DNA of 64,000 nucleotides from Marinilabilia salmonicolor (GTDB lineage Bacteria > Bacteroidota > Bacteroidia > Bacteroidales > Marinilabiliaceae). Within the stretch, counting starts at the first letter, position 1. Every line of letters begins with the position of its first letter. Below, in pieces: positions 1 to 64,000 of this stretch. The translations under genes were made by a program, and so were the position numbers. The notes under the pieces are model-generated. The model did no database searches and was not told where the DNA came from. It saw nothing but the letters and a program-made list of their open reading frames with translations. The stretch spans positions 1-64,000 of the forward strand of contig NZ_PVTS01000019.1 in assembly GCF_003003035.1 (NCBI RefSeq), given 5' to 3'.

Positions 1-120
1 CTCTTAAGATACTGATTTTCAGGGATTTAACCTAATTTTTCAAGCATATATTTCATTGATTTTTAAATATTTACAAACAATAAATTGGGTTTTTTTCAAC
101 CCTTAATTCGCATTATATAT
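1..120. other. AT-rich intergenic start of window
   Basis: Nothing coding is supported here. The stretch is AT-rich, with stop codons in all frames, and leads into the hairpin at 121-160. It is probably the 3' flank of a gene lying before the window. Confidence 0.5.
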
Positions 121-160
121 AAAGAAAGACCGGAAGCAAATGCCACCGGTCTTTCTTTTT
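121..160. terminator. Bidirectional intrinsic terminator
   Basis: AAAGAAAGACCGG (121-133) pairs with CCGGTCTTTCTTT (146-158), followed by a T run; the A-rich left arm gives a U run on the minus strand as well. It probably served the DUF302 gene (minus strand) before the repeat pair at 168-530 separated them. Confidence 0.7.
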
Positions 161-167
161 TATTTAG

Positions 168-358
168 AGACTGTCTAGAACCTAAGCGTTTTTTCACGTG
201 GTTGAACAAGAAAGTTTTAGGCGTGTGAGAAATCTAAACCGCAGTCCCGAAGTAGCTTTTGTAAGGTTTTTAAACAAAAAACCAACAAAAAGCACAATCG
301 GGATGAGGATTTAGATTTTGAGCAACAACGCAGAAATTGGACTTGATAGACAAACTCT
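168..358 (-). repeat. MITE-like element R1 (type A)
   Basis: Reverse complement of the element at 15267-15463 (R3): both contain the same ~150-nt core, with AAATCTAAACCGCAGTCCCG at one side and GCACAATCGGGATGAG at the other. Its outer end AGACTGTCTAGAACCTAAGCG is a decayed copy of the family terminus. ATTTAG at 162-167 recurs at 531-536, after the adjoining element R2, so R1+R2 look like one composite insertion. R1's right end and R2's left end form a perfect 16-bp inverted repeat (341-356 and 365-380) with an 8-nt spacer. Confidence 0.8.
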
Positions 359-362
359 AAGT

Positions 363-530
363 AAAGTTTGTCTATCAAGTCATGTGTTTGTCAAGAAAGT
401 GCCAGTTACAATGCCTGCCCCGATTTTTCTTCGGGGGCTTGCGAAGCCCGAAAATACGCAGTTAACTTGAGTAAATGAGGAGTTTTCGGGCAAGCGTAAC
501 GCAGTAAAGGGTACTTTATGGACAAACACT
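363..530 (+). repeat. MITE-like element R2 (type B1)
   Basis: Shares the ~130-nt type B core with R4 and R8: GAAAGTGCCAGTTACAATGC, then the small hairpin CCCCGATTTTTCTTCGGGG, then a large hairpin whose arms carry GCCCGAAAA and TTTTCGGGC, and the terminus GTACTTTATGGACAAACACT. The right terminus runs into the stop codon of the minus-strand DUF302 gene: CTA at 529-531 combines the element's last CT with the flanking A. Its left end is shortened relative to R8. Confidence 0.85.
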
Positions 531-981
531 ATTTAGTTACCGTGGAGGTAATTCCTTTTAACCCTTCCGAAATTCCTTTGAAAATGTCTTCTGCCTTTGG
601 AGCCACTTTCACTCCGGCTTCTTCATAATTACTCCAGGCAACATAGGTTTTACCATCCTCTTTCTCATAAACAGCCACCCTGCATGGGAGTAATGTTTGT
701 GCTTTTCGGGATTCGTCATTTTTTAATAGAGCATAAGCAAATTCTGCATTGCAAAGAACCAGAATGGTGGATGGCAATACACTTTTATCCTTTTTTTTCA
801 GGATGGCCTGCATGTCATGCTCTGCGGGGATGGCCCATCCTTTCTCTGCAGCTTTCTCTTTTATTGCATCCAGCGTTTCCTGAAAGTTCATTTTGCTCTC
901 TTTCTCAAATACTGCCTTTTGAGCCATACTTGAGCTTATGGTTATGGCAAAAAGCAAGAGTGAAAATAATAATTTCTTCAT
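529..981 (-). CDS. DUF302 family secreted protein
   Basis: 150 residues. Residues 1-20 form a Sec signal peptide ending in SSMAQ. The rest matches the DUF302 pattern: a helix with 'FQETLDAIKEKAAEKGWAIP', a middle strand 'TILVLCNAEFAYALLKND', then 'LLPCRVAVYEKEDGKTYVAW'. DUF302 proteins are small, often periplasmic alpha/beta proteins of unknown function, some linked to redox or metal stress. The gene stands alone with its own ATG at 981. The stop codon TAG is made partly from the terminus of repeat R2, so the original stop may have differed. Family assignment is good; function is unknown. Confidence 0.8.
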   Translation of the reverse strand: MKKLLFSLLLFAITISSSMAQKAVFEKESKMNFQETLDAIKEKAAEKGWAIPAEHDMQAILKKKDKSVLPSTILVLCNAEFAYALLKNDESRKAQTLLPCRVAVYEKEDGKTYVAWSNYEEAGVKVAPKAEDIFKGISEGLKGITSTVTK

Positions 982-1374
982 GATATCATTCTTTGGGGTT
1001 AATAATATTTATTGAAACATTTAGATGTTTCGAAATGTTCAGTCCCGAAAATAAGAAACTTGATATCCCTCATTCCTGTTTGATTGTATTTTGCTTAATT
1101 TCGATGTTGGAATGATGTCCCGAACTATTTTTATTTTTTCGGGTTGTTCTTTTTTAGCCTGGTTTATTCATGAGTTTTCGTTATGAGATGTTCTAATGCC
1201 AATAAATTCAGGCAACCGCAGATAAAATTGACAAAGGGAATAGTGAACTATTTACAAATCAATTTTATTGAGGACGCCAGAATTTAGCAGGTAGTTGAAC
1301 ATCGCAATAGATAATTTATGAATAATCCAGGTTAGCCTGGAAATTTGATGACAACAACTAAAAAACAAAATACT
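982..1374. other. Divergent intergenic region
   Basis: Lies between the DUF302 gene (minus) and the M20 peptidase (plus), so both promoters should be here. A weak hairpin, CCCGAA (1119-1124) with TTCGGG (1138-1143), is visible. No clear TAnnTTTG box could be assigned, and nothing coding is supported on either strand. Confidence 0.4.
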
Positions 1375-2745
1375 ATGCAAGACATTAAGCAATACATTGA
1401 GGATAATAAGGATCGTTTTCTGGAGGAATTGTTTGAGCTTATCCGGATACCGTCTATTAGCAGTGATTCTTCGCGAAAAGAAGATATGCGCAGAGCTTCG
1501 GAAAAATGGAAGCAGATTCTGCTGGAAGCCGGAGCCGACAGGGCCGAGGTGATGGAAACTAAGGGGCACCCCGTGGTTTTTGGCGAAAAAATGGTGGATA
1601 AAAATGCCCCAACTGTTTTGGTTTACGGGCATACTGATGTAATGCCTGTTGATCCTGTAGAGCTTTGGAATACAGATCCGTTTGAGCCGGTAATTAAAGA
1701 TGGAAAAATCTGGGCCAGAGGTGCAGATGATGATAAAGGGCAGGCTTTTATGCACGCTAAAGCTTTTGAGTATCTGGTGAAAACAAATCAGTTGGAGTGC
1801 AATGTTAAATTTTTGATTGAAGGGGAAGAGGAGATTGGTTCGGAAAATCTTCCCGAATTTTGCGAAAACAATAAAGAATTGTTGAAAGCGGATGTGATTT
1901 TGGTTTCTGATACTTCAATGCTTGCTCCTGATACTCCGTCTATTACAACAGGGCTCAGAGGACTCGCCTATTGGCAGGTTGATGTTACTGGTCCCAACCG
2001 TGATTTGCATTCCGGGATTTTTGGAGGTGCCGTGGCAAACCCCATTAATGTGCTGGCCAAAATGATTGGAGGTTTGCTTGATGAAAATGGCAAGGTTACT
2101 GTTCCCGGGTTTTATGATGATGTTCTTGAGGTAAGCTCCGAAGAAAGAGAATTGATGGGAAGGGCGCCTTACGATGAAGAGAAATATAAAGCAGCAATTG
2201 GTGTTGATGCGCTTCAGGGAGAGGATGGTTTTACCACTCCCGAACGAACCGGGATTCGTCCTTCTTTTGATGTGTGTGGAATCTGGGGCGGATACACCGG
2301 GGAAGGAGCTAAGACTGTTTTGCCGTCTAAAGCTCATGCTAAATTGTCATCGCGATTGGTTCCCAATCAGGACCATCATAAAATTGCTGATCAGTTTAAA
2401 GCGTATTTTGAATCCATTGCTCCTGATTCTGTTAATGTTGAGGTTTCAGTTTTACATGGCGGGCAGGCCTATGTATGTCCGATAGATATTCCTGCTTACC
2501 GGGCAGCTGAAAAAGCATACCAGGAAACTTTTGGCAAGAGACCCGTTCCTGTGAGAAGCGGGGGGTCTATCCCGATTATTTCAACATTTGAGCAAATTCT
2601 GGGAATAAAATCGGTATTGATGGGATTTGGTTTGGAAAGTGATGCGATTCATAGTCCCAATGAAAATTATCCGCTGGAACAATTCTTTAAAGGAATTGAG
2701 ACGATACCTTATTTCTATAAATACTTTTCTTCAGAGATGAAGTAG
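1375..2745 (+). CDS. M20 family dipeptidase
   Basis: 456 residues from the ATG at 1375, preceded by the A-rich run typical of starts in this phylum; an in-frame ATG at 1348 would add nine residues. M20 metallopeptidase signatures are in order: 'GHTDVMP' (first zinc His and Asp), 'GADDDKGQ' (bridging Asp), 'EGEEEIGS' (catalytic Glu and zinc Glu), 'VSDTSM' (zinc Asp) and 'IHSPNENY' near the C-terminus (last zinc His). The lid/dimerisation domain spans roughly residues 190-360 and includes 'RDLHSGIFGGAV'. This is the CPG70/PepV-like branch that removes amino acids from dipeptides in the cytoplasm. No signal peptide. Substrate specificity cannot be told from sequence. Monocistronic. Confidence 0.9.
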   Translation: MQDIKQYIEDNKDRFLEELFELIRIPSISSDSSRKEDMRRASEKWKQILLEAGADRAEVMETKGHPVVFGEKMVDKNAPTVLVYGHTDVMPVDPVELWNTDPFEPVIKDGKIWARGADDDKGQAFMHAKAFEYLVKTNQLECNVKFLIEGEEEIGSENLPEFCENNKELLKADVILVSDTSMLAPDTPSITTGLRGLAYWQVDVTGPNRDLHSGIFGGAVANPINVLAKMIGGLLDENGKVTVPGFYDDVLEVSSEERELMGRAPYDEEKYKAAIGVDALQGEDGFTTPERTGIRPSFDVCGIWGGYTGEGAKTVLPSKAHAKLSSRLVPNQDHHKIADQFKAYFESIAPDSVNVEVSVLHGGQAYVCPIDIPAYRAAEKAYQETFGKRPVPVRSGGSIPIISTFEQILGIKSVLMGFGLESDAIHSPNENYPLEQFFKGIETIPYFYKYFSSEMK

Positions 2746-2765
2746 ATTTTTGATGTATTCCATTC

Positions 2766-2803
2766 AGAGGTTCTTTGTTTTTTTGCAGAGACCCTCTTTT
2801 TTT
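2766..2803 (+). terminator. Terminator after M20 peptidase
   Basis: AGAGGTTCTTTG and CAGAGACCCTCT form a 12-bp stem with one mismatch and one G-U pair, followed by seven T. It starts 20 nt after the peptidase stop. Confidence 0.75.
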
Positions 2804-3079
2804 GGGGTGTAGTCCGGATTTTTTCGAAATGGTGTGTTGTGGTGGTTGTTTTTTGTAATGTTCCGGGTAGATTTATCGTGTCTGATGCAGAATGTAGTTA
2901 CAATTGAGTTATTTCTTTGCTGTTTTTTTTATCTGGTCTGTGATTTTTTTTTGAATGTGCTTGAGTGTTTTTGTGTAAAAAATATTCATTTAGGGTTTAA
3001 AAAAGAGGGTTTGTCAAATAAAAAACAACAAAAATCAATTATAACCCTAAAAAATTATGGGTGTGATTGAAAAATATGA
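2804..3079. other. T-rich leader region before glnN
   Basis: About 275 nt, strikingly T-rich on the plus strand. A 78-codon open frame at 2834-3070 is rejected as a gene because it is rich in Phe/Cys/Leu without a domain pattern and runs into the glnN promoter. No further structure seen. Confidence 0.4.
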
Positions 3080-3087
3080 TATATTTG
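3080..3087 (+). promoter_or_regulatory. -7 box for glnN
   Basis: TATATTTG matches the Bacteroidota TAnnTTTG box. It predicts a transcript starting near 3094, 20 nt before the chosen ATG, and makes the upstream in-frame ATG at 3057 unlikely. No good TTTG element is seen at -33. Confidence 0.5.
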
Positions 3088-3113
3088 CGGTAGTTAACTC
3101 GAAAATATTAGTT

Positions 3114-5306
3114 ATGGCAAAATTAAGATTTACTGCATTGGAAGAGCTTCTGAACAGGGAGCCCAAAAAAAGTGAGGGTACCAGGATGCCTTCGTCCGAT
3201 TATTATGGTGAGATGGTGTTTGATCGTCCAAAGATGAAAAAGTATCTTTCACCTGAAGCTTTTGTTCATGTGATGGAGTCCATAGAAAAAGGGACCCGGA
3301 TTGATCGTAAAATGGCGGATCAAATTGCTTTGGGAATGAAAGCCTGGGCGATGGAGAATGGAGCAAGCCATTATACACACTGGTTTCATCCGCTTACCGA
3401 CGGAACTGCCGAGAAACATGATGCCTTTCTGACTTTTGGTGAATTTGGTACCATGGTGGAAAGCTTTTCAGGCTCATTATTGGTTCAGCAGGAGCCTGAT
3501 GCATCGAGTTTTCCGTCCGGAGGTATCCGTAATACTTTCGAGGCACGCGGATATACTGCCTGGGACGTTTCTTCACCCGCTTTTATCATCGGGTCAACTT
3601 TGTGTATTCCTACTATTTTTGTCTCTTATACCGGTCATGCACTCGATTATAAATTTCCGTTGCTGAAAGCTTTGCATGCAGTGGATAAGGCAGCAGTGGA
3701 TGTTTGCCAATATTTTGATAAGAATGTAACAAAGGTTAACAGTAACCTTGGTTGGGAGCAGGAATACTTTCTGATTGACGAGGCACTCTATCATGCTCGT
3801 CCTGACCTGATGCTCACCGGAAGGACCTTGATGGGGCACTCTTCCGCAAAAGATCAGCAGCTGGATGATCACTATTTTGGCTCGATACCGACACGGGTCA
3901 TTGCCTTTATGGAGGATTTTGAGAAAGAGGCTTACCGACTGGGAATTCCTGTAAAAACGCGCCACAATGAGGTGGCTCCCAATCAGTTTGAGGTGGCTCC
4001 TATTTTCGAGGAAACCAACCTTGCCAACGACCACAACCAGCTGATTATGGATGTGATGAAGCGCGTGGCTCGTCAGCATAAATTCAGAATCCTGTTCCAT
4101 GAGAAGCCATTTAAAGGGGTTAACGGTTCAGGAAAACATAACAACTGGTCATTGAGTACCAATACAGGTGTAAACCTGTTGTCTCCCGGTAAGAATCCAA
4201 AAGGAAACCTTCAGTTTCTGACTTTCCTGGTGAATGTGCTTAAAGCAGTTCACGACAATCAGGATGTACTGCTCGGAAGTATCATGTCAGCCAGCAATGC
4301 TCATCGTCTGGGAGCCAATGAGGCTCCTCCGTCAATTATCTCCATTTTCCTGGGAAGTCAGATCTCGGCCATGCTTGACGAGTTGGAAACCAGAGTTCCG
4401 GATAAGAAAATGACTCCTGATGAGAAGACAGCATTGAAGCTGGATATCGGCAAGATTCCCGAAATTCTTCTGGACAACACCGATCGTAACCGTACTTCTC
4501 CGTTTGCATTTACCGGCAATCGTTTTGAGTTCCGTGCTGTAGGGTCTGCTGCCAATTGTGCCTCAGCTATGATTTCACTAAACACAGCTATGGCCGGTCA
4601 GTTGAAGGAGTTTAAAAAAGAGGTGGATGCTCTTATCGATAAGGGTGTGAAGAAAGATGAGGCTATTTTCCAGATGATAAAGGAATATATTAAACAGTCA
4701 AAAAATATTCGCTTCGACGGTGACGGTTATTCACAAGACTGGGTAGAAGAGGCTGCTCGTCGTGGATTGTCGAATATTTCAAGTGTTCCGCAAGCCATCA
4801 AGACTTATTTGTCTCCAAAATCAAAGAATCTTTTTGTGGATAACGGTGTGTTTACCGATGTGGAGATTGAAGCCCGTACAGAGGTGGAGATGGAGAAGTT
4901 TACCAAAAAGATTCAGATTGAATCACGTGTGCTGGGAGATCTTGCGCTGAATCATATCGTTCCTACGGCTGTTCAATACATGAACACTTTGATTGAAAAT
5001 GTTCAGGGATTGAAGGATGTGTTTGGGGAGAACTCCGATTATCAGGATCTTGCAGGTGATCGTCTGGATTTGATCAAAAAGATCTCTTTCCATATTAAGA
5101 ACATCAAGAACAAGACTCATGATATGGTGGAGGCCCGGAAAGTTGCCAATAAGTTGGAAGACATGACTGAAATGGCAGAGATGTACGAGCAAAAAGTATT
5201 TCCATATCTGGATGACATTCGATACCATATCGATAAGCTTGAGTTGACTGTTGATAATGCAATTTGGCCCCTGCCAAAATACAGGGAGCTTTTGTTTGCC
5301 CGTTAA
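3114..5306 (+). CDS. glnN: Glutamine synthetase type III
   Basis: 730 residues from the ATG at 3114 (MAKLRFTALEEL, the usual start of the family). Makes glutamine from glutamate, ammonia and ATP in the cytoplasm. GSIII is the large, type-specific glutamine synthetase of Bacteroidota. It shows the GSIII N-terminal region (residues ~60-220), the catalytic domain with 'HNEVAPNQFEVAP' and 'NGSGKHNNWS' (nucleotide/metal binding and the latch around it), 'NRTSPFAFTGNRFEFRAVGS' (substrate and ATP contacts) and the C-terminal helical extension from ~residue 590. Length fits the family (~730). It is monocistronic, with a -7 box close upstream and a strong terminator downstream. No neighbouring nitrogen regulators are visible. 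Confidence 0.96.
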   Translation: MAKLRFTALEELLNREPKKSEGTRMPSSDYYGEMVFDRPKMKKYLSPEAFVHVMESIEKGTRIDRKMADQIALGMKAWAMENGASHYTHWFHPLTDGTAEKHDAFLTFGEFGTMVESFSGSLLVQQEPDASSFPSGGIRNTFEARGYTAWDVSSPAFIIGSTLCIPTIFVSYTGHALDYKFPLLKALHAVDKAAVDVCQYFDKNVTKVNSNLGWEQEYFLIDEALYHARPDLMLTGRTLMGHSSAKDQQLDDHYFGSIPTRVIAFMEDFEKEAYRLGIPVKTRHNEVAPNQFEVAPIFEETNLANDHNQLIMDVMKRVARQHKFRILFHEKPFKGVNGSGKHNNWSLSTNTGVNLLSPGKNPKGNLQFLTFLVNVLKAVHDNQDVLLGSIMSASNAHRLGANEAPPSIISIFLGSQISAMLDELETRVPDKKMTPDEKTALKLDIGKIPEILLDNTDRNRTSPFAFTGNRFEFRAVGSAANCASAMISLNTAMAGQLKEFKKEVDALIDKGVKKDEAIFQMIKEYIKQSKNIRFDGDGYSQDWVEEAARRGLSNISSVPQAIKTYLSPKSKNLFVDNGVFTDVEIEARTEVEMEKFTKKIQIESRVLGDLALNHIVPTAVQYMNTLIENVQGLKDVFGENSDYQDLAGDRLDLIKKISFHIKNIKNKTHDMVEARKVANKLEDMTEMAEMYEQKVFPYLDDIRYHIDKLELTVDNAIWPLPKYRELLFAR

Positions 5307-5330
5307 CGAACGGGGGAGGTTTTGACTCGG

Positions 5331-5366
5331 GAGTGTCTGTTCTTTTGGAGCAGGCACTCTTTTTTT
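5331..5366 (+). terminator. Terminator after glnN
   Basis: GAGTGTCTGTTC and GAGCAGGCACTC pair over 12 bp (with G-U pairs) around a TTTTG loop and are followed by seven T. Confidence 0.85.
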
Positions 5367-5446
5367 GTGGAGAGAGCAGGTTGCTCATGAAGCGTTTACC
5401 CATATAAAATATATTGTTCTTTTTTTCGTTTGTGTTTTGTTAGCAT

Positions 5447-5454
5447 TACCTTTG
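5447..5454 (+). promoter_or_regulatory. -7 box for PorE-like gene
   Basis: TACCTTTG fits TAnnTTTG; a TTTG at 5429-5432 lies upstream at a shorter than usual spacing of 14 nt. The predicted start of transcription is about 40 nt before the ATG at 5501. Confidence 0.45.
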
Positions 5455-5500
5455 AATACTGTGAACCGAGTATTAATTCTTTTTTTACCTTTTGCCTCGC

Positions 5501-7069
5501 ATGGTAATCCGCATTTTATTCTTTTTATTGACAGGTCTGTCCGTTTTGTTGTTGTCCGGATGTAGTGCCGAAGCCAAACTGGCTTCCGGAGTTAAGCTTT
5601 ATGAGGTTGGAGAGTATAGCCGGTCGGTGGAGAAGTTTAGAAAAATGGACTTTGATAATCGTTACTACAGGGCGCAGGCTTCCTACTACCTGGCCATGTC
5701 GTATTACAATATAGGTCAGGCCGGCAGAGCTTCTTCTTATTTTCAGCGAGCCATCAGGTATGGTTTCCCTGATCCGGTAGCTCATTTCTTCCTGGGGCAG
5801 TCCTTGCGAATGCGGGAAGATTATGAGGAAGCCATTGAGGCTTATGAAACTTATCTGGAGCATGATGTCGGAAACAGGGCTGCTTTGAATGGCATCCAGT
5901 CGTGTAAGATGGCTCTGAATAATCCCCAAACAACCCGGTATGTTGTAGAGGAAAACCGCGATCTCAGGTCGAGGGAAAGTGATTACTCGCCAGCTTTTGC
6001 CGGAGATGACTATTCTACTGTTTATTTTTCTTCCATGAGGGGAGGGGATAAAAAAAGAGATATCAATCAGATTACCGGGCAGGGGAGTTCTATGATATAC
6101 AGTTCTATTCAGGATGGAGATGGAGGTTGGGAAGATCCGATCCCTTTTGTAGGAGTAAAGGATCCTGCGCAGGACGATGGTGTGGCAGCTTTTTCTTCTG
6201 ATGGAAAAGAGATGTTTTTTACCCGATGTTTGTACCCTGAAGAAGAGCCAATGGGAACCAAAATTATGGTTCAGCATAAGGCCGGAGGTCGCTGGGGCGA
6301 ACCAGAAGAGCTTCCTTTGGGGCCTGACAGCCTTGTTTTTGCTCATCCGGCCCTGTCTCCCGATGGAAACACCTTGTATTTTGTTTCTGATATGCCGGGT
6401 GGTTTTGGAGGAAAAGATCTTTGGAAGGTCACCCGTTCATCCGGCAGCGACTGGGGATTGCCGGAGAATCTGGGGGTGGACATCAATACCCCTGCAGATG
6501 AGATGTTCCCAACGGTTCGCAGTGACGGTCGGCTCTATTTCTCGTCCGATGGATTGGTCGGATATGGAGGCCTGGATATTTTTGAAGCGGTATATGATGC
6601 TGAAAATGAAGAATGGGAAATAAAAAATCTGGGTTTACCGCTGAATTCTCCGGGACATGACTTTGGTATTGCTTTCAGAGGAACCCGGGAGATGGGAATG
6701 CTTTCCTCCTCACGGGGCAGTTATCGTGGGGTGGAGCAAATTTTCAATTTTGAATTGCCCGATATTGATGCAATATTACAGGGGAAAGTTGTTGATGAGG
6801 AGGGCGACGCTATTGAGGGAGCCACGGTTCGTGTAGTGGGAAATAATGGAATAAATCTTACCACATCAACATCCCCCGAAGGAGCCTTTACTTTTGTGTT
6901 GGACCCTGATGCCGATTATATTGTGATGGTTACTGCAAGCGGTTATTTTAACGGAAAGCTGGAGTTTTCGACAGTGGGAATGGAGGAAAGTGATGAGTTT
7001 GAAAAGCAAATAACACTTAAGTCTGTTGACTCCGACAGTGAAACCACTCAAGTTTCCAGTGGATTGTAA
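5501..7069 (+). CDS. TPR / beta-propeller lipoprotein, PorE-like without OmpA domain
   Basis: 522 residues from the ATG at 5501; an in-frame TTG lies three codons upstream. A lipoprotein signal ends in 'LLLSGCS'. Domains in order: TPR-like helical repeats (~25-135, e.g. 'YYLAMSYYNIGQAGRASSYF'), a PD40/WD40-like beta-propeller (~160-410, with repeated 'SSDG' and 'SPDGNTLYFVSDMPGG' blades) and a carboxypeptidase-regulatory-like beta-sandwich (~425-505, 'LQGKVVDEEGDAIEGATVRVVG'). This is the order of PorE, a T9SS-associated outer-membrane lipoprotein, but the C-terminal peptidoglycan-binding OmpA domain is absent; the protein ends in a Ser/Thr-rich tail. Role in T9SS is inference only. Monocistronic with its own -7 box. 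Confidence 0.8.
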   Translation: MVIRILFFLLTGLSVLLLSGCSAEAKLASGVKLYEVGEYSRSVEKFRKMDFDNRYYRAQASYYLAMSYYNIGQAGRASSYFQRAIRYGFPDPVAHFFLGQSLRMREDYEEAIEAYETYLEHDVGNRAALNGIQSCKMALNNPQTTRYVVEENRDLRSRESDYSPAFAGDDYSTVYFSSMRGGDKKRDINQITGQGSSMIYSSIQDGDGGWEDPIPFVGVKDPAQDDGVAAFSSDGKEMFFTRCLYPEEEPMGTKIMVQHKAGGRWGEPEELPLGPDSLVFAHPALSPDGNTLYFVSDMPGGFGGKDLWKVTRSSGSDWGLPENLGVDINTPADEMFPTVRSDGRLYFSSDGLVGYGGLDIFEAVYDAENEEWEIKNLGLPLNSPGHDFGIAFRGTREMGMLSSSRGSYRGVEQIFNFELPDIDAILQGKVVDEEGDAIEGATVRVVGNNGINLTTSTSPEGAFTFVLDPDADYIVMVTASGYFNGKLEFSTVGMEESDEFEKQITLKSVDSDSETTQVSSGL

Positions 7070-7075
7070 AAGATC

Positions 7076-7110
7076 TTGTTTTTCTACCCCAAAAAGTTTC
7101 TGTATTTTTG
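7076..7110 (+). promoter_or_regulatory. Promoter of purM
   Basis: TTG (7076-7078), a 24-nt spacer and TATTTTTG (7103-7110). The predicted transcription start is near 7117. This places an in-frame TTG at 7076 inside the promoter and supports the GTG at 7145 as the start codon. Confidence 0.65.
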
Positions 7111-7144
7111 CAGGAAATTAAAAAACATCCAAAACCAACTCTTC

Positions 7145-8317
7145 GTGCAGCAAGATTTAAGATACAATCAGCGGGGCGTCTCTGCTTCCAAAGAAGATGT
7201 GCATAAGGCCATTGAAAATGTGGACAAGGGAATTTTTCCCAAAGCATTTTGCAAAATTGTTCCGGACTTCTTAAGTGGAGATCCGCAGTGGTGCAACATT
7301 ATGCATGCCGACGGGGCAGGAACCAAATCATCACTTGCTTATCTTTACTGGCGTGAGACAGGAGATCTGTCGGTATGGAAAGGCATCGCTCAGGATGCAC
7401 TTATCATGAATCTTGATGATTTGTTATGTGTGGGAGCTACCGACAATATTTTGTTGTCATCCACCATCGGAAGAAATAAAAACAGAATTCCGGGGGAGGT
7501 TATCTCTGCAATCATTAATGGAACCGAGGAGTTGTTGCAAAATCTCAGAGAGCAGGGGATTTCGGTTTACAGCACCGGAGGAGAAACCGCCGATGTGGGA
7601 GATCTGGTACGTACCATTATTGTTGATTCTACTGTCACCGCGCGTATGCGAAGGAGTGATGTAATTTCCAACCACCTGATTCAGCCCGGTGATGTTATTG
7701 TCGGACTGTCATCCACAGGACAGGCTAATTACGAAGATTTTTATAATGCGGGTATGGGGAGCAACGGATTAACTTCTGCACGTCACGATGTGTTTGCACA
7801 TTATCTTGCCAACAAATACCCGGAGAGTTTTGACCCGGAGGTGGCTGATGATCTGATCTATCAGGGAAAATACCAGCTTACAGAAATGGTTGAGGCATTG
7901 GGTGTGGATGCCGGAAAAATGGTTCTTTCACCCACACGTACTTATGCGCCGGTTGTAAAAAAGGTGCTTGAGCAGATTCGTCCCCAGATTCACGGGATGG
8001 TACATTGTTCGGGAGGTGCGCAAACCAAGGTAATGAACTTTGTGGATGACATGCATGTTGTAAAAGACAATTTGTTTCCGGTTCCCGAGTTGTTCCGCAT
8101 TATTCAGGAAACATCACAAACTCCGTGGCAGGAGATGTATAAAGTATTCAATATGGGCCATCGGTTCGAGTTTTATGTGAAAGAAGATGCTGCCGCCAGT
8201 ATTATCGATATTGCCGGTTCGTTTGGTGTGGATGCCCGGATCGTTGGGCGTTGTGAAGCTTCTTCCGAAGGAAACAAACTGACCATTAAAGGAGAAAAGG
8301 GAACTTATCATTATTAG
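7145..8317 (+). CDS. purM: Phosphoribosylformylglycinamidine cyclo-ligase (AIR synthetase)
   Basis: 390 residues from GTG 7145. Converts FGAM to AIR with ATP in purine synthesis. The N-terminus 'LRYNQRGVSASKEDVHKAI' lines up with the usual Bacteroidota PurM start, so upstream codons are excluded. Visible signatures are 'HADGAGTKSSLAY', 'DLLCVGATDNILLSSTIGRNK', 'STGGETADVGDLVRTIIVD', 'GSNGLTSARHDVF' and the C-terminal 'FNMGHRFEFYV'. The two-domain ATP-grasp-unrelated PurM/PurL fold is covered in full. The Bacteroidota enzymes are longer than E. coli PurM (345 residues). No other pur genes are nearby; the gene has its own promoter and terminator. Confidence 0.95.
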   Translation: MQQDLRYNQRGVSASKEDVHKAIENVDKGIFPKAFCKIVPDFLSGDPQWCNIMHADGAGTKSSLAYLYWRETGDLSVWKGIAQDALIMNLDDLLCVGATDNILLSSTIGRNKNRIPGEVISAIINGTEELLQNLREQGISVYSTGGETADVGDLVRTIIVDSTVTARMRRSDVISNHLIQPGDVIVGLSSTGQANYEDFYNAGMGSNGLTSARHDVFAHYLANKYPESFDPEVADDLIYQGKYQLTEMVEALGVDAGKMVLSPTRTYAPVVKKVLEQIRPQIHGMVHCSGGAQTKVMNFVDDMHVVKDNLFPVPELFRIIQETSQTPWQEMYKVFNMGHRFEFYVKEDAAASIIDIAGSFGVDARIVGRCEASSEGNKLTIKGEKGTYHY

Positions 8318-8335
8318 GTTCACCGGATAATTATA

Positions 8336-8394
8336 ACCTGTTGCAGATGCCCGGGAGACTTCATTGACTTCCCGTTCTGCAGTCAGGTTTTTTT
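8336..8394 (+). terminator. Terminator after purM
   Basis: A long imperfect stem: ACCTG...GCAGA...CCCGGGAG pairs with CTTCCCG..CTGCA..CAGGT, followed by seven T. Confidence 0.8.
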
Positions 8395-8459
8395 ATGTAT
8401 TAAGTTTAAGAAATTGTTTATTGTCACAGTAAAACGCTGTGTGGAAATATTGAGGTAAT

Positions 8460-9545
8460 ATGGCACAAGATAATTCATTGCTTGAGAAGATTGAGGCACT
8501 GCGCCTGCGATTCGAAGAGATCGGTCAAATGATTACGGATCCGGAGGTGATTTCCGACCAGAAGCGATATGTGAAGTTGAATAAGGAGTACCGGGAGCTT
8601 GAAGATATTGTAAATGTTGGAAAAGATTACAAAAATCTTCTGGAGAATATTGAGTCTTCCAGGGCAATGCTGAAAGAAGACGATGAAGAGATGCGGGCTA
8701 TGGCACGTGAGGAGCTGGACGGTTTGGAGGATGAACGCCCCAAAATGGAGGAGGAAATCAAAATGTTGCTCTTGCCGGGCGACCCCGAAGATTCCAAAAA
8801 TGCCGTTATGGAAATTCGGGCCGGAGCCGGAGGTGATGAAGCCAGTATTTTTGCAGGAGACTTGTTTCGTATGTACACAAAGTACTGTGAAAGTAAAGGC
8901 TGGAAAACCGAAGTGACTCACTACTCGGAAGGGACTTCTGGTGGATACAAGGAGGTCGTAATGAAAGTCACCGGAAACGGGGTATATGGAATTCTGAAAT
9001 ATGAGTCGGGTGTTCACCGTGTCCAACGGGTTCCTCAAACCGAAACACAGGGGCGGGTGCATACATCGGCTGCTTCAGTTGCTGTTCTTCCGGAGGCCGA
9101 GGAGTTCGATATTGACCTGAAACAAGAGGATATCCGGAAAGATACTTATTGTTCATCCGGTCCGGGTGGTCAGTCTGTAAACACCACTTATTCGGCCATT
9201 CGGTTAACACACATCCCGACCGGTATTGTGGTGACCTGTCAGGATCAGAAGTCGCAGCTCAAGAACCTGGATAAGGCGATGACTGAACTGCGTACCCGGA
9301 TTTACAACCTGGAGTATCAGAAATATCTCGACGAGATTTCTTCCAAACGGAAAACTATGGTTTCCACGGGTGACCGCTCTGCAAAAATCAGAACCTATAA
9401 TTACCCACAGGGACGTGTTACCGATCACCGCATCAATTATACCATCTATAATTTGCCTGCAGTGATGGATGGCGATATAGGAGGAGTGATTGACAAACTG
9501 CAGATTGAAGAGAATGCAGAGCGGCTGAAAGCCAGTGAGATGTAA
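8460..9545 (+). CDS. prfA: Peptide chain release factor 1
   Basis: 361 residues, the normal RF1 length. Recognises UAA and UAG in the ribosomal A site and triggers peptidyl-tRNA hydrolysis. It carries the universal GGQ motif in 'SSGPGGQSVNTTYSA', whose Gln is the methylation target, and the stop-codon reading loop 'RVPQTETQGRVHTSA', i.e. the PxT motif of RF1 rather than the SPF of RF2. The N-terminal coiled coil is at residues ~5-105. Start is ATG after an A/T-rich leader. The pyrF gene follows 78 nt later without an obvious terminator, so the two may be co-transcribed. RF1 reading of UAG matters here because two neighbouring repeat insertions leave UAG stops. Confidence 0.97.
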   Translation: MAQDNSLLEKIEALRLRFEEIGQMITDPEVISDQKRYVKLNKEYRELEDIVNVGKDYKNLLENIESSRAMLKEDDEEMRAMAREELDGLEDERPKMEEEIKMLLLPGDPEDSKNAVMEIRAGAGGDEASIFAGDLFRMYTKYCESKGWKTEVTHYSEGTSGGYKEVVMKVTGNGVYGILKYESGVHRVQRVPQTETQGRVHTSAASVAVLPEAEEFDIDLKQEDIRKDTYCSSGPGGQSVNTTYSAIRLTHIPTGIVVTCQDQKSQLKNLDKAMTELRTRIYNLEYQKYLDEISSKRKTMVSTGDRSAKIRTYNYPQGRVTDHRINYTIYNLPAVMDGDIGGVIDKLQIEENAERLKASEM

Positions 9546-9623
9546 TGCAGCCTCTCAGTCTTATTTGAAGAAAAGATCAGCACTAAAACATATTCAATCC
9601 GAAATAAGTAAAAATTAAATGCC

Positions 9624-10451
9624 ATGACCAGCCGGGAGATTTTTGAACAGATAAAGAAGAAACAAAGCTTCCTTTGTGTGGGACTCGACAGTGATGTGAA
9701 TAAGATACCGAGGTTTCTGTACGACACCACCGATCCTGTTTTTGCCTTCAACAAGGAGATTATTGATGCTACACACGATTTGACCGTGGCTTACAAACCC
9801 AATCTGGCCTTTTATGAAAGTATGGGAGTCAGCGGCTGGAATACCCTGGAGAAAACAGTAAACTATATCCGGTATAATTATCCTGATATATTTATTATTG
9901 CTGATGCCAAACGCGGCGATATCGGGAATACCTCAAATCTTTATGCCAAAGCATTTTTTGATGCAATGGATTTTGATGCCGTTACTGTGGCTCCATACAT
10001 GGGGGAAGATTCGGTAAAGCCGTTTCTTACTTACGTTGGGAAATATGTCATTCTGCTGGCTCTTACCTCTAACAAAGGGGCTTCCGATTTTCAGTATGTA
10101 AAAGAAAATGATGAGCGGCTTTTTGAAAAGGTAATTAATACTTCAAAGGATTGGGGAACTGAGGAAAATATGATGTATGTGGTTGGTGCTACACGTGCTG
10201 AGATGCTTCAGGATATCCGGAAAATTGCTCCCAAACATTTTCTTTTGGTTCCCGGCGTGGGAGCTCAGGGCGGAAGTCTTGCCGAAGTTGCACGCAATGG
10301 TATGAATGAGCAATGCGGATTGCTGGTCAACTCTTCCAGGGGGATTATTTTTGCCGGTGATGGTGAGGATTTTGCTCAGAAAGCCCGTGCTGCTGCCACC
10401 GAGGTTCAGCAGGAGATGGCTTCTCTTCTCAAAGAGGGGTCACTCTTATAA
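9624..10451 (+). CDS. pyrF: Orotidine 5'-phosphate decarboxylase (type 2)
   Basis: 275 residues, in the length range of the long type-2 OMP decarboxylases. Last step of UMP synthesis. '[14 protein letters not shown]' holds the substrate Asp, '[10 protein letters not shown]' the Lys, and '[14 protein letters not shown]' the catalytic DxKxxD motif; '[11 protein letters not shown]' binds phosphate near the C-terminus. The TIM barrel is complete. ATG at 9624 after an A-rich stretch. It lies 78 nt behind prfA and 125 nt before the DUF2851 gene. Confidence 0.96.
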
Positions 10452-10576
10452 TTGAATTATTTCAGTTTTATTCGTAGCTTGCATTTTAGGCTGGGGTGCA
10501 TCAAATTATTTGATGACCGGGATTTTTGTGTGGTTATATTCAAACCATCTTGAAAATCCGCAAAGCCTGTTGTTCT

Positions 10577-11860
10577 ATGAATGAAGAGTTTCTCCAGTTT
10601 CTCTGGCAATATAAATATTATAAGCCGGGGATTTTTTTTACCGACCGGAACCAACAAGTGGAGGTAATTCATCCGGGATTGCCCAACTCCAACTCAGGAC
10701 CCGATTTCTTCAATGCAAAAATTAAGCTGGATGATGTGTTGTGGGCCGGAAATGTAGAGATTCATGCCAATGCTTCAGATTGGTATAACCACAAACACCA
10801 TTTGGATTCTCTTTATGACAATGTGGTACTGCATGTGGTGTTGCGCAACGATAAGGAGATTAAAAACAGTGCCGGCAGAGTAATCCCCTGCTGGGAGATG
10901 GAGATTCCTGAAAATATAATGAGTGAGTATCAGTCGCTCAGAAAACATCAGGGCTGGATTGCATGTGAGAACAAGATCAATAAGATTTCACGGTTCGAAA
11001 TTGATGCATGGATCGAACGGATGTTGATAGAGAAGCTGGAGCAAAAAGTGTCAGGTATCGAGGCCCTTTTAGAAAACTCTCAAAACAACTGGCAGCAGGT
11101 CTTTTTTGTGGTATTGGCACGAAATTTCGGGTTTGGTCTCAATGGTGAACCATTTGAGCAACTGGCCCGACAACTTCCCTGGCAATATATTCAGAAAAAT
11201 GCTGATTCACCGGTTAAACTGGAGGCTCTGATGTTAGGACAGGCAGGTTTTTTGGAGCTGATTTTGCATGAGGATAAATATGTACAGACGTTGGTGCGGG
11301 AATACCGCCTGTTGAAGCATAAATATGCACTTCAGCCAATGTCTGCACATCTGTGGAAATTTCTTCGGATGCGACCGGGTAATTTCCCGACGGTTCGTCT
11401 GGTTCAACTGGCAGCGCTTATTTCCGGAAATCCCTTTTTGTTTGATAAACTTTTATCGTGTGAAACACTCGCTGAAGCACGAAAATTACTGGCGGTTCAG
11501 CCCTCAGAATATTGGCATAATCATTATCGCCCGGGAGTTGAAAGTCCGCCCAAATCAAAGAAAACCGGGAGTCAGACCATTAATCTTATAATTATCAATA
11601 CAGTTATTCCGATGCTTTTTGCATTTGGCAAATTGAGGGGTAATTTTGATTTGCAGCAAAGAGCCCTGGATTGGCTTTCGGAATTGCCGCCGGAAAAGAA
11701 TAATATTGTGACCGGCTGGGCGAACCCTTCCATTGGAGTCAGCGCTTTGTCATCGGCTCAAAGTCAGGGATTGGTGTATCTGAAAAGAAATTATTGTGAT
11801 CTCCGAAAGTGCCTGTCGTGCAGGTTGGGGCGCAATGTTTTGTCATTAAATTCAGAGTAA
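10577..11860 (+). CDS. DUF2851 family protein
   Basis: 427 residues from ATG 10577 (MNEEFLQFLWQYKYY), the conserved start of DUF2851. The N-terminal third carries the family block 'IHPGLPNSNSGPDFFNAKIK' and 'AGNVEIHANASDWYNHKHHLD', with conserved Asp/Glu/His residues that look like a metal or nuclease-type site. The C-terminus has two pairs of cysteines (CDLRKCLSC) that could bind zinc. DUF2851 is nearly restricted to Bacteroidota; its function is unknown. No signal peptide, so it should be cytoplasmic. An earlier in-frame start at 10526 is not supported by the family alignment I recall. Confidence 0.85.
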   Translation: MNEEFLQFLWQYKYYKPGIFFTDRNQQVEVIHPGLPNSNSGPDFFNAKIKLDDVLWAGNVEIHANASDWYNHKHHLDSLYDNVVLHVVLRNDKEIKNSAGRVIPCWEMEIPENIMSEYQSLRKHQGWIACENKINKISRFEIDAWIERMLIEKLEQKVSGIEALLENSQNNWQQVFFVVLARNFGFGLNGEPFEQLARQLPWQYIQKNADSPVKLEALMLGQAGFLELILHEDKYVQTLVREYRLLKHKYALQPMSAHLWKFLRMRPGNFPTVRLVQLAALISGNPFLFDKLLSCETLAEARKLLAVQPSEYWHNHYRPGVESPPKSKKTGSQTINLIIINTVIPMLFAFGKLRGNFDLQQRALDWLSELPPEKNNIVTGWANPSIGVSALSSAQSQGLVYLKRNYCDLRKCLSCRLGRNVLSLNSE

Positions 11861-11944
11861 AGTTAAAAATTGGTTCGCTTTTTGTTATTTTCAAAAGTGT
11901 TAAAAAGTATTTATTTTGTATCATTGAACTCAAAACATCTTGTT

Positions 11945-12529
11945 ATGAAATCTCGAATTTTAATTATTGCCGCGTTTTCTCTGATTCTGATGGGGGCCTT
12001 TTCTTCCTGTAAATCCAAGAAAAAAGTTACTGCCAAAAGTGAAATAGGAGATATTATCGAAGAACTACCTTGCGAAGACAAGGGGAAATCGGATAAGAAT
12101 TTTTTCCGGGCCAGTGCTATGTCCACCAGTGCAGATCTGAGTCTGGCCAAGGAAAAAGCGCTCTTGCTGGCCAAGCAGCGCCTGGTGACTCTTATTAATT
12201 CCAATACCAAGTCGGTAACCGACAGGTATGTGAATGAGCGTGAAATTGGTGATGCTGCAGAATTTGAGCAGAAGTTTGAAAACATGACCCGCGAAGTTGC
12301 CGATGAAACCATCAACAACATAGTGGTTACCTGTGAGAAAGCAAGTGTTACTGAAGAGGGTAAATATCACGGTTTTGTGGCTATTGAGGTACATCGCGAT
12401 GATGTATTAAAAGGAATTGACCGGAGAATTTCCAACGATGATAAATTGCAACTCGATTACGATAAGCAAAAGTTTCAGGAGATTTTTGAAGAGGAGATGG
12501 AGCAAATGGCCGAAGAGAGAGGGTATTGA
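11945..12529 (+). CDS. Hypothetical LPP20-like lipoprotein
   Basis: 194 residues from ATG 11945. The lipobox 'LMGAFSSC' is followed by a Lys-rich linker. The middle, 'STSADLSLAKEKALLLAKQRLVTLI', and the later 'VVTCEKASVTEEGKYHGFVAIEV' resemble LPP20-type proteins, in which a short alpha/beta unit converts alternating Ala/Lys helices into strands. The C-terminus is very acidic (EIFEEEMEQMAEERG). Probably anchored in a membrane facing the periplasm. No function is known to me. It stands between DUF2851 and rpsO. Confidence 0.65.
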   Translation: MKSRILIIAAFSLILMGAFSSCKSKKKVTAKSEIGDIIEELPCEDKGKSDKNFFRASAMSTSADLSLAKEKALLLAKQRLVTLINSNTKSVTDRYVNEREIGDAAEFEQKFENMTREVADETINNIVVTCEKASVTEEGKYHGFVAIEVHRDDVLKGIDRRISNDDKLQLDYDKQKFQEIFEEEMEQMAEERGY

Positions 12530-12536
12530 GAATACG

Positions 12537-12588
12537 GGTTGAGGTTAAGAGAAATTTATGCGTGTAGATGCTCAACCTCAGTCTTTTT
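12537..12588 (+). terminator. Terminator after lipoprotein gene
   Basis: GGTTGAG (12537-12543) pairs with CTCAACC (12571-12577) across a 27-nt loop and is followed by a run ending in five T. Stem is short, loop long. Confidence 0.5.
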
Positions 12589-12629
12589 AATCTTTTGCCA
12601 GGCATTTGCAAAAAACTATAAACGACCTG

Positions 12630-12661
12630 TTTGCAGGTTTTTAAATTATTCCATATCTTTG
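12630..12661 (+). promoter_or_regulatory. Promoter of rpsO
   Basis: TTTG (12630-12633), a 20-nt spacer and TATCTTTG (12654-12661): a textbook Bacteroidota sigma-ABfr promoter. Transcription should begin near 12668, about 30 nt before the rpsO ATG. Confidence 0.8.
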
Positions 12662-12697
12662 CGGCCTATTTGTAAACCATATATTTAATTAGATCGT

Positions 12698-12967
12698 ATG
12701 CATCTGACAAAAGAAGAAAAACAAGAGATCTTTGCGAAGTACGGGAAGTCGAATACTGACACTGGTTCACCTGAAAGCCAGATAGCATTATTTACCAACC
12801 GTATCGCACATTTGACCGAGCACCTGAAGGCTAATAAGAAAGACTTCAGCACCCAGTACGCACTTAAGAAGATGATTGGTAAGCGTCGAAACTTACTTGA
12901 TTATCTTAAAGCAAAAGATATTGAAAAATATCGTGAGCTGATTAAGGATCTTGGGCTCCGCAGGTAG
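12698..12967 (+). CDS. rpsO: 30S ribosomal protein S15
   Basis: 89 residues, the exact family length. Binds 16S rRNA in the platform of the small subunit. Signatures: 'YGKSNTDTGSPESQIALFT', 'HLKANKKDFSTQYALKKMIGKRR' and 'LDYLKAKDIEKYRELI', ending 'LGLRR'. It precedes pnp, the classical rpsO-pnp order found in many bacteria, but here each gene has its own promoter and a terminator stands between them. Confidence 0.98.
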   Translation: MHLTKEEKQEIFAKYGKSNTDTGSPESQIALFTNRIAHLTEHLKANKKDFSTQYALKKMIGKRRNLLDYLKAKDIEKYRELIKDLGLRR

Positions 12968-12989
12968 GTCAAAAAAGGATAGTATCAGA

Positions 12990-13026
12990 AAGGCAGTTCC
13001 CTCCCGGGAATTGCCTTTTTGTTTTT
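12990..13026 (+). terminator. Terminator after rpsO
   Basis: AAGGCAGTTCCC and GGGAATTGCCTT form a stem around a TCCC loop, followed by a T-rich run. Confidence 0.85.
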
Positions 13027-13096
13027 GTTTATCCTCGTTTTCAAGCACATTTTGAAAAAAAGTGATGTTTCCGGGCGATGGGTGGCAGATATTATC

Positions 13097-13104
13097 TATC
13101 TTTG
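13097..13104 (+). promoter_or_regulatory. -7 box for pnp
   Basis: TATCTTTG matches TAnnTTTG; predicted start near 13111, 34 nt before the ATG. No convincing TTTG at -33. Confidence 0.5.
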
Positions 13105-13144
13105 GAGTTGATTAAGAGATTGTAAGAAAAATAGAAATTTATTT

Positions 13145-15268
13145 ATGATTAAGCCGATTGAAAAAAGTATTGACCTCGGTGATGGAAGGTCAATTGTAAT
13201 TGAAACTGGAAAGTTGGCCAAGCAGGCCGACGGATCGGTCGTTGTTAGAATGGGCAATACGTATTTGCTCGCTACCGTGGTTTCTGCTAAAGAAGCGAAA
13301 CCTGATGTCGATTTTATGCCACTTTCTGTGGACTACAGAGAGAAGTATTCTGCCATAGGGCGTTTCCCCGGAGGTTTTCTTAAGCGGGAAGGTCGTCCTT
13401 CTGATTTCGAAATTCTTGTTTCGAGGTTGATTGACAGAGCTTTGAGGCCACTTTTCCCGGAGGATTATCATGCCGATACTTTTGTGAATGTGAGTCTTAT
13501 ATCTGCTGATAATGAAAGTGTCCCTGACTCTCTTGCCGGTCTTGCGGCCTCTGCTGCATTGACTATTTCCGATATTCCTTTCGCCGGACCTATTTCCGAA
13601 GTGAGGGTAGCTCGTGTTAACGGGGAATTGAAAATTAACCCTTCTGCATCAGAAATGAAAGAGGCCGATCTTGAAATAATGGTGGCCGCTTCGATGGATA
13701 ATATTATGATGGTGGAAGGTGAGATGAAGGAGGTTTCTGAAGCTGAGCTTTTGGAAGCCATGAAATTTGCCCATGACGCCATCAAGGTACAGTGTGCAGC
13801 TCAGATTGAACTTGCCGAAATGGTCAACGTTACGAAACGTGAATATTCGCACGAAGTCAACGATGAGGAGCTGCGTAAAAAAGTTTGGGATGCTACTTAT
13901 GAAAAGGCTCGTGAAGTTGCCCGTTCTGCAAATCCCAATAAGCATGAACGTCTGGACGGATTCGCTTCTATCGTTGATGAATTTATTGAGAGCAATTATG
14001 ATGCAGAAGAGGACGAAATTCCTACCACTCTGATCAAAAAATATTTTCACGATGTGGAAAAAGATGCTGTTCGCCGGGTAATGCTGGATGAGAATGTTCG
14101 TCTTGATGGCCGGGCAATGGATGAAATTCGTCCCATCTGGTGTGAAGTGGATTGTATCCCCGGACCACATGGTTCAGCCATTTTTACTCGTGGAGAAACA
14201 CAGTCTTTAACTACTGTTACCCTTGGTTCCAAACTGGATGAAAAACTGGTGGATGATGTACTCTACAAAGGGTATGACAGATTTTTATTACATTATAATT
14301 TCCCTCCTTTTTCTACCGGGGATGCCAAGCCTTACAGAGGTGTAGGCCGTCGTGAGATAGGACATGGTAACCTGGCTCACAGAGCTCTTAAAGGGATGTT
14401 GCCCGATGAAACACCTTATGTGATCAGGGTTGTCTCTGACATTCTGGAATCAAATGGTTCTTCATCTATGGCCACCGTTTGTGCCGGTACAATGGCTTTG
14501 ATGGATGCCGGTATCCCTTTCAAGAAGCCTGTTTCGGGTATCGCTATGGGATTGATTACCGATAAGGACAGTGATAAGTATGTGGTGCTTTCAGATATCC
14601 TTGGCGACGAGGACCACCTTGGAGACATGGACTTCAAAGTTACCGGTACCGTTGATGGTATTACTGCTACCCAGATGGACATAAAAGTGGACGGATTGTC
14701 GTATGAAGTGCTGGAAAAAGCACTTGAACAGGCTCGTCGCGGACGTCTTCACATTTTGGATAAAATCACTGAAACCATCAGTGAGCCACGTGAAGACTAT
14801 AAACCACACGCTCCTCGTATTGTTACCCTGAGGATTCCTAAGGATATGATTGGTGCTGTAATCGGACCAGGTGGAAAGATTATTCAGGAAATTCAGGCCG
14901 AAACCAATACCAGTATCTCCATCGACGAAGATGAGAAGAATGGTATTGTAGGTATTTCTGCCAGCGATAAGGATGCTATTGATAAGGCATTGAACCGTAT
15001 CAAAGGCATTGTTGCTGTCCCAGAGGTAGGCACCGTTTACACCGGAAAAGTAAAATCGATTGTTCCTTTTGGTGCATTTGTGGAAATTCTTCCCGGAAAA
15101 GACGGTTTGTTGCATATTTCTGAAATTGAGTGGCGTCGTCTCGAAAAAGTGGAGGATGTTCTCAAAGAAGGAGATATGGTTGAGGTGAAACTGATTGACG
15201 TGGATCAGCGTTCAGGTAAACTGAAGCTGTCCCGTAAAGTATTGCTTCCCCGCCCCGAGCGTAACTAG
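13145..15268 (+). CDS. pnp: Polyribonucleotide nucleotidyltransferase
   Basis: 707 residues. Phosphorolytic 3'-5' exoribonuclease of mRNA decay. Two RNase PH domains (~1-220 and ~310-545) are joined by a helical domain; '[20 protein letters not shown]' and '[19 protein letters not shown]' mark the RNA/phosphate sites and '[16 protein letters not shown]' the catalytic acidic residues. A KH domain follows (~555-610, GxxG in 'IGPGGKII') and an S1 domain (~620-695, '[20 protein letters not shown]'). The stop codon TAG takes its AG from the terminus of repeat R3; the uninterrupted site would read TAA. Its terminator lies beyond R3 at 15518. Confidence 0.98.
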
Positions 15269-15463
15269 TGTTTGTCTATAAAGTCCAATTTCTGCGTTGT
15301 TGCTCAAAATCTAAATTCTCATCCCGATTGTGCTTTTTGTTGGTTTTTTGTTTAAAACCTTACAAAAGCTACTTCGGGACTGCGGTTTAGATTTTTCACA
15401 CGCCTTGAATGTGAACTTTCTAGTTCAAACACGTGAGAAACGCTTAGTTTATGGACGGACACT
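15267..15463 (+). repeat. MITE-like element R3 (type A)
   Basis: 197 bp. Ends are AGTGTTTGTCTATAAAGTCC and (inverted) AGTGTCCGTCCATAAACTAAG, a terminal inverted repeat of about 18 bp with mismatches. The core has an internal inverted repeat (AAAATCTAAAT...ATCCCGA with TCGGGA...TTTAGATTTT). Flanks TAACTA and TAATTA may be a decayed target duplication. It is inserted exactly at the pnp stop codon, between pnp and its terminator. Same element as R1, opposite strand. Confidence 0.85.
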
Positions 15464-15517
15464 AATTAATCGGATTAATTTGAGGGTTCAATTGGGTTGA
15501 ATTTTCAAAATATCAAC

Positions 15518-15555
15518 AAATCCCCGGTGGAATATGTTATTCCATCGGGGATTTT
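15518..15555 (+). terminator. Terminator of pnp, displaced by R3
   Basis: AAATCCCCGGTGGAAT and ATTCCATCGGGGATTT form a 16-bp stem with one G-U pair. Without R3 it would lie about 50 nt behind the pnp stop. Confidence 0.8.
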
Positions 15556-15627
15556 GTATTTTTAGCCTGCTTTTTAATCCGGGATAGTCCCCTGTTTGTT
15601 TTGCTGAATAATCAATAATTTTAAACT

Positions 15628-16119
15628 ATGAGCCGCTACCGAACGATTCAACAGTGGTACGATATTTTGAGCAGTCGTCTTAAAGGTGCCCCGCGCGAGA
15701 GTATTAGATTTTATAGTCTTGAGGCTTTCCCGAGGCTGATGCATCATCTTGAAACGCATAAAACTGAATGCGAAGTTTGCCGTCGTCACTTTGAAACACT
15801 TGATGAGATGAGTTTTGAGCTGGGACAATGGATGAAAACAGATGCCCCTGAGATGGTAAATTTTCAGGCCGAACTGGAAGATAGCGTCCGTCATTTGCGT
15901 TCTGATCATAAAGTTTTTCCCAAAGGTTTGTGGTTGTCACGTTTTGTCTTGATGGGTATTCTGGTTGGAATCCTCGGGGCCTTGATAACCATTGTGGTGG
16001 TTGCCGGGGTTGTTATCGGGGGCGTACTTCTTACCGGTGCTTTTATTGGTATGATGGTGGGGTGGATAGCCGGTAAAAACAAAGAAAGAAAAATTAAAAA
16101 ACAGAATCGTCTTTATTAA
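15628..16119 (+). CDS. Two-TM membrane protein with His/Cys motif
   Basis: 163 residues. The N-terminal ~100 residues are soluble and contain 'HKTECEVCRRHF' (H-x4-C-x2-C), reminiscent of the zinc finger of anti-sigma factors (zf-HC2). A hydrophobic stretch of ~45 residues rich in Gly/Val/Ile (about 107-150) makes one hairpin of two membrane passes, followed by a basic tail. No sigma factor is adjacent, so an anti-sigma role is only a possibility. Gap to the next gene is 30 nt, so it is probably co-transcribed with the prolyl oligopeptidase. Confidence 0.7.
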   Translation: MSRYRTIQQWYDILSSRLKGAPRESIRFYSLEAFPRLMHHLETHKTECEVCRRHFETLDEMSFELGQWMKTDAPEMVNFQAELEDSVRHLRSDHKVFPKGLWLSRFVLMGILVGILGALITIVVVAGVVIGGVLLTGAFIGMMVGWIAGKNKERKIKKQNRLY

Positions 16120-16149
16120 TCGGTTACACCAGTATAAAATCTAAAAAAA

Positions 16150-18276
16150 ATGAACTATCGAATTCTAATTGTGTCACTGCTTGCTATGGCAACATTATTT
16201 TCCTGTAAGGATAAAGGTCCTGATACTCCGGAATATCCGGAAACTAAAAAAGTAGATACGGTGGATGTTTACTACGGAACAGAGGTTCCCGATCCTTATC
16301 GCTGGCTGGAAGATGATCAGTCGGAAGAGACGAAGGATTGGGTTCAGCGTCAGGTAAAGGTTACCAATAAGTATCTGAGCGAAATTCCCTTTCGGGACAG
16401 GCTTAAAGAGAGACTTACGGAGGTCTGGAATTATGAAAAACAGGGAACGCCTGTTCGTAAAGGGAAGTATTGGTTTTTTATGCGTAACAACGGCCTGCAA
16501 AACCAATATGTTGTATATGTGAAAGAGGGGGAAGACGGAGAAGAACGGGTTCTGCTCGATCCCAATAAATTATCCGATGACGGAACGGTAGCTTTGTCGG
16601 ATTATGCAGTTTCTGAAGATGGAACTTATATGGCCTACTCCATTTCACGAGGTGGTTCCGACTGGCGTGAAATTTATGTATTGGATGTGGCAACCGGAGA
16701 ACAACTGGATGATCACCTGGAGTGGGTTAAATTTTCCGGTATTTCCTGGATGGGAGAAAAGGGGTTTGTTTACAGTCGTTATGATGCCCCCGCTCAGGGA
16801 GAAGAGTTGACGAATGTGAATGAATTTCAACAGGTTTATTATCATCAGATTGGCGATGAGCAATCCCAAGATGAATTAATCTACAAAGATCCTGTAAATG
16901 CGTTGCGTAATTTTACTGCAGAAGTGGATGATGACAATAAGAACATTGTTCTTTCGGGAAGTGAATCAACCAGCAATAACTCATTCTTAATCAGAGAATG
17001 GAACAGTGAGGAGTGGGCGGTTGCCGATACATCATTTGAAAACAACACCGTTTATTTGGGGACGGTAAACGGAAAGTATTGGGTTCTGACTGATTTTGAT
17101 GCTCCACGTTACCGGGTAATGGCCATCAATCCTGAAAATCCGGCAATTGATCTATGGGAGGAAGTGGTTGCTGAAAAGGGAGACGTGCTGAACGGCGTTG
17201 CTCTTTCAGAAAACTACGCTGTTGCTCATTATATGGTGGATGCCGAATCCAAGCTGTTGGTCTTTGATTTTTTCGGTAAAGAGTTGTATGAGATTGAGTT
17301 GCCCGGAAGAGGTTCAGTGGGAGCTTTACGCACCACTCGCGAAGACGATGAATTGTTTTACTCCTTTGATTCATATAATGTCCCGGGGCAGGTTATTGAC
17401 TTTAATCTGGAAACCAGAGAGAGTGACATAATCTTTGAGCCGGAAGTTGATTTTGACGGAGACAACTATGAAACCAGACTGGTGTTCATTGAAGCTGAAG
17501 ACGGAGCTCAGGTGCCATTGCACATTGTCCATAAAAAAGGTATTGAACTCGATGGCAATAATCCTCTGATGCTTTACGGATACGGCGGCTTTAATGTAGT
17601 TTATTCTCCCGGATTTGATGTGCGGCTCATTCCCTGGCTTGAAAACGGCGGCGTTTATGTAAATGCGCACATCCGTGGTGGAGGAGAGTATGGAGAAGAC
17701 TGGCATCAGGGCGGGACAAAGTTGAATAAACAACGTGTATTTGATGATTTTATCCTTGCTGCCGAGAAAGTGATTGAGATGGGTTATACCAATGCAGATA
17801 AAATTGCCATCCGTGGGGGCTCCAATGGTGGTTTGTTGCTCGGAGCAGTGGTGAATCAAAGGCCTGAACTGTTCCAGGTTTCTTTGCCTGCAGTAGGTGT
17901 AATGGATATGCTTCGATATCATAAATTTACTATTGGCTGGGCCTGGGCCGGAGATTACGGTCGCAGCGATGAGAGCGAGGAGATGTTCCGTTATTTATAC
18001 GGATACTCGCCCGTTCATAATATCAAATCTGGGGTAGATTATCCTGCTACTCTTGTTTTTACTGCTGATCATGACGACCGTGTAGTACCTGCACATTCGT
18101 TTAAGTACATTGCTACCCTGCAGGAAAAATACAAAGGAGAGAATCCCGTGCTTATCAGAATTGAAACGAAAGCAGGTCATGGAGCAGGAAAACCGGTTTC
18201 CAAACAGATCGAGGAGGTTGCCGATATGTATGCATTTACATTTTACAATATGGGGCTGGAACCATATAATTGGTAA
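16150..18276 (+). CDS. Prolyl oligopeptidase (S9A) lipoprotein
   Basis: 708 residues, normal for S9A. Signal with lipobox 'MATLFSC', so it is membrane-anchored in the periplasm or at the cell surface. N-terminal 'VPDPYRWLEDDQSEETKDWV' is typical of the family. A seven-bladed propeller (~75-420) filters peptides. The C-terminal alpha/beta hydrolase domain has the Ser in 'RGGSNGGLLLG', the Asp in 'TADHDDRVVP' and the His in 'TKAGHGAGKP'. Cleaves short peptides after proline. ATG at 16150 follows an A7 run. Probably in an operon with the two-TM protein upstream. Confidence 0.93.
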   Translation: MNYRILIVSLLAMATLFSCKDKGPDTPEYPETKKVDTVDVYYGTEVPDPYRWLEDDQSEETKDWVQRQVKVTNKYLSEIPFRDRLKERLTEVWNYEKQGTPVRKGKYWFFMRNNGLQNQYVVYVKEGEDGEERVLLDPNKLSDDGTVALSDYAVSEDGTYMAYSISRGGSDWREIYVLDVATGEQLDDHLEWVKFSGISWMGEKGFVYSRYDAPAQGEELTNVNEFQQVYYHQIGDEQSQDELIYKDPVNALRNFTAEVDDDNKNIVLSGSESTSNNSFLIREWNSEEWAVADTSFENNTVYLGTVNGKYWVLTDFDAPRYRVMAINPENPAIDLWEEVVAEKGDVLNGVALSENYAVAHYMVDAESKLLVFDFFGKELYEIELPGRGSVGALRTTREDDELFYSFDSYNVPGQVIDFNLETRESDIIFEPEVDFDGDNYETRLVFIEAEDGAQVPLHIVHKKGIELDGNNPLMLYGYGGFNVVYSPGFDVRLIPWLENGGVYVNAHIRGGGEYGEDWHQGGTKLNKQRVFDDFILAAEKVIEMGYTNADKIAIRGGSNGGLLLGAVVNQRPELFQVSLPAVGVMDMLRYHKFTIGWAWAGDYGRSDESEEMFRYLYGYSPVHNIKSGVDYPATLVFTADHDDRVVPAHSFKYIATLQEKYKGENPVLIRIETKAGHGAGKPVSKQIEEVADMYAFTFYNMGLEPYNW

Positions 18277-18691
18277 ACAGGGATTAAAAAACCATGAAAT
18301 ACTTTATTTTGTCAGCAAAAAAACTTATTATTGTAAATAGTCTTTGTAAAAGAGAAAATTTGTATTGTTTGATAACAAAAAAATCTTTGCAAAAAGACAC
18401 TGCAACCAGAAAAGGGTAATCGGTCCGAAACTATTACCGCTATTGGGCTTAAAAACAAGAATGACCTATCGGTAAGTTTTGGTTTATGTTAGATATTCAT
18501 TGGCGAAAAAGAGATGAATTTTGTCCAATGTAAATATTCTTCTTTGTGTCAGGTTATTTTTTTGTTGAAAAACTTCTACGATTGGCTATATTTGCATTAA
18601 ATCGTGTTTGAAGTGTTTCATTTATTAAAAACATTCCTAAATTTGTATAGAAGATAGGATTTATTCAAGAACAAATAATTCGGTTAACATT
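18277..18691. other. Intergenic region before TPR lipoprotein
   Basis: 415 nt without a credible gene. Contains the promoter box noted at 18638-18645 and otherwise AT-rich sequence with no clear hairpin plus T run. I see no recognisable RNA or repeat; a small RNA cannot be excluded. Confidence 0.4.
18638..18645 (+). promoter_or_regulatory. -7 box for TPR lipoprotein
   Basis: TAAATTTG fits TAnnTTTG, with TTTC 18 nt upstream as a weak -33 element. Predicted start near 18652, 40 nt before the ATG. Confidence 0.55.
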
Positions 18692-20416
18692 ATGAAAAGA
18701 ACAAGGATCAATCTTTTTGCGACTGTTGCACTTGCTGCTTTGCTGGCCAGCTGCTCCGGTCTGGATAAGATGAAAGACAATGCACCAGACATTAATTATA
18801 CTGTGACTCCTGAGGTTTTGGAAGCACACGGTGGTCAGGTGCCCGTAACCATTAAGGTGCAAGTGCCTGGTGGCTACTTCGATAAGAAAACTGAAATTAC
18901 TGCAACTCCTGTATTGGTTTATGACGGAGGCGAAACTGCTTATGCTCCTTACCAGTTGCAAGGCGAGAGCGTAGATGGTAATGCTAAGGTTATTTCTTAT
19001 GCCAATGGTGGTCAGTTTACTTATGAAGGAACTGTTGACTACAACGACAACATGAGAGTTTCTGATCTCGTTGTCAGGGTTACTGCTACCCGTGGTGGTT
19101 CATCTATAGACTTTGAGCCGGTAAAGATTGCTGAAGGTGTTATTTCAACATCTCAATTGCTTGGCAAAAAAGGTGCAATGGCTGCCCTTGGAGAAGATAA
19201 CTTCCAGCGCGTAACTCCCGAGGTTGGCGAAGCTGATATTCACTATCTGATTCAGCGTTCAAATGTTCGTAACTCAGAGTTGAGAAACGAAGACATTAAA
19301 GCTCTTTCAGAATTTGTGAAGGCTGCCAAAGAGGCTGACAACAAAGAATTTAAAGGAGTGAATATTTCTGCTTATGCTTCTCCTGACGGACCAATTGATT
19401 TGAACACTCGTTTGGCAGGTGATCGTGAAGCTTCAGCTAAAAAATACCTGGAAGGTGCTTTGAAGAAAGCCGGTGTTGAGGATGTTACTGCCGAAGATTT
19501 CTTCGAATTGCGTAACACTCCCGAAGACTGGGAAGGATTTAAGGCATTGGTAGAAAAGAGCGACATCGAAGATAAAGATGTTATTTTGAGAGTTCTTTCT
19601 ACACACAATGATCCTGAAGTTCGTGAGTCAGAAATTAAAAACATGGCTGCTACCTATAAGGTACTTGCTGATGACATTCTTCCTGAATTGCGTCGTGCCA
19701 AATTGAATGTAAATGTAGAGGTTATCGGAAAATCTGATGATGAGATTTCTGAGTTGGCTGTTTCTTCTCCTGAAGAATTGAAACTCGAGGAAATTCTTTA
19801 TGCTGCTACATTGACAGACAATCTGGAAGAGCAACTGGCTATTTACAAATCTGCTTTAGAGCAGCATTCAAATTGCTGGAGAGCTCAGAACAACATTGGT
19901 GTAGTTCTGATGAAGCAGGGTGATGTTGATGGTGCAAAAGTTGCCTTCGAGAAAGCCAATGAGATGAAAGCCAATGAGCCTGTGGTTTTGAATAACCTTG
20001 GTGTAATTGCTCTTTATGAAGACGACGTTGAGGCTGCTAAAGAATACTTTGATTCAGCTGCCGGTGCCGGTGCTGCTCTTGACAACAATCTTGGTGTATT
20101 GGCCATTTACAATGGTAACTACGACGAGGCTGTTCGTTACTTCGGTAACAGCAACAACTGCAACGCTGCTTTAGCTAAAATTCTTAACGGTAACTATGAC
20201 GCTGCTTTGGCTACCTTGAATGCCAATGACGCTGAAGTAGGGACCAAGTACTATTTGAAAGCAATTATTGGTGCTCGTCAGAATGACACTGATATGTTGT
20301 TTGAAAATCTTGACAAAGCCGTTGAATTGGACGCTTCTCTGAAAGAAGTTGCTGCTTCCGATATGGAATTTGCACGCTACTTTGAAGATGCTTCTTTCAA
20401 AGAAATTGTACAGTAA
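18692..20416 (+). CDS. Tetratricopeptide lipoprotein with OmpA-like segment
   Basis: 574 residues. Lipobox 'ALLASCSG'. Residues ~30-160 look like two beta-sandwich units; ~165-360 contain 'NISAYASPDGPIDLNTRLAGDREASAKKYL', the helix-strand pattern of OmpA-type peptidoglycan-binding domains; ~380-560 are TPRs ('WRAQNNIGVVLMKQGDVDGAKVAFEKA', 'PVVLNNLGVIALYEDDVEAAKEYF'). Codon use is strongly biased (GCT, GAA, AAA) compared with neighbours, suggesting high expression. Probably an abundant structural lipoprotein of the cell envelope. Exact role unknown. Own promoter box and strong terminator. Confidence 0.8.
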   Translation: MKRTRINLFATVALAALLASCSGLDKMKDNAPDINYTVTPEVLEAHGGQVPVTIKVQVPGGYFDKKTEITATPVLVYDGGETAYAPYQLQGESVDGNAKVISYANGGQFTYEGTVDYNDNMRVSDLVVRVTATRGGSSIDFEPVKIAEGVISTSQLLGKKGAMAALGEDNFQRVTPEVGEADIHYLIQRSNVRNSELRNEDIKALSEFVKAAKEADNKEFKGVNISAYASPDGPIDLNTRLAGDREASAKKYLEGALKKAGVEDVTAEDFFELRNTPEDWEGFKALVEKSDIEDKDVILRVLSTHNDPEVRESEIKNMAATYKVLADDILPELRRAKLNVNVEVIGKSDDEISELAVSSPEELKLEEILYAATLTDNLEEQLAIYKSALEQHSNCWRAQNNIGVVLMKQGDVDGAKVAFEKANEMKANEPVVLNNLGVIALYEDDVEAAKEYFDSAAGAGAALDNNLGVLAIYNGNYDEAVRYFGNSNNCNAALAKILNGNYDAALATLNANDAEVGTKYYLKAIIGARQNDTDMLFENLDKAVELDASLKEVAASDMEFARYFEDASFKEIVQ

Positions 20417-20440
20417 GCATAAGGTTTTTAACCTTTGAGA

Positions 20441-20475
20441 TAAAAAAAAAGGCTGCCGGATGGCAGCCTTTTTTT
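20441..20475. terminator. Bidirectional terminator between convergent genes
   Basis: A run of nine A, then GGCTGCC, loop GGAT, GGCAGCC and seven T. Serves the TPR lipoprotein on plus and the methylase on minus. Confidence 0.9.
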
Positions 20476-20536
20476 GCTTATAAATGGGGAAAATTGTCTG
20501 TTTTTTTGCCCGATTGCATCGACGCTGATCAGACAA

Positions 20537-21082
20537 TCAGTAATCCTTTGATGTGAGAACCCATTTTTTTGACAACTCCCAAAGCACGATTCCTGCCGAG
20601 ACAGAAACGTTGAAGGAGTGCTTGGTTCCGAATTGCGGAATCTCCAGACATTGGTCACACCGGTCTATTACTTTCTGATCAACACCTTTCACTTCATTGC
20701 CCAGAATAACTGCATATTTTTGTTGCGTATCTGTTTGAAACTCTTCCAAAGGGGTGCTTTTCTCCACTTGTTCAATTCCGAGAAGTAAATAACCATTGCT
20801 TTTCAACTTTTCTATGGCCTCTGTTGTTTCATTAAAGTACTGCCATTTTACAGAATCTTCAGCCCCAAGGGCCGTTTTGTGAATTTCCTTGTGGGGCGGA
20901 GTGGACGTGATACCGCAGAGGTAAACGGCCTCCAGCCGGAATGCATCTGAAGTGCGAAAGATGCTGCCAACATTATGAAGACTCCTGACATTGTCTAATA
21001 CGACAATTATTGGTGTTTTGGGTGATTCTTTGAATTGCTGAACAGAAATTCTGCCCAGTTCATTGAGCTTTAGTTTTCGCAT
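20537..21082 (-). CDS. SpoU/TrmH family RNA 2'-O-methyltransferase
   Basis: 181 residues from the ATG at 21082 (MRKLKLNELGRIS). An upstream in-frame TTG lies in the promoter. SPOUT knot enzyme that methylates ribose in tRNA or rRNA with SAM. Motif 1 'LDNVRSLHNVGSIFRTSDAF', motif 2 'YAVILGNEVKGVDQ' and motif 3 'IPQFGTKHSFNVSVSAGIVLWEL' are all present. The substrate nucleotide cannot be assigned; the short length without an N-terminal extension resembles TrmH or TrmL more than the 23S rRNA enzyme RlmB. Divergent from sucC. Confidence 0.9.
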   Translation of the reverse strand: MRKLKLNELGRISVQQFKESPKTPIIVVLDNVRSLHNVGSIFRTSDAFRLEAVYLCGITSTPPHKEIHKTALGAEDSVKWQYFNETTEAIEKLKSNGYLLLGIEQVEKSTPLEEFQTDTQQKYAVILGNEVKGVDQKVIDRCDQCLEIPQFGTKHSFNVSVSAGIVLWELSKKWVLTSKDY

Positions 21083-21094
21083 TTTTTTAAGGGA

Positions 21095-21122
21095 CAAAAT
21101 TAGAGATTCTCTTTTAGTCAAA
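21095..21122 (-). promoter_or_regulatory. Promoter of SpoU methylase gene
   Basis: On the minus strand: TTTG (21122-21119), a 16-nt spacer and TAATTTTG (21102-21095). Predicted start near 21088, only a few nt before the ATG at 21082. Confidence 0.5.
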
Positions 21123-21170
21123 CGAATTAATTGAACGTTTAACCATAGTTTTCACAAAAAAATCTACAAT

Positions 21171-22358
21171 ATGAATATTCATGAGTACCAGGCAAAGGCA
21201 ATTCTTAAACAAAATGGTGTTAACATACAGGAAGGCTTAACAGCAGAAACTGCCGACGAAGCAGTAGCGGCAGCCAAAGAGCTTCAAAAGCAAACCGGAA
21301 CCGGTTGGTGGGTGCTGAAAGCTCAGATTCATGCAGGAGGAAGAGGTAAAGGTGGAGGTGTAAAGCTGGCCAAGAGCCTGGATGAAGTTCATCAACTGGC
21401 AACCGAGATGATTGGTATGCAACTGGTCACGCATCAGACAGGCCCTGAAGGGAAAAAGGTCAGAAAGATTTTAATTGCTCAGGACGTATATTATCCTGGT
21501 CCCTCAGAGAAGAAGGAATACTATATGAGTGTTCTGCTAAACAGGGAAACCGGAAAAAATACCATCATGTACTCTGCCGAGGGGGGTGTTGATATTGAGG
21601 AAGTAGCCGATAAAACTCCCGAACTCATTTTTAAGGAAGAGATTGACCCGGGTACAGGAGTTTTGCCTTTTCAGGCCCGTAAAATTGCCTTTAACCTTGG
21701 TTTGGAAGGTCAGGCGTTCAAAGAGATGACCCGGTTTGTTGCTGCACTCTATCGTGCCTATGTAGCTGTTGATGCCTCTCTTTTTGAAATCAACCCGGTT
21801 CTTAAAACCACCGACGATAAGATTATGGCTGTTGATGCCAAAGTGAATCTTGATGACAATGCATTGTTCAGACACCCTGATCTGGCTGATATGCGTGACC
21901 TGAATGAAGAAGATGCCACTGAAACCGAAGCCGGCAAAAACAACCTTAATTTTGTGAAATTGGATGGTAACGTGGGGTGTATGGTCAATGGTGCCGGTTT
22001 GGCTATGGCCACTATGGATATCATAAAACTGTCAGGTGGAGAACCAGCCAACTTTCTGGATGTAGGAGGTGGTGCCAATGCCGAAACTGTAGAGGCAGGG
22101 TTGAAGATTATTTTGTCGGATCCGGCGGTGAAAGCGGTGTTGATAAATGTTTTTGGTGGCATTGTTCGTTGTGACAGAGTGGCTTCCGGTGTTGTTGAGG
22201 CATACAAAAACCTTGGAAATATCAAGGTGCCCGTTATTGTACGATTGCAGGGAACCAATGCAGAAGAGGGTAAAGCCGTCATTGATAACTCCGGATTGAA
22301 AGTTCGGTCGGCTATAACTCTTAAAGAGGCGGCAGATATTGTAAAGGAAGTGGTTTAA
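21171..22358 (+). CDS. sucC: Succinyl-CoA synthetase subunit beta
   Basis: 395 residues, full length. With SucD it interconverts succinyl-CoA and succinate with ADP or GDP phosphorylation. ATP-grasp domain with 'MNIHEYQAKAILKQNGV', 'VLKAQIHAGGRGKGGGVK' and 'FEINPV'; C-terminal CoA-ligase domain with 'VNGAGLAMATMDIIKLSGGEPANFLDVGG' and 'INVFGGIVRCDRVASG', the subunit contact and phosphohistidine helix. sucD is not downstream; a strong hairpin and a convergent gene follow, so the alpha subunit must be encoded elsewhere. Divergent promoter region shared with the SpoU gene. Confidence 0.96.
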   Translation: MNIHEYQAKAILKQNGVNIQEGLTAETADEAVAAAKELQKQTGTGWWVLKAQIHAGGRGKGGGVKLAKSLDEVHQLATEMIGMQLVTHQTGPEGKKVRKILIAQDVYYPGPSEKKEYYMSVLLNRETGKNTIMYSAEGGVDIEEVADKTPELIFKEEIDPGTGVLPFQARKIAFNLGLEGQAFKEMTRFVAALYRAYVAVDASLFEINPVLKTTDDKIMAVDAKVNLDDNALFRHPDLADMRDLNEEDATETEAGKNNLNFVKLDGNVGCMVNGAGLAMATMDIIKLSGGEPANFLDVGGGANAETVEAGLKIILSDPAVKAVLINVFGGIVRCDRVASGVVEAYKNLGNIKVPVIVRLQGTNAEEGKAVIDNSGLKVRSAITLKEAADIVKEVV

Positions 22359-22364
22359 GTCGAT

Positions 22365-22407
22365 GTAGGGGGTTGATGTTCGGATTTGCCGAACATCAAC
22401 CCCCTAC
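22365..22407. terminator. Perfect 19-bp hairpin after sucC
   Basis: The arms 22365-22383 and 22389-22407 are perfectly complementary (begin GTAGGGGGTTGATG, end CATCAACCCCCTAC) around ATTTG. Downstream is AATTTATTTT rather than a clean T run, so it may act as an mRNA 3' stabiliser as well as a terminator. Confidence 0.7.
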
Positions 22408-22492
22408 AATTTATTTTCACCCAGCAGAGTGCTCTTAATACAAATGTAGCTGAGCAATCTCAATTTTCATACCGGGGGGTATTAATTATTTT

Positions 22493-23755
22493 TTACCAGT
22501 TAACTTTTGATCTTCTTACGGGCATTGTCATACAACGCGCGCCACCGCCTCCACGGGGCAGCTCTGAGCCTTCGATGGTAATTACATATTTCTCGTAATC
22601 GGAAAGATCTGTTTTGTTGCTGATTACATCTGCTGCTTTGATAATGGCAAATCCTGCCTGATTTAAGGCTTCCAGAGTGTGCACGTTTCTGGCATAACCG
22701 ATTAATTTCCCGGGACCATGAGCAAAGAAATTTGCCCCACTGTGCCACTGTTCCCGCTCCTGTTGCCACAAATCTGTTCCTCCACAGGGGACCGGCTTCA
22801 GATCCATACCGAGGCTTTTCAGACATTGAAGTAAGCCCGGTTGCCTGGATATTTCTTTTACCACACCGTTTTCGATGGTCATAAGTATGGTGGCATAGGA
22901 ATTCTCCTGGCGCAGCAGAGGTTCATATATCATGCAGGTATCCCTGTCCAGCAGGGTAAATATCATATCCAAATGGATGAACGATTCAGGGGATTCGGGA
23001 AGTTGTTGCACCACAATGTGCTTCTTCCCTTTTTGTGTCTTGATTTGTTCTGCCAGAAAATCAATGCCCTGTGTTGAGGTTCTGGTGCCGTTGCCGATAA
23101 TCAGGATATCATCCCGGGCAATGAGTACATCTCCCCCTTCAATAAAAGTTTCTGTGCCCACATGCCAGGTGTTCATCGGGTTGATGATGGAGGTCTTGAA
23201 ATGTGGTGAATAGTTGAAAATGGCATCCATGATAATAGATTCCCGTTCTCTTACTTTATTGGCCATTTTGGAGATCATTACCTGGTTGTAAACGGTAACA
23301 GAAGCATCCCGGGTGAAGAAGAAGTTATGCAATGGTCGCAGGGCATACCTCTCATCTGAAAGGAATGTGGTAAGGGAATCGCGCTTCAGGGCAACGCCCT
23401 CGATGAGTTGTGCGGCCAGCTCTTTATTGTTGAGCGAAAGCAAATCTTCTTTAATGTTGAGCACTTTTTCATGGGTGCAGATGCGTTCAATAAGGGAAAC
23501 TTTGATGTCGGGGTCAATAAGAATTTCTGTTAGTAAGTCTTTGACCTGGAATGTTTTTGATACCTTGTTCAGCACACCGCTGAGTTGCTGATACTCTTCA
23601 ATGGCTACCGGTAGATTCAGAATGTCACTGTAGAGTGCGCGCTCGGCGTTACCTGGGGTCATGTTTTCTACCTCAGGCCCTGGTGTGTGCAGTATTACAG
23701 CTTCTAAATTTCCTATTTCGGAAGTTACATGGGGAACTATTGGGGTGCTACTCAT
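22493..23755 (-). CDS. arcA: Arginine deiminase
   Basis: 420 residues. Hydrolyses arginine to citrulline and ammonia; the first step of the ADI pathway. Guanidino-group-modifying fold with 'FTRDASV', 'NPMNTWHVGTETFIEGGDVL' (Asp/Glu/His site), 'FIHLDMIFTLLD' (His/Asp) and the catalytic Cys in 'RGGGGARCMTMPV' at the C-terminus. Ends RRSKVNW. No arcB or arcC is next to it, so it may feed another ammonia or citrulline sink. No signal peptide. Start ATG at 23755. Confidence 0.93.
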   Translation of the reverse strand: MSSTPIVPHVTSEIGNLEAVILHTPGPEVENMTPGNAERALYSDILNLPVAIEEYQQLSGVLNKVSKTFQVKDLLTEILIDPDIKVSLIERICTHEKVLNIKEDLLSLNNKELAAQLIEGVALKRDSLTTFLSDERYALRPLHNFFFTRDASVTVYNQVMISKMANKVRERESIIMDAIFNYSPHFKTSIINPMNTWHVGTETFIEGGDVLIARDDILIIGNGTRTSTQGIDFLAEQIKTQKGKKHIVVQQLPESPESFIHLDMIFTLLDRDTCMIYEPLLRQENSYATILMTIENGVVKEISRQPGLLQCLKSLGMDLKPVPCGGTDLWQQEREQWHSGANFFAHGPGKLIGYARNVHTLEALNQAGFAIIKAADVISNKTDLSDYEKYVITIEGSELPRGGGGARCMTMPVRRSKVNW

Positions 23756-23883
23756 ACGAGAAATGCTTTTTGTTTGTATTTCAGTGGTTTATTGTAGTTG
23801 TTCCGGTTTTTTAGAAATGTTCTTACAAATCAACGATTGTTTGGTTATAGGTGTTCAATCGAATGCAATTTAGTGAATGTTTT

Positions 23884-23949
23884 GGGAAAAAAATCTGATT
23901 TTTTCCCAACCCCTAAAATGATAAAAGGCCGGAGGAAATCCGGCCTTTT
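23884..23949 (-). terminator. Tandem hairpins between groES and arcA
   Basis: AAAAGGCCGG (23923-23932) with CCGGCCTTTT (23940-23949) is a terminator for the groES operon on the minus strand. A second inverted repeat, GGGAAAAAAATC / GATTTTTTCCC (23884-23907), lies just beyond it. Confidence 0.7.
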
Positions 23950-23997
23950 ATGGAATATTGGAATAATTAAATGTTTTCGTCTTTGAAACGTCAATGG

Positions 23998-24285
23998 TTA
24001 AATAGCGTCTGTCTCAACGACCTTTCCAAGAATGTCGGAATAGGGAACCAGCAAGTAGTTTTTGCCTTCAAACTCCAGTTCCGTACCTGAGAATTCTTTG
24101 TAAAGGACCGTATCGCCGACGGATATTTCAGCATTGTCGATGTTGCTGATTCCGGCAACTTTCCCGGTTTTTTCTTTGGTTTTTGCGCTGTCCGGAATAA
24201 TAATTCCCGAAGCAGTGGTCTGCTCTGAGCTTTCTTCCGGAAGCTCAAGCAATACATTCTGATTGATTGGTTGTAACTCCTTCAT
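23998..24285 (-). CDS. Orphan GroES-like co-chaperonin
   Basis: 95 residues. Cpn10 fold: N-terminal 'LQPINQNVLLELPEES', mobile-loop region 'SSEQTTASGIIIPDSAKTKEKTGKVAGIS', then 'VGDTVLYKEFSGTELEFEGKNYLLVPYSDILGKV'. The IIIP sequence after the loop, which contacts GroEL, is kept. It differs clearly from housekeeping GroES in the N-terminus (MKELQPINQN rather than the usual RPLxDRVxV) and has no groEL next to it. It lies 19 nt behind the thioredoxin-glutaredoxin gene on the same strand, so the two form an operon. Probably a paralogue of the main groES. Confidence 0.85.
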   Translation of the reverse strand: MKELQPINQNVLLELPEESSEQTTASGIIIPDSAKTKEKTGKVAGISNIDNAEISVGDTVLYKEFSGTELEFEGKNYLLVPYSDILGKVVETDAI

Positions 24286-24304
24286 TGTTTATTTATTTTA
24301 GTTA

Positions 24305-24886
24305 TTATGCATTGATGCCTAAAAGGCTGTTTATTCTGTTTCTGTCGAATCCAACGACTACCTGGCCGTCAATTAAACTTTGCGGCACTCCTTGCTGACC
24401 ACTTCTTTTTACCATCTCAGTGGCGGCTTTCTCATCTTTGCTTACATCGATGTCCCTGAATTGTATTTGATTGTTCTTCAGGTAATCTTTTAAAGTTCTG
24501 CACCACGAACAAGTGGGAGTGGAATAGACAATTACCTGTTTTTGTTTCTTTTCCCCTTCGGCGTTGCCAGTAATGGAAAGAGGGTTGAAAAATGCTTCCA
24601 AAGCCCCCTCCTGATGACAACCTTTCAGGTAACGTGCCGGCACCCCTCTTTTGAATTCAATGAGGGTAGGAGCCGAGGTGATATTGTATTCGGGATGAAC
24701 ATCTCTTACTTCAGCCACGTTTACCGAAAATACTGTTGATGCATTCTCCGGCTTCATTGCATCGAGGTTTGTCAATGCACAGTCGCTTTGTTCTGATCCC
24801 ATTTTGTAAATCAGTAAAAAGAGATCGGGATTTGATTTCAGTTGTTCTTTGAAATCCTGGAGTGATGTAACAGAAATATGGTTCAT
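24305..24886 (-). CDS. Thioredoxin-like/glutaredoxin fusion protein
   Basis: 193 residues from ATG 24886; an upstream ATG in frame overlaps the promoter. Residues ~1-105 have a thioredoxin fold ('VTSLQDFKEQL', 'FSVNVAEVRDVHPEYNITSAPTLIEFKRG' with the cis-Pro), but the CxxC is replaced by 'SEQSDCA', leaving one Cys. Residues ~115-193 are a glutaredoxin/NrdH domain with 'YSTPTCSWCRTLKDYL' and 'QQGVPQSLIDGQVVVGFD'. No signal peptide. The N-terminal half probably binds or docks rather than catalyses dithiol exchange. Co-transcribed with the orphan groES. Confidence 0.85.
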   Translation of the reverse strand: MNHISVTSLQDFKEQLKSNPDLFLLIYKMGSEQSDCALTNLDAMKPENASTVFSVNVAEVRDVHPEYNITSAPTLIEFKRGVPARYLKGCHQEGALEAFFNPLSITGNAEGEKKQKQVIVYSTPTCSWCRTLKDYLKNNQIQFRDIDVSKDEKAATEMVKRSGQQGVPQSLIDGQVVVGFDRNRINSLLGINA

Positions 24887-24912
24887 TTTTTCAATAAATA
24901 TATTAATATCTA

Positions 24913-24920
24913 CAAAAATA
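24913..24920 (-). promoter_or_regulatory. -7 box for trx-grx/groES operon
   Basis: TATTTTTG on the minus strand, with TTTC 17 nt upstream. The predicted start, near 24906, is 20 nt before the ATG. Confidence 0.55.
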
Positions 24921-25074
24921 CATAAATCCATAAATCAGAAATAGTGCCAATTTTGGAGGGTTGTCAAAATGTCAGTTTCGCTGTTTTGAGTTTTTGTGTT
25001 ATTTTGTGAGAAGATATAACCATTGAGGGCTGATCTGCCAGGGATAAATGATTGTAACTTAAAAAACATTGAGA

Positions 25075-25926
25075 ATGAGTAAAAAGTATATTGGAGCCCA
25101 TGTGAGTGCTGCCGGTGGCGTAGAGAATGCTCCGGTTAATGCTAAGGAAATAGGAGCTACCGCCTTTGCATTGTTTACCAAAAACCAGCGTCAGTGGAAA
25201 TCCAAACCACTTACAGAGGAGAGCATTAGTAAGTTTAAAAAGAACTGCGATGATCTGGGATTTTCACCCCGTCATATATTGCCGCACGACAGTTACCTTA
25301 TTAATTTGGGACATCCTGAGAAAGCCGGGATTGAAAAATCACGGGAAGCTTTTCTTGATGAGATGCAACGATGTGAGCAGTTGGGGTTGGAATTGCTGAA
25401 TTTTCATCCGGGAAGTCATCTTAAAAAGATTTCTGAAGATGAGTGCCTCCAAAGGGTTGCAGAATCGGTGAATATCGTGCTGGAAAAAACAAATGGAGTG
25501 ACGGCCGTGATCGAGAATACCGCCGGTCAGGGTTCTAATGTGGGTTACCGGTTTGAGCATCTGGCACGAATTATTGAGTTGGTGGACGATAAATCCCGCG
25601 TTGGGGTATGTATTGATACCTGTCATGGCTGGGCCGGCGGATATGATTTTTTGTCAGATGAAGGTTACGAGAAGAGCTGGACTGCATTTGAAGAACTTGT
25701 CGGGTTGGAGTATTTGAAGGGGGTGCATCTGAATGATGCCAAAAAGGATGTGGGAAGTAAGGTGGATCGTCATGCCAGCCTCGGGGATGGTTATATGACC
25801 AATAAAACTTTTGAGCGAATGATGAAAGATGATCGTTTCAATGACATTCCGATAATTTTGGAAACGCCTGATCCTTTGCGGTGGCCCGATGAGATCAAAT
25901 GGCTCAGAGAGAAGGCCGGTCTTTGA
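25075..25926 (+). CDS. nfo: Endonuclease IV (AP endonuclease)
   Basis: 283 residues from ATG 25075. Cuts DNA 5' to abasic sites in base-excision repair. The TIM barrel carries the three-zinc site: 'ILPHDSY' (His), 'NFHPGSH' (His), 'VIENTAGQG' (Glu), '[13 protein letters not shown]' (Asp, His), 'GVHLNDAK' (His), 'DRHASLGDG' (Asp, His) and 'IILETPD' (Glu). The usual CHAFAAGYD reads CHGWAGGYD here, a mild variation beside, not at, the metal ligands. Monocistronic; followed by the self-complementary element at 25973. Confidence 0.96.
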
Positions 25927-25972
25927 TTTTTTTGATTGTAAATTAGTTAATGCCAGCAGGCAATGAAAGATT

Positions 25973-26134
25973 AGTGTAAAGAGTTTTAATAGAACGAACT
26001 AAAATTTTTGATGAAGGTTTTCTTTTTTCAAGGCAATCTTTACAGCCATAGCCATCCCTACGGCGGAAAAGGTTAACGAAGAAAAAAGGAAACCAGCGTA
26101 AAAATTAGTTCGGGATATTAAGATTCTTTACACT
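25973..26134. repeat. 162-bp self-complementary MITE-like element (type C)
   Basis: Terminal inverted repeats of ~36 bp: the left begins AGTGTAAAGAGTTTTAATAG, the right is the inverse of AGTGTAAAGAATCTTAATAT, and both continue through CGAACTAA. Inside, GGTTTTCTTTTTTC pairs with GAAAAAAGGAAACC and further arms pair towards the centre (GCC-TAG with CTA-GGC), so the whole element can fold into one hairpin. It starts 46 nt after nfo. No clear target duplication. Core unrelated to R1-R8, although the outer AGTGT is shared. Confidence 0.8.
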
Positions 26135-26181
26135 GGTTCGGTAAGCTTTTTGCATATCAGATATGTAAAGATTGTTTTTAA

Positions 26182-26799
26182 ATGGTTGATTGGAGAAGAT
26201 ATTTTGTGTTGGCAACACTTATTCTCGTGCTTGTTACTTCCGGATTTGCTCAGAATGTGCGCACGGAAGAGATGGCAGGTAAGGAAGTGTATCTTCTTGA
26301 ATCAGAAATTGTGAAAGGTGATACCATTCCGCACATTGTTTTACGTGAAGTAAAGGTTGTTCCCGACTGGAAGTTCAGGAATAAACGTGAGCGAAGGACT
26401 TATAACCGTTTGGTAAAGAATATAAAAATAGCTCTTCCATATGCAAGAGTTGCGGCTCACAAACTGAACTCGATAAATGCAGAGCTGGCCCTTATTGAAC
26501 GGGAGAAAGAGCGTAAAGAATTTCTGAAAGAAGCCGAAAAAGAGTTGTTCAATGAATTTGAAAAGCCTTTGCGGAAACTCACCTTTTCCCAGGGACGTAT
26601 GCTTATTAAGCTGATTGACCGCGAAACAGGTGATACCAGTTATAATCTGATAAAAGAATATAAAGGCGGGTTCTCCGCATTTTTCTGGCAGTCGGTGGCC
26701 CGCTTGTTTGGCTCCAATCTGAAGGATGAATATGATGGTGAGAGAGAAGACCGAATGATTGAACACATCATCATTATGATTGACAACGGGATGTTGTAA
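26182..26799 (+). CDS. DUF4294 family secreted protein
   Basis: 205 residues. Signal peptide to about residue 24 (VTSGFAQ). The DUF4294 core follows: 'DTIPHIVLREVKVVPDWKF', 'TYNRLVKNIKIALPYARVAAHKL' and 'FEKPLRKLTFSQGRMLIKLIDRETGDTSYNLIKEYKGGFSAFFWQSVARLFGSNLK'. Periplasmic, mostly helical and charged. The family is conserved across Bacteroidota and its function is unknown. Element R4 begins 12 nt after the stop, ahead of the terminator at 27031. Confidence 0.85.
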   Translation: MVDWRRYFVLATLILVLVTSGFAQNVRTEEMAGKEVYLLESEIVKGDTIPHIVLREVKVVPDWKFRNKRERRTYNRLVKNIKIALPYARVAAHKLNSINAELALIEREKERKEFLKEAEKELFNEFEKPLRKLTFSQGRMLIKLIDRETGDTSYNLIKEYKGGFSAFFWQSVARLFGSNLKDEYDGEREDRMIEHIIIMIDNGML

Positions 26800-26810
26800 C
26801 GATTTTATTT

Positions 26811-26998
26811 AGTGTTTGTCCATAAAGTACCATATACTGCGTTACGCTTGCCCGAAAATTCCTCATTTACTCAAGTAAACTGCAGATTTTCGGGCTTTGC
26901 AAGCCCCCGAAGAAAAATCGGGGCAGGCATTGTAACTGGCACTTTCTTGACAAAAACATGACCAGAAACAAATATTGCTTAGTTTATGGACGGACTCT
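26811..26998 (-). repeat. MITE-like element R4 (type B1)
   Basis: 188 bp, opposite orientation to R2 and R8. Ends AGTGTTTGTCCATAAAGTAC and (inverted) AGAGTCCGTCCATAAACTAAG. ATTT at 26807-26810 and 26999-27002 is a candidate target duplication. Contains the full B1 hairpin set (GCCCGAAAA with TTTTCGGGC). Lies between the DUF4294 stop and its terminator. Confidence 0.85.
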
Positions 26999-27030
26999 AT
27001 TTAATCGGAAGTTTGTAAGGCAAAAGGCAA

Positions 27031-27065
27031 AAAAACACCCGGCTATTGGTCGGGTGTTTAATCTT
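27031..27065. terminator. Bidirectional terminator
   Basis: AAACACCCG (27033-27041) and CGGGTGTTT (27051-27059), with A and T runs outside, between the convergent DUF4294 and elbB genes. Confidence 0.85.
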
Positions 27066-27073
27066 TAATTCAA

Positions 27074-27733
27074 TTAATCCAGCATCTTAAATACGGCCTT
27101 AACCACATTTTCTGCTCCTTCGGCAATCTGGGTGATTTTTGCATCCAGCATATAGCATGGAGTGGTTGCAATTTTAAGGTTTTCGTCAATAACCACTTCA
27201 CCATGTGTGGTATTCACATGTGTGGCCCCCATGGCTTGAATGGCATCAGCAGTGCCCTGATCGGAACCAATGGTCATTTTGGCCTTTCCGAATATTTTGG
27301 CCAGAATAACGGGAGAAATGCACAAGGCTCCAATGGGCTTCCCATCTTTATTGATGTCCAAAATGGCTTTTTCCACCTCTTTGTTTACAGTAGATTCAGG
27401 CCCGTCAAAAGCAAAAGAACTCAGGTTCTTTGCTGCTCCAAATCCACCCGGAAGCATCAGCGCATCAAAGTCTGCTGCATTGAACCCGCTTAAAGGTTTT
27501 ATGTTGCCCCGAGCAATGCGGGCAGACTCAATTAAGACATTGCGTTTCTCATCCATTTCATCACCCGATATGTGATTTATTACATGGTGCTGTTCCACAT
27601 CTGGAGCAAAAATTTCATATTCTGCACCGGCATTTTCAATGGCCCAAAGTGTGAAAACGGATTCATGAATCTCTGCGCCATCAAACACTCCGCAGCCTGA
27701 CAGTATTACTGCAATTCTCTTTTTTTCAGACAT
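27074..27733 (-). CDS. elbB: Isoprenoid biosynthesis glyoxalase ElbB-like
   Basis: 219 residues from ATG 27733 (MSEKKRIAVILSGCG); an earlier in-frame ATG at 27757 is less likely. DJ-1/PfpI superfamily, ElbB branch: 'VILSGCGVFDGAEIHES', 'RNVLIESARIARG', 'DALMLPGGFGAAKNLSSFAF', the nucleophile Cys in 'IGALCISPVI' and 'MTIGSDQGTADAI'. E. coli ElbB has weak glyoxalase activity and is linked genetically to isoprenoid production; the true substrate is uncertain. Cytoplasmic. Divergent from thpR. Confidence 0.93.
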   Translation of the reverse strand: MSEKKRIAVILSGCGVFDGAEIHESVFTLWAIENAGAEYEIFAPDVEQHHVINHISGDEMDEKRNVLIESARIARGNIKPLSGFNAADFDALMLPGGFGAAKNLSSFAFDGPESTVNKEVEKAILDINKDGKPIGALCISPVILAKIFGKAKMTIGSDQGTADAIQAMGATHVNTTHGEVVIDENLKIATTPCYMLDAKITQIAEGAENVVKAVFKMLD

Positions 27734-27808
27734 ATTTTTTTCTATTTTGGTGATCATCAGGAATGACTAATTTAAAATTTTTTGGTCCTTTATGCAAAGT
27801 CATTTGTT

Positions 27809-28396
27809 ATGGAAAAAATGAGGATGTTTTTAGGCATAGGGCTGGACGAAATTCCTTCGTTAAAAGATTGGATAGCTATCCTACAAAGGGAGGGGTACGG
27901 AGATCAGTTGAGATGGACCCGGCCTGCTCAATGGCACATCACGGTTAAGTTTATTGGAGATTTTTCTGTGTCAGAAATTCCGGAGCTTGCCGGAAAGCAT
28001 AGGAATGGTTTTAGCCAAAATGCGGGGGGGCAAATGGTTGTGGAAGGTGCCGGATTTTTTGGGTCGCTTCGGTCACCCAAAGTTTTGTGGGCAGGCGTGG
28101 AAAAGAGCGACTGGCTGGGTGGTTTGAATAAAATTGCGGAGAATGTTTGCCGTGAAGCAGGCATCCCGATAAGTCCAAAGGCGTTTAACCCTCATCTTAC
28201 ACTGGCCCGAATAAGAAATATTAAGAGTCCGGAGAGATTGATAAATGAAGTCGAAGCTCATGAAAACACCCGGTGGTGTCAGCAGCAGGTGCAGGAGGTT
28301 ATTTTGTACAAAAGTGAATTAACGCAGGATGGGCCTGTGTATTCGGTTTTAGACAGATTTGAATTGAAAAAAAAGGTTGATTCCCAATTGCATTGA
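27809..28396 (+). CDS. thpR: RNA 2',3'-cyclic phosphodiesterase
   Basis: 195 residues from ATG 27809. 2H phosphoesterase that opens 2',3'-cyclic phosphates of RNA. Both catalytic HxT motifs are visible: 'QWHITVKFIG' and 'FNPHLTLARI'. Full length for the family (~180-200). The 3' end of the gene forms the left arm of its own terminator. Divergent promoter region of ~75 nt shared with elbB. Confidence 0.92.
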   Translation: MEKMRMFLGIGLDEIPSLKDWIAILQREGYGDQLRWTRPAQWHITVKFIGDFSVSEIPELAGKHRNGFSQNAGGQMVVEGAGFFGSLRSPKVLWAGVEKSDWLGGLNKIAENVCREAGIPISPKAFNPHLTLARIRNIKSPERLINEVEAHENTRWCQQQVQEVILYKSELTQDGPVYSVLDRFELKKKVDSQLH

Positions 28397-28410
28397 AAAT
28401 CAACCTTTTT
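28369..28410. terminator. Terminator overlapping thpR 3' end
   Basis: AAAAAGGTTGATT inside the last codons pairs with AATCAACCTTTTT directly after the stop; the right arm supplies the T run. Confidence 0.8.
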
Positions 28411-28463
28411 ATGTTTTTTGATCGCTCTTTCCCTGTGGAAGAGATAGAACAATCGCTCTGCTT

Positions 28464-28628
28464 AGTGCCCGTCTATGAAGTCGGGAAGGTTTCTGGCTGG
28501 ATCTGTGTCTGTTCAGAAAGTGCCAGTTACAAGGCTTGCGAAGTCCGAAAATACGGAGTTTACTTTTCGTAAATGATTACTTTTCGGACAAGCGTAACGC
28601 AGTAAATGGTACTTTATGGACAGACACT
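28464..28628 (+). repeat. MITE-like element R5 (type B2)
   Basis: 165 bp. Begins AGTGCCCGTCTATGAAGTC, ends TTTATGGACAGACACT. Lacks the CCCCGATTTTTCTTCGGGG module of B1 copies. The large hairpin reads GTCCGAAAA / TTTTCGGAC, a paired change from GCCCGAAAA / TTTTCGGGC. CTTAG occurs at both edges. It ends 9 nt from the stop of the GH13 gene at 28638, in direct orientation with R6. Confidence 0.8.
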
Positions 28629-28637
28629 TAGCAGGTG

Positions 28638-30020
28638 TTATTTTACAAAAACCTTGAATTCCCAAGGTTGAAGCAACAATCCGTTCACTGGCAGTGTTGC
28701 ATCTTCACCTGAAAAATATTCTGTAAAAGTACCTTCAGGACTGTTTTCCACAAATGCGGAAACTGAACTCTCTGAAAAATTGAACAAGGCTACAACGGTG
28801 TTTTCACCTTTTTGTCTGGAGAAACAGAATAGAGATTCTGCATCATTGGTATCAATTATCTCCAGGTCACCTCCAAACTCGCCGTTCCACAAGGCGGGAT
28901 TGTCAGACTTTAACCGGGTCAGAGTCTTATAGAACTCAGTCATTTCTTCTCCACCGGTCCAGTCGATCTGATCTTTTTCAAAAAACTCGAGTTGTTTGCT
29001 GAGACCAACCTCCTGACCTGAATAAATCAAAGGCATTCCTTCCACTACAAAAGTCAGGGCAGCCATGGTTTTTGTGGCATCTCCCATTCGTTCCCAAACA
29101 GTACCGTTCCAGCTGTTTTCATCATGATTGGTGGTAAACTGCATAGGCCAGGTTCCTGAAGGATAAAGGGTGTCAATTTTCTGGAAATATTCAGCCACAT
29201 GGGTGGCATTTTGTTCGTTTTGGGCTACTTTGTTCATAATGTGATGAAAAGACCATCCGTAGTTGGCATTGAATGCGTTTTCAAGCAATGAGATCTCTTC
29301 TTCGTCTTCAGCCAGCATCCATACCGGTTTCACGGCTTCAATGGCAACCCGCGCATCTTCCCAGAAGTCCACCGGTACCATTCCGGCCACATCGCACCGA
29401 TAGCCGTCAATATTGGCTTCCTCCACCCAGAAAGTGAGCGCATCGGTCATGGCTTTACGCATCTCCTGGTTGCTGTAATCCAATCCGGCAACATCGGTCC
29501 AGTCCTCCACCGGAGCAATGATTTCACCATCTTCATTGTGCAGATACCATTCGGGGTTGGTCTCTGTCCACGGATGATCCCATGCAGTATGATTGGCCAC
29601 CCAGTCGAGAATCAGGTGCATGTCCATATCATGTGCTTTTTTCACCAGGGCTTTAAAATCTTCCATGGTTCCGAATTCCGGATTAATGGCTTTGTAATCT
29701 TTGATGGAATAATAAGATCCCAGTGTTCCTTTTCTGTTCTTTTCACCAATGGGATGAACCGGCATCAGCCAGAGAATGTCAACACCCAGTTCTTTAAGGC
29801 GGGGAAGATGTTCTGCAAAGGCATTGAAGGTTCCTTCTTCGGTGTATTGACGAATGTTTACTTCATAAATCACGGCATCCTTGCTCCACTCGGGAAGTGG
29901 GCTGTTGCTGCTATATTCGTGGGAAGCCTCCTGTGAGGAGTCTTTTTGAGAAGCGTTCTGACAGGATGAAATCAGAAACAGAACGGCCAATAAAAGGCTG
30001 ATGGTTTTTAAATTTTGCAT
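28638..30020 (-). CDS. GH13 alpha-amylase family lipoprotein
   Basis: 460 residues. Lipobox 'LFLISSC', Ser-rich linker, then a GH13 barrel. Catalytic residues: nucleophile Asp in 'GYRCDVAG', acid Glu in 'VWMLAEDEEE', transition-state Asp in 'TTNHDENS'; the first conserved region is 'LDWVANHTAWDH'. A short C-terminal beta domain follows. It should sit on the outer or periplasmic face of a membrane and trim maltooligosaccharides. Last gene of the minus-strand maltose operon; 216 nt separate it from the SusA-like gene. Element R5 follows directly. Confidence 0.9.
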   Translation of the reverse strand: MQNLKTISLLLAVLFLISSCQNASQKDSSQEASHEYSSNSPLPEWSKDAVIYEVNIRQYTEEGTFNAFAEHLPRLKELGVDILWLMPVHPIGEKNRKGTLGSYYSIKDYKAINPEFGTMEDFKALVKKAHDMDMHLILDWVANHTAWDHPWTETNPEWYLHNEDGEIIAPVEDWTDVAGLDYSNQEMRKAMTDALTFWVEEANIDGYRCDVAGMVPVDFWEDARVAIEAVKPVWMLAEDEEEISLLENAFNANYGWSFHHIMNKVAQNEQNATHVAEYFQKIDTLYPSGTWPMQFTTNHDENSWNGTVWERMGDATKTMAALTFVVEGMPLIYSGQEVGLSKQLEFFEKDQIDWTGGEEMTEFYKTLTRLKSDNPALWNGEFGGDLEIIDTNDAESLFCFSRQKGENTVVALFNFSESSVSAFVENSPEGTFTEYFSGEDATLPVNGLLLQPWEFKVFVK

Positions 30021-30158
30021 ATTATTGATGTATAAGGCATGTTTAATTATTATGAATGTGGTAGCTTCGTTTTTGGATGAAGACGAAGCCCCACATTCAC
30101 AAATTACAGGGATTTAATAAAAAACCGGAATAAAACAACCGGAAAATACTTTGTGAAA

Positions 30159-30190
30159 GCAACAGAAAGACTTGTCAGCCTCTCTGTTGC
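30159..30190 (-). terminator. Intercistronic hairpin in maltose operon
   Basis: GCAACAGA and TCTGTTGC pair around a loop of about 14 nt; only a weak T run follows on the minus strand. More likely a processing or partial-termination site between the two GH13 genes than a full stop. Confidence 0.4.
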
Positions 30191-30236
30191 GGTGTTTCAC
30201 GGAACAGATATTAACCTGGTTTTTAAAACAGTCAGG

Positions 30237-32102
30237 CTAATTTAATTCAATAATTCTTGCTGATTTGGCAGGTACTTCGAAATTGTCAAAACTTACTGCC
30301 TTACCTGTTATGATGTCTTTCCCTTCAGAATATTTTGAAAGGATTTCGTTGAAGCGGTCGCCATTTACAGTCCGGTTCTCGTCATTGGAATTGTTGAGCA
30401 GCACCATCACTGCCTGATCATCCAAATATCTGAAATAGACATAAACATTGTTTTCCGGAACAAAATGAAGCGTTTTTCCATGATGAATGGCTTCACTGTT
30501 TTTGCGATAGTTCAGAATTTTGGTCAGATAATCGAGGATTTCGTTCTGATCATCTGTCCGTCCTTCGCGCGTAAATGCGTTCACTTCATCGCCTTCCCAT
30601 CCTCCGGGAAAATCATGACGAATATGTGCATGACCTTCGTAACCGTTGCCGTCCATCAGCAGTTCTGTGCCATAATACCATTGTGGGATTCCCCGAACGG
30701 TGGCAAAAAAGGCGGTGACCATCTTCATACTTCTGAGATCGTTGTTCAGAACATTGTATATGCGTCCTACGTCATGATTTTCAGGGAACACCATCAGGTT
30801 GTTGATATCGGGGTACAGGTGGTCGTTGGCCAGGACATCGTACAATCGCATGAGTCCGTCGCTCCAGCCTCCTCCTTTTTCGTTGAAGGCAACATGCATG
30901 GCATCCATCAGGGGAAAGTCCATGATGCTTTTGAGGTGGGAATTAAAACCGTCGCTATTGGGAAAATCTTTTTGCCAGTAGCAAAGTTTGGCAGCTTCAC
31001 CAATCCATGCTTCTCCCACAATATTGAAATTGGGATATTCCAGGTTGATGCGTTTGTTCCATTCTGCCATTCCATGCTTATCGGGATAGGGATAAGTGTC
31101 CTGACGGATGCCCTGCAGGCCGGCGTATTCTATCCACCAAATGCTGTTCTGAATCAGGTAATTGAGCATTAAGTCGTTTCTCAGATTCAGGTCGGGCATA
31201 GATGTGTCAAACCATCCTTCGGTAGCCAGTTTAACGTCGGCTTTTGAAGCATTGGGGTCGGAAATGGTTGACAGTCTGTAGTTTGATCTTACAAAACTAT
31301 CGTAGTTGATCCAGTCATCCGACGGCAAATCTTCCATCCACCAGTGTTTGCTTCCACAATGGTTGAAAATCATATCCTTGATGACTTTGAGCCCTTTTTC
31401 GTTGGCTTTCTCAACCAGCTGGCGGTACTCTTCATTTGTCCCGTAGCGCGCATCTATTTTGTAATAGTTGGTGGTGGCATATCCATGGTAAGATGATTCG
31501 GGTTGGTCATTTTCCAGCACCGGATTAAGCCAGATGGCAGTGAAGCCCATATCTGCAATATAATCCAGGTGGTCCATGATTCCCTGAAGGTCACCTCCGT
31601 GACGGCCATAAGGTGCCTCGCGGTCTGCTTCTTCGAGCATTCCGGCAACATTGTCATTTTCGGGGTTGCCATTGGCAAAACGATCGGGCATCAGCAGGTA
31701 AACCGCATCGGCGCTTGTGAATCCCTGACGAAGAGCCGAGCCTTTTTCCCGTTCGTTCAACTCCAGGACCATGGTTTTTCTGATCTTTTTACCATCAGAA
31801 AAATTTAGTTCCACCTTACCCGGTTTGGCATCTTCATCGATCAGTAGATCTATAAACAGGTAGTTGGGGTTTTCAACGGCAGTGATCCGTTCAATGGAAA
31901 CTCCCTTGTAATCGACCTGTGGGCGCAGGTGAGCAATGTCCTTGCTGTAGGCCATTAATTGAACAACAGGATTTTTGAATCCTATCCACCAGGAGGATGG
32001 CTCGAGACGGTCTTTTACCTCTGATTTTGCCATGGCAGGAATGGATCCGGCCAGAATGAGAACGGCAAAAAGCAGGGTGGTTACTCTGTTTTTATTAAGC
32101 AT
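30237..32102 (-). CDS. susA: SusA-like periplasmic neopullulanase/alpha-amylase (GH13)
   Basis: 621 residues from ATG 32102; the start overlaps the end of the GH65 gene by 8 nt. Signal peptide to about residue 28 (SIPAMAKS). An N-terminal beta domain (~30-130) precedes the barrel: 'DMIFNHCGSKHWW' (region I), 'GIRQDTYPYPDKHG' (nucleophile Asp in an unusual IRQDTY context, as in SusA), 'NIVGEAWIG' (acid Glu) and 'VFPENHDVGR' (Asp). The C-terminal beta domain ends at RIIELN. SusA-type enzymes degrade imported maltooligosaccharides in the periplasm. Translationally coupled to GH65 by overlap. Confidence 0.93.
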   Translation of the reverse strand: MLNKNRVTTLLFAVLILAGSIPAMAKSEVKDRLEPSSWWIGFKNPVVQLMAYSKDIAHLRPQVDYKGVSIERITAVENPNYLFIDLLIDEDAKPGKVELNFSDGKKIRKTMVLELNEREKGSALRQGFTSADAVYLLMPDRFANGNPENDNVAGMLEEADREAPYGRHGGDLQGIMDHLDYIADMGFTAIWLNPVLENDQPESSYHGYATTNYYKIDARYGTNEEYRQLVEKANEKGLKVIKDMIFNHCGSKHWWMEDLPSDDWINYDSFVRSNYRLSTISDPNASKADVKLATEGWFDTSMPDLNLRNDLMLNYLIQNSIWWIEYAGLQGIRQDTYPYPDKHGMAEWNKRINLEYPNFNIVGEAWIGEAAKLCYWQKDFPNSDGFNSHLKSIMDFPLMDAMHVAFNEKGGGWSDGLMRLYDVLANDHLYPDINNLMVFPENHDVGRIYNVLNNDLRSMKMVTAFFATVRGIPQWYYGTELLMDGNGYEGHAHIRHDFPGGWEGDEVNAFTREGRTDDQNEILDYLTKILNYRKNSEAIHHGKTLHFVPENNVYVYFRYLDDQAVMVLLNNSNDENRTVNGDRFNEILSKYSEGKDIITGKAVSFDNFEVPAKSARIIELN

Positions 32103-34416
32103 GATAATTGACATTTATTGGTTCTTTGATTGATTTTCCGGGGGCCAGGGAAATCTCATTTCCGTATAGGATCAGGGAAATTTTCTCATCGGCATGCGAA
32201 CAAATTTCCACGTCCTCCTGAGTTACTTTTACCTCAAGGTTCTTTTCGTGGAAACGAATTTTGAAGGCATACTCTTTCCATTGTCCGGGAATGATGGGGG
32301 AGAGACGTAATTTACCATCTTTGTAAACGCGTTTCCCGCCAAATCCTTCAACGATTGACATCCAGGTTCCTGCCATACTGGTGATGTGGAGGCCTTCATG
32401 TACTTCATGGTTGTAGTCATCAATGTCCAGACGACTGGTCCTCAGATACATTTGGTAAGCCTTCTCCAGATTGCCAATACGGGCCGCTAAAATATTGTGG
32501 ACGCATGGGGAGAGGGACGATTCATGAAGGGTTCGTGGTTCATAGAACGCAAAGTTCCTGCGAATTGTTTCAGTATCCAATTCTTCCTCGAACAGATAAA
32601 TTCCCTGAAGTGTATCGGCCTGTTTGATGAAACAGGAGCGAAGGATGCGATCCCACGACCAGTGCTGGTTGATAGGGCGAACAGAAGGACTTAATTCATC
32701 GGCGGTAATCTGTTCCTTATCCAGATACCCGTCCTGCTGAAGAAAAACTTCCTGATCTTTGCTGTAAGGAAGATGCAGGTTGGTAGCCACAGATTTCCAC
32801 ACGCTGGTTTCAGTGGCGGTGTCCAGATTTACCTTTTCGGTAATTTCGTCAAATCTTTCAGGATGATTTCTTCGCACAATGTCAATTGCTTCACGTGCGT
32901 AATTGAGACACCATTGTGCAATCTTATTGGTGTACCAGTTATTGTTGACGTTGTTTTCATATTCATTTGGACCGGTTACCCCCAGAATGACAAATTTCTT
33001 TTTGTCGTGTGAGAAGGTGGCACGCTGACTCCAGAAGCGGGCAATGCCAATCAATACTTCCAATCCGTATTCTGAAAGATATTTGATATCTCCGGTGTGA
33101 CGGATGTAGTTGTAGATGGCAAATGCAATGGCACCGTTGCGGTGAATTTCTTCAAATGTGATTTCCCATTCGTTGTGGCACTCTTCTCCGTTGATGGTAA
33201 CCATTGGGTAGAGTGCAGCGCCATTGGTAAATCCCAGTTTTTCGGCATTCTCAATGGCCTTTTGGAGATGTTTGTAGCGGTAAACCAACAGGTTGCGAAC
33301 AACTTTCTGAGGGGCGGTCATCAGGAAGAAAGGAATGCCGTAGGCCTCAGTATCCCAGTAAGTTGTACCGCCGTACTTTTCGCCGGTAAAACCTTTGGGC
33401 CCAACATTCAGTCGTTCATCCTCGCCGGTGTAGGTTTGATTGAGGTGAAAAATATTGAAACGAATTCCCTGTTGTGCGGCCACATCTCCCTTAATTTTGA
33501 TGTCACCCAGGTTCCAGATGTTTTCCCAGTGTTGTTTTTGTTCTTCCAGGAGTGTTTTAAATCCCAGAAGTCTGGCTTCAGAAGCTTGTTTCTTGGCTGC
33601 AGCGGTCAATTCTTCCGGCTTATGATTGAGTGAACTGCAAACACCTACATATTTAATAAGGGTAATTGTTTGGTTTTTGTCAGCTTTTATGGTGATGTGG
33701 TTACCTGCGAAGGTTTCGTTTTTCACCGTCTGAATGTCGAAATTGTCAATTCCGGAAATTTCCGTCTCCATGGCAAAGGCTACCTGGAAATCAGATTTTT
33801 TGGTTTGTGAAAGAAGAGACCCCTTGCCTTCATCGACATCTGTTTTCAGAATGTTCCAGAATTTTTCATCGTAATTGCTGTCTTCATTTTCCACATCCCC
33901 GTCGATGTATGGGGAGAAAATGATTTTACAATCTTTTTCGGGAGTTACTGAGTATTTGACAACACCCGTTTCATTGCGGGTCATGCTAAGAAATCGTTCG
34001 GATTTGACCGAAAGAGTGTTCCCGTTTTTGAGTGTTACCCTGAACGACCGGCTTAATACGCCTGACCGCATATCGAGAATGCGGCGAAAATCTTCTACTT
34101 TGTCTGCCTTGAAAAGATCCAGTGTTTCACCATCGATGTTTACATCAATACCAATCCAGTTGGGAGCATTCAATACTTTGGCAAAGTATTCGGGGTATCC
34201 GTTTTTCCACCAGCCCACACGGGTTTTATCCGGATAATAGACACCGGCAACATAGCTGCCCTGAAGAGTGGGACCGCTCCATGCTTCCTCAAAGTTTGCA
34301 CGCTGTCCCATCTGGCCGTTTCCAAGGCTGAAAATACTTTCGGATGCTTTATGGTGATCAGGACTGAAGCCTTCTTCTATTATTCGCCACTCATCCTGCT
34401 TCAAATATTGTCTCAT
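32095..34416 (-). CDS. GH65 maltose phosphorylase
   Basis: 773 residues, the usual GH65 length. Phosphorolyses maltose to glucose and beta-glucose 1-phosphate. N-terminal beta-sandwich (~1-270), (alpha/alpha)6 barrel with the general acid Glu in 'EECHNEWEITFEEIHRNGAIA', 'GVTGPNEYENNVNNNWYTN' and 'QHWSWDRILRSCFIKQADTL', and a C-terminal jelly roll. No signal peptide, so cytoplasmic. pgmB upstream uses its product, which favours maltose over kojibiose or trehalose as substrate, although these GH65 types are hard to separate. 268 nt from pgmB, of which 163 are element R6. Confidence 0.92.
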   Translation of the reverse strand: MRQYLKQDEWRIIEEGFSPDHHKASESIFSLGNGQMGQRANFEEAWSGPTLQGSYVAGVYYPDKTRVGWWKNGYPEYFAKVLNAPNWIGIDVNIDGETLDLFKADKVEDFRRILDMRSGVLSRSFRVTLKNGNTLSVKSERFLSMTRNETGVVKYSVTPEKDCKIIFSPYIDGDVENEDSNYDEKFWNILKTDVDEGKGSLLSQTKKSDFQVAFAMETEISGIDNFDIQTVKNETFAGNHITIKADKNQTITLIKYVGVCSSLNHKPEELTAAAKKQASEARLLGFKTLLEEQKQHWENIWNLGDIKIKGDVAAQQGIRFNIFHLNQTYTGEDERLNVGPKGFTGEKYGGTTYWDTEAYGIPFFLMTAPQKVVRNLLVYRYKHLQKAIENAEKLGFTNGAALYPMVTINGEECHNEWEITFEEIHRNGAIAFAIYNYIRHTGDIKYLSEYGLEVLIGIARFWSQRATFSHDKKKFVILGVTGPNEYENNVNNNWYTNKIAQWCLNYAREAIDIVRRNHPERFDEITEKVNLDTATETSVWKSVATNLHLPYSKDQEVFLQQDGYLDKEQITADELSPSVRPINQHWSWDRILRSCFIKQADTLQGIYLFEEELDTETIRRNFAFYEPRTLHESSLSPCVHNILAARIGNLEKAYQMYLRTSRLDIDDYNHEVHEGLHITSMAGTWMSIVEGFGGKRVYKDGKLRLSPIIPGQWKEYAFKIRFHEKNLEVKVTQEDVEICSHADEKISLILYGNEISLAPGKSIKEPINVNYHA

Positions 34417-34519
34417 TTTCGTTCTTGTTAAGTGATTGTCAAAAGCGGTGTTGTTTAAAAATCCATCTTTGTGTTGATTGATTTTCGCCTTTGCGGGTAA
34501 TCAATTATATGCTAATTAG

Positions 34520-34682
34520 AGTCTGTCTATAAACTAAGCAAAGTCTGTATTTAGTCATGTGTCTGGTCAGAAAGTGCCAGTTGCAAGGCTTGCGAAGTCC
34601 GAAAATACGGAGTTTACTCATCGTAAATGAGTAATTTTCGGACGAGCGTAACGCAGCAAATGGTACTTTATGAACAGACACT
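34520..34682 (+). repeat. MITE-like element R6 (type B2)
   Basis: 163 bp. Begins AGTCTGTCTATAAACTAAGC, ends TTTATGAACAGACACT. Flanked by the direct repeat AATTAG (34514-34519, 34683-34688), extendable to the 10-bp CTAATTAGAG (34512-34521 and 34681-34690). Inner hairpin TTACTCAT / ATGAGTAA, outer arms GTCCGAAAA / TTTTCGGAC. It ends 2 nt from the TAA stop of pgmB and lies inside the maltose operon. Confidence 0.85.
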
Positions 34683-34684
34683 AA

Positions 34685-35329
34685 TTAGAGCTTTGATAAT
34701 TTATCAAAGTTCATCTCATGTAATCCGGAAACCACCAGGTGAGCTTTGCCCAATACATCGGGTGTTCCTATGCCCACACATTTCATTCCTCCGGCAAGGG
34801 CTGCTTCCACGCCTGCCTCTGCATCTTCAAATACGACGCATTCGCCGGGCAGGACATTCAGCTCTTCAGCTCCTTTCAGGAACACTTCAGGATCGGGTTT
34901 GGCTTTGCTTACTTTGGTGCCGTCAACCACAGCATCAAACCAGTCGGTAAGTTGCAACCGGTCCAGTATGGTCATGGCATTTTTACTGGCTGATCCGAGG
35001 GCTATTTTTATATTGTTCTCCTTGAGTTCTTTGATGAATTCTGTAGCTCCCGGCAGAATCTCATCCGGTTTCATTTGCGTGATAAAAGATCGGTAATGAT
35101 CATTCTTCCGGGTTGCCAGTTCCTCTTTTTTCTCTTGCTCCATCTCTATGTTGCCTATCTCCAGAAGAATGTCGAGCGATCTCATCCTGCTCACGCCCTT
35201 CAGACGTTCATTGTCTTTTTCGGTAAACTCAAATCCCAGTTCTTCTGCCAGGGCTTTCCAGGCAATAAAATGATAGCGTGCAGTATCTACAATCACACCG
35301 TCCAAATCGAATAAACAAGCTTTTATCAT
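34685..35329 (-). CDS. pgmB: Beta-phosphoglucomutase
   Basis: 214 residues. HAD enzyme turning beta-glucose 1-phosphate into glucose 6-phosphate. 'FDLDGVIVDTARYHFIAWKALA' has the nucleophile and acid Asp pair and the cap-domain His; 'LKGVSRMRSL' is the substrate loop; 'IALGSASKNA', 'KAKPDPEVFL' and 'CVVFEDAEAGVEAA' complete HAD motifs II-IV. The gene starts 3 nt behind the permease and feeds from GH65 downstream: a standard maltose-phosphorylase unit. The stop TAA lies within the target duplication of element R6. Confidence 0.96.
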   Translation of the reverse strand: MIKACLFDLDGVIVDTARYHFIAWKALAEELGFEFTEKDNERLKGVSRMRSLDILLEIGNIEMEQEKKEELATRKNDHYRSFITQMKPDEILPGATEFIKELKENNIKIALGSASKNAMTILDRLQLTDWFDAVVDGTKVSKAKPDPEVFLKGAEELNVLPGECVVFEDAEAGVEAALAGGMKCVGIGTPDVLGKAHLVVSGLHEMNFDKLSKL

Positions 35330-35332
35330 GGC

Positions 35333-36682
35333 TTAATTTTCTTTATCTTCAACAAAATAGACTGCACCGGCTGCGATTAATAAGCTGACACCGGCAATAA
35401 TTAATGCGTAAATGGCCTGAGAATTGAATAGGCTCTTTAATAAGGGGCCGCTGGCCAATCCGTTTACAATTTGCGGAATGGTGATAAAAAAGTTAAAGAG
35501 GCCCATATATATGCCCATCTTTTTGGCCGGTAGAGCTCCGGATAAGATTGCGTAGGGCATTGAAAGAATACTTGCCCATGCGACTCCAACACCAATCATT
35601 GGTATTATAAGCATGTCAGGATCTTTCACAAAATAGATGGAGATGAGTGCTGCAGCACCGATGAGGAGTGAAAGTGCATGGGTTGCTTTTCGGCTGGTTG
35701 CTTTGGCTATAAAGGGCAGCAAAAGTGCGTAAAGGGCAGCAACTCCGTTGTAAACACCGAACAGCACTCCGACCCAGTTTCCAGCATCGTTGTACATCTC
35801 TGAGCTGGTATCACTTACCGGAAGGTTGTAAACATGTTGTGCAATAGCCGGGGTGGTATAAACCCACATTCCGAAAAGTGCCAGCCATGAGAAAAACTGA
35901 ACGACTCCCAGTTGTTTCATGGTGCTGGGCATCGCCGCAAAATCTTTCATGATCTGAACAAAGCCATTCTCTTTTTTTATGACTTCAGTTGCAGGGTTGA
36001 TTTCTGTATCTTCTCCCGTATATTCTTCCAGTTCTTTCGGAGAATATTCCTTGGTGGTTATTACTGTCCATATAATGGTTACAATTAATACTGCAGCTCC
36101 AATGTAAAAGGAGAATATGACATTGTCGGGTACACTTCCGGCAGGAGCGGTCTTTGATATATTAAACCATTCGGCCAGTGCGTAGGTAATCCAGGAACCT
36201 ACTACTGCACCAATACCGATGAGTGTTGATTGCACCGAAAATCCCATGGTTCGCTGGTCCAGGGGTAACTTGTCGGCTACCAGTGCCCTGAAAGGTTCCA
36301 TGGAGATGTTAATGGAAGCATCCATGATCATCAACATACCTGCTCCCACAAACATGGGTGGAATGATGGATGCCAGAATTTCCGCATTGGGCATGAAAAT
36401 TAGTGCCAGAGCGGCAAAGATGGCTCCAAACAGGAAATAGGGGCGTCTGCGACCCAGTTTTGTCCAGGTCTTGTCGCTGTAATGCCCTACAATGGGTTGA
36501 ATGAGCATCCCGGTGATGGGTGCTGCCAGCCAAAACCATCCCAGGTGTTCTATATCGGCACCAAAGGTCTGTAATATGCGGCTGGCATTGGCATTTTGGA
36601 GTGCAAATCCAAACTGGATTCCCAGAAAGCCAATGCTCATATTCCATATCTGGGCTTTTGATAATCGAGGTAACTTCTTCAT
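35333..36682 (-). CDS. MFS maltose/maltooligosaccharide permease
   Basis: 449 residues with about 12 membrane segments. N-terminal 'LSKAQIWNMSIGFLGIQFGFALQNANASRILQTFGADIE' and 'PIVGHYSDKTWTKLGRRRPYFLFGAI' (the loop 2-3 MFS motif) match the GPH/SLC45-like sugar transporters found with GH65 and pgmB in Bacteroidota. Imports maltose across the inner membrane, presumably with a proton. A charged central loop at ~residues 215-245 joins the halves. First gene of the operon permease-pgmB-GH65-susA-GH13. Confidence 0.92.
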   Translation of the reverse strand: MKKLPRLSKAQIWNMSIGFLGIQFGFALQNANASRILQTFGADIEHLGWFWLAAPITGMLIQPIVGHYSDKTWTKLGRRRPYFLFGAIFAALALIFMPNAEILASIIPPMFVGAGMLMIMDASINISMEPFRALVADKLPLDQRTMGFSVQSTLIGIGAVVGSWITYALAEWFNISKTAPAGSVPDNVIFSFYIGAAVLIVTIIWTVITTKEYSPKELEEYTGEDTEINPATEVIKKENGFVQIMKDFAAMPSTMKQLGVVQFFSWLALFGMWVYTTPAIAQHVYNLPVSDTSSEMYNDAGNWVGVLFGVYNGVAALYALLLPFIAKATSRKATHALSLLIGAAALISIYFVKDPDMLIIPMIGVGVAWASILSMPYAILSGALPAKKMGIYMGLFNFFITIPQIVNGLASGPLLKSLFNSQAIYALIIAGVSLLIAAGAVYFVEDKEN

Positions 36683-37064
36683 GTTTCGCTTTTTCCTTTT
36701 TTATCAGTTGTTTATTCAGTCTCAGACTGCTTAAGTGTGGTGTGGAAAGGTCTTTGTGCATACAGAGCCTCTATGCTTACCACCACCGGAAATTAATAAA
36801 ATGATAATCCCACCGGGGATTAATCTCTCTCCGGAATGATCAGAATTCCATTAAATGATTGTTTGAAAAGAAAAGATAAGTAAATATACAACTTCGAAAA
36901 CGGGCTGCTGTTACACATGATTGGTAAGTTGGCTTGCCAGTTTCTTTAACCGGTGGAGCCAACACGAATCAGTAGCAGACATCCTGCTGGTTCAGTTGTC
37001 TTACGAAAGGAAGTTGAAGAGGCGTTATGTTACCTCTCTTGTAAAAGAAAAAATCGGTACAATG
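36683..37064 (-). other. Long untranslated leader of the maltose operon
   Basis: If transcription begins near 37058 (promoter at 37065-37096), about 375 nt precede the permease ATG. No supported ORF lies within. A few short hairpins are seen, e.g. TAATCCCCGGTGGGATTA near 36800-36822. Whether it holds regulation is unknown. Confidence 0.45.
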
Positions 37065-37096
37065 CAAATGTAGGAATATCAGGGATTAATTTGCAA
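37065..37096 (-). promoter_or_regulatory. Promoter of maltose operon
   Basis: On the minus strand TTG (37096-37094), a 21-nt spacer and TACATTTG (37072-37065). Confidence 0.65.
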
Positions 37097-37154
37097 TTAT
37101 TTTTATGTTTTGATGAAACAATAATTAGTTAAAATGCCTGTAAATGACTTATTT

Positions 37155-37222
37155 CAAACGATTGCGGTGTGGTTTGCTGAAATGCTTTTGTGGTGATTGT
37201 TAATTTTTGCAAACGATTTCGG
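37155..37222 (-). promoter_or_regulatory. Two LacI-type half-operators upstream of maltose operon
   Basis: CAAACGATTGCGG (37155-37167) and GCAAACGATTTCGG (37209-37222) share GCAAACGAT..CGG with the palindrome at 38778. They lie 80-160 nt upstream of the predicted promoter, between it and the end of lacI, not over the promoter. Confidence 0.6.
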
Positions 37223-37254
37223 AAACTCAACATGGGGCAGGGAGTATCATTCCG

Positions 37255-38271
37255 TTAAGTTGATTTCCTTTGTTTAAGAGTCGGCGTCAGCACCTTGGTT
37301 GAAAAATTAATTTCAATGCCAGGGTTTTCAAGTCTTTGAAGTAAAAGGCGCATGGCTTCACGTCCTGTCTCATAGCCTTTTTGTTCTACGGTACTGAGGG
37401 GCGGGTAAGCAATGTCAGCATTTGGACCATCTCCAAACCCGATTACCTTTATTTGTTCCGGTATTTTAATGCCTTCTGCCTGAAGGGCCTGCATGGTGGC
37501 GATGGCTGTGCTGTCATTGACCGCAAAGATGCCGTCAATATGTTTTTCTTCAATCAGTTTCATTAAATGTTGTTGAAGGCTGAAAACATATTCGCGGGTG
37601 TCGCACTTGACAATTAATTCTTCATCTGTTTCAATCCCATGCTCTTCCAATGCCTTCAGGTATCCTTCCTTGCGCCTGCTTCCAATTACCAGATGCTGTG
37701 GTGCAGCCAGGTGTAATATGTTTTTACAACCTTTTTCGATGAGGTGGCTGGTGGCTATTTTGGCCCCCAGGAAATCGTCTGTAATAACTCTGTCGGTTTT
37801 TATTTCTTCCACAATACGATCAAAAAATACCATGGGGATACCGTTGTCATAGGCATTCTGGAGGTGTTTGAAATCTCTTGTGGTTTTGCTGACCGACACC
37901 AGTATTCCATCCACCCGGTGATCAATGAGCGCCTGCGTGTCAATGACCTCACGCTGATAATTTTCGTTGGATTGACAAATCATGACGTTGTATCCTTCAC
38001 CGTAAGCAATGTCTTCGATACCGCTGATTACAGATGAAAAAAAGTGATGAACAATTTCAGGAATGATCAACCCAATGGTATTGGTTTTTTGTTGCCGGAG
38101 GCTTAATGCCAGGGCGTTTGGGCGGTAATTAACCTTTTCGGCAAAGGTCTTTACCAGCTTTTTGGTTTCTTCATTAATATCCGGATGATCTTTCAGCGCT
38201 CTTGAAACCGTTGAAGGCGAAAGTTCCAGTATTCGGGCAATATCTTTTAATGTAACGTGATTTGATTTCAT
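37255..38271 (-). CDS. LacI family transcriptional regulator
   Basis: 338 residues. N-terminal HTH 'VTLKDIARILELSPSTVSRALKDHPDINEETKKLV' and hinge 'NYRPNALALSLR' (minor-groove Leu), then a periplasmic-binding-protein-like sensor domain ('TIGLIIPEIVHHFFSSVISGIED', 'DGIFAVNDSTAIATMQALQAEG', 'IKVIGFGDGPNADIAYPPLSTVEQ'). It lies between the maltose operon and the susCDE genes, with candidate operators on both sides. Likely ligand: maltose, a maltooligosaccharide or glucose 6-phosphate (inference). The operators lie upstream of the promoters, so activation is as possible as repression. Confidence 0.93.
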   Translation of the reverse strand: MKSNHVTLKDIARILELSPSTVSRALKDHPDINEETKKLVKTFAEKVNYRPNALALSLRQQKTNTIGLIIPEIVHHFFSSVISGIEDIAYGEGYNVMICQSNENYQREVIDTQALIDHRVDGILVSVSKTTRDFKHLQNAYDNGIPMVFFDRIVEEIKTDRVITDDFLGAKIATSHLIEKGCKNILHLAAPQHLVIGSRRKEGYLKALEEHGIETDEELIVKCDTREYVFSLQQHLMKLIEEKHIDGIFAVNDSTAIATMQALQAEGIKIPEQIKVIGFGDGPNADIAYPPLSTVEQKGYETGREAMRLLLQRLENPGIEINFSTKVLTPTLKQRKST

Positions 38272-38502
38272 CCGTTTGAAATTTATTTATTAAGGCCGGA
38301 TAGAACTTGCATGTAAGAACTTATAGGTGTTCTCTTAAGGCAATCATTGCCATGCTCGTTTCATACATTATAATATGTCATGGTGTTGATGACCGGTAAT
38401 ATGACTTTTTTATTTGTTTAAATATATATAAAAAAAACACTAATTCACTGCAGAGCCTGTTTTTTTAAAGAAAGACAACCTTGCTTTATTGGTTTTTGTC
38501 TA

Positions 38503-38540
38503 AATGTCCGTCTATAAACTAAGCAAATCATGTTTTTCCA
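38503..38540 (+). repeat. Solo terminus of MITE-like family (R7)
   Basis: AATGTCCGTCTATAAACTAAG followed by CAAATCATGTTTTTCC matches about 38 nt of the left end of R8. No right end is found downstream, so this is a remnant. Confidence 0.65.
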
Positions 38541-38724
38541 TTCGCTTGATCGAAATTTGCTGTTGGCGCAATGTTGAAGTCAAAAAGGATGGAGGTGTCC
38601 TTTGTTGTCCTTTTTTGAATAACGCCTCCATTTTTATTGTAATTTAATATTATATGCGTGCAGCCATTAGAATTCTCATTCAAAAGTGCTGTTTTATACC
38701 TGTTTTGAACCTCTTTTAATTCAT

Positions 38725-38738
38725 CGAAAACGTTTGCG
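38725..38738. promoter_or_regulatory. LacI-type operator
   Basis: CGAAAACGTTTGCG: centred on AACGTT, 12 of 14 positions symmetric, typical of LacI-family sites. Confidence 0.6.
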
Positions 38739-38777
38739 AAAAATTCTAAAACATGTTTTACAACAGGGGGTTTTTCT

Positions 38778-38813
38778 GCAAACGATACCGCAAACGTTTG
38801 CGGTATCGTTTGC
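38778..38813. promoter_or_regulatory. Perfect 36-bp palindromic operator
   Basis: Both 18-nt halves are exact inverse complements (GCAAACGATACCGCAAAC and its inverse). It contains a central LacI-type CGCAAACGTTTGCG and two outer GCAAACGATACC units, i.e. overlapping sites. It ends 43 nt before the predicted -33 element of susC. Confidence 0.8.
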
Positions 38814-38856
38814 GACGTTTTTTGTGTAAAAAGCCGAGAATCTATGTTAACAAATG

Positions 38857-38887
38857 TTTAGCAAGGGGTGTTTTATTCCTAAATTTG
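38857..38887 (+). promoter_or_regulatory. Promoter of susCDE
   Basis: TTTA (38857-38860), 19-nt spacer, TAAATTTG (38880-38887). Predicted start near 38894, giving a ~175-nt leader before the susC ATG. Confidence 0.65.
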
Positions 38888-39069
38888 TTCTGTTAAGAAA
38901 TGATAACAACCCGAAAGCCTGTCCTGGGTCATAACGATGTCTCCGGTTTTTGCTTTCTCAGGAGGTTGATTCATTAAGAAAAAATCCGGTACACATTGAG
39001 ACCATATATTGTATGAATGGTCTTTTGCAAAAAAAATGTTTAATCAAGTTTATTTTAAATCAAGGTTTT

Positions 39070-42069
39070 ATGAAAAAACAGTTTAGTTTTTACAAAATCC
39101 TGTTTCTCTTTTTGGGACTTGGCTTTTTTATAAGCGCTTCTGCCCAGGAAGTATCAGTGACAGGAACGGTAACGGATGCCGAAACCGGTGACCCGTTGCC
39201 GGGTGTAACTGTAGTAATACAAGGTACTCAGCAGGGAACCATCACTCAGGTAGATGGAACTTATAATGTATCAGTACCTGAAGATGCAATTCTTGCATTT
39301 TCTTTTATTGGATATAATTCTCAGGAGATTTCTGTTGCAGGGCAAAATCAGATTGATGTTGCTTTGGAACCTGCAACCCTCGGATTGGATGAGGTTGTGG
39401 TAATTGGTTATGGTTCTGTGAAGAAAGAGGACTTAACAGGTTCTGTCACAGCAGTTGATGCGTCAAAGCTTAACAAGGGATTAGCGACATCGCCATCAGA
39501 TCTGATTTCCGGGAAAATTGCCGGAGTTAGCGTAGTTAGTTCTGGTGGAGCCCCGGGCGCTGGATCTATGATTAGGATTCGGGGCGGATCGTCTATGTCT
39601 GCGACCAACGATCCATTGATTGTTATTGACGGAGTGCCTGTTGATAATGCTTCTGGTGTTAGCGGTATGTCAGATCCTTTAAGTTCAATTCATCCGAATG
39701 ATATTGCCACATTTACTGTTCTTAAAGATGCTTCTGCAACTGCTATTTATGGTTCCAGAGCTTCCAATGGTGTGATTATTATAACCACCAAAGAGGGACG
39801 TAAAGGAGAAATGAGAATAGCTTATGATGGTAATTTTTCTGTTAGTACCGACAAAGGAACCGTCGATGTTATGAATGCAGAAAACTTCAGACAATATGTT
39901 ACCAATCTTTACGGTAGTGACAGTGAACAAGCACAGGCCCTGGGAGATGCTTCTACTGATTGGCAGGACCAAATATTTCAAACGGCTCTAAGTACTGATC
40001 ATAATATTAGTTTTTCAGGAGATTTTAAGAACATACCTTATAGGGTTTCGGTTGGTTATACCAATGAGGAAGGTATTTTGAAGACGTCAAATATGGAGCG
40101 TACAACGGGTTCACTTAATGTGAGTCCTAAATTTCTTAATGACAGATTAAGTGTTAAACTAAATGTTAAGGGAGTTTACAATACCAACAGTTTTGCAGAT
40201 CAGGGAGCTATTGGTTCAGCAACGCAATTTGATCCCACACAACCTGTTTACTCAGATTCTCCTTATGGGAATGGATACTATATGTCTTTAAAAGAAGATG
40301 GGACTCCTATTGATATTGGTTTAGCAAACCCCGTAGCTGTTTTGGATCAGCGGGAGGATGAATCAGTTGTGTACAGAAGTATTGGTAATGTCCAGTTGGA
40401 TTATGAATTTCTGGCACTTGATGGTTTAAAGGCTAATCTTAATGTTGGATATGATGTTTCAGAGAGTGACGGAGATGTATTTGTTCAGGATAATTCACCA
40501 ATGAGTTATGTTTGGGGAACTTATAAATCCGGATGGGGAGAGAACAGAGATTATTATCAGTTGAAGCGAAATTATTTGTTGGATTTTTATTTGAATTATA
40601 ATAAAGAAGTAAATAACCATCATTTTGATGTAATGGGTGGTTATTCATGGCAAAAATTCTACAGAGAGGAGAATAATAAATATCCCTATTCTGAAGCGAT
40701 GGCTCAACAAGAAGGAGCCGAATTTTATAAGGATGGAGATGATTATTCTACAGAGGCTTATGTTATTTCATTTTTCGGGCGTTTGAACTATAATTTTATG
40801 CAAAAGTATTTGTTTACATTTACTTTGCGTAATGATGGATCCTCAAGATTTAGCCCTGATAATCAGTGGGGACTTTTCCCTTCTGCAGCATTAGCCTGGA
40901 AAATATCGAATGAATCATTTTTGAGTGGTTCGGATGTGCTTTCTGATCTTAAATTAAGATTGAGTTATGGTATTACAGGTCAGCAAAGTCTTGGACAAGG
41001 AGATTACCCCTGGATGGGCAGGTACAATTATAGCAATGCAGGAGCCAATTACTTCTTTGGTGATTCTATGGTTCGCTTGTTGCGTCCTGTTGCTTTCGAC
41101 GAAAATCTGAAATGGGAAGAAACTACTACCTACAATATTGGGTTAGATTATGGCTTTCTGGACAACAGAGTTAGTGGTACTCTGGATTTCTATTATCGGG
41201 AGACAGAAGACTTGCTGAATACTGTAGCAATACCGGCTGGAACCAATTTTAGCAATCAATTGTTGACAAATGTTGGTGAATTGACCAATAGAGGGTTTGA
41301 ATTCTCTGTGACTGGCCGGCCTATTGTTGGTAAAGATTTAAGTTGGAACTTGAGCTATAATATTGCTTATAACGAAAACGAAATTAAAAAACTGACCGTT
41401 AATGACGATCCCGATTATGAGGGTGTTATATATGGCGGCATCGATGGAGGTACAGGTAATAACATCCTGATTCACCAGGTCGGAAATCCGGCTGGCTCAT
41501 TTTATGTTTTTGAGCAGGTCTATGATGAGGAAGGAAGGCCTGTTGAAGGTGCATATGTTGATCAAAATGATGATGGAGTTATTACTGAGAAGGACCGTAT
41601 CGCATATAAGAAATCTGCTCCTGATTTTACTATGGGATTATCATCTCAACTAAATTATAAGAATTGGGATTTCAACTTTTCATTAAGAGCTCATTTGGGC
41701 AATTATGCGTACAATAATGTGCAATCAAACAGAGAATCCTATAATACAACTTATGATCCATCAGGATTTTTAAAGAACAGATTGAATAGTGCATTATATA
41801 CCGATTTTGAAAATGTACGTTATCGTTCAAGTTATTATATTCAGGAGGCTTCCTTTTTGAAAATGGATAATATTTCTCTTGGTTATACCTTCGAAGATCT
41901 TGGTTTGTGGAAAGAAAATCAGCGAGCCAGAGTATCGTTTACTGTTGAAAACCCATTTGTGGTTACAGATTATGACGGACTTGATCCTGAATTCGGGAAT
42001 GACGGGATAGATAATAACATTTATCCCAACCCACGAATTTTTATTCTTGGCTTAAGTTTTAATTTCTAA
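39070..42069 (+). CDS. susC: SusC/RagA family TonB-dependent transporter
   Basis: 999 residues from ATG 39070 (MKKQFSFYKILFLFLGLGFF); codons upstream in frame do not give a signal peptide. Signal to SASAQ (~25), a carboxypeptidase-like beta-sandwich (~27-105, 'VTGTVTDAETGDPLPGVTVVIQG'), TonB box and plug ('LDEVVVIGYGSVKKEDLTGS', 'LISGKIAGVSVVSSGGAPGAG', 'IRIRGG', 'DPLIVIDGVPVDN') and a 22-strand barrel ending in 'NPRIFILGLSFNF'. Imports maltooligosaccharides through the outer membrane with SusD as lid. First gene of the operon; susD starts 12 nt later. Confidence 0.96.
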   Translation: MKKQFSFYKILFLFLGLGFFISASAQEVSVTGTVTDAETGDPLPGVTVVIQGTQQGTITQVDGTYNVSVPEDAILAFSFIGYNSQEISVAGQNQIDVALEPATLGLDEVVVIGYGSVKKEDLTGSVTAVDASKLNKGLATSPSDLISGKIAGVSVVSSGGAPGAGSMIRIRGGSSMSATNDPLIVIDGVPVDNASGVSGMSDPLSSIHPNDIATFTVLKDASATAIYGSRASNGVIIITTKEGRKGEMRIAYDGNFSVSTDKGTVDVMNAENFRQYVTNLYGSDSEQAQALGDASTDWQDQIFQTALSTDHNISFSGDFKNIPYRVSVGYTNEEGILKTSNMERTTGSLNVSPKFLNDRLSVKLNVKGVYNTNSFADQGAIGSATQFDPTQPVYSDSPYGNGYYMSLKEDGTPIDIGLANPVAVLDQREDESVVYRSIGNVQLDYEFLALDGLKANLNVGYDVSESDGDVFVQDNSPMSYVWGTYKSGWGENRDYYQLKRNYLLDFYLNYNKEVNNHHFDVMGGYSWQKFYREENNKYPYSEAMAQQEGAEFYKDGDDYSTEAYVISFFGRLNYNFMQKYLFTFTLRNDGSSRFSPDNQWGLFPSAALAWKISNESFLSGSDVLSDLKLRLSYGITGQQSLGQGDYPWMGRYNYSNAGANYFFGDSMVRLLRPVAFDENLKWEETTTYNIGLDYGFLDNRVSGTLDFYYRETEDLLNTVAIPAGTNFSNQLLTNVGELTNRGFEFSVTGRPIVGKDLSWNLSYNIAYNENEIKKLTVNDDPDYEGVIYGGIDGGTGNNILIHQVGNPAGSFYVFEQVYDEEGRPVEGAYVDQNDDGVITEKDRIAYKKSAPDFTMGLSSQLNYKNWDFNFSLRAHLGNYAYNNVQSNRESYNTTYDPSGFLKNRLNSALYTDFENVRYRSSYYIQEASFLKMDNISLGYTFEDLGLWKENQRARVSFTVENPFVVTDYDGLDPEFGNDGIDNNIYPNPRIFILGLSFNF

Positions 42070-42081
42070 AAAGTGGATAGT

Positions 42082-43710
42082 ATGAAAGAATTTAGATATA
42101 AATACATTGTTGGCATTTTAGCTTTAATGCTGATGATAGGGTTTGGGGCTTGTTCAGATGATCTTGATACAATCCCCTTAGATGAAGAGGAACTTGTTTC
42201 TGAAGTTGTTTTTGGGAGCGAACTCGATGCATATCAGGAAAGTTTAGCTAAAATATATGCCGGCCTTGCTATTAGTGGAAATAGTGGTGGTGATGGTGAT
42301 CCTGATGTTGCTGGTGTTGACGGAGGTAGTCAGGCTTCTTTTTTAAGAGGTTTGTGGAATCTGCAGCAACTGCCAACAGACGAAACTCATTGTGCCTGGG
42401 GAGACGCTGGTATTCCTGAGTTGAACAACATTACCTGGGGAGCAGGAAACGTTTTTATTAAAGGGTTTTATTACAGACTGTATTATCAAATAAACCTTGC
42501 TAATGCATTTCTTCGTGAGACCACAGATGGAAAACTTTCTTCCCGAGGTGTAGATGAGAGTACAAAAGCAACAATCGTTGAGTATCGTGCTGAAGCAAGA
42601 TTTCACCGGGCGTTGGCATATTATTATCTTCTTGATATGTTCAGGAATGTTCCTTTTGTAACTGAAGAAAGTGCAATGGGTAAGGATGCTCCTCCACAGA
42701 GGCAGGCAAAAGAAATTTTTGAATATATTGAGAGCGAGTTGATTGCATGTGAGTCTGATATGCTGGATCCTATTGTTGGATATGACAGTAATAATTATGG
42801 CCGGGCACATAAAGCTGCTAACTGGGCGCTGTTGTCCCGCCTATATCTTAATGCAGAGGCCTATATAGGAGAATCTAAATATACTGAATCTGTTACTTAT
42901 AGTAAAAAGGTGTTGCAGGCTCAATATGAATTAGATAATGTGTATGGGAATGTGTTTAAAGCAGATAATCATAAATCGCCTGAAATGATTTTTCCTATTC
43001 GCTATGAAGGAGATGATACTCAGACTTGGGGTGGTATGACTTTTCTTTTGAGTAGTACCATTCCTTCCGATATGCAGACTGAAGTAAATGCAGTGGGTGC
43101 ATGGCAGGGAAACCGGGCGAGATCTTCATTGCTGGCGACCTTTGAGGCAGAGTCTGATACTGAGTTTGATAATCGTTTTGCCATGTTGGAGTTGGACTAT
43201 ACAGAAAATGTTGATATTGAATCTCCTTCATTGTTTAAAGACAATGGAATTCCGGTCGTGAAATTTTACAATGCTAATAGTGATGGTTCCAATCCACCCA
43301 GCAATAATGCCTACACTGACTTTCCTTTGTTTAGATTGGGTGAAGTTTACCTGAATTATGCTGAAGCTGTTCTTCGTGGAGGTGCTGGCGGCGATGAAGC
43401 AACTGCTCTACAATATGTTAATGAGCTTAGAGAACGTGCTTATGGAGAGGAGAGTGCTTTGGCAACTATTGCAGAAGCAGACCTTACGCTTGATTTTATT
43501 TTCGAAGAGAGAGGCAGAGAGTTGTTTTATGAAGCTCTCCGTCGTACTGATATGGTAAGATTCGGGAAGTTTTCCGGTTCATCTTACGTATGGCCATGGA
43601 AAGGTGGAATAAAAGAGGGTCGCTCTGTAAATGATTTCAGAAGTGTCTATCCCATTCCTTCTGATGATATTGGGTCGAATTTAAATTTGGTCCAAAACGA
43701 AGGGTATTAA
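42082..43710 (+). CDS. susD: SusD/RagB family starch-binding lipoprotein
   Basis: 542 residues from ATG 42082. Lipobox 'MIGFGACSDD'. The TPR-like helical scaffold shows 'EYRAEARFHRALAYYYLLDMFRNVPFVTEES' and the C-terminal RagB/SusD motifs 'FPLFRLGEVYLNYAEAVLR' and 'FEERGRELFYEALRRTDMVRFGKF', ending in 'YPIPSDDIGSNLNLVQNEGY'. Surface lid of SusC that binds the glycan. Full length for the family. Confidence 0.95.
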   Translation: MKEFRYKYIVGILALMLMIGFGACSDDLDTIPLDEEELVSEVVFGSELDAYQESLAKIYAGLAISGNSGGDGDPDVAGVDGGSQASFLRGLWNLQQLPTDETHCAWGDAGIPELNNITWGAGNVFIKGFYYRLYYQINLANAFLRETTDGKLSSRGVDESTKATIVEYRAEARFHRALAYYYLLDMFRNVPFVTEESAMGKDAPPQRQAKEIFEYIESELIACESDMLDPIVGYDSNNYGRAHKAANWALLSRLYLNAEAYIGESKYTESVTYSKKVLQAQYELDNVYGNVFKADNHKSPEMIFPIRYEGDDTQTWGGMTFLLSSTIPSDMQTEVNAVGAWQGNRARSSLLATFEAESDTEFDNRFAMLELDYTENVDIESPSLFKDNGIPVVKFYNANSDGSNPPSNNAYTDFPLFRLGEVYLNYAEAVLRGGAGGDEATALQYVNELRERAYGEESALATIAEADLTLDFIFEERGRELFYEALRRTDMVRFGKFSGSSYVWPWKGGIKEGRSVNDFRSVYPIPSDDIGSNLNLVQNEGY

Positions 43711-43737
43711 TAAACTGACGTTAAAGGATATTTTTTT

Positions 43738-43770
43738 ACTTGAAGCCGGGTAATTTAGCCGGTTTCAAGT
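43738..43770 (+). other. Intercistronic hairpin susD-susE
   Basis: ACTTGAAGCCGG and CCGGTTTCAAGT form a 12-bp stem with one G-U pair around a nine-base loop, followed by AAAATTAAAA rather than T. Suggests a processing or stabilising structure that sets a lower level for the gene downstream. Confidence 0.6.
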
Positions 43771-43808
43771 AAAATTAAAATCTGGAAATCCCATAAAAAT
43801 AATCTACG

Positions 43809-44864
43809 ATGAAAAATATAAAAATGATATTGCCATTGTTGTTTGTTCCCATCCTTCTTGGATGTGAGGAAGACGATAAGGTAACAATGAAGACTGATGT
43901 TTCTGCTCCTGTCCTTGAGGATCTTGAAGGACAGTTTTATGTGGTGGAGGAAGACATGAGTCCAGAAGATTCTGTTAGTACCTGGTATTGGAGTCCTGCA
44001 GATTATGGTTATTCTGCTTCAGTGAATTATGCCATCGAAGTAGATACCTCAGAGACGTTTTCAAATGCAGTTGAGATGACCTCTGTAGATGGAGATGATA
44101 ATGTTAAAATCACAGTAGATCAAATTAATGCGGCAGCAACAGAGTTTATCTCAGAGTCCGCAGAAATAACCTTTTATGTAAGAGTAAAAGCTACTATTAA
44201 TTCCATTTCTTTTGACAGCACTGTTGATCCAGTTTATTCAAATGTGAAGCCATATACTTTTACAGCTTATTTTAAGCCTCCGGAATTTCCTGAAAATATG
44301 TACATGATTGGTCAGGACTTTGGGGCTTGGGACTGGGCTTCAGAAGGTATAGTGGAAATGATACCTGTAAATGGTGTTGATGGAGCTTTTTGGTGTATTA
44401 GTTATTTTAATTCAGCAAATGGCTTTAAATGGAGCCCTTCAAAAGCCTGGGGAGAAGACTTCTTTATGCTGGAAGAAGAAGTAGGATATACTTCTGCTGA
44501 CGGTAATGCTTTTGTTCCTTCAGATGGAATTTATATGGTTTATATGGATATGGCCGCCGGAACAATTACCATTGAGACAGCCCAGGTTTATGGAATGGGA
44601 GATTGTTTTGGAGGCTGGGATGCTGGGGAGTATCCTTTTGAAATATCTGGGGATAAAATGAGCATAACCACTACAGGCGACGGTGAACTTCGCATGTATG
44701 CCGGTTCTTCTGCGGCAACCAGTGACTGGTGGACTAGAGAATTTATTGTTCTAGATGGTGAAATTGTTTATCGTGGAGAAGGACCCGATCAGGAGCGTGT
44801 TCAAGTGAGTGCAGGAAGTGTAGTTACTCTTGATTTTAAAACCGGAACCGGAACAATTGAATAA
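43809..44864 (+). CDS. SusE-like outer-membrane starch-binding lipoprotein
   Basis: 351 residues. Lipobox 'VPILLGCEE'. N-terminal Ig-like SusE domain (~25-160, 'STWYWSPADYGYSASVNYAIEVDTS'), then two carbohydrate-binding modules: ~165-255 ('MYMIGQDFGAWDW', 'WSPSKAWGEDFF', 'IYMVYMDMAAGTITI') and ~258-350 ('MGDCFGGWDAGEYPF', 'SSAATSDWWTREFIV'). The Trp residues are typical starch-stacking positions. Surface accessory protein of the SusCD complex. Third gene of the operon, followed by a terminator. Confidence 0.88.
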   Translation: MKNIKMILPLLFVPILLGCEEDDKVTMKTDVSAPVLEDLEGQFYVVEEDMSPEDSVSTWYWSPADYGYSASVNYAIEVDTSETFSNAVEMTSVDGDDNVKITVDQINAAATEFISESAEITFYVRVKATINSISFDSTVDPVYSNVKPYTFTAYFKPPEFPENMYMIGQDFGAWDWASEGIVEMIPVNGVDGAFWCISYFNSANGFKWSPSKAWGEDFFMLEEEVGYTSADGNAFVPSDGIYMVYMDMAAGTITIETAQVYGMGDCFGGWDAGEYPFEISGDKMSITTTGDGELRMYAGSSAATSDWWTREFIVLDGEIVYRGEGPDQERVQVSAGSVVTLDFKTGTGTIE

Positions 44865-44876
44865 TTGGTTTATTTG

Positions 44877-44924
44877 AAAGGAGGTTTTTCAGACCATTAA
44901 TAGGCTGAAAAACCTCCTTTTTCT
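44877..44924 (+). terminator. Terminator of susCDE
   Basis: AAAGGAGGTTTTTCAG and CTGAAAAACCTCCTTT pair over 16 bp, then T-rich. The unknown lipoprotein and the amylase that follow should need their own promoter. Confidence 0.85.
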
Positions 44925-45139
44925 TTAAAAATTTCTGTTGTTAAAAAGAGGTTTTGATAGTTGTTATTTTGGGATATTGAATTTTTAAGATTTTTAGGAA
45001 AGAAATGTCTTTTAAGAATCTCTATGAGAAAGAGAGATGTCTGCGAGGTTTTGGTTGAATTGTAATGTGTGATTTTAGTTGAAGATAATAAAAAAGTTTA
45101 TTTGAGGAAATATTATTGTTTAGATAAAATATCATTGTT

Positions 45140-46828
45140 ATGAAAAAGTTTATTGTTTTTTTAACATGTTTGGTTTTTGTTTCTTGTTCAGAGGAATTGA
45201 ATTTTAATGATTCTATTCCAGATCCGTCGGTAAACTCATCCACATTAAAAAGTCAATCCTTGAGTTTTGATTGGGAAAATGAAGAATACGTTTCTGGTGA
45301 TCCATTATTGCCGAGATTACCATGGAAATCTATGGCTTCTACAGCCGTTCCTCGAGAACTTGCTTTAGATATTAAATCAGAAGATGGTTGGAGGTTGCTT
45401 TTTAATAGCTTCACTATGGATGATGGTCATCCTGAGCCTAATAAATTTTTGATGTTCTATAATAAATTTCGAGGAATTCTGAGATTTTGGTATTACCATG
45501 AAGGGGTATCTTCCTATTCTGACTTAAGATATGGTCTTCAGCTAACAGGTTCAACAAGTCTTCTTAATTTTGTCGGTGATTTTGCCAAGCCAATGGATAA
45601 GCGGCGTTCGAATGATTATACTGAGTCAATAAGTGGAGATTGGGGAAACCTTTCTATAGGTCAAGGTTTGGTAGAGAACCAATGGTATTTATTTGATTTT
45701 ACATTGGCTTATGATGATAATGTTCCTAACCTTGATGTGGATGAAAATGACTTATTCTTTTACTTGAGGGGTATTAATATTTCTCATATAGATTTGACAG
45801 GAGTTCAAGCTGGAGAAATAACGGGGGATGTAATAATCGATTCTAAGGGACAATCTAATCTTTTTAATATTGGTGGTATCAAAATTGATAATAGTTCTGT
45901 TAAAAAAGATTTTGGAAATAATAATTTTATTGATACCGGGGCTACAGCCACTGCCAATTCTAAAGAACCTCAATCTTGGTGGAGTCTGGTCGGTCCTCAA
46001 CTTTCTCAAAAAACAGCAGAAGCCGTTGGAAATGCAGGTGGGGCATTGGTGTCTGATTTCTTAAATTTAACCTTAAATCCTGTTCAAAATTTAGTTAACT
46101 CTTTGATTCATCAAGGAAATACGAGTAATAATGGGTATGTAGATTTAAAAATGAGTACCTCTATTGATTTGAGTGGTATCGTTACAGAGCAAGAGCCAGT
46201 TCAAGTAACAAATTTATATGTTCCAGGGTCAATTTATCAGTCAGGTGGGAGCAAATATATCGATAATGAGGATGTTCCTTTGGGTGTGTTTAATTTATCT
46301 ACGACTCCTACAATTAGGTATAAACAAATTTATTCACCAGTTCAAAGTTATAAAGGTAATTTTAAATATTGTCAGTTTTTTTCTTTAGATCGAAATAGCT
46401 TTGATATCAAAATTAATCCTGAAATACAAGATGATATAGTTGTTATAAAAAAGAAAGCAGAGCTATATTTTTATGATCTTTATAGTGGCCCAACGAATTT
46501 GAACAGATGCTCCCTATTTCCCCCTTATGCTACCGATGTTGCCGGAGATGAACTTGTTAATGACTCTGAAGGGAATCGATGGTTTAAGTTAATTGAAGGG
46601 TTTGATTCCCCATACAATAGTTGTGATGAATATGGCATTTCCAATTATACTTATTTTGATGTTAGTAACGGACAATATCCCACTTTAAAGAAGGAGGCCG
46701 ACGGTCGTATTGTTGTTAAAGTAATGGTTCAATTTATTAATAAGGAATCAGGGAAAGTTGTTACTCATATTCAAACATACTTACCACAGTTTATTGAGAA
46801 TAATCAGTGGTGGCCGCTTTATTATTAA
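45140..46828 (+). CDS. Unknown AT-rich secreted lipoprotein
   Basis: 562 residues. Lipobox 'LVFVSCSEE'. I recognise no domain. Visible features: an N-terminal block 'YVSGDPLLPRLPWKSM', then 'GWRLLFNSFTMDDG', 'PNKFLMFYNKFRGILRFWYYHEG' (aromatic-rich), a middle helical segment ~295-330 ('SQKTAEAVGNAGGALVSDFL') that could insert in or pack on a membrane, and a beta-rich C-terminal half. No T9SS signal. Base composition is clearly more AT-rich than the flanking amylase and susCDE genes, with many AAT, TTA and ATA codons, which suggests later acquisition. It sits between the susCDE terminator and the amylase, 45 nt before the latter's ATG, so the two could share a transcript. Confidence 0.7.
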   Translation: MKKFIVFLTCLVFVSCSEELNFNDSIPDPSVNSSTLKSQSLSFDWENEEYVSGDPLLPRLPWKSMASTAVPRELALDIKSEDGWRLLFNSFTMDDGHPEPNKFLMFYNKFRGILRFWYYHEGVSSYSDLRYGLQLTGSTSLLNFVGDFAKPMDKRRSNDYTESISGDWGNLSIGQGLVENQWYLFDFTLAYDDNVPNLDVDENDLFFYLRGINISHIDLTGVQAGEITGDVIIDSKGQSNLFNIGGIKIDNSSVKKDFGNNNFIDTGATATANSKEPQSWWSLVGPQLSQKTAEAVGNAGGALVSDFLNLTLNPVQNLVNSLIHQGNTSNNGYVDLKMSTSIDLSGIVTEQEPVQVTNLYVPGSIYQSGGSKYIDNEDVPLGVFNLSTTPTIRYKQIYSPVQSYKGNFKYCQFFSLDRNSFDIKINPEIQDDIVVIKKKAELYFYDLYSGPTNLNRCSLFPPYATDVAGDELVNDSEGNRWFKLIEGFDSPYNSCDEYGISNYTYFDVSNGQYPTLKKEADGRIVVKVMVQFINKESGKVVTHIQTYLPQFIENNQWWPLYY

Positions 46829-46873
46829 AGCTTATTGATAAGGAAATGTTCTGTTTATATAAAATTATTGTAC

Positions 46874-49660
46874 ATGCTAAGAAGTCTCTCTTTTTTATGG
46901 TTTTTGAGTTGCTTTCAAATGGTTTCGGCTCAGGTAATTTCAACTCAACCTGCAATCCCTGTCGAAGGAAGTGAGATTGTAGTAACATTTGATGCTACTC
47001 AGGGTACAGGCGGGCTGGAGGATTACACCGGGGATGTTTATGCCCATACCGGTGTTATTACCAGTGAAAGTACGGGTGATTCGGATTGGAAGTATGTGGT
47101 GGCCGACTGGGGCGTGAATGTTGAAAAAGCAAAGCTGACCAGGGTTGCCGACAATGCTTATGAGTTGACAATCACCCCTGATATCAGAACTTTTTATGAA
47201 GTGCCCGAAGGGGAAGAGATCCTGAAAATGGCTTTTGTATTCAGAAGTGAGGCTGAGGTTGGCGGTAGTTGGAAAGAAGGGAAGGATGAGGGCGGTAAAG
47301 ATATTTTGGTTGATGTTTATTCCTCCGGATTGACCGCCTTATTGGCCGAACCTGCCGATGGTGCTCTTTTCAGTCCCGGCGCATTGATTAATGTGACCGG
47401 ACAGGGCCAGGATTCTGAGAATCTGGAACTTTTTTTCGACGATGCATCCGTAGAAAGCTCGACTACTGGTGAGTTGACTTATTCTTTTAATGCTCCGAAT
47501 GAGGGTAGTCATCAGCTGATACTGGTGGCTTCAGCAGGAACAGAAACCGATGCCGACACTGTGAATTTCTACATTCAGGAACCTGTGGTTGCAGAACCAC
47601 GGCCGGAAGGATTGAAAAACGGAGTCAATATCATCGACGAGAACACAGTAACCTTGCTTCTTCAGGCACCTGAAAAGGAGTTTGTGTATGTCTTGGGCGA
47701 TTTCAATAGTTGGGAACCCCGTCCTGATGCACAGATGAAAAAAGATGGCGAATTTTTCTGGTTGACTATTACGGGACTTACAGCCGGAGAAGAATATGCC
47801 TATCAGTATTATATTGATGGAGAAGTGAAGATAGCTGATCCTTATACCAATAAGGTGCTGGATCCCTGGAATGACCGATATATTTCTGAGGATATTTATC
47901 CCGGACTGAAACCTTATCCCACAGCTAAAGGGGCAGATGGTATTGTTTCTGTTTTTACGACTACTCCGGATGAGTATGTATGGAAAACAGCTGATTTTGT
48001 TGCCCCGGCCACTGAAGATTTGGTCATTTATGAGTTGCTGATTCGTGATTTTACTTCAGCACAGGACATTAAAACAGTGACCGACACCCTGGATTATCTG
48101 CAACGATTGGGCGTTAATGCAATTGAATTGATGCCATTCAATGAATTTGAAGGAAATGACAGCTGGGGATACAACCCTTCTTTCTATTTCGCCACCGATA
48201 AGGCTTACGGCACCGCAAATGATTATAAAGAATTTGTTGATGAATGTCACGCCAGAGGTATTGCAGTTATTATGGATATGGTTCTGAATCATAGTTTTGG
48301 CCAGTCTCCTCTTGCTCGAATGTACTGGGATGGAGGAAAGCCTGCAGCGAACAATCCATGGTACAATCGCGATCACAATATGGCTAACCCGGATGCTCAA
48401 TGGGGGTATGATTTTGATCACGACAGTGAATATACCCGTGAATTGGTTGACAGCATCAACTCATACTGGATGTCTGAATTCAGAATTGACGGTTTTCGAT
48501 TCGATTTCACCAAAGGATTTACCAACACTCCTTATGGCACCAGTTCATGGGCCAGTGATTATGATGCCAGTCGGATTGCTATTTTAAAAAGGATGACCAA
48601 TGAAATTTGGGCAAGAAATTCGGATGCCATAGTGATATTTGAACATCTTTCCGATAATTCCGAAGAGACTGAACTGGCCAATCATGGTATTTTGCTGTGG
48701 GGAAATATGAATCATTCGTTTAGTGAAGGTGTGATGGGCTACAATGATGGTGGAGCATCAGATTTCTCATGGGCATCTTACCAGCGTCGCGGATGGGATT
48801 CTCCCAATGTGGTGGCTTATATGGAGAGTCATGACGAAGAGCGGGTAATGTACAGGGCTTTGAATTTTGGCGATTCATCCAATGGTTATGATGTACGGGA
48901 ACTGGAGACCGCTATTCTGCGTTCTGCCATGGCTTCTACCTTCCTGATGTCAATTCCGGGTCCTAAAATGATCTGGCAGTTTGGAGAACTGGGGTATGAT
49001 GTGAGTATTGATGACGGAGGTCGTCTTGGACAAAAACCACCAAAATGGGATTACCAGGAGGATTATGCCCGGGAATCATTGTGGAACTTCTATGCGGAAA
49101 TGATTCAACTTCGGAAGAACCATGAAGTGTTTGCAACTGCTGATTTTGAGATGGATGTCGCCGGATCTGTGAAACGAATTGCTTTGAACGGCGCAGAGGT
49201 TGATGTACGGCTGGTTGGAAATTTCGGGCTGGAAAAAGGAAGTAAAGAGGCCTTTTTCAGTCGCCCGGGATGGTGGTACAACCATTTTCAGGGCGACAGC
49301 ATCAATGTCACCAATGAAAATATGATGATCTCGCTTCGTCCCGGAGAATTTGTTCTTTACACGTCAGAGAAGTTGCCGGGTTTTAGAAATGTGACATCCA
49401 CCGGGCCGGACGTTTTTGAGAATGCGAACGGTACAAGCGTTTTCCCAAATCCGGTTGAAAATAAAATCTATATTGAAACTCTGGGGAATCAACAAGTCTC
49501 AGGAGTTGTGGTATATGATTTCTCCGGCAGAGTTGTGTTTGAGGAGTCAGCAGAAGGAAAGAACTCTTATGATTTGTCATCGCTTGCCACCGGTTTATAT
49601 CTTATGGAGATTTCAACCGGCAAGGACAGCTCTTCCTGGCATAAAATAATTAAAGAATAA
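46874..49660 (+). CDS. Secreted GH13 alpha-amylase with T9SS sorting domain
   Basis: 928 residues from ATG 46874 (MLRSLSFLWFL). Signal peptide to VSAQ. N-terminal beta-sandwich domains (~25-240), a CBM48-like domain (~265-345, 'TVTLLLQAPEKEFVYVLGDFNSWEP'), the GH13 barrel with region I 'MDMVLNHSFG', nucleophile in 'DGFRFDFTKGF', Glu in 'VIFEHLSDN' and Asp in 'MESHDEERV', then a beta domain and a type A T9SS sorting domain ('SVFPNPVENKIYIE', 'VYDFSGRVVF', 'LSSLATGLYLMEIS'). Exported by T9SS to the surface or medium to cut starch for SusCDE. Confidence 0.94.
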   Translation: MLRSLSFLWFLSCFQMVSAQVISTQPAIPVEGSEIVVTFDATQGTGGLEDYTGDVYAHTGVITSESTGDSDWKYVVADWGVNVEKAKLTRVADNAYELTITPDIRTFYEVPEGEEILKMAFVFRSEAEVGGSWKEGKDEGGKDILVDVYSSGLTALLAEPADGALFSPGALINVTGQGQDSENLELFFDDASVESSTTGELTYSFNAPNEGSHQLILVASAGTETDADTVNFYIQEPVVAEPRPEGLKNGVNIIDENTVTLLLQAPEKEFVYVLGDFNSWEPRPDAQMKKDGEFFWLTITGLTAGEEYAYQYYIDGEVKIADPYTNKVLDPWNDRYISEDIYPGLKPYPTAKGADGIVSVFTTTPDEYVWKTADFVAPATEDLVIYELLIRDFTSAQDIKTVTDTLDYLQRLGVNAIELMPFNEFEGNDSWGYNPSFYFATDKAYGTANDYKEFVDECHARGIAVIMDMVLNHSFGQSPLARMYWDGGKPAANNPWYNRDHNMANPDAQWGYDFDHDSEYTRELVDSINSYWMSEFRIDGFRFDFTKGFTNTPYGTSSWASDYDASRIAILKRMTNEIWARNSDAIVIFEHLSDNSEETELANHGILLWGNMNHSFSEGVMGYNDGGASDFSWASYQRRGWDSPNVVAYMESHDEERVMYRALNFGDSSNGYDVRELETAILRSAMASTFLMSIPGPKMIWQFGELGYDVSIDDGGRLGQKPPKWDYQEDYARESLWNFYAEMIQLRKNHEVFATADFEMDVAGSVKRIALNGAEVDVRLVGNFGLEKGSKEAFFSRPGWWYNHFQGDSINVTNENMMISLRPGEFVLYTSEKLPGFRNVTSTGPDVFENANGTSVFPNPVENKIYIETLGNQQVSGVVVYDFSGRVVFEESAEGKNSYDLSSLATGLYLMEISTGKDSSSWHKIIKE

Positions 49661-49762
49661 CACGCAGATTCAATTTTTCATAGTCAAACCGGCTAATTCA
49701 TGGATTTTCTTAATAAAATGTTCAAATAACATTGCAAAAGATTATTTGTGAATTATCCAGGT

Positions 49763-49793
49763 AAAAAAAGGTCGGAGGTTTCCGGCCTTTTTT
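49763..49793. terminator. Bidirectional terminator
   Basis: AAAAAAAGGTCGG and CCGGCCTTTTTT around AGGTTT, between the convergent amylase and sugar transferase genes. Confidence 0.85.
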
Positions 49794-49810
49794 GTTTGTA
49801 TGTGGATGAC

Positions 49811-50911
49811 TTAGCCGTTTATTTTGTTTTTAAACGATACCCATCGTATAATTGGATCATGCGACGAAGTGAGCGTTTGCAGCTCATCCTGTCTTTTCTC
49901 CTTTCTCTTTTCTGATGGGCTGAAAAACATCTTAAGTGCCAGATAGCGGATGGTGTTCAGCAGTATTCTGGCATCCATGGCGAGAGATGGATTGTTAAGA
50001 TAGACAATATCATAGTATAGACGATCTGTCATCTCTTCGGTATCACTTGCATAACCATATTTTATCATTCCCAGGGAGGTAAGTCCCGGTTTTTGCTGAT
50101 AAATGACTTTGTAGTAAGGGATTTTCTGAGATAAAAAATGTGCGAAAAAAGGACGCTCCGGTCGGGGGCCTACCAATGCCATGTCTCCCTTGAGAATGTT
50201 CCAGAATTGAGGCAATTCGTCAATGTGCCAGTATCTGAGAAATTTCCCGGCCCGGGTAATCCTGATGTCGTAGTCTCCTGACAGTTGAGGGCCATTTTTT
50301 TCGGCATCGGCTTGCATGGTCCGAAATTTATAAAGGGTAAAAGGTCGGGCATTTTTACCCAGTCTTTTTTGTCTGTAAAGAACAGGTCCCGGGGAGGTCG
50401 TTTTGATCAGCAGAGTTATCAAGGGCAACATAAGTCCGGTCAGGATAATTCCCGGAATGGAAATGAAAATGGACAAAAGCTTTTTCAGATATTTTTGAGT
50501 TGCACCGATTTTATCCGGAAAAAGTTTTATGTGCGGAATGTCGTGAATGTTGCTTATTTCCAGCAGTCCGGTTAGAAGATCTATTTCTGCAGGGATAAGT
50601 TTTATGGTGGCTCCCGACAGTTTTAATGTGAGCAAAATTTCGTGCGAAATAAGCCCCCCGGGAGGTGTTCCCACGACCAATAATTCCCGCGACGGGTTTT
50701 GCTGAAATGTCTGCTGAAAAACGGACAGATCTCCTGAGAATTTGAATGTCAGGGGCAGCATGTGTTCGCTGAAATACTGAATTTGCATAAAATGATGCTC
50801 TTCAATGTATCCCTGAATTCGCTGCAAAACACTCTCTCCCGGTTCCTGAAAAAACAGGAGCGAAAGGGTTTTGCTTGAGCGCTTTGTAGTTTCTTTATTG
50901 GTAAACTTCAT
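49811..50911 (-). CDS. Bacterial sugar transferase (polyprenyl-P glycosyl-1-P transferase)
   Basis: 366 residues. The N-terminal ~140 residues are a Rossmann-like regulatory part without the four N-terminal TM helices of WbaP-type enzymes. One hydrophobic re-entrant helix (~148-170, 'IFISIPGIILTGLMLPLITLL') precedes the catalytic domain: 'SPGPVLYRQKRLGKNARPFTLYKFRTM', 'LRYWHIDELPQFWNILKGDMALVGPRPERP' and the C-terminal 'KPGLTSLGMIKYG'. Transfers a sugar phosphate to undecaprenyl phosphate at the inner membrane, starting an exopolysaccharide or O-glycan. No other glycosyltransferases are adjacent, so it stands isolated from a capsule cluster. Confidence 0.9.
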   Translation of the reverse strand: MKFTNKETTKRSSKTLSLLFFQEPGESVLQRIQGYIEEHHFMQIQYFSEHMLPLTFKFSGDLSVFQQTFQQNPSRELLVVGTPPGGLISHEILLTLKLSGATIKLIPAEIDLLTGLLEISNIHDIPHIKLFPDKIGATQKYLKKLLSIFISIPGIILTGLMLPLITLLIKTTSPGPVLYRQKRLGKNARPFTLYKFRTMQADAEKNGPQLSGDYDIRITRAGKFLRYWHIDELPQFWNILKGDMALVGPRPERPFFAHFLSQKIPYYKVIYQQKPGLTSLGMIKYGYASDTEEMTDRLYYDIVYLNNPSLAMDARILLNTIRYLALKMFFSPSEKRKEKRQDELQTLTSSHDPIIRWVSFKNKING

Positions 50912-51154
50912 TCATCGATAATGTTTGGCCGGATCTTTTTGTTCTGTTTGCTGAGGGATTATTTCTATAAAAACTGAGAGCAAAAATAATTCCGACCTAA
51001 ATTTCATAAAATTTGAATATGCGGGATCGGTCTAAGGAGTCGGGTTTTCTCTTGAGGGACTAAGATAAATTACGAATTGTTTTTTCTTTTGGTATGTTTT
51101 ATAACGGAAAATTGTTTTTTCTTTTGACTAACGGCATTAGAATGAAGATGTTTT

Positions 51155-51186
51155 TTTGTTTTCTTACGGTCATCAGGCTATTTTTG
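51155..51186 (+). promoter_or_regulatory. Promoter of pcm
   Basis: TTTG (51155-51158), 20-nt spacer, TATTTTTG (51179-51186): an excellent match. It predicts transcription from about 51193, at or just inside the ATG at 51191. Confidence 0.7.
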
Positions 51187-51190
51187 TTCC

Positions 51191-51844
51191 ATGTTAAATG
51201 CAAATGATTCATTTCGGCATATCGGGTTGCGAAACAGACTGGTAAAAGAGGTCGAAAAAAAGGGTATAACCAGTAAAAGCGTTCTTGAAGCCATTGGCCG
51301 GGTTCCCAGGCATCTTTTCATGGATCCCTCTTTTGTTCATCTTGCCTATCAGGATAAAGCGTTTCCGATAGGTCAGGGGCAAACCATCTCCCAGCCCTAT
51401 ACTGTAGCCTTTCAGAGCAGTTTGCTTGAGGTTTTCCCCGGGTGTAAGGTGCTGGAAATAGGCACCGGGTCAGGCTATCAGGCAGCAGTGCTTGCCGAGA
51501 TGGGAGTTGAGGTTTATTCGGTGGAGCGACAGAGAAAATTGTATGAGAAGACCCAAACGTTGCTTCGGAAAACAGGTTATAAGGAAATCAGACTTTTTCT
51601 GGGTGACGGGAATCTTGGGTTGCCCGATGAAGCACCTTTTGACCGGATTATTGTTACGGCCGGAGCGGAATCAGTCCCGGCCGGGCTGCTGGTTCAACTT
51701 GCAGTTGGAGGAATAATGGTGCTGCCTGTGGGGGTAAAGTCGCAAACAATGATAAGAATTAAACGTTTATCAGAAGATGACTTCGAACAGGAGAAGTTTG
51801 GTGATTTTGCTTTTGTGCCCCTTCTAAAAGGGATTGTGAAATAA
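51191..51844 (+). CDS. pcm: Protein-L-isoaspartate O-methyltransferase
   Basis: 217 residues. Methylates isoaspartyl residues for protein repair using SAM. 'VLEAIGRVPRHLFMDPSF', 'AYQDKAFPIGQGQTISQPYTVAFQ' (substrate motif), 'VLEIGTGSGYQAAVLAEMG' (SAM motif I), 'FDRIIVTAGA' and 'MVLPVG' match the family. The start codon is almost on the predicted transcription start, so the mRNA may be leaderless. An MBL hydrolase gene follows 35 nt later, probably in the same operon. Confidence 0.95.
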   Translation: MLNANDSFRHIGLRNRLVKEVEKKGITSKSVLEAIGRVPRHLFMDPSFVHLAYQDKAFPIGQGQTISQPYTVAFQSSLLEVFPGCKVLEIGTGSGYQAAVLAEMGVEVYSVERQRKLYEKTQTLLRKTGYKEIRLFLGDGNLGLPDEAPFDRIIVTAGAESVPAGLLVQLAVGGIMVLPVGVKSQTMIRIKRLSEDDFEQEKFGDFAFVPLLKGIVK

Positions 51845-51879
51845 TAAGAAGAATCAGGAATCAGAAAGCGTAAAATGTT

Positions 51880-52521
51880 ATGATACATATTGAGAGTTTA
51901 GTATTCAATCCATTTCAGGAAAATACTTATTTGGTTTATACCGATAATGGGGAGTGTGCAATTGTGGATCCCGGAATGCTTTTTCCGCATGAAGAAGAGC
52001 GTTTGGTAGAGAAAGTGGAGGGTTTAAATCTCCGACCTAAGTTGTTGCTTCAAACACATCTGCATGTTGATCATGTGCTGGGTACCGGATTTGTTTCAAA
52101 AAAATGGGGGCTGGAGCCCATTGGCCATGAAGGAGATGCTTTTTTGGTGGAGCGAACAAAAGAAATGGCTGCAGGCTTCGGAATGGATATGAATGAGAAC
52201 CCTCCTTATCCGGCCAGATATCTGAATCATGGCGACCAAATCGAGCTGGGTGATGTCTCTTTTGACGTCATTCATATTCCCGGACATTCACCCGGTGGCA
52301 TTGCCTTTTATTGTGCAGAAGAAAAAGTTCTTCTTGCCGGAGATGTTTTGTTTAAGGGAAGCATCGGTCGCTCAGACCTTCCGGGAGGGAACCAGCATGA
52401 GTTGATTGATGGTATTCGGGAGAAATTATTGATTTTGCCTGATGATGTTACTGTTTATTCCGGGCATGGGCCTAAAACCACCATTGGAGAGGAGAAAAGA
52501 ACAAACCCGTTTTTGCAGTAG
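51880..52521 (+). CDS. MBL-fold metallohydrolase (glyoxalase II-like)
   Basis: 213 residues. Metallo-beta-lactamase fold with the two-zinc motif 'LLQTHLHVDHVLGTG' (THxHxDH), a later His in 'HIPGHSPGGIAFY', Asp in 'LLAGDVLFKGSIGRSDLPGG' and His in 'VYSGHGPKTTIGEEKRTNPF'. The tail 'GPxTTIGEEKxxNPF' is that of the YcbL/GloB2-like branch of small hydroxyacylglutathione-hydrolase relatives. Cytoplasmic; thioester hydrolysis likely but substrate unknown. Operon with pcm. Confidence 0.9.
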   Translation: MIHIESLVFNPFQENTYLVYTDNGECAIVDPGMLFPHEEERLVEKVEGLNLRPKLLLQTHLHVDHVLGTGFVSKKWGLEPIGHEGDAFLVERTKEMAAGFGMDMNENPPYPARYLNHGDQIELGDVSFDVIHIPGHSPGGIAFYCAEEKVLLAGDVLFKGSIGRSDLPGGNQHELIDGIREKLLILPDDVTVYSGHGPKTTIGEEKRTNPFLQ

Positions 52522-52639
52522 CGATGGATTATCCGGTTGGTGAGTTTTTTCTTTCCATAATTGAGTAATACAAACTGAACCTCTACCGTGAGCTCAAATT
52601 AATATTGGCTTAAATTTATAGTTGTGTATCGGTGTTTAA

Positions 52640-52780
52640 AGGTTGCTTTGGGCTGAGCCCTCGCAATGACAACGCCACACTGAAGGAGGGAGGAAAAAAG
52701 GGTGCGGCGCTGCCGCACCCTTTTTTCCTATCTTTCATCCAGTACACTATCATTGCGAGGGCAATGCCAGAAGCAATCTC
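52640..52780. repeat. Palindromic repeat with nested terminator (type D)
   Basis: Outer inverted repeat of ~33 nt: GCCCTCGCAATGA (52657-52669) exactly inverts TCATTGCGAGGGC (52750-52762), and flanking ATTGCTT-like bases extend it. Nested inside is a perfect 18-bp hairpin at 52691-52729. The TTGCGAGG...GAAGCAATCTC motif is like a repeat I recall from many unrelated bacterial genomes. Confidence 0.7.
52691..52729. terminator. Perfect 18-bp bidirectional terminator
   Basis: AGGAAAAAAGGGTGCGGC pairs with GCCGCACCCTTTTTTCCT around GCT, between the convergent MBL and amylase genes. A and T runs lie within the arms. Confidence 0.8.
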
Positions 52781-52828
52781 TAATTGCAAAAACGTTATTT
52801 TAAACCATAGCCTAAATGTTTTTTTGAA

Positions 52829-55162
52829 TTATTGTACAGAAATAAACCGACTTTCCGATTTTTCTGAATCCTTTACGCTGAGGATGTAATCGCCCCGGTT
52901 TATTCCGGGGCAGGTAATGCAAAGATCATTTCCGGCAGGCTGAACCTCCTTTTGATTAAAAACCATCCGGCCGTGTTTGTCGAAAAGCTGAATCTGAACT
53001 GCCCCCTCAAAGGTACCTGTCACCTGAATCGACTGACCTGCTTTTACAGGGTTTGGGAAAACACTCAGTTCGCTTTTATTGTCAGAATCTGAGGTCTGAT
53101 TTATAAGACTATTGTCTGATGTTATGGTTTTTAAATCATTGTAATTTTCATAATCCTCCTGAAGCACATAGATCGCGTAACCACGTGCCGGGGCTTCCAC
53201 CCAAACTCTTCCGTCTCCAAAAACCTCCGTCGTTTGTTCTTCATTAAAAGCGTTAACAAGCGTCTTATTGGTCCATGAACTCCAATCCTGAGGGGTTGCA
53301 TCCACCCAAAGACCTTTGTCAGAGTGGCTGTTGTTGAGAACGACAATGGCGCCACCTTTGCTGTTGTTCCCCTCTCTTCTGGCAACATATACATCATGGG
53401 TGTCGGAAGAAGGATATGGATTTCCTGATTCACTCAGGACAGAGAGGCTGCCATTGAGGTAGGTTTTGCGAATAAAAATAAGTTTTTTAAGATCCTCTTT
53501 CAAAGAAGCAGGAACCTCGATCTGTACAGAGGCATCGTGATTGTCCACAAGGGTTACTCCGTAGAGATGGGGGTAAAAGATGCAGGGTTTTCCTTCGTGA
53601 GTAAGCATGTAGGCATATCCCAGATGCCAGTCTTTGGTAACCCATTTGTCATGTTCTTTGCCGGTGTCATGATTTTCAAGAAAAGTAACTACCGATGTTC
53701 CCGGAAGACTGTTACCATCCCCGTTACGTATCATGCCTGCGTGGTTGAGCCAGTTCATATCGAAACCCGCATCTCCGTTACACATTCCTGTCAATGTTGA
53801 TTTTAAGGGGAAGTCAAAAGCATCGGCATCTGCGCCGTTGGTCGCCACATTGTTTACCCAGCTTTGAATACTTGAAGCAGAACCCCAGTATTCTCCCACA
53901 ATAAATCTTTGCTGATTATTGATGGGCGGCAGGTTTGCAATCCAGTTGGCCACATATTCCTCTTGAAATCCGCGGACAAAATCGAGTCGGTAACCGTCAA
54001 AATTGATTTCATCACTGAGCCATTCACCCCAATTATTCATGCGTGTCTGGACTCTTGGGTCGAAAGTATTGAGATCATTTCCAAACCCTTTGGTGTTGGT
54101 AATGATTTCGTCTCCCGAGCCCCAGTTGCCAAGCCAGTCATTCTCATCAACCGGGTGAAAATAGGAGTAATCCCAGGTAAGGTTGGCTTCCCCGGTTCCG
54201 GTATGATTGATGTATGATATTCCCGTGTTGGTGATGGCTTTCAGTTCGTTGACAGCAAGGTTTTGCCCGTTGTGCCATATCTCAGAAGGATAGAATCCGT
54301 GAGTCTGATCCGCCCATTGCCATTCATCGCCGGACTGCCTGCGTGCGGTTAACTGAATGATGATATCTTTCCCGCCGGGAGCAGTCACTTTAAATTCATC
54401 AATGTCACCTTCCGAATTGATGAATGCTCTGACCGTTTCTCCGGATGCCGGGAAGGTGTTTGTTTCTCCGTTTCCGTTGTTGGGTTCACTTTCCCAGCTG
54501 TAGGAACTTCCAAAACCGCTGTTGTTGTAGTCAATCTGGATGTCGTAGGCACGTTCCTGATACGAAACCGAGTAATCGAGATAGAATCCTTTGAATTTGA
54601 TGTAATAGTCACCAGCGGCAGCATCTTCTATTACCCACTTTATTTCGTTGGTGGGATAGGGAACATATTGCTGACCGTTCCTGAAGGCTTCATCGAAGAC
54701 GTATTCTTTTACTGCCGGATTTGCCTCTGCATCTTCTTCCGATGAATACATGTGATTCAGGATGATGTCTGCATACACCTCCACTTTTGGTTGTCCGTTG
54801 TTGGTGTCATGCATGGCAGCAATCATACTCTCCAGTTCCTGGCGGCTTCCAAACCTTGTCTCGACGGTTCCTTTTTGGTTGTAATTACCAAGATCATAGT
54901 GGTCGAAGATGCCGTAGCCCATATCATAGATTCCCCAGTTTCCTTTAGCCGGCGAGGGAATCCAAATGCCTGTGATACCGATTTCCTTGAACTCGGATGC
55001 TTTGTTGTACAGATTGTCCCACCAGAAACCGTTGTTGGTTTCCGCATCTACTGGTACATCCCAGTAAAAAGCCTGGAGCATAACATCGTTTTGGGCCTGC
55101 ATTGTCAGATTTCCTGACAGCATAAGCATGGCCATGCTTAGCATTGTAAAGATTTTTTTCAT
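52829..55162 (-). CDS. Secreted GH13 alpha-amylase, inserted PPC-like domain, T9SS sorting domain
   Basis: 777 residues. Signal peptide to MQAQ. The GH13 barrel starts at 'VMLQAFYWDVP', with region I 'YADIILNHMYS', nucleophile in 'FDGYRLDFVRGF', Glu in 'FIVGEYWGS' and Asp in 'FLENHDTGKEHD'. Between region I and 'FHPVDENDW' is an insert of ~180 residues (about 145-325) with 'ESEPNNGNGETNTFPASGETVRAFIN' followed by 'GDIDEFKV', the signature of a pre-peptidase C-terminal (PPC) beta-sandwich. A beta domain and T9SS sorting domain ('LSVFPNPVKAGQSIQV', 'IQLFDKHGRMVF') end the protein. Extracellular starch hydrolysis. The membrane AraC regulator lies upstream on the same strand. Confidence 0.92.
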   Translation of the reverse strand: MKKIFTMLSMAMLMLSGNLTMQAQNDVMLQAFYWDVPVDAETNNGFWWDNLYNKASEFKEIGITGIWIPSPAKGNWGIYDMGYGIFDHYDLGNYNQKGTVETRFGSRQELESMIAAMHDTNNGQPKVEVYADIILNHMYSSEEDAEANPAVKEYVFDEAFRNGQQYVPYPTNEIKWVIEDAAAGDYYIKFKGFYLDYSVSYQERAYDIQIDYNNSGFGSSYSWESEPNNGNGETNTFPASGETVRAFINSEGDIDEFKVTAPGGKDIIIQLTARRQSGDEWQWADQTHGFYPSEIWHNGQNLAVNELKAITNTGISYINHTGTGEANLTWDYSYFHPVDENDWLGNWGSGDEIITNTKGFGNDLNTFDPRVQTRMNNWGEWLSDEINFDGYRLDFVRGFQEEYVANWIANLPPINNQQRFIVGEYWGSASSIQSWVNNVATNGADADAFDFPLKSTLTGMCNGDAGFDMNWLNHAGMIRNGDGNSLPGTSVVTFLENHDTGKEHDKWVTKDWHLGYAYMLTHEGKPCIFYPHLYGVTLVDNHDASVQIEVPASLKEDLKKLIFIRKTYLNGSLSVLSESGNPYPSSDTHDVYVARREGNNSKGGAIVVLNNSHSDKGLWVDATPQDWSSWTNKTLVNAFNEEQTTEVFGDGRVWVEAPARGYAIYVLQEDYENYNDLKTITSDNSLINQTSDSDNKSELSVFPNPVKAGQSIQVTGTFEGAVQIQLFDKHGRMVFNQKEVQPAGNDLCITCPGINRGDYILSVKDSEKSESRFISVQ

Positions 55163-55359
55163 TTTACCTGGATTTTGTAGTGAATTATGTGGTCTGGTGT
55201 GATGTAAAGGGATTTTAATATTGGTAAATCCAGACCTTTTTTTGCATTGGCAAGTTGGTAAAACGGAAAGATAAAATCGACTTATTTTGGGTTTTAGGAC
55301 TTTGGTTGTGGTACGGTTTTGTAAAATAGGACGTTTAAGTGATTGTCTTATATAGGGTT
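55163..55359 (-). promoter_or_regulatory. Upstream region of amylase gene
   Basis: 197 nt between the AraC-type regulator and the amylase. Only a weak -7 candidate, TATCTTTC at 55273-55266 on the minus strand, is seen. A weak promoter next to an AraC-type gene would fit positive control, but no operator repeat is obvious. Confidence 0.35.
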
Positions 55360-56895
55360 CTATTTTTCTGTGGAGAAATATTCTCTTGGAGATAATCCTG
55401 TAACTTTCTTGAATGCAAGATTGAAAGTTGATTTTGAATTGAACCCTGCTTCGTAAGCAAGATAGAGGAAGGTCATGTTTTTTGCATCTTCGGAATCCAT
55501 TTTTTTAATGAATTCATTTACTCTGTATTCATTAATGAAGTCGCGGAAGTTTTTATTAAAACAGTCGTTGATGGTTTTTGAAATGGTATGCGGCTTATTG
55601 TCTATGGATTCAGCAAAGCCGGCAAGGGTTAAATCAGGATTAAGGAATGGTTTGGATTCCTGCATGATCATTAGAATCCTGTTGGCCAGTATTCGGTTGA
55701 GGTCATTGATCTTTTCGGTCTTGGGCGGATAAAAAATGGCTTCATTAAAATAGACGAAGTAGAAGATGACAAATAGTTGGATGGAGGAAAGGGAAAGGGG
55801 AATGTCCTGATAATTCCTGAACAGAAGAAGGCCGGATGCAATCAGCCAGAATAGAGATATTCCGGCAATTACGGACATAAGGTTGATGGCACCCGTCAGA
55901 TATAAAAACATCCATTCGGAAGATGCTGCAGGTGTGGTATCTGAGTTTACTTCATTGGGCGAATTGATTGAGAATGCATATGGGTGAGAGGTATTTTCTC
56001 TTTTAGTTGCTTTTTTGTGCCTAAGAAGTGTAAAGATGGAGAGAGAAACGTATGTGAGGAGAGAAATGCTTCCCGTTAAAATAAGGATGGCATCAATGAG
56101 AAAAAGGTTGTTTTTTAAAGAGACTTGTAGCCAGGCTGTCTGCCAAAGCCCCGAAAGACGGAACATGTTAAGGATGAAAGTCAATAAGGCAGGAGTATAG
56201 TGAACCGGCGAAATTGATTTTATTTTTGTAAGGAAAGAGCGGTAAAAGATGAAAACAAGGGGGCCTGCAAGGAAAAGCATCAACTCGAAACCCTGCATTA
56301 ATCTGAATTTCCATAGCGGATTGGAAAACTCATAGATAACGGCTCCCAACAGAACCAATATGAGTGTGAGGGTCCAGATGATGGTATGTCTGGTTTTGCG
56401 GGTGTCGTATTTTTTCTTTTTACTCCTCAACAGAATAATTAGAAATATCCCGTTTAGAATGGCTGCAGACAAGATGAATACAAATACCGGCATGGAGGTT
56501 CTTCCTCCCAAGTCCTGCCAGTTTTGGATGCGTACATCAATATGGTCTTCCGTTTTATCAATCAATGTCCGGTTTGGGAGGTACGAGTTGTCCGATGATG
56601 TTTCAATTTTCATCCAGTCACCTCTGGAAAACTTAAACTGAATGGTGTCAGCAACGTCAGGAATATTTACCATTAGCTTTCCATCAGCTCTTTGTTTCAG
56701 CTGATAGACAGTGTCTCTGATGTTCCAGTTGTTAAAGTTTCCGCATACAAAAATGGGTTCATCTGCAGGAGTGTTTCCCGGCAGAGACTCAACGATGATG
56801 GTGATGCTTTTGTTTTGGGATAGAGAGACAGAATCTGATAAAAGAAAAGAAATCAGCAGGATGAGGATGATTTTATAGTTGATGGTCTTTTGCAT
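55360..56895 (-). CDS. Membrane AraC regulator with periplasmic starch-binding-like domain
   Basis: 511 residues. Residues 1-26 are a signal peptide or anchor. ~30-125 resemble a CBM20/CBM48 glycan-binding beta-sandwich ('DEPIFVCGNFNNWNIRDTVYQLKQ', 'LMVNIPDVADTIQFKFSRGDW'), with the FNNW Trp that stacks on glucose in such domains. About seven hydrophobic helices follow from ~135 to ~395. The C-terminal ~100 residues are an AraC DNA-binding domain ('NLTLAGFAESI..' recognition region; 'NMTFLYLAYEAGFNSKSTFNLAFKKVTGLSPREYF'). The layout suggests direct sensing of periplasmic starch fragments and control of the amylase 197 nt downstream. Function inferred from architecture; the HTH and TM parts are certain, the CBM assignment likely. 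Confidence 0.8.
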   Translation of the reverse strand: MQKTINYKIILILLISFLLSDSVSLSQNKSITIIVESLPGNTPADEPIFVCGNFNNWNIRDTVYQLKQRADGKLMVNIPDVADTIQFKFSRGDWMKIETSSDNSYLPNRTLIDKTEDHIDVRIQNWQDLGGRTSMPVFVFILSAAILNGIFLIILLRSKKKKYDTRKTRHTIIWTLTLILVLLGAVIYEFSNPLWKFRLMQGFELMLFLAGPLVFIFYRSFLTKIKSISPVHYTPALLTFILNMFRLSGLWQTAWLQVSLKNNLFLIDAILILTGSISLLTYVSLSIFTLLRHKKATKRENTSHPYAFSINSPNEVNSDTTPAASSEWMFLYLTGAINLMSVIAGISLFWLIASGLLLFRNYQDIPLSLSSIQLFVIFYFVYFNEAIFYPPKTEKINDLNRILANRILMIMQESKPFLNPDLTLAGFAESIDNKPHTISKTINDCFNKNFRDFINEYRVNEFIKKMDSEDAKNMTFLYLAYEAGFNSKSTFNLAFKKVTGLSPREYFSTEK

Positions 56896-57082
56896 TCGTC
56901 AGTTTTTATGAAGTCAGGCTAAATTACAATTTTTTATCAATGCCGGGCGGATAAAAACTTACAAAAACAGATGTTCTGTTTTTGATAAAAATCATTGGTG
57001 AGAATTGGAAATAATTAGTTCTTTTATAAACTTATAATTTAACCAGTTACTGATACAAAAACAATCATCCAAACAGTTCGAT

Positions 57083-59968
57083 ATGAGTCAATTTGCAGAA
57101 CGGCACATCGGGCCTGATGCCCGGGAAACGGACCTGATGCTCGAAAGAGTCGGGGCATCATCTCTCGATGATCTTATAAACCAGGCGATACCAGATGGTA
57201 TCAGAATGAAGAGGGAGCTGAACCTTTCACCTGCTCTTACGGAACAGGAGTTTTTACAGCGGGTAAGTGGAATTGCAGCGCGCAATGAAATTTTCAGGAC
57301 TTATATCGGCATGGGGTATTACAATACATTTACGCCTTCTGTTATAATCCGAAATGTTTTGGAGAATCCTGTCTGGTACACCTCTTATACCCCTTATCAG
57401 GCAGAAATATCGCAGGGACGGCTGGAAGCGTTGCTTAATTTTCAAACCATGGTGACGGAATTGACGGCTCTTCCCATGGCCAACGCATCTCTGCTGGATG
57501 AAGCTACGGCAGCAGCCGAGGCAATGATTATGATGTTTAATACCAGAAGCCGTGAGCAGGTAAAATCGGGTGTTGATGCTTGTCTGGTGGATGAACATAT
57601 ATGGCCGCAGACCAGAGCTGTTTTGGAAACCAGGGCTGTTCCACTGGGTATCAAACTGGAATTTGTTGAGGTAAGCAACAATCTTTATGATGGAGCGCGC
57701 CATTTTGGGGCAATCGTACAATATCCTGATTCCCGCGGAGAAATTCGGGATTTTAGTGGTTTTGCCGAATCCGTTCACAGTCTTGGAGGAAGAGTTGCCG
57801 TGGCCGCCGACCTGCTTTCGCTGGCCCTGATTACGCCTCCGGGAGAATGGGGCGCGGACATAGTCTTTGGCTCTTCCCAGCGTTTTGGAGTGCCTCTGTA
57901 TTATGGTGGTCCACATGCGGCTTTCTTTGCTACAACGGAAGCTTACAAAAGATCATTACCGGGTCGTATCATTGGTGTGTCCAAAGATGTTACCGGTTAT
58001 CCTGCTTTGCGAATGGCCCTTCAAACCCGCGAACAACACATCAAAAGAGAGAAAGCAACCTCCAATATTTGTACCGCCCAGGCATTGTTAGCTACCATGG
58101 CCGGATTTTACGGGGTGTGGCATGGAGCTGAGGGATTGAGGGAAATAGCCACCCGGGTGCATAAACAAACTGTTCAGCTTCAGAGAGCACTTGAAAACAA
58201 AGGGTTTAAGGTGTTTAACCGGAATTTCTTTGATACGGTATTGTTTGGATTGCCAAAGCAGTTGACAGTTGATGCTTTAAGAGAAAAGTTGCTCAGGAGA
58301 AAGATTAACCTCAGATATTTTGATGACCCGACACTTATCGGAATCAGTATAGATGAAACGACCTCGGAGAGTGATGTTCAGGAATTGGTGGATATCATCA
58401 CAGGAATGGTGGATGAAACCAGTGTGAACATTGAGGATTTTTCTGAAGACAATGCTTTGGAGAAGCAATTTATAAGGAAAAGTGCTTTTATGGAACAGGA
58501 GGTATTTAATAGTTACCGTTCCGAAACCGAGATGATGCGTTACATTAAGCGTTTGGAACGCAAAGATATTTCGCTGGCACATTCCATGATCTCTCTGGGA
58601 TCCTGTACAATGAAACTTAATGCCGCTTCCGAATTGTTTGGTCTTACCTGGCCCGGTTTTACATCTATTCACCCGTTTGTTCCCATAGAGCAGGCCCGGG
58701 GCTATCATGAGTTGATGGACGAACTGAGGGCTGACCTTGCTGAGATTACAGGACTTGCAGATGTGAGTCTTCAGCCCAACTCGGGAGCGGCCGGTGAGTA
58801 TGCCGGTTTGATGGTGATTCGTACCTATCATGAAAGCCGCAGTCAGGGACACCGCAATGTTGCACTGATTCCTTCCTCTGCCCATGGCACAAACCCTGCC
58901 AGTGCTGTGATGGCCGGTATGAAAGTGGTGGTGGTGAAGTGCGATGACAAAGGAAACATCGATGTGGAGGATCTCAGAGCAAAAGCAGAGAAACACAGTG
59001 ATGAACTGTCGTGCATCATGGTTACTTATCCATCTACCCATGGTGTTTTTGAATCCTCCATTCTGGAAGTGTGCAAAATTATTCATCAGCATGGCGGGCA
59101 GGTTTATATGGACGGAGCAAACATGAATGCTCAGGTGGGAATTACGAGTCCGGGAATAATCGGTGCGGATGTGTGTCACCTCAACTTACATAAAACGTTT
59201 GCCATTCCGCATGGTGGAGGAGGTCCGGGAGTAGGGCCTATTGCCGTTGCCGAACATCTTAAGGGATTTCTGCCGGGGCATACCGTAATTGACAACCTGC
59301 GGGATGGTATTTCGGCTGTTGCTGCTGCTCCCTGGGGAAGTCCGGGTGTGTTGCCCATTACCTATGGCTACATTAAGATGATGGGAGCAGAAGGTCTTAC
59401 AAAGGCAACAAAGATGGCCATCTTAAATGCAAACTATCTTGCAGTGGAGCTGAAAGATGATTACGGAATCCTCTATTCCGGTGAAAATGGGCGGGTTGGG
59501 CATGAAATGATTCTTGAATGCCGGAAGCTGAAAGCTGCTACGGGAATCAGTGAAATTGATATTGCCAAACGTTTGATGGATTACGGGTATCATGCCCCCA
59601 CTGTCTCGTTTCCTGTTCACGGAACATTAATGATTGAGCCTACGGAAAGCGAGTCCAAGGAGGAACTCGACAGGTTTGTGGATGCTTTGAAAGCCATTTA
59701 TGCAGAGGTGAAAGAGGTAGAGGCAGGAATAGCTGACCGGGACAATAATGTTTTGAAGAATGCTCCACATCCGGACAGGGTTGTAGTGACAGATGCCTGG
59801 GAAAAACCTTATGGGCGCGAGAAAGCAGCTTTCCCCCTGGCGTGGGTTCGTGAAAATAAATTCTGGCCTGCCGTAGCGAGGGTCGATGATGCCTGGGGTG
59901 ACCGAAACCTTGTTTGCACCTGTGAGCCGATGGAGAGTTATGAGGAGCCAACAGAGACAGAAGACTAA
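57083..59968 (+). CDS. gcvP: Glycine dehydrogenase (decarboxylating), P protein
   Basis: 961 residues, the single-chain P protein. Decarboxylates glycine with PLP and passes the aminomethyl group to lipoylated GcvH. N-terminal half 'FAERHIGPDARETDLML', 'NPVWYTSYTPYQAEISQGRLEALLNFQTMV' and 'YGGPHAAFFAT'; C-terminal half with 'SMISLGSCTMKLNAASE' and the PLP Lys in 'CHLNLHKTFAIPHGGGGPGVGP'. gcvT and gcvH are not adjacent. The stop TAA is 2 nt from element R8, with AAGG of the 3' end duplicated on the far side. No terminator is seen between gcvP and R8. Confidence 0.97.
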   Translation: MSQFAERHIGPDARETDLMLERVGASSLDDLINQAIPDGIRMKRELNLSPALTEQEFLQRVSGIAARNEIFRTYIGMGYYNTFTPSVIIRNVLENPVWYTSYTPYQAEISQGRLEALLNFQTMVTELTALPMANASLLDEATAAAEAMIMMFNTRSREQVKSGVDACLVDEHIWPQTRAVLETRAVPLGIKLEFVEVSNNLYDGARHFGAIVQYPDSRGEIRDFSGFAESVHSLGGRVAVAADLLSLALITPPGEWGADIVFGSSQRFGVPLYYGGPHAAFFATTEAYKRSLPGRIIGVSKDVTGYPALRMALQTREQHIKREKATSNICTAQALLATMAGFYGVWHGAEGLREIATRVHKQTVQLQRALENKGFKVFNRNFFDTVLFGLPKQLTVDALREKLLRRKINLRYFDDPTLIGISIDETTSESDVQELVDIITGMVDETSVNIEDFSEDNALEKQFIRKSAFMEQEVFNSYRSETEMMRYIKRLERKDISLAHSMISLGSCTMKLNAASELFGLTWPGFTSIHPFVPIEQARGYHELMDELRADLAEITGLADVSLQPNSGAAGEYAGLMVIRTYHESRSQGHRNVALIPSSAHGTNPASAVMAGMKVVVVKCDDKGNIDVEDLRAKAEKHSDELSCIMVTYPSTHGVFESSILEVCKIIHQHGGQVYMDGANMNAQVGITSPGIIGADVCHLNLHKTFAIPHGGGGPGVGPIAVAEHLKGFLPGHTVIDNLRDGISAVAAAPWGSPGVLPITYGYIKMMGAEGLTKATKMAILNANYLAVELKDDYGILYSGENGRVGHEMILECRKLKAATGISEIDIAKRLMDYGYHAPTVSFPVHGTLMIEPTESESKEELDRFVDALKAIYAEVKEVEAGIADRDNNVLKNAPHPDRVVVTDAWEKPYGREKAAFPLAWVRENKFWPAVARVDDAWGDRNLVCTCEPMESYEEPTETED

Positions 59969-59970
59969 GG

Positions 59971-60159
59971 AGTGTCCGTCTATGAACTAAGCAAAATTTT
60001 GTTTCTGGTTATGTGTTTGTCAAGAAAGTGCCAGTTACAATGCCTGCCCCGATTTTTCTTCGGGGGCTTGCGAAGCCTGAAAATACGCTGTTTACTTGAG
60101 TAAATGAGTGATTTTCGGGCAAGCGTAACGCAGTAAATGGTATTTTATGGACCAACACT
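59971..60159 (+). repeat. MITE-like element R8 (type B1, most complete copy)
   Basis: 189 bp. Begins AGTGTCCGTCTATGAACTAAG, ends TTTTATGGACCAACACT. AAGG at 59967-59970 and 60160-60163 is a candidate target duplication. Contains CCCCGATTTTTCTTCGGGG and the large hairpin (GCCTGAAAA with TTTTCGGGC, one G-U pair) around TTTACTTGAGTAAA. Reference copy for type B. Confidence 0.88.
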
Positions 60160-60203
60160 AAGGAAACAACGGGCCGTTTATCTGTAGTGCGTATTGATTT
60201 TAT

Positions 60204-60211
60204 TATTTTTG
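60204..60211 (+). promoter_or_regulatory. -7 box for sulfatase maturase gene
   Basis: TATTTTTG matches the box and lies only 4 nt before the ATG at 60216, so the transcript would be nearly leaderless. GGAGG abuts the ATG directly, too close to serve as a ribosome-binding site. Confidence 0.45.
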
Positions 60212-60215
60212 GAGG

Positions 60216-61412
60216 ATGAGGAATAAGTTTAAACCGCTCAATTCAATATTGGTAAAACCGGCCGGGCCGGATTGTAATCTGGGATGTGGATATTGTTTTT
60301 ATCTGGAAAAGGCAGCATTGTTTCCTGAGTCGAACAAGCACCGGATGAGTGACGATGTTCTGGAGGTGCTCATTAAGCAGTCCATGGAGCAGTCGGGTGA
60401 AAATATTGCCATTACCTGGCAGGGGGGGGAGCCTACATTGATGGGGCTGGATTTTTTCAAAAAGGTAGTTGCACTGGAACAAAAATATGGCCGTGGCAAA
60501 GTGGTAGGCAATGGTTTGCAGACAAACGGATTGTTGATTGACGAAGAGTGGGCCGCCTTTTTGGGAGAATACCAGTTTTTGGTTGGACTTTCAATTGACG
60601 GCCCCCGGCATATCCATGATAAATACCGGCTGACAAAAAATGAGCAACCTTCGTGGGAACGTGTCATGCAAAGTGGAAAACTGCTGCTGCAGCACAATGT
60701 GGCAGTGAATGCCATGTGTTGCATTACCAGTGATTCCGCACCACACGCCAGGGAGTTGTACGAATTCTACAAGGAACAGGGATTTGAGTGGATGCAGTTT
60801 ATACCCATCGTGGAGCGCGATAAAGTAAATCCCAAAAAAGCAGCTGATTTTTCAGTTACTGCAGAACAATACGGAAATTTCATGATTGAAATCTTCGATT
60901 TGTGGCTGCAGGATTTTGACAATGGTCAGCCTACCACCAATGTGAGATTTATAGAGTCGATTTTTCATACGTATGTGGGGCTGGAGGCACCGGAATGTAC
61001 ATTGAGTAAGGAGTGTGGAGTTTATCCTACCGTTGAGCATAACGGAGATGTCTATTCGTGTGATTTCTTTGTAGAGCCAAAATGGAAGTTGGGAAATATC
61101 AGGGAACAGAGACTGGTGGACATGTTGAATTCACCGAAACAAACAAAATTTGGGCAGTTAAAGAGTCAGTTGCCCCGAAAATGTCGTACCTGTCCCTGGT
61201 TACAACACTGTTATGGCGGGTGTACGAAGGATAGGGTGAAAGACCCGAAAGACAGTGGCTTACCACGTTTTTGTAAATCCACCATGATGTTTATGGAGCA
61301 TGCAGATCCTGTGTTTAAAGAACTGGCTCGTAGCTGGAAAGATCAACAGGCCGGCAGTACTGGTCAAAAAACTACCGGAACATATAACGCATTTGAGGAT
61401 TTTCTTGGATAA
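60216..61412 (+). CDS. Anaerobic sulfatase-maturating enzyme (radical SAM/SPASM)
   Basis: 398 residues. Oxidises an active-site Cys or Ser of sulfatases to formylglycine without oxygen. Radical SAM cluster motif 'DCNLGCGYCFYLEK' (CxxxCxxC), 'ITWQGGEPTLMGL', 'GNGLQTNGLLID' and 'LSIDGPRHIHDKYR' match anSME. The SPASM region holds two auxiliary clusters ('CTLSKECGVYPTVEHNGDVYSCDFF', 'CRTCPWLQHCYGGCTKDR'). Starts at the ATG at 60216. No sulfatase gene is in the window, so its substrate must be encoded elsewhere. Confidence 0.93.
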   Translation: MRNKFKPLNSILVKPAGPDCNLGCGYCFYLEKAALFPESNKHRMSDDVLEVLIKQSMEQSGENIAITWQGGEPTLMGLDFFKKVVALEQKYGRGKVVGNGLQTNGLLIDEEWAAFLGEYQFLVGLSIDGPRHIHDKYRLTKNEQPSWERVMQSGKLLLQHNVAVNAMCCITSDSAPHARELYEFYKEQGFEWMQFIPIVERDKVNPKKAADFSVTAEQYGNFMIEIFDLWLQDFDNGQPTTNVRFIESIFHTYVGLEAPECTLSKECGVYPTVEHNGDVYSCDFFVEPKWKLGNIREQRLVDMLNSPKQTKFGQLKSQLPRKCRTCPWLQHCYGGCTKDRVKDPKDSGLPRFCKSTMMFMEHADPVFKELARSWKDQQAGSTGQKTTGTYNAFEDFLG

Positions 61413-61543
61413 AATTAAGGCTTCCACGTATCTGTTGCCCCCGCTGGACCTGGAATAGACAGCTTGAGGAGTACCTACATTTCAGCCTTTTCTTTTCCAT
61501 CGGGAAAAACGAAAATTATCCATTTTTGCTGGTAAAATGGGAC

Positions 61544-61620
61544 AGCCCCGTATGGGGTGGCAGTTTGGTAGATAGATTGTTCAATATATGATATAAGCCC
61601 CGGATGGGGTGACACTTAAT
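61544..61620. repeat. Short direct repeat, AGCCCCG-ATGGGGTG-type (type E)
   Basis: CAGCCCCGTATGGGGTGGCAG and AAGCCCCGGATGGGGTGACA are two copies of one small palindrome with a 52-nt period. Similar GCCCCGTAGGGGCGA-type repeats are, as I recall, scattered in other Bacteroidota genomes. In the ~290 nt between the maturase and tpx I see nothing else. Confidence 0.55.
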
Positions 61621-61699
61621 TTTTCAGGGAGAGGACACTTCATACGCAGTGCATCTTTCTCCATGCTCCACATGCTCCATGCCCTCTGCTTAATGTTTC

Positions 61700-62212
61700 C
61701 TAAATAAGTTCCTTAACTACTTCAAGGGCTTTATCATAATCGGGCTCTTCAGTTACTTCGGGCACATATTCCACATATTTAACTTTGTTGTCTTTTCCGA
61801 TGATGACAGTTCCCCTGGCCAAAAGGCGGAATTCTTCCATCAGGAAACCATATTTTGTTCCAAAGTCAACGTCTTTATGATCCGAGAGGGTAACAATGTT
61901 GTTAAGCCCTTCAGCGGCACAAAATCTCTTTTGAGCAAACGGAAGGTCGCAGGAGATCGATAGTACCACTACGTTATCCAGTTTGTCAGCTTCCTGGTTG
62001 AACCGTCTGTTTTGAGCTGCACAGACACTTGTGTCGATGGACGGATAGATGGCAATTACCTTAATTTTTCCGTCAAAATCAGTGAGTTTTACCGGCTTCA
62101 GATCGTTGCCAAGTACGGTAAATTCAGGTGCACTGTCGCCAATTTTTGGCTCTTTCCCGATTAGTGTTACCTGGTTTCCTGCAAATTTTACTTTTGAATT
62201 GTTTCTTTCCAT
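61700..62212 (-). CDS. tpx: Thiol peroxidase
   Basis: 170 residues. Atypical 2-Cys peroxiredoxin that reduces hydrogen and alkyl peroxides with thioredoxin. Family start 'VKFAGNQVTLIGKEPKIGDSAPEFTVL', peroxidatic Cys in 'YPSIDTSVCAAQNRRFN', resolving Cys in 'LPFAQKRFCAAEGL' and 'GFLMEEFRLLARGTVII'. No signal peptide, so cytoplasmic here. Monocistronic. Confidence 0.96.
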   Translation of the reverse strand: MERNNSKVKFAGNQVTLIGKEPKIGDSAPEFTVLGNDLKPVKLTDFDGKIKVIAIYPSIDTSVCAAQNRRFNQEADKLDNVVVLSISCDLPFAQKRFCAAEGLNNIVTLSDHKDVDFGTKYGFLMEEFRLLARGTVIIGKDNKVKYVEYVPEVTEEPDYDKALEVVKELI

Positions 62213-62756
62213 GTTGTTTGTTTTTATGTTTTGAAAGTTGGGTTAACAAATATTTTGTTTATTAAAAGTGATGCTCTTCATTTACGAAAATGGGGCGGAC
62301 GCCTTTAATTTGTTGGCAATGCACAGGTGGATGGTTTAAATGTGCTTGATCCATAGGTTTTTGAGTGGTTGTTGCTGCCTGGTGCTTTATGTCCCTTTGC
62401 CATGAAAAAGTGTTAACAAATGGTTGAAACAATGGCCTCCTAAAACAACCCTGTTCTTTTCCCTTTTTTTTGATGTGTACTGAAAGTCTTGCTGTAAGCG
62501 GACTTTTAAGTGCTTTGTCAGTTTGTCTTTAGTAACAAAATGTTTTCTGGAAATGTTCTTAGAAATGCAGTTTTTAATGTTTTATTACCAAAAAAGAGAA
62601 GAGAGGGGGTTATTGTCAAAAAACCTTTCATAGGCTGAATAAGTCTGTCGAAACTTAACCATATGTGAACAAAACATCGAAAAATGTTTATTAATTGACA
62701 CAAAAAAGGGGGTATGGTTAAGAATTTGTAAAATAAAGGACTTTTGGGTCGTAAAA
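62213..62756. other. Intergenic region tpx-secreted protein gene
   Basis: About 545 nt without a credible gene between divergent transcripts. A minus-strand 103-codon open frame (62518-62829) is rejected: biased composition, and it covers the promoter of the next gene. No repeat of the R family is seen. Confidence 0.5.
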
Positions 62757-62788
62757 TTTGGTGGCTGATGAAAACGCAATTATGTTTG
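62757..62788 (+). promoter_or_regulatory. Promoter of secreted protein gene
   Basis: TTTG (62757-62760), 20-nt spacer, TATGTTTG (62781-62788): full consensus. Predicted start near 62795, a 51-nt leader. Confidence 0.8.
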
Positions 62789-62845
62789 CACTGTGTTCTT
62801 ACAGAAAGACACAAAACTAAATGTTTCACTTAAAACTTTTCAATT

Positions 62846-63454
62846 ATGAAAGCAAAAAAGTTTTTATCTGTAGTTGCCCTTGCGGCATTTATGGTTTCAG
62901 TTGCAACCACTGCATCAGCCAAAGGAAAAATCACTGTGTATCCGTACCTGGACACTAACTATGCTCTTGTATCTGCGTTGAGCGAAGAGATGGTTGATTT
63001 TTCAGTTGAAATTAAAACCGACAAAGGTGAGTTTGTTTACTCAAGCGGTAAAGTCGGTACAAGCACTCAATTCAACAAACTGTTTGATTTCTCAAAATTG
63101 AGCGATGGTAAGTATGTTGCTGTTCTTAAGGGTAGTGGAAAAACTTTCCTGGAAGATGAGTTTACTGTATCAGGAGGAAAACTTGTTTCTGAAGTTTCAA
63201 GCAAGAAAGCTGAAGAACTGGCTGCCAAAGTATGGGCAAAAAATGACTTTATCTTTGTGAGCTACCTGAACAAAGCCAACGACTCTTTCAATATGAAAGT
63301 GGAAGATGCCAGTGGTAATGTGCTGTTTGAATCTGCTTTGCCAAAAGACCTTACTTATTCCGGTAAATTTGATGTTTCATCGCTTCCTTCCGGTACGTAT
63401 TATGTAAGTTTGGTTTCAGGTAAAAATTCAAGTAGCTATGCAATTAAAAAGTAA
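62846..63454 (+). CDS. Small secreted beta-sandwich protein
   Basis: 202 residues. Signal peptide to about residue 25 (TTASAKG). Two similar beta-sandwich units: ~27-110 ('DFSVEIKTDKGEFVYSSGKVG', 'FDFSKLSDGKYVAVLKGSGKTF') and ~125-202 ('DSFNMKVEDASGNVLFESALP', 'FDVSSLPSGTYYVSLVSGKN'). Each looks like the fold of T9SS type A sorting domains or DUF3244-type proteins, but the initial YPNP motif is missing, so export by T9SS is unlikely. Strong promoter and terminator suggest an abundant periplasmic protein. Function unknown. Confidence 0.75.
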   Translation: MKAKKFLSVVALAAFMVSVATTASAKGKITVYPYLDTNYALVSALSEEMVDFSVEIKTDKGEFVYSSGKVGTSTQFNKLFDFSKLSDGKYVAVLKGSGKTFLEDEFTVSGGKLVSEVSSKKAEELAAKVWAKNDFIFVSYLNKANDSFNMKVEDASGNVLFESALPKDLTYSGKFDVSSLPSGTYYVSLVSGKNSSSYAIKK

Positions 63455-63497
63455 TCAGAACGATTCCAGTCTCATGCAGCGAAAAAGCTGTTCTTAT

Positions 63498-63538
63498 CCG
63501 GGTGTATCTCTATTGTTTTAGATACACCCGTTTTTTTT
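63498..63538 (+). terminator. Terminator after secreted protein gene
   Basis: CGGGTGTATC (63499-63508) and GATACACCCG (63521-63530), then eight T. Confidence 0.9.
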
Positions 63539-63733
63539 ATAAGGATTTTCGAATAAACGCATTTTGTTTCAGGAACTGAAAGAAGCTCAGGAGGAGCCAT
63601 TCATTACGAAATATATTATTCTGCTGGGTCAATGTTTTTTCTTCTGCCTTATGCCTCTTGAACTTCTGCCTGTTGGTCACTAACATCTAACTTCCACTTC
63701 CTGTACTGTGTGTCTTAGGTTATTCTCCAACAC

Positions 63734-64000
63734 TTACTTGTTACCCCTGTTAATTGCATCCTCAATAACTTCGGTCATCACTTCCTGCATGGTCATGCCC
63801 ATGGCTTCTACCTGCTGCGGAATAAAACTTGTAGCCGTCATTCCCGGGGTGGTATTGACTTCTATCAGGAATATTTGTTTCTCGGTAATAATAAAATCTA
63901 CCCGGACGATTCCTTTGCAATTCAGGATGTCATAGATTAAAGAAGTGATTTTCTGAATTTTTGTGGTCAATTCTTCTGAGATGCGTGCAGGTGTTATTTC
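63734..64000 (-). CDS. ddl: D-alanine--D-alanine ligase, C-terminal part
   Basis: Partial: the reading frame is open to the window edge and begins beyond it; about 88 residues are visible. Joins two D-Ala for peptidoglycan. The ATP-grasp metal site 'IVRVDFIITEKQIFLIEVNTTPGMTATSFIPQQVEAMG' (Asp, Glu, Asn ligands and the NTxPGMT loop) is diagnostic. The upstream part 'ITPARISEELTTKIQ' also fits Ddl (PAxI.ExL). Ends AINRGNK. Confidence 0.9.
   Translation of the reverse strand, partial: EITPARISEELTTKIQKITSLIYDILNCKGIVRVDFIITEKQIFLIEVNTTPGMTATSFIPQQVEAMGMTMQEVMTEVIEDAINRGNK

Follow-up and report, generated by a model that had tools for sequence, protein, structure and literature searches.

Control of PULs in the Bacteroidota has been described in terms of three classes of regulator: SusR-like proteins, HTCS and ECF sigma/anti-sigma systems (PMC3878776). 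SusR of Bacteroides thetaiotaomicron is a one-component starch regulator of the inner membrane that senses on the periplasmic side and binds DNA through its cytoplasmic part (PMC3878776, PMC10936149); its mechanism has been called undefined (PMC6874557). In Vibrio, the membrane-bound AraC-type regulator TfoS couples periplasmic chitin-oligosaccharide sensing to transcription (PMC7564644, PMC5936718); its periplasmic domain is related to hybrid two-component sensors (PMC7564644). The RsgI proteins of Clostridium thermocellum are membrane polysaccharide sensors that control degradative enzymes across the membrane (PMC12203970).

Here, we describe a gene within the window (the whole 64,000-nucleotide stretch of Marinilabilia salmonicolor DNA that was analysed), the predicted product of which joins an α-glucan CBM, seven transmembrane (TM) helices and an AraC-type DNA-binding domain. 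The SusR family resembles this regulator in being one-component, located in the inner membrane, concerned with starch genes and found in the same phylum. However, proteins of the SusR family combine a TPR-like region in the periplasm with a single TM segment and DUF6377 and show no AraC domain and no CBM match, and neither NF058541 nor DUF6377 matched the window regulator. As the SusR reference we took NF058541 proteins adjoining SusA homologues in two genomes. Identity of the regulator with SusR was rejected, as BLASTP gave no significant match to a protein scoring 563.6 bits with NF058541; two SusR-family genes are found at other places in the organism's own genome. An earlier note on this DNA had claimed that SusR differs in make-up, and both the domain content and BLASTP agree with this.

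The HTCS of Bacteroidota share periplasmic glycan sensing, an AraC output and PUL control with the window regulator, but contain histidine kinase and receiver domains, both of which it lacks. The systems closest to it in mode are TfoS and RsgI. TfoS has no α-glucan CBM, unlike the window regulator, and to our knowledge it has no seven-helix core. The outer sensor domains of RsgI are of the CBM type, but RsgI acts by proteolysis and subsequent sigma-factor release, whereas the window regulator carries its DNA-binding domain in the same chain. The glycogen-binding domain of AMPK-β (CBM48) is of the same clan as the window domain and has matching W/K/W glucan-contact residues. AMPK-β also links glucan binding to regulation (PMC2642990), but as a eukaryotic intracellular kinase subunit.

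Overall architecture

The features of the locus are listed in Table 1. Hydropathy averaged over six orthologues places the TM helices of the regulator at about residues 137–157, 169–189, 199–219, 231–249, 266–287, 334–352 and 366–386. The loops between TM1 and TM2, TM3 and TM4, and TM5 and TM6 are basic (for example RSKKKKYDTRKTR), which indicates an N-out/C-in topology and thus a periplasmic N-terminal domain and a cytoplasmic AraC domain. Residues 434–507 match PF12833 with 43.4 bits (cut-off 33.6) and a second match, to PF00165, reaches 27.6 bits (cut-off 26.6), so that the protein belongs to the AraC family by virtue of a C-terminal AraC/HTH_18 domain above the curated cut-off. These HTH domains were the only matches above cut-off in the Pfam scan of the regulator, which found no histidine kinase and no receiver domain. 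The signal peptide, seven helices and AraC domain described in the earlier note are supported by hydropathy and PF12833, and its inference of control without a phosphorelay agrees with the Pfam scan. An AF2 model of the full-length protein calculated without an alignment shows helices in the TM region, but at a pLDDT of 45 is too weak to use. By sequence, an extracytoplasmic sensor, a TM segment and a DNA-binding domain are found in one chain, and the predicted protein is of the membrane-integrated one-component type, TfoS/ToxR-like in mode.

Table 1 Features of the regulator–amylase locus (window coordinates)
Feature	Position	Strand	Description	Basis
CBM-7TM-AraC regulator	55360..56895	(-)	511 aa, ATG start	ORF call, domains, topology, other genomes
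Signal peptide	56818..56895	(-)	Residues about 1-26	N-terminal hydrophobic stretch
Predicted periplasmic alpha-glucan CBM	56500..56811	(-)	Residues 29-132; W57, K88, W94, N108 conserved	Profile alignment
Seven predicted TM helices	55738..56487	(-)	Residues about 137-386	Hydropathy, positive-inside loops
Predicted cytoplasmic AraC-type DNA-binding domain	55366..55662	(-)	Residues 412-510	PF12833 over cut-off
Putative operator site 1	55317..55332	(-)	GTCCTATTTTACAAAA; footprint kept in six genomes	
Putative operator site 2	55278..55300	(-)	GTCCTAAAACCCAAAATAAGTCG; kept in six genomes	
Presumed target, secreted GH13 alpha-amylase	52829..55162	(-)	777 aa, T9SS sorting tail	NCBIfam, TIGR04183/PF18962

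The periplasmic domain

As an isolated single sequence, the domain (residues 29–132) gave no significant Pfam match, AMPK1_CBM being found at E = 0.037. We collected 96 copies of the CBM-like domain and aligned 70 of these (alignment A4). Three positions of the alignment are invariant; in the window regulator they are W57, K88 and E98. The profile of the 70 relatives matched the PDB entries 8dl1, a Bacteroides-type GH13 protein (8e-5), and 1z0n, the AMPK-β GBD (2e-4). In Pfam, AMPK1_CBM was matched by 39 of the 70 members (best 1e-9), the next families being X25, CBM_48 (best 3e-10) and CBM_20. Alignment of the profile with human AMPK-β1 (a sequence entered by hand) using hhalign gave 95.6% and E = 1.3e-8 over 50 columns, and paired W57, K88 and W94 of the window protein with W100, K126 and W133 of AMPK-β1. 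These three AMPK-β residues contact β-cyclodextrin, and mutants bind glycogen less (PMC2642990, PMC4032982). Among 86 copies of the CBM, the lysine is present in 84 and the second tryptophan in 82, while the first tryptophan, counted by a strict pattern, is present in at least 65.

On these comparisons, residues 29–132 clearly belong to the α-glucan CBM clan (CBM48/CBM20/AMPK-GBD), an assignment that became possible because the profile was built from 70 relatives, the window sequence alone falling below the Pfam cut-off. The domain had earlier been noted as CBM-like with a CBM20/48-type motif, and when compared with carbohydrate-binding folds both the profile search and hhalign place it inside this clan. 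An AF2 model of the domain from three sequences is weak (pLDDT 62); its best fold matches, which are no more than suggestive, include CBM25, CBM41, CBM26, CBM20 and AMPK, with Z below 6.3 and among similar-scoring pilin domains. Scans of viral contigs for further relatives found none.

We note that across the Bacteroidota the same domain is also found N-terminally in T9SS-cargo-like or α/β-hydrolase esterase-like proteins (L052–L055 and L085–L107), and that L058, L059, L064, L069 and L070 consist of almost nothing but 3–5 tandem CBM-like domains. As no link to starch is shown for these proteins, the domain does not by itself prove starch binding.

Distribution and linkage to starch genes

Full-length relatives of the regulator were found in six other genomes of the window's family, in which 71 genomes were searched; in a further member of this family (G032) a relative appears as split matches. 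Wider searches found more relatives across the order, class and phylum, including about 40 of the 291 genomes in the order of G529 and five of the 22 in that of G1022. One relative (L009) comes from Anaerophaga thermohalophila. When 54 regulators were parsed, 22 had one copy of the CBM and 32 had two in tandem. A search of the open-access literature found no description of the CBM-7TM-AraC architecture, and regulators of this kind are apparently both widespread and uncharacterised.

In the window, the amylase (NCBIfam alpha-amylase, E = 1.7e-94) lies downstream of the regulator on the same strand after a gap of 197 bp, and with its T9SS-type tail agrees with the secreted amylase previously placed directly downstream. 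Its GH13 region is broken by an apparent insertion at about residues 180–310, and PF00128 is absent from its results despite the strong NCBIfam matches. A starch/maltose utilization cluster (28638–49660) is located a few kilobases from the regulator. Named by sequence reading and partly by BLAST, it comprises GH13 genes, a GH65-like phosphorylase, a β-PGM-like gene, an MFS transporter, a LacI gene, SusC/SusD/SusE-like genes and a GH13 enzyme.

All close orthologues of the regulator are followed directly, on the same strand, by the amylase, although the other genes flanking the pair vary in several of these. Near one such pair (L044:14976-18740) there is a Cas9-like ORF of 1254 amino acids starting MNITLNYMKKILGLDLGAASIGWAI. 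Distant members of the family have other, but still starch-related, partners: an 1854-aa GH13 protein with CBM26 repeats (L046), a SusA-like GH13 (L111), and SusC/SusD proteins (L109, L110 and many of L214–L230) with 41–51% identity to the pair in the window's starch cluster. Not all of the genes linked in this way are orthologues.

To quantify the linkage, we scored a GH13 gene, or SusC/SusD genes of ≥40% identity, within four ORFs of each of 54 regulators outside the window, with 21 CBM-less TM-AraC proteins as controls. The latter are Bacteroidota proteins of about 375 amino acids which have the TM region and AraC domain in common with the regulator but carry no CBM. Starch genes were linked to 42 of the 54 regulators and to none of the 21 controls sampled, so that the glycan link looked for in the neighbourhoods of homologues is borne out. 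The raw script count was 43; L047, near which tblastn found no starch gene and which has a DUF5686 gene downstream, was then discounted. Fisher's test gave p = 6e-11 (43/54 versus 0/21), a value which overstates independence since the members are related. A starch-type gene is immediately downstream on the same strand in 34 of the 54. For 12 regulators (including L047), some of them on short contigs, there is no starch gene within four ORFs. We note L121, L122, L228, L243, L251 and L253 as family members with no starch gene nearby. Four genomes contain an orthologous amylase (61–71% identity) with no full-length regulator.

These counts bear on two other readings of the protein. In the first, it would control starch genes, but the seven-helix core would sense another molecule or a partner protein (a permease, for instance, or a SusC/SusD complex), with the CBM serving only to tether or stabilize it. 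CadC, which detects lysine by way of the permease LysP (PMC5936718), is a precedent for this, and the CBM-less TM-AraC proteins, with their similar TM region, are common enough to indicate that the core can work without a CBM. However, starch linkage is confined to the CBM-bearing class, and the glucan-contact lysine and second tryptophan are retained in nearly all copies of the domain, which makes this reading unlikely. In the second, the domain would bind some other α-glucan (glycogen, dextran or the cell's own) or a different glycan, with the protein acting as a repressor or housekeeping sensor. Glycogen is the ligand of AMPK, the closest characterised relative; the occurrence of the domain in proteins with no starch links is also compatible with this reading, and sequence cannot reveal ligand chemistry. 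The partners, on the other hand, comprise secreted amylases of GH13 that carry T9SS tails, and starch-type SusC/SusD pairs, both of which point to an external α-1,4-glucan, and we regard a different ligand or role as improbable.

The intergenic region

In six genomes, alignment of the DNA between the regulator and the amylase reveals two blocks that are conserved while the sequence around them has diverged; they contain a direct repeat GTCCTA..AAAA. Site 1 is similar to (G)TCCTATTTNNCAAAA and site 2 to GTCCTAAAACNNNAAAnnAGTCG. Four genomes (the window, L041, L042 and L043) have the sites at a spacing of 32 bp, and the other two (L044 and L045) at 42 bp, a difference of one helical turn. The pattern GTCCTA-N20..45-GTCCTA occurs once in the organism's own 4.79-Mb genome, between the regulator and the amylase, and was not found in the starch cluster. 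Nor was the GTCCTA pair found upstream of the orthologous amylases in the four genomes that have no full-length regulator. The paired element thus tracks the presence of the regulator, which gives added support to local control of the amylase.

The repeat could instead serve another regulator, for example the product of the LacI gene at 37255–38271 in the window's starch cluster, with the CBM-7TM-AraC protein merely travelling with the amylase. The site pair is, however, found nowhere else in the genome, that cluster included, and is missing where the amylase has no regulator; moreover, the exact 10-bp change in spacing suits a dimeric factor with paired sites. We consider control by another factor very improbable, and local control by the CBM-7TM-AraC protein to be the better reading of the element.

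Conserved blocks between regulator and target are also present in Cytophagales-type groups, for example CGTGCCATTTTACAAAAATGGCACG, below which AAAGTGG..CGACAG is found, followed in several cases by a TAnnTTTG-like sequence that we take to be the Bacteroidota −7 promoter element. Lying beside the second block, it would be suitably placed for an activator. Upstream of starch SusC genes (L215, L217, L218, L109 and L214) there are palindrome-like blocks (GTGCCATTTTACAAAAATGGCAC and variants), which are a likely operator for distant members of the family.

Proposed mechanism and implications

In our view, the protein is quite probably a one-component transmembrane starch regulator, in which the CBM senses malto-oligosaccharides and the AraC domain activates the adjacent starch genes. 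Malto-oligosaccharides released by surface amylases would be imported to the periplasm, where the CBM48/AMPK-GBD-like domain, presumably located on this side of the membrane, would bind them or other small α-glucans. Binding would alter the arrangement of the seven helices, and probably the dimer state, so that the signal would cross the membrane without phosphorelay or proteolysis. The paired cytoplasmic AraC domains of the presumed dimer would then occupy both phased sites ahead of the neighbouring gene and recruit polymerase. This would presumably activate rather than repress the starch gene, which is the secreted amylase here and elsewhere a different GH13 gene or a starch SusC/SusD operon. 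With a product of the amylase as the putative inducer, the circuit would have positive feedback.

The odds lean slightly towards a broader proposal, that these proteins are a widespread class of starch receptor, a CBM-gated seven-helix transcription factor that replaces SusR in many lineages and in which the presence of one or two CBMs sets the chain-length response. As the contact residues of the CBM are known, the coupling of ligand to transcription across the membrane can be tested with point mutants, and parts of the regulator could serve as malto-oligosaccharide biosensors. Among the regulators of PULs in the Bacteroidota, the CBM-7TM-AraC family would be a fourth, structurally simple starch class, in which a well-understood domain for glucan binding passes its signal directly to an AraC activator.
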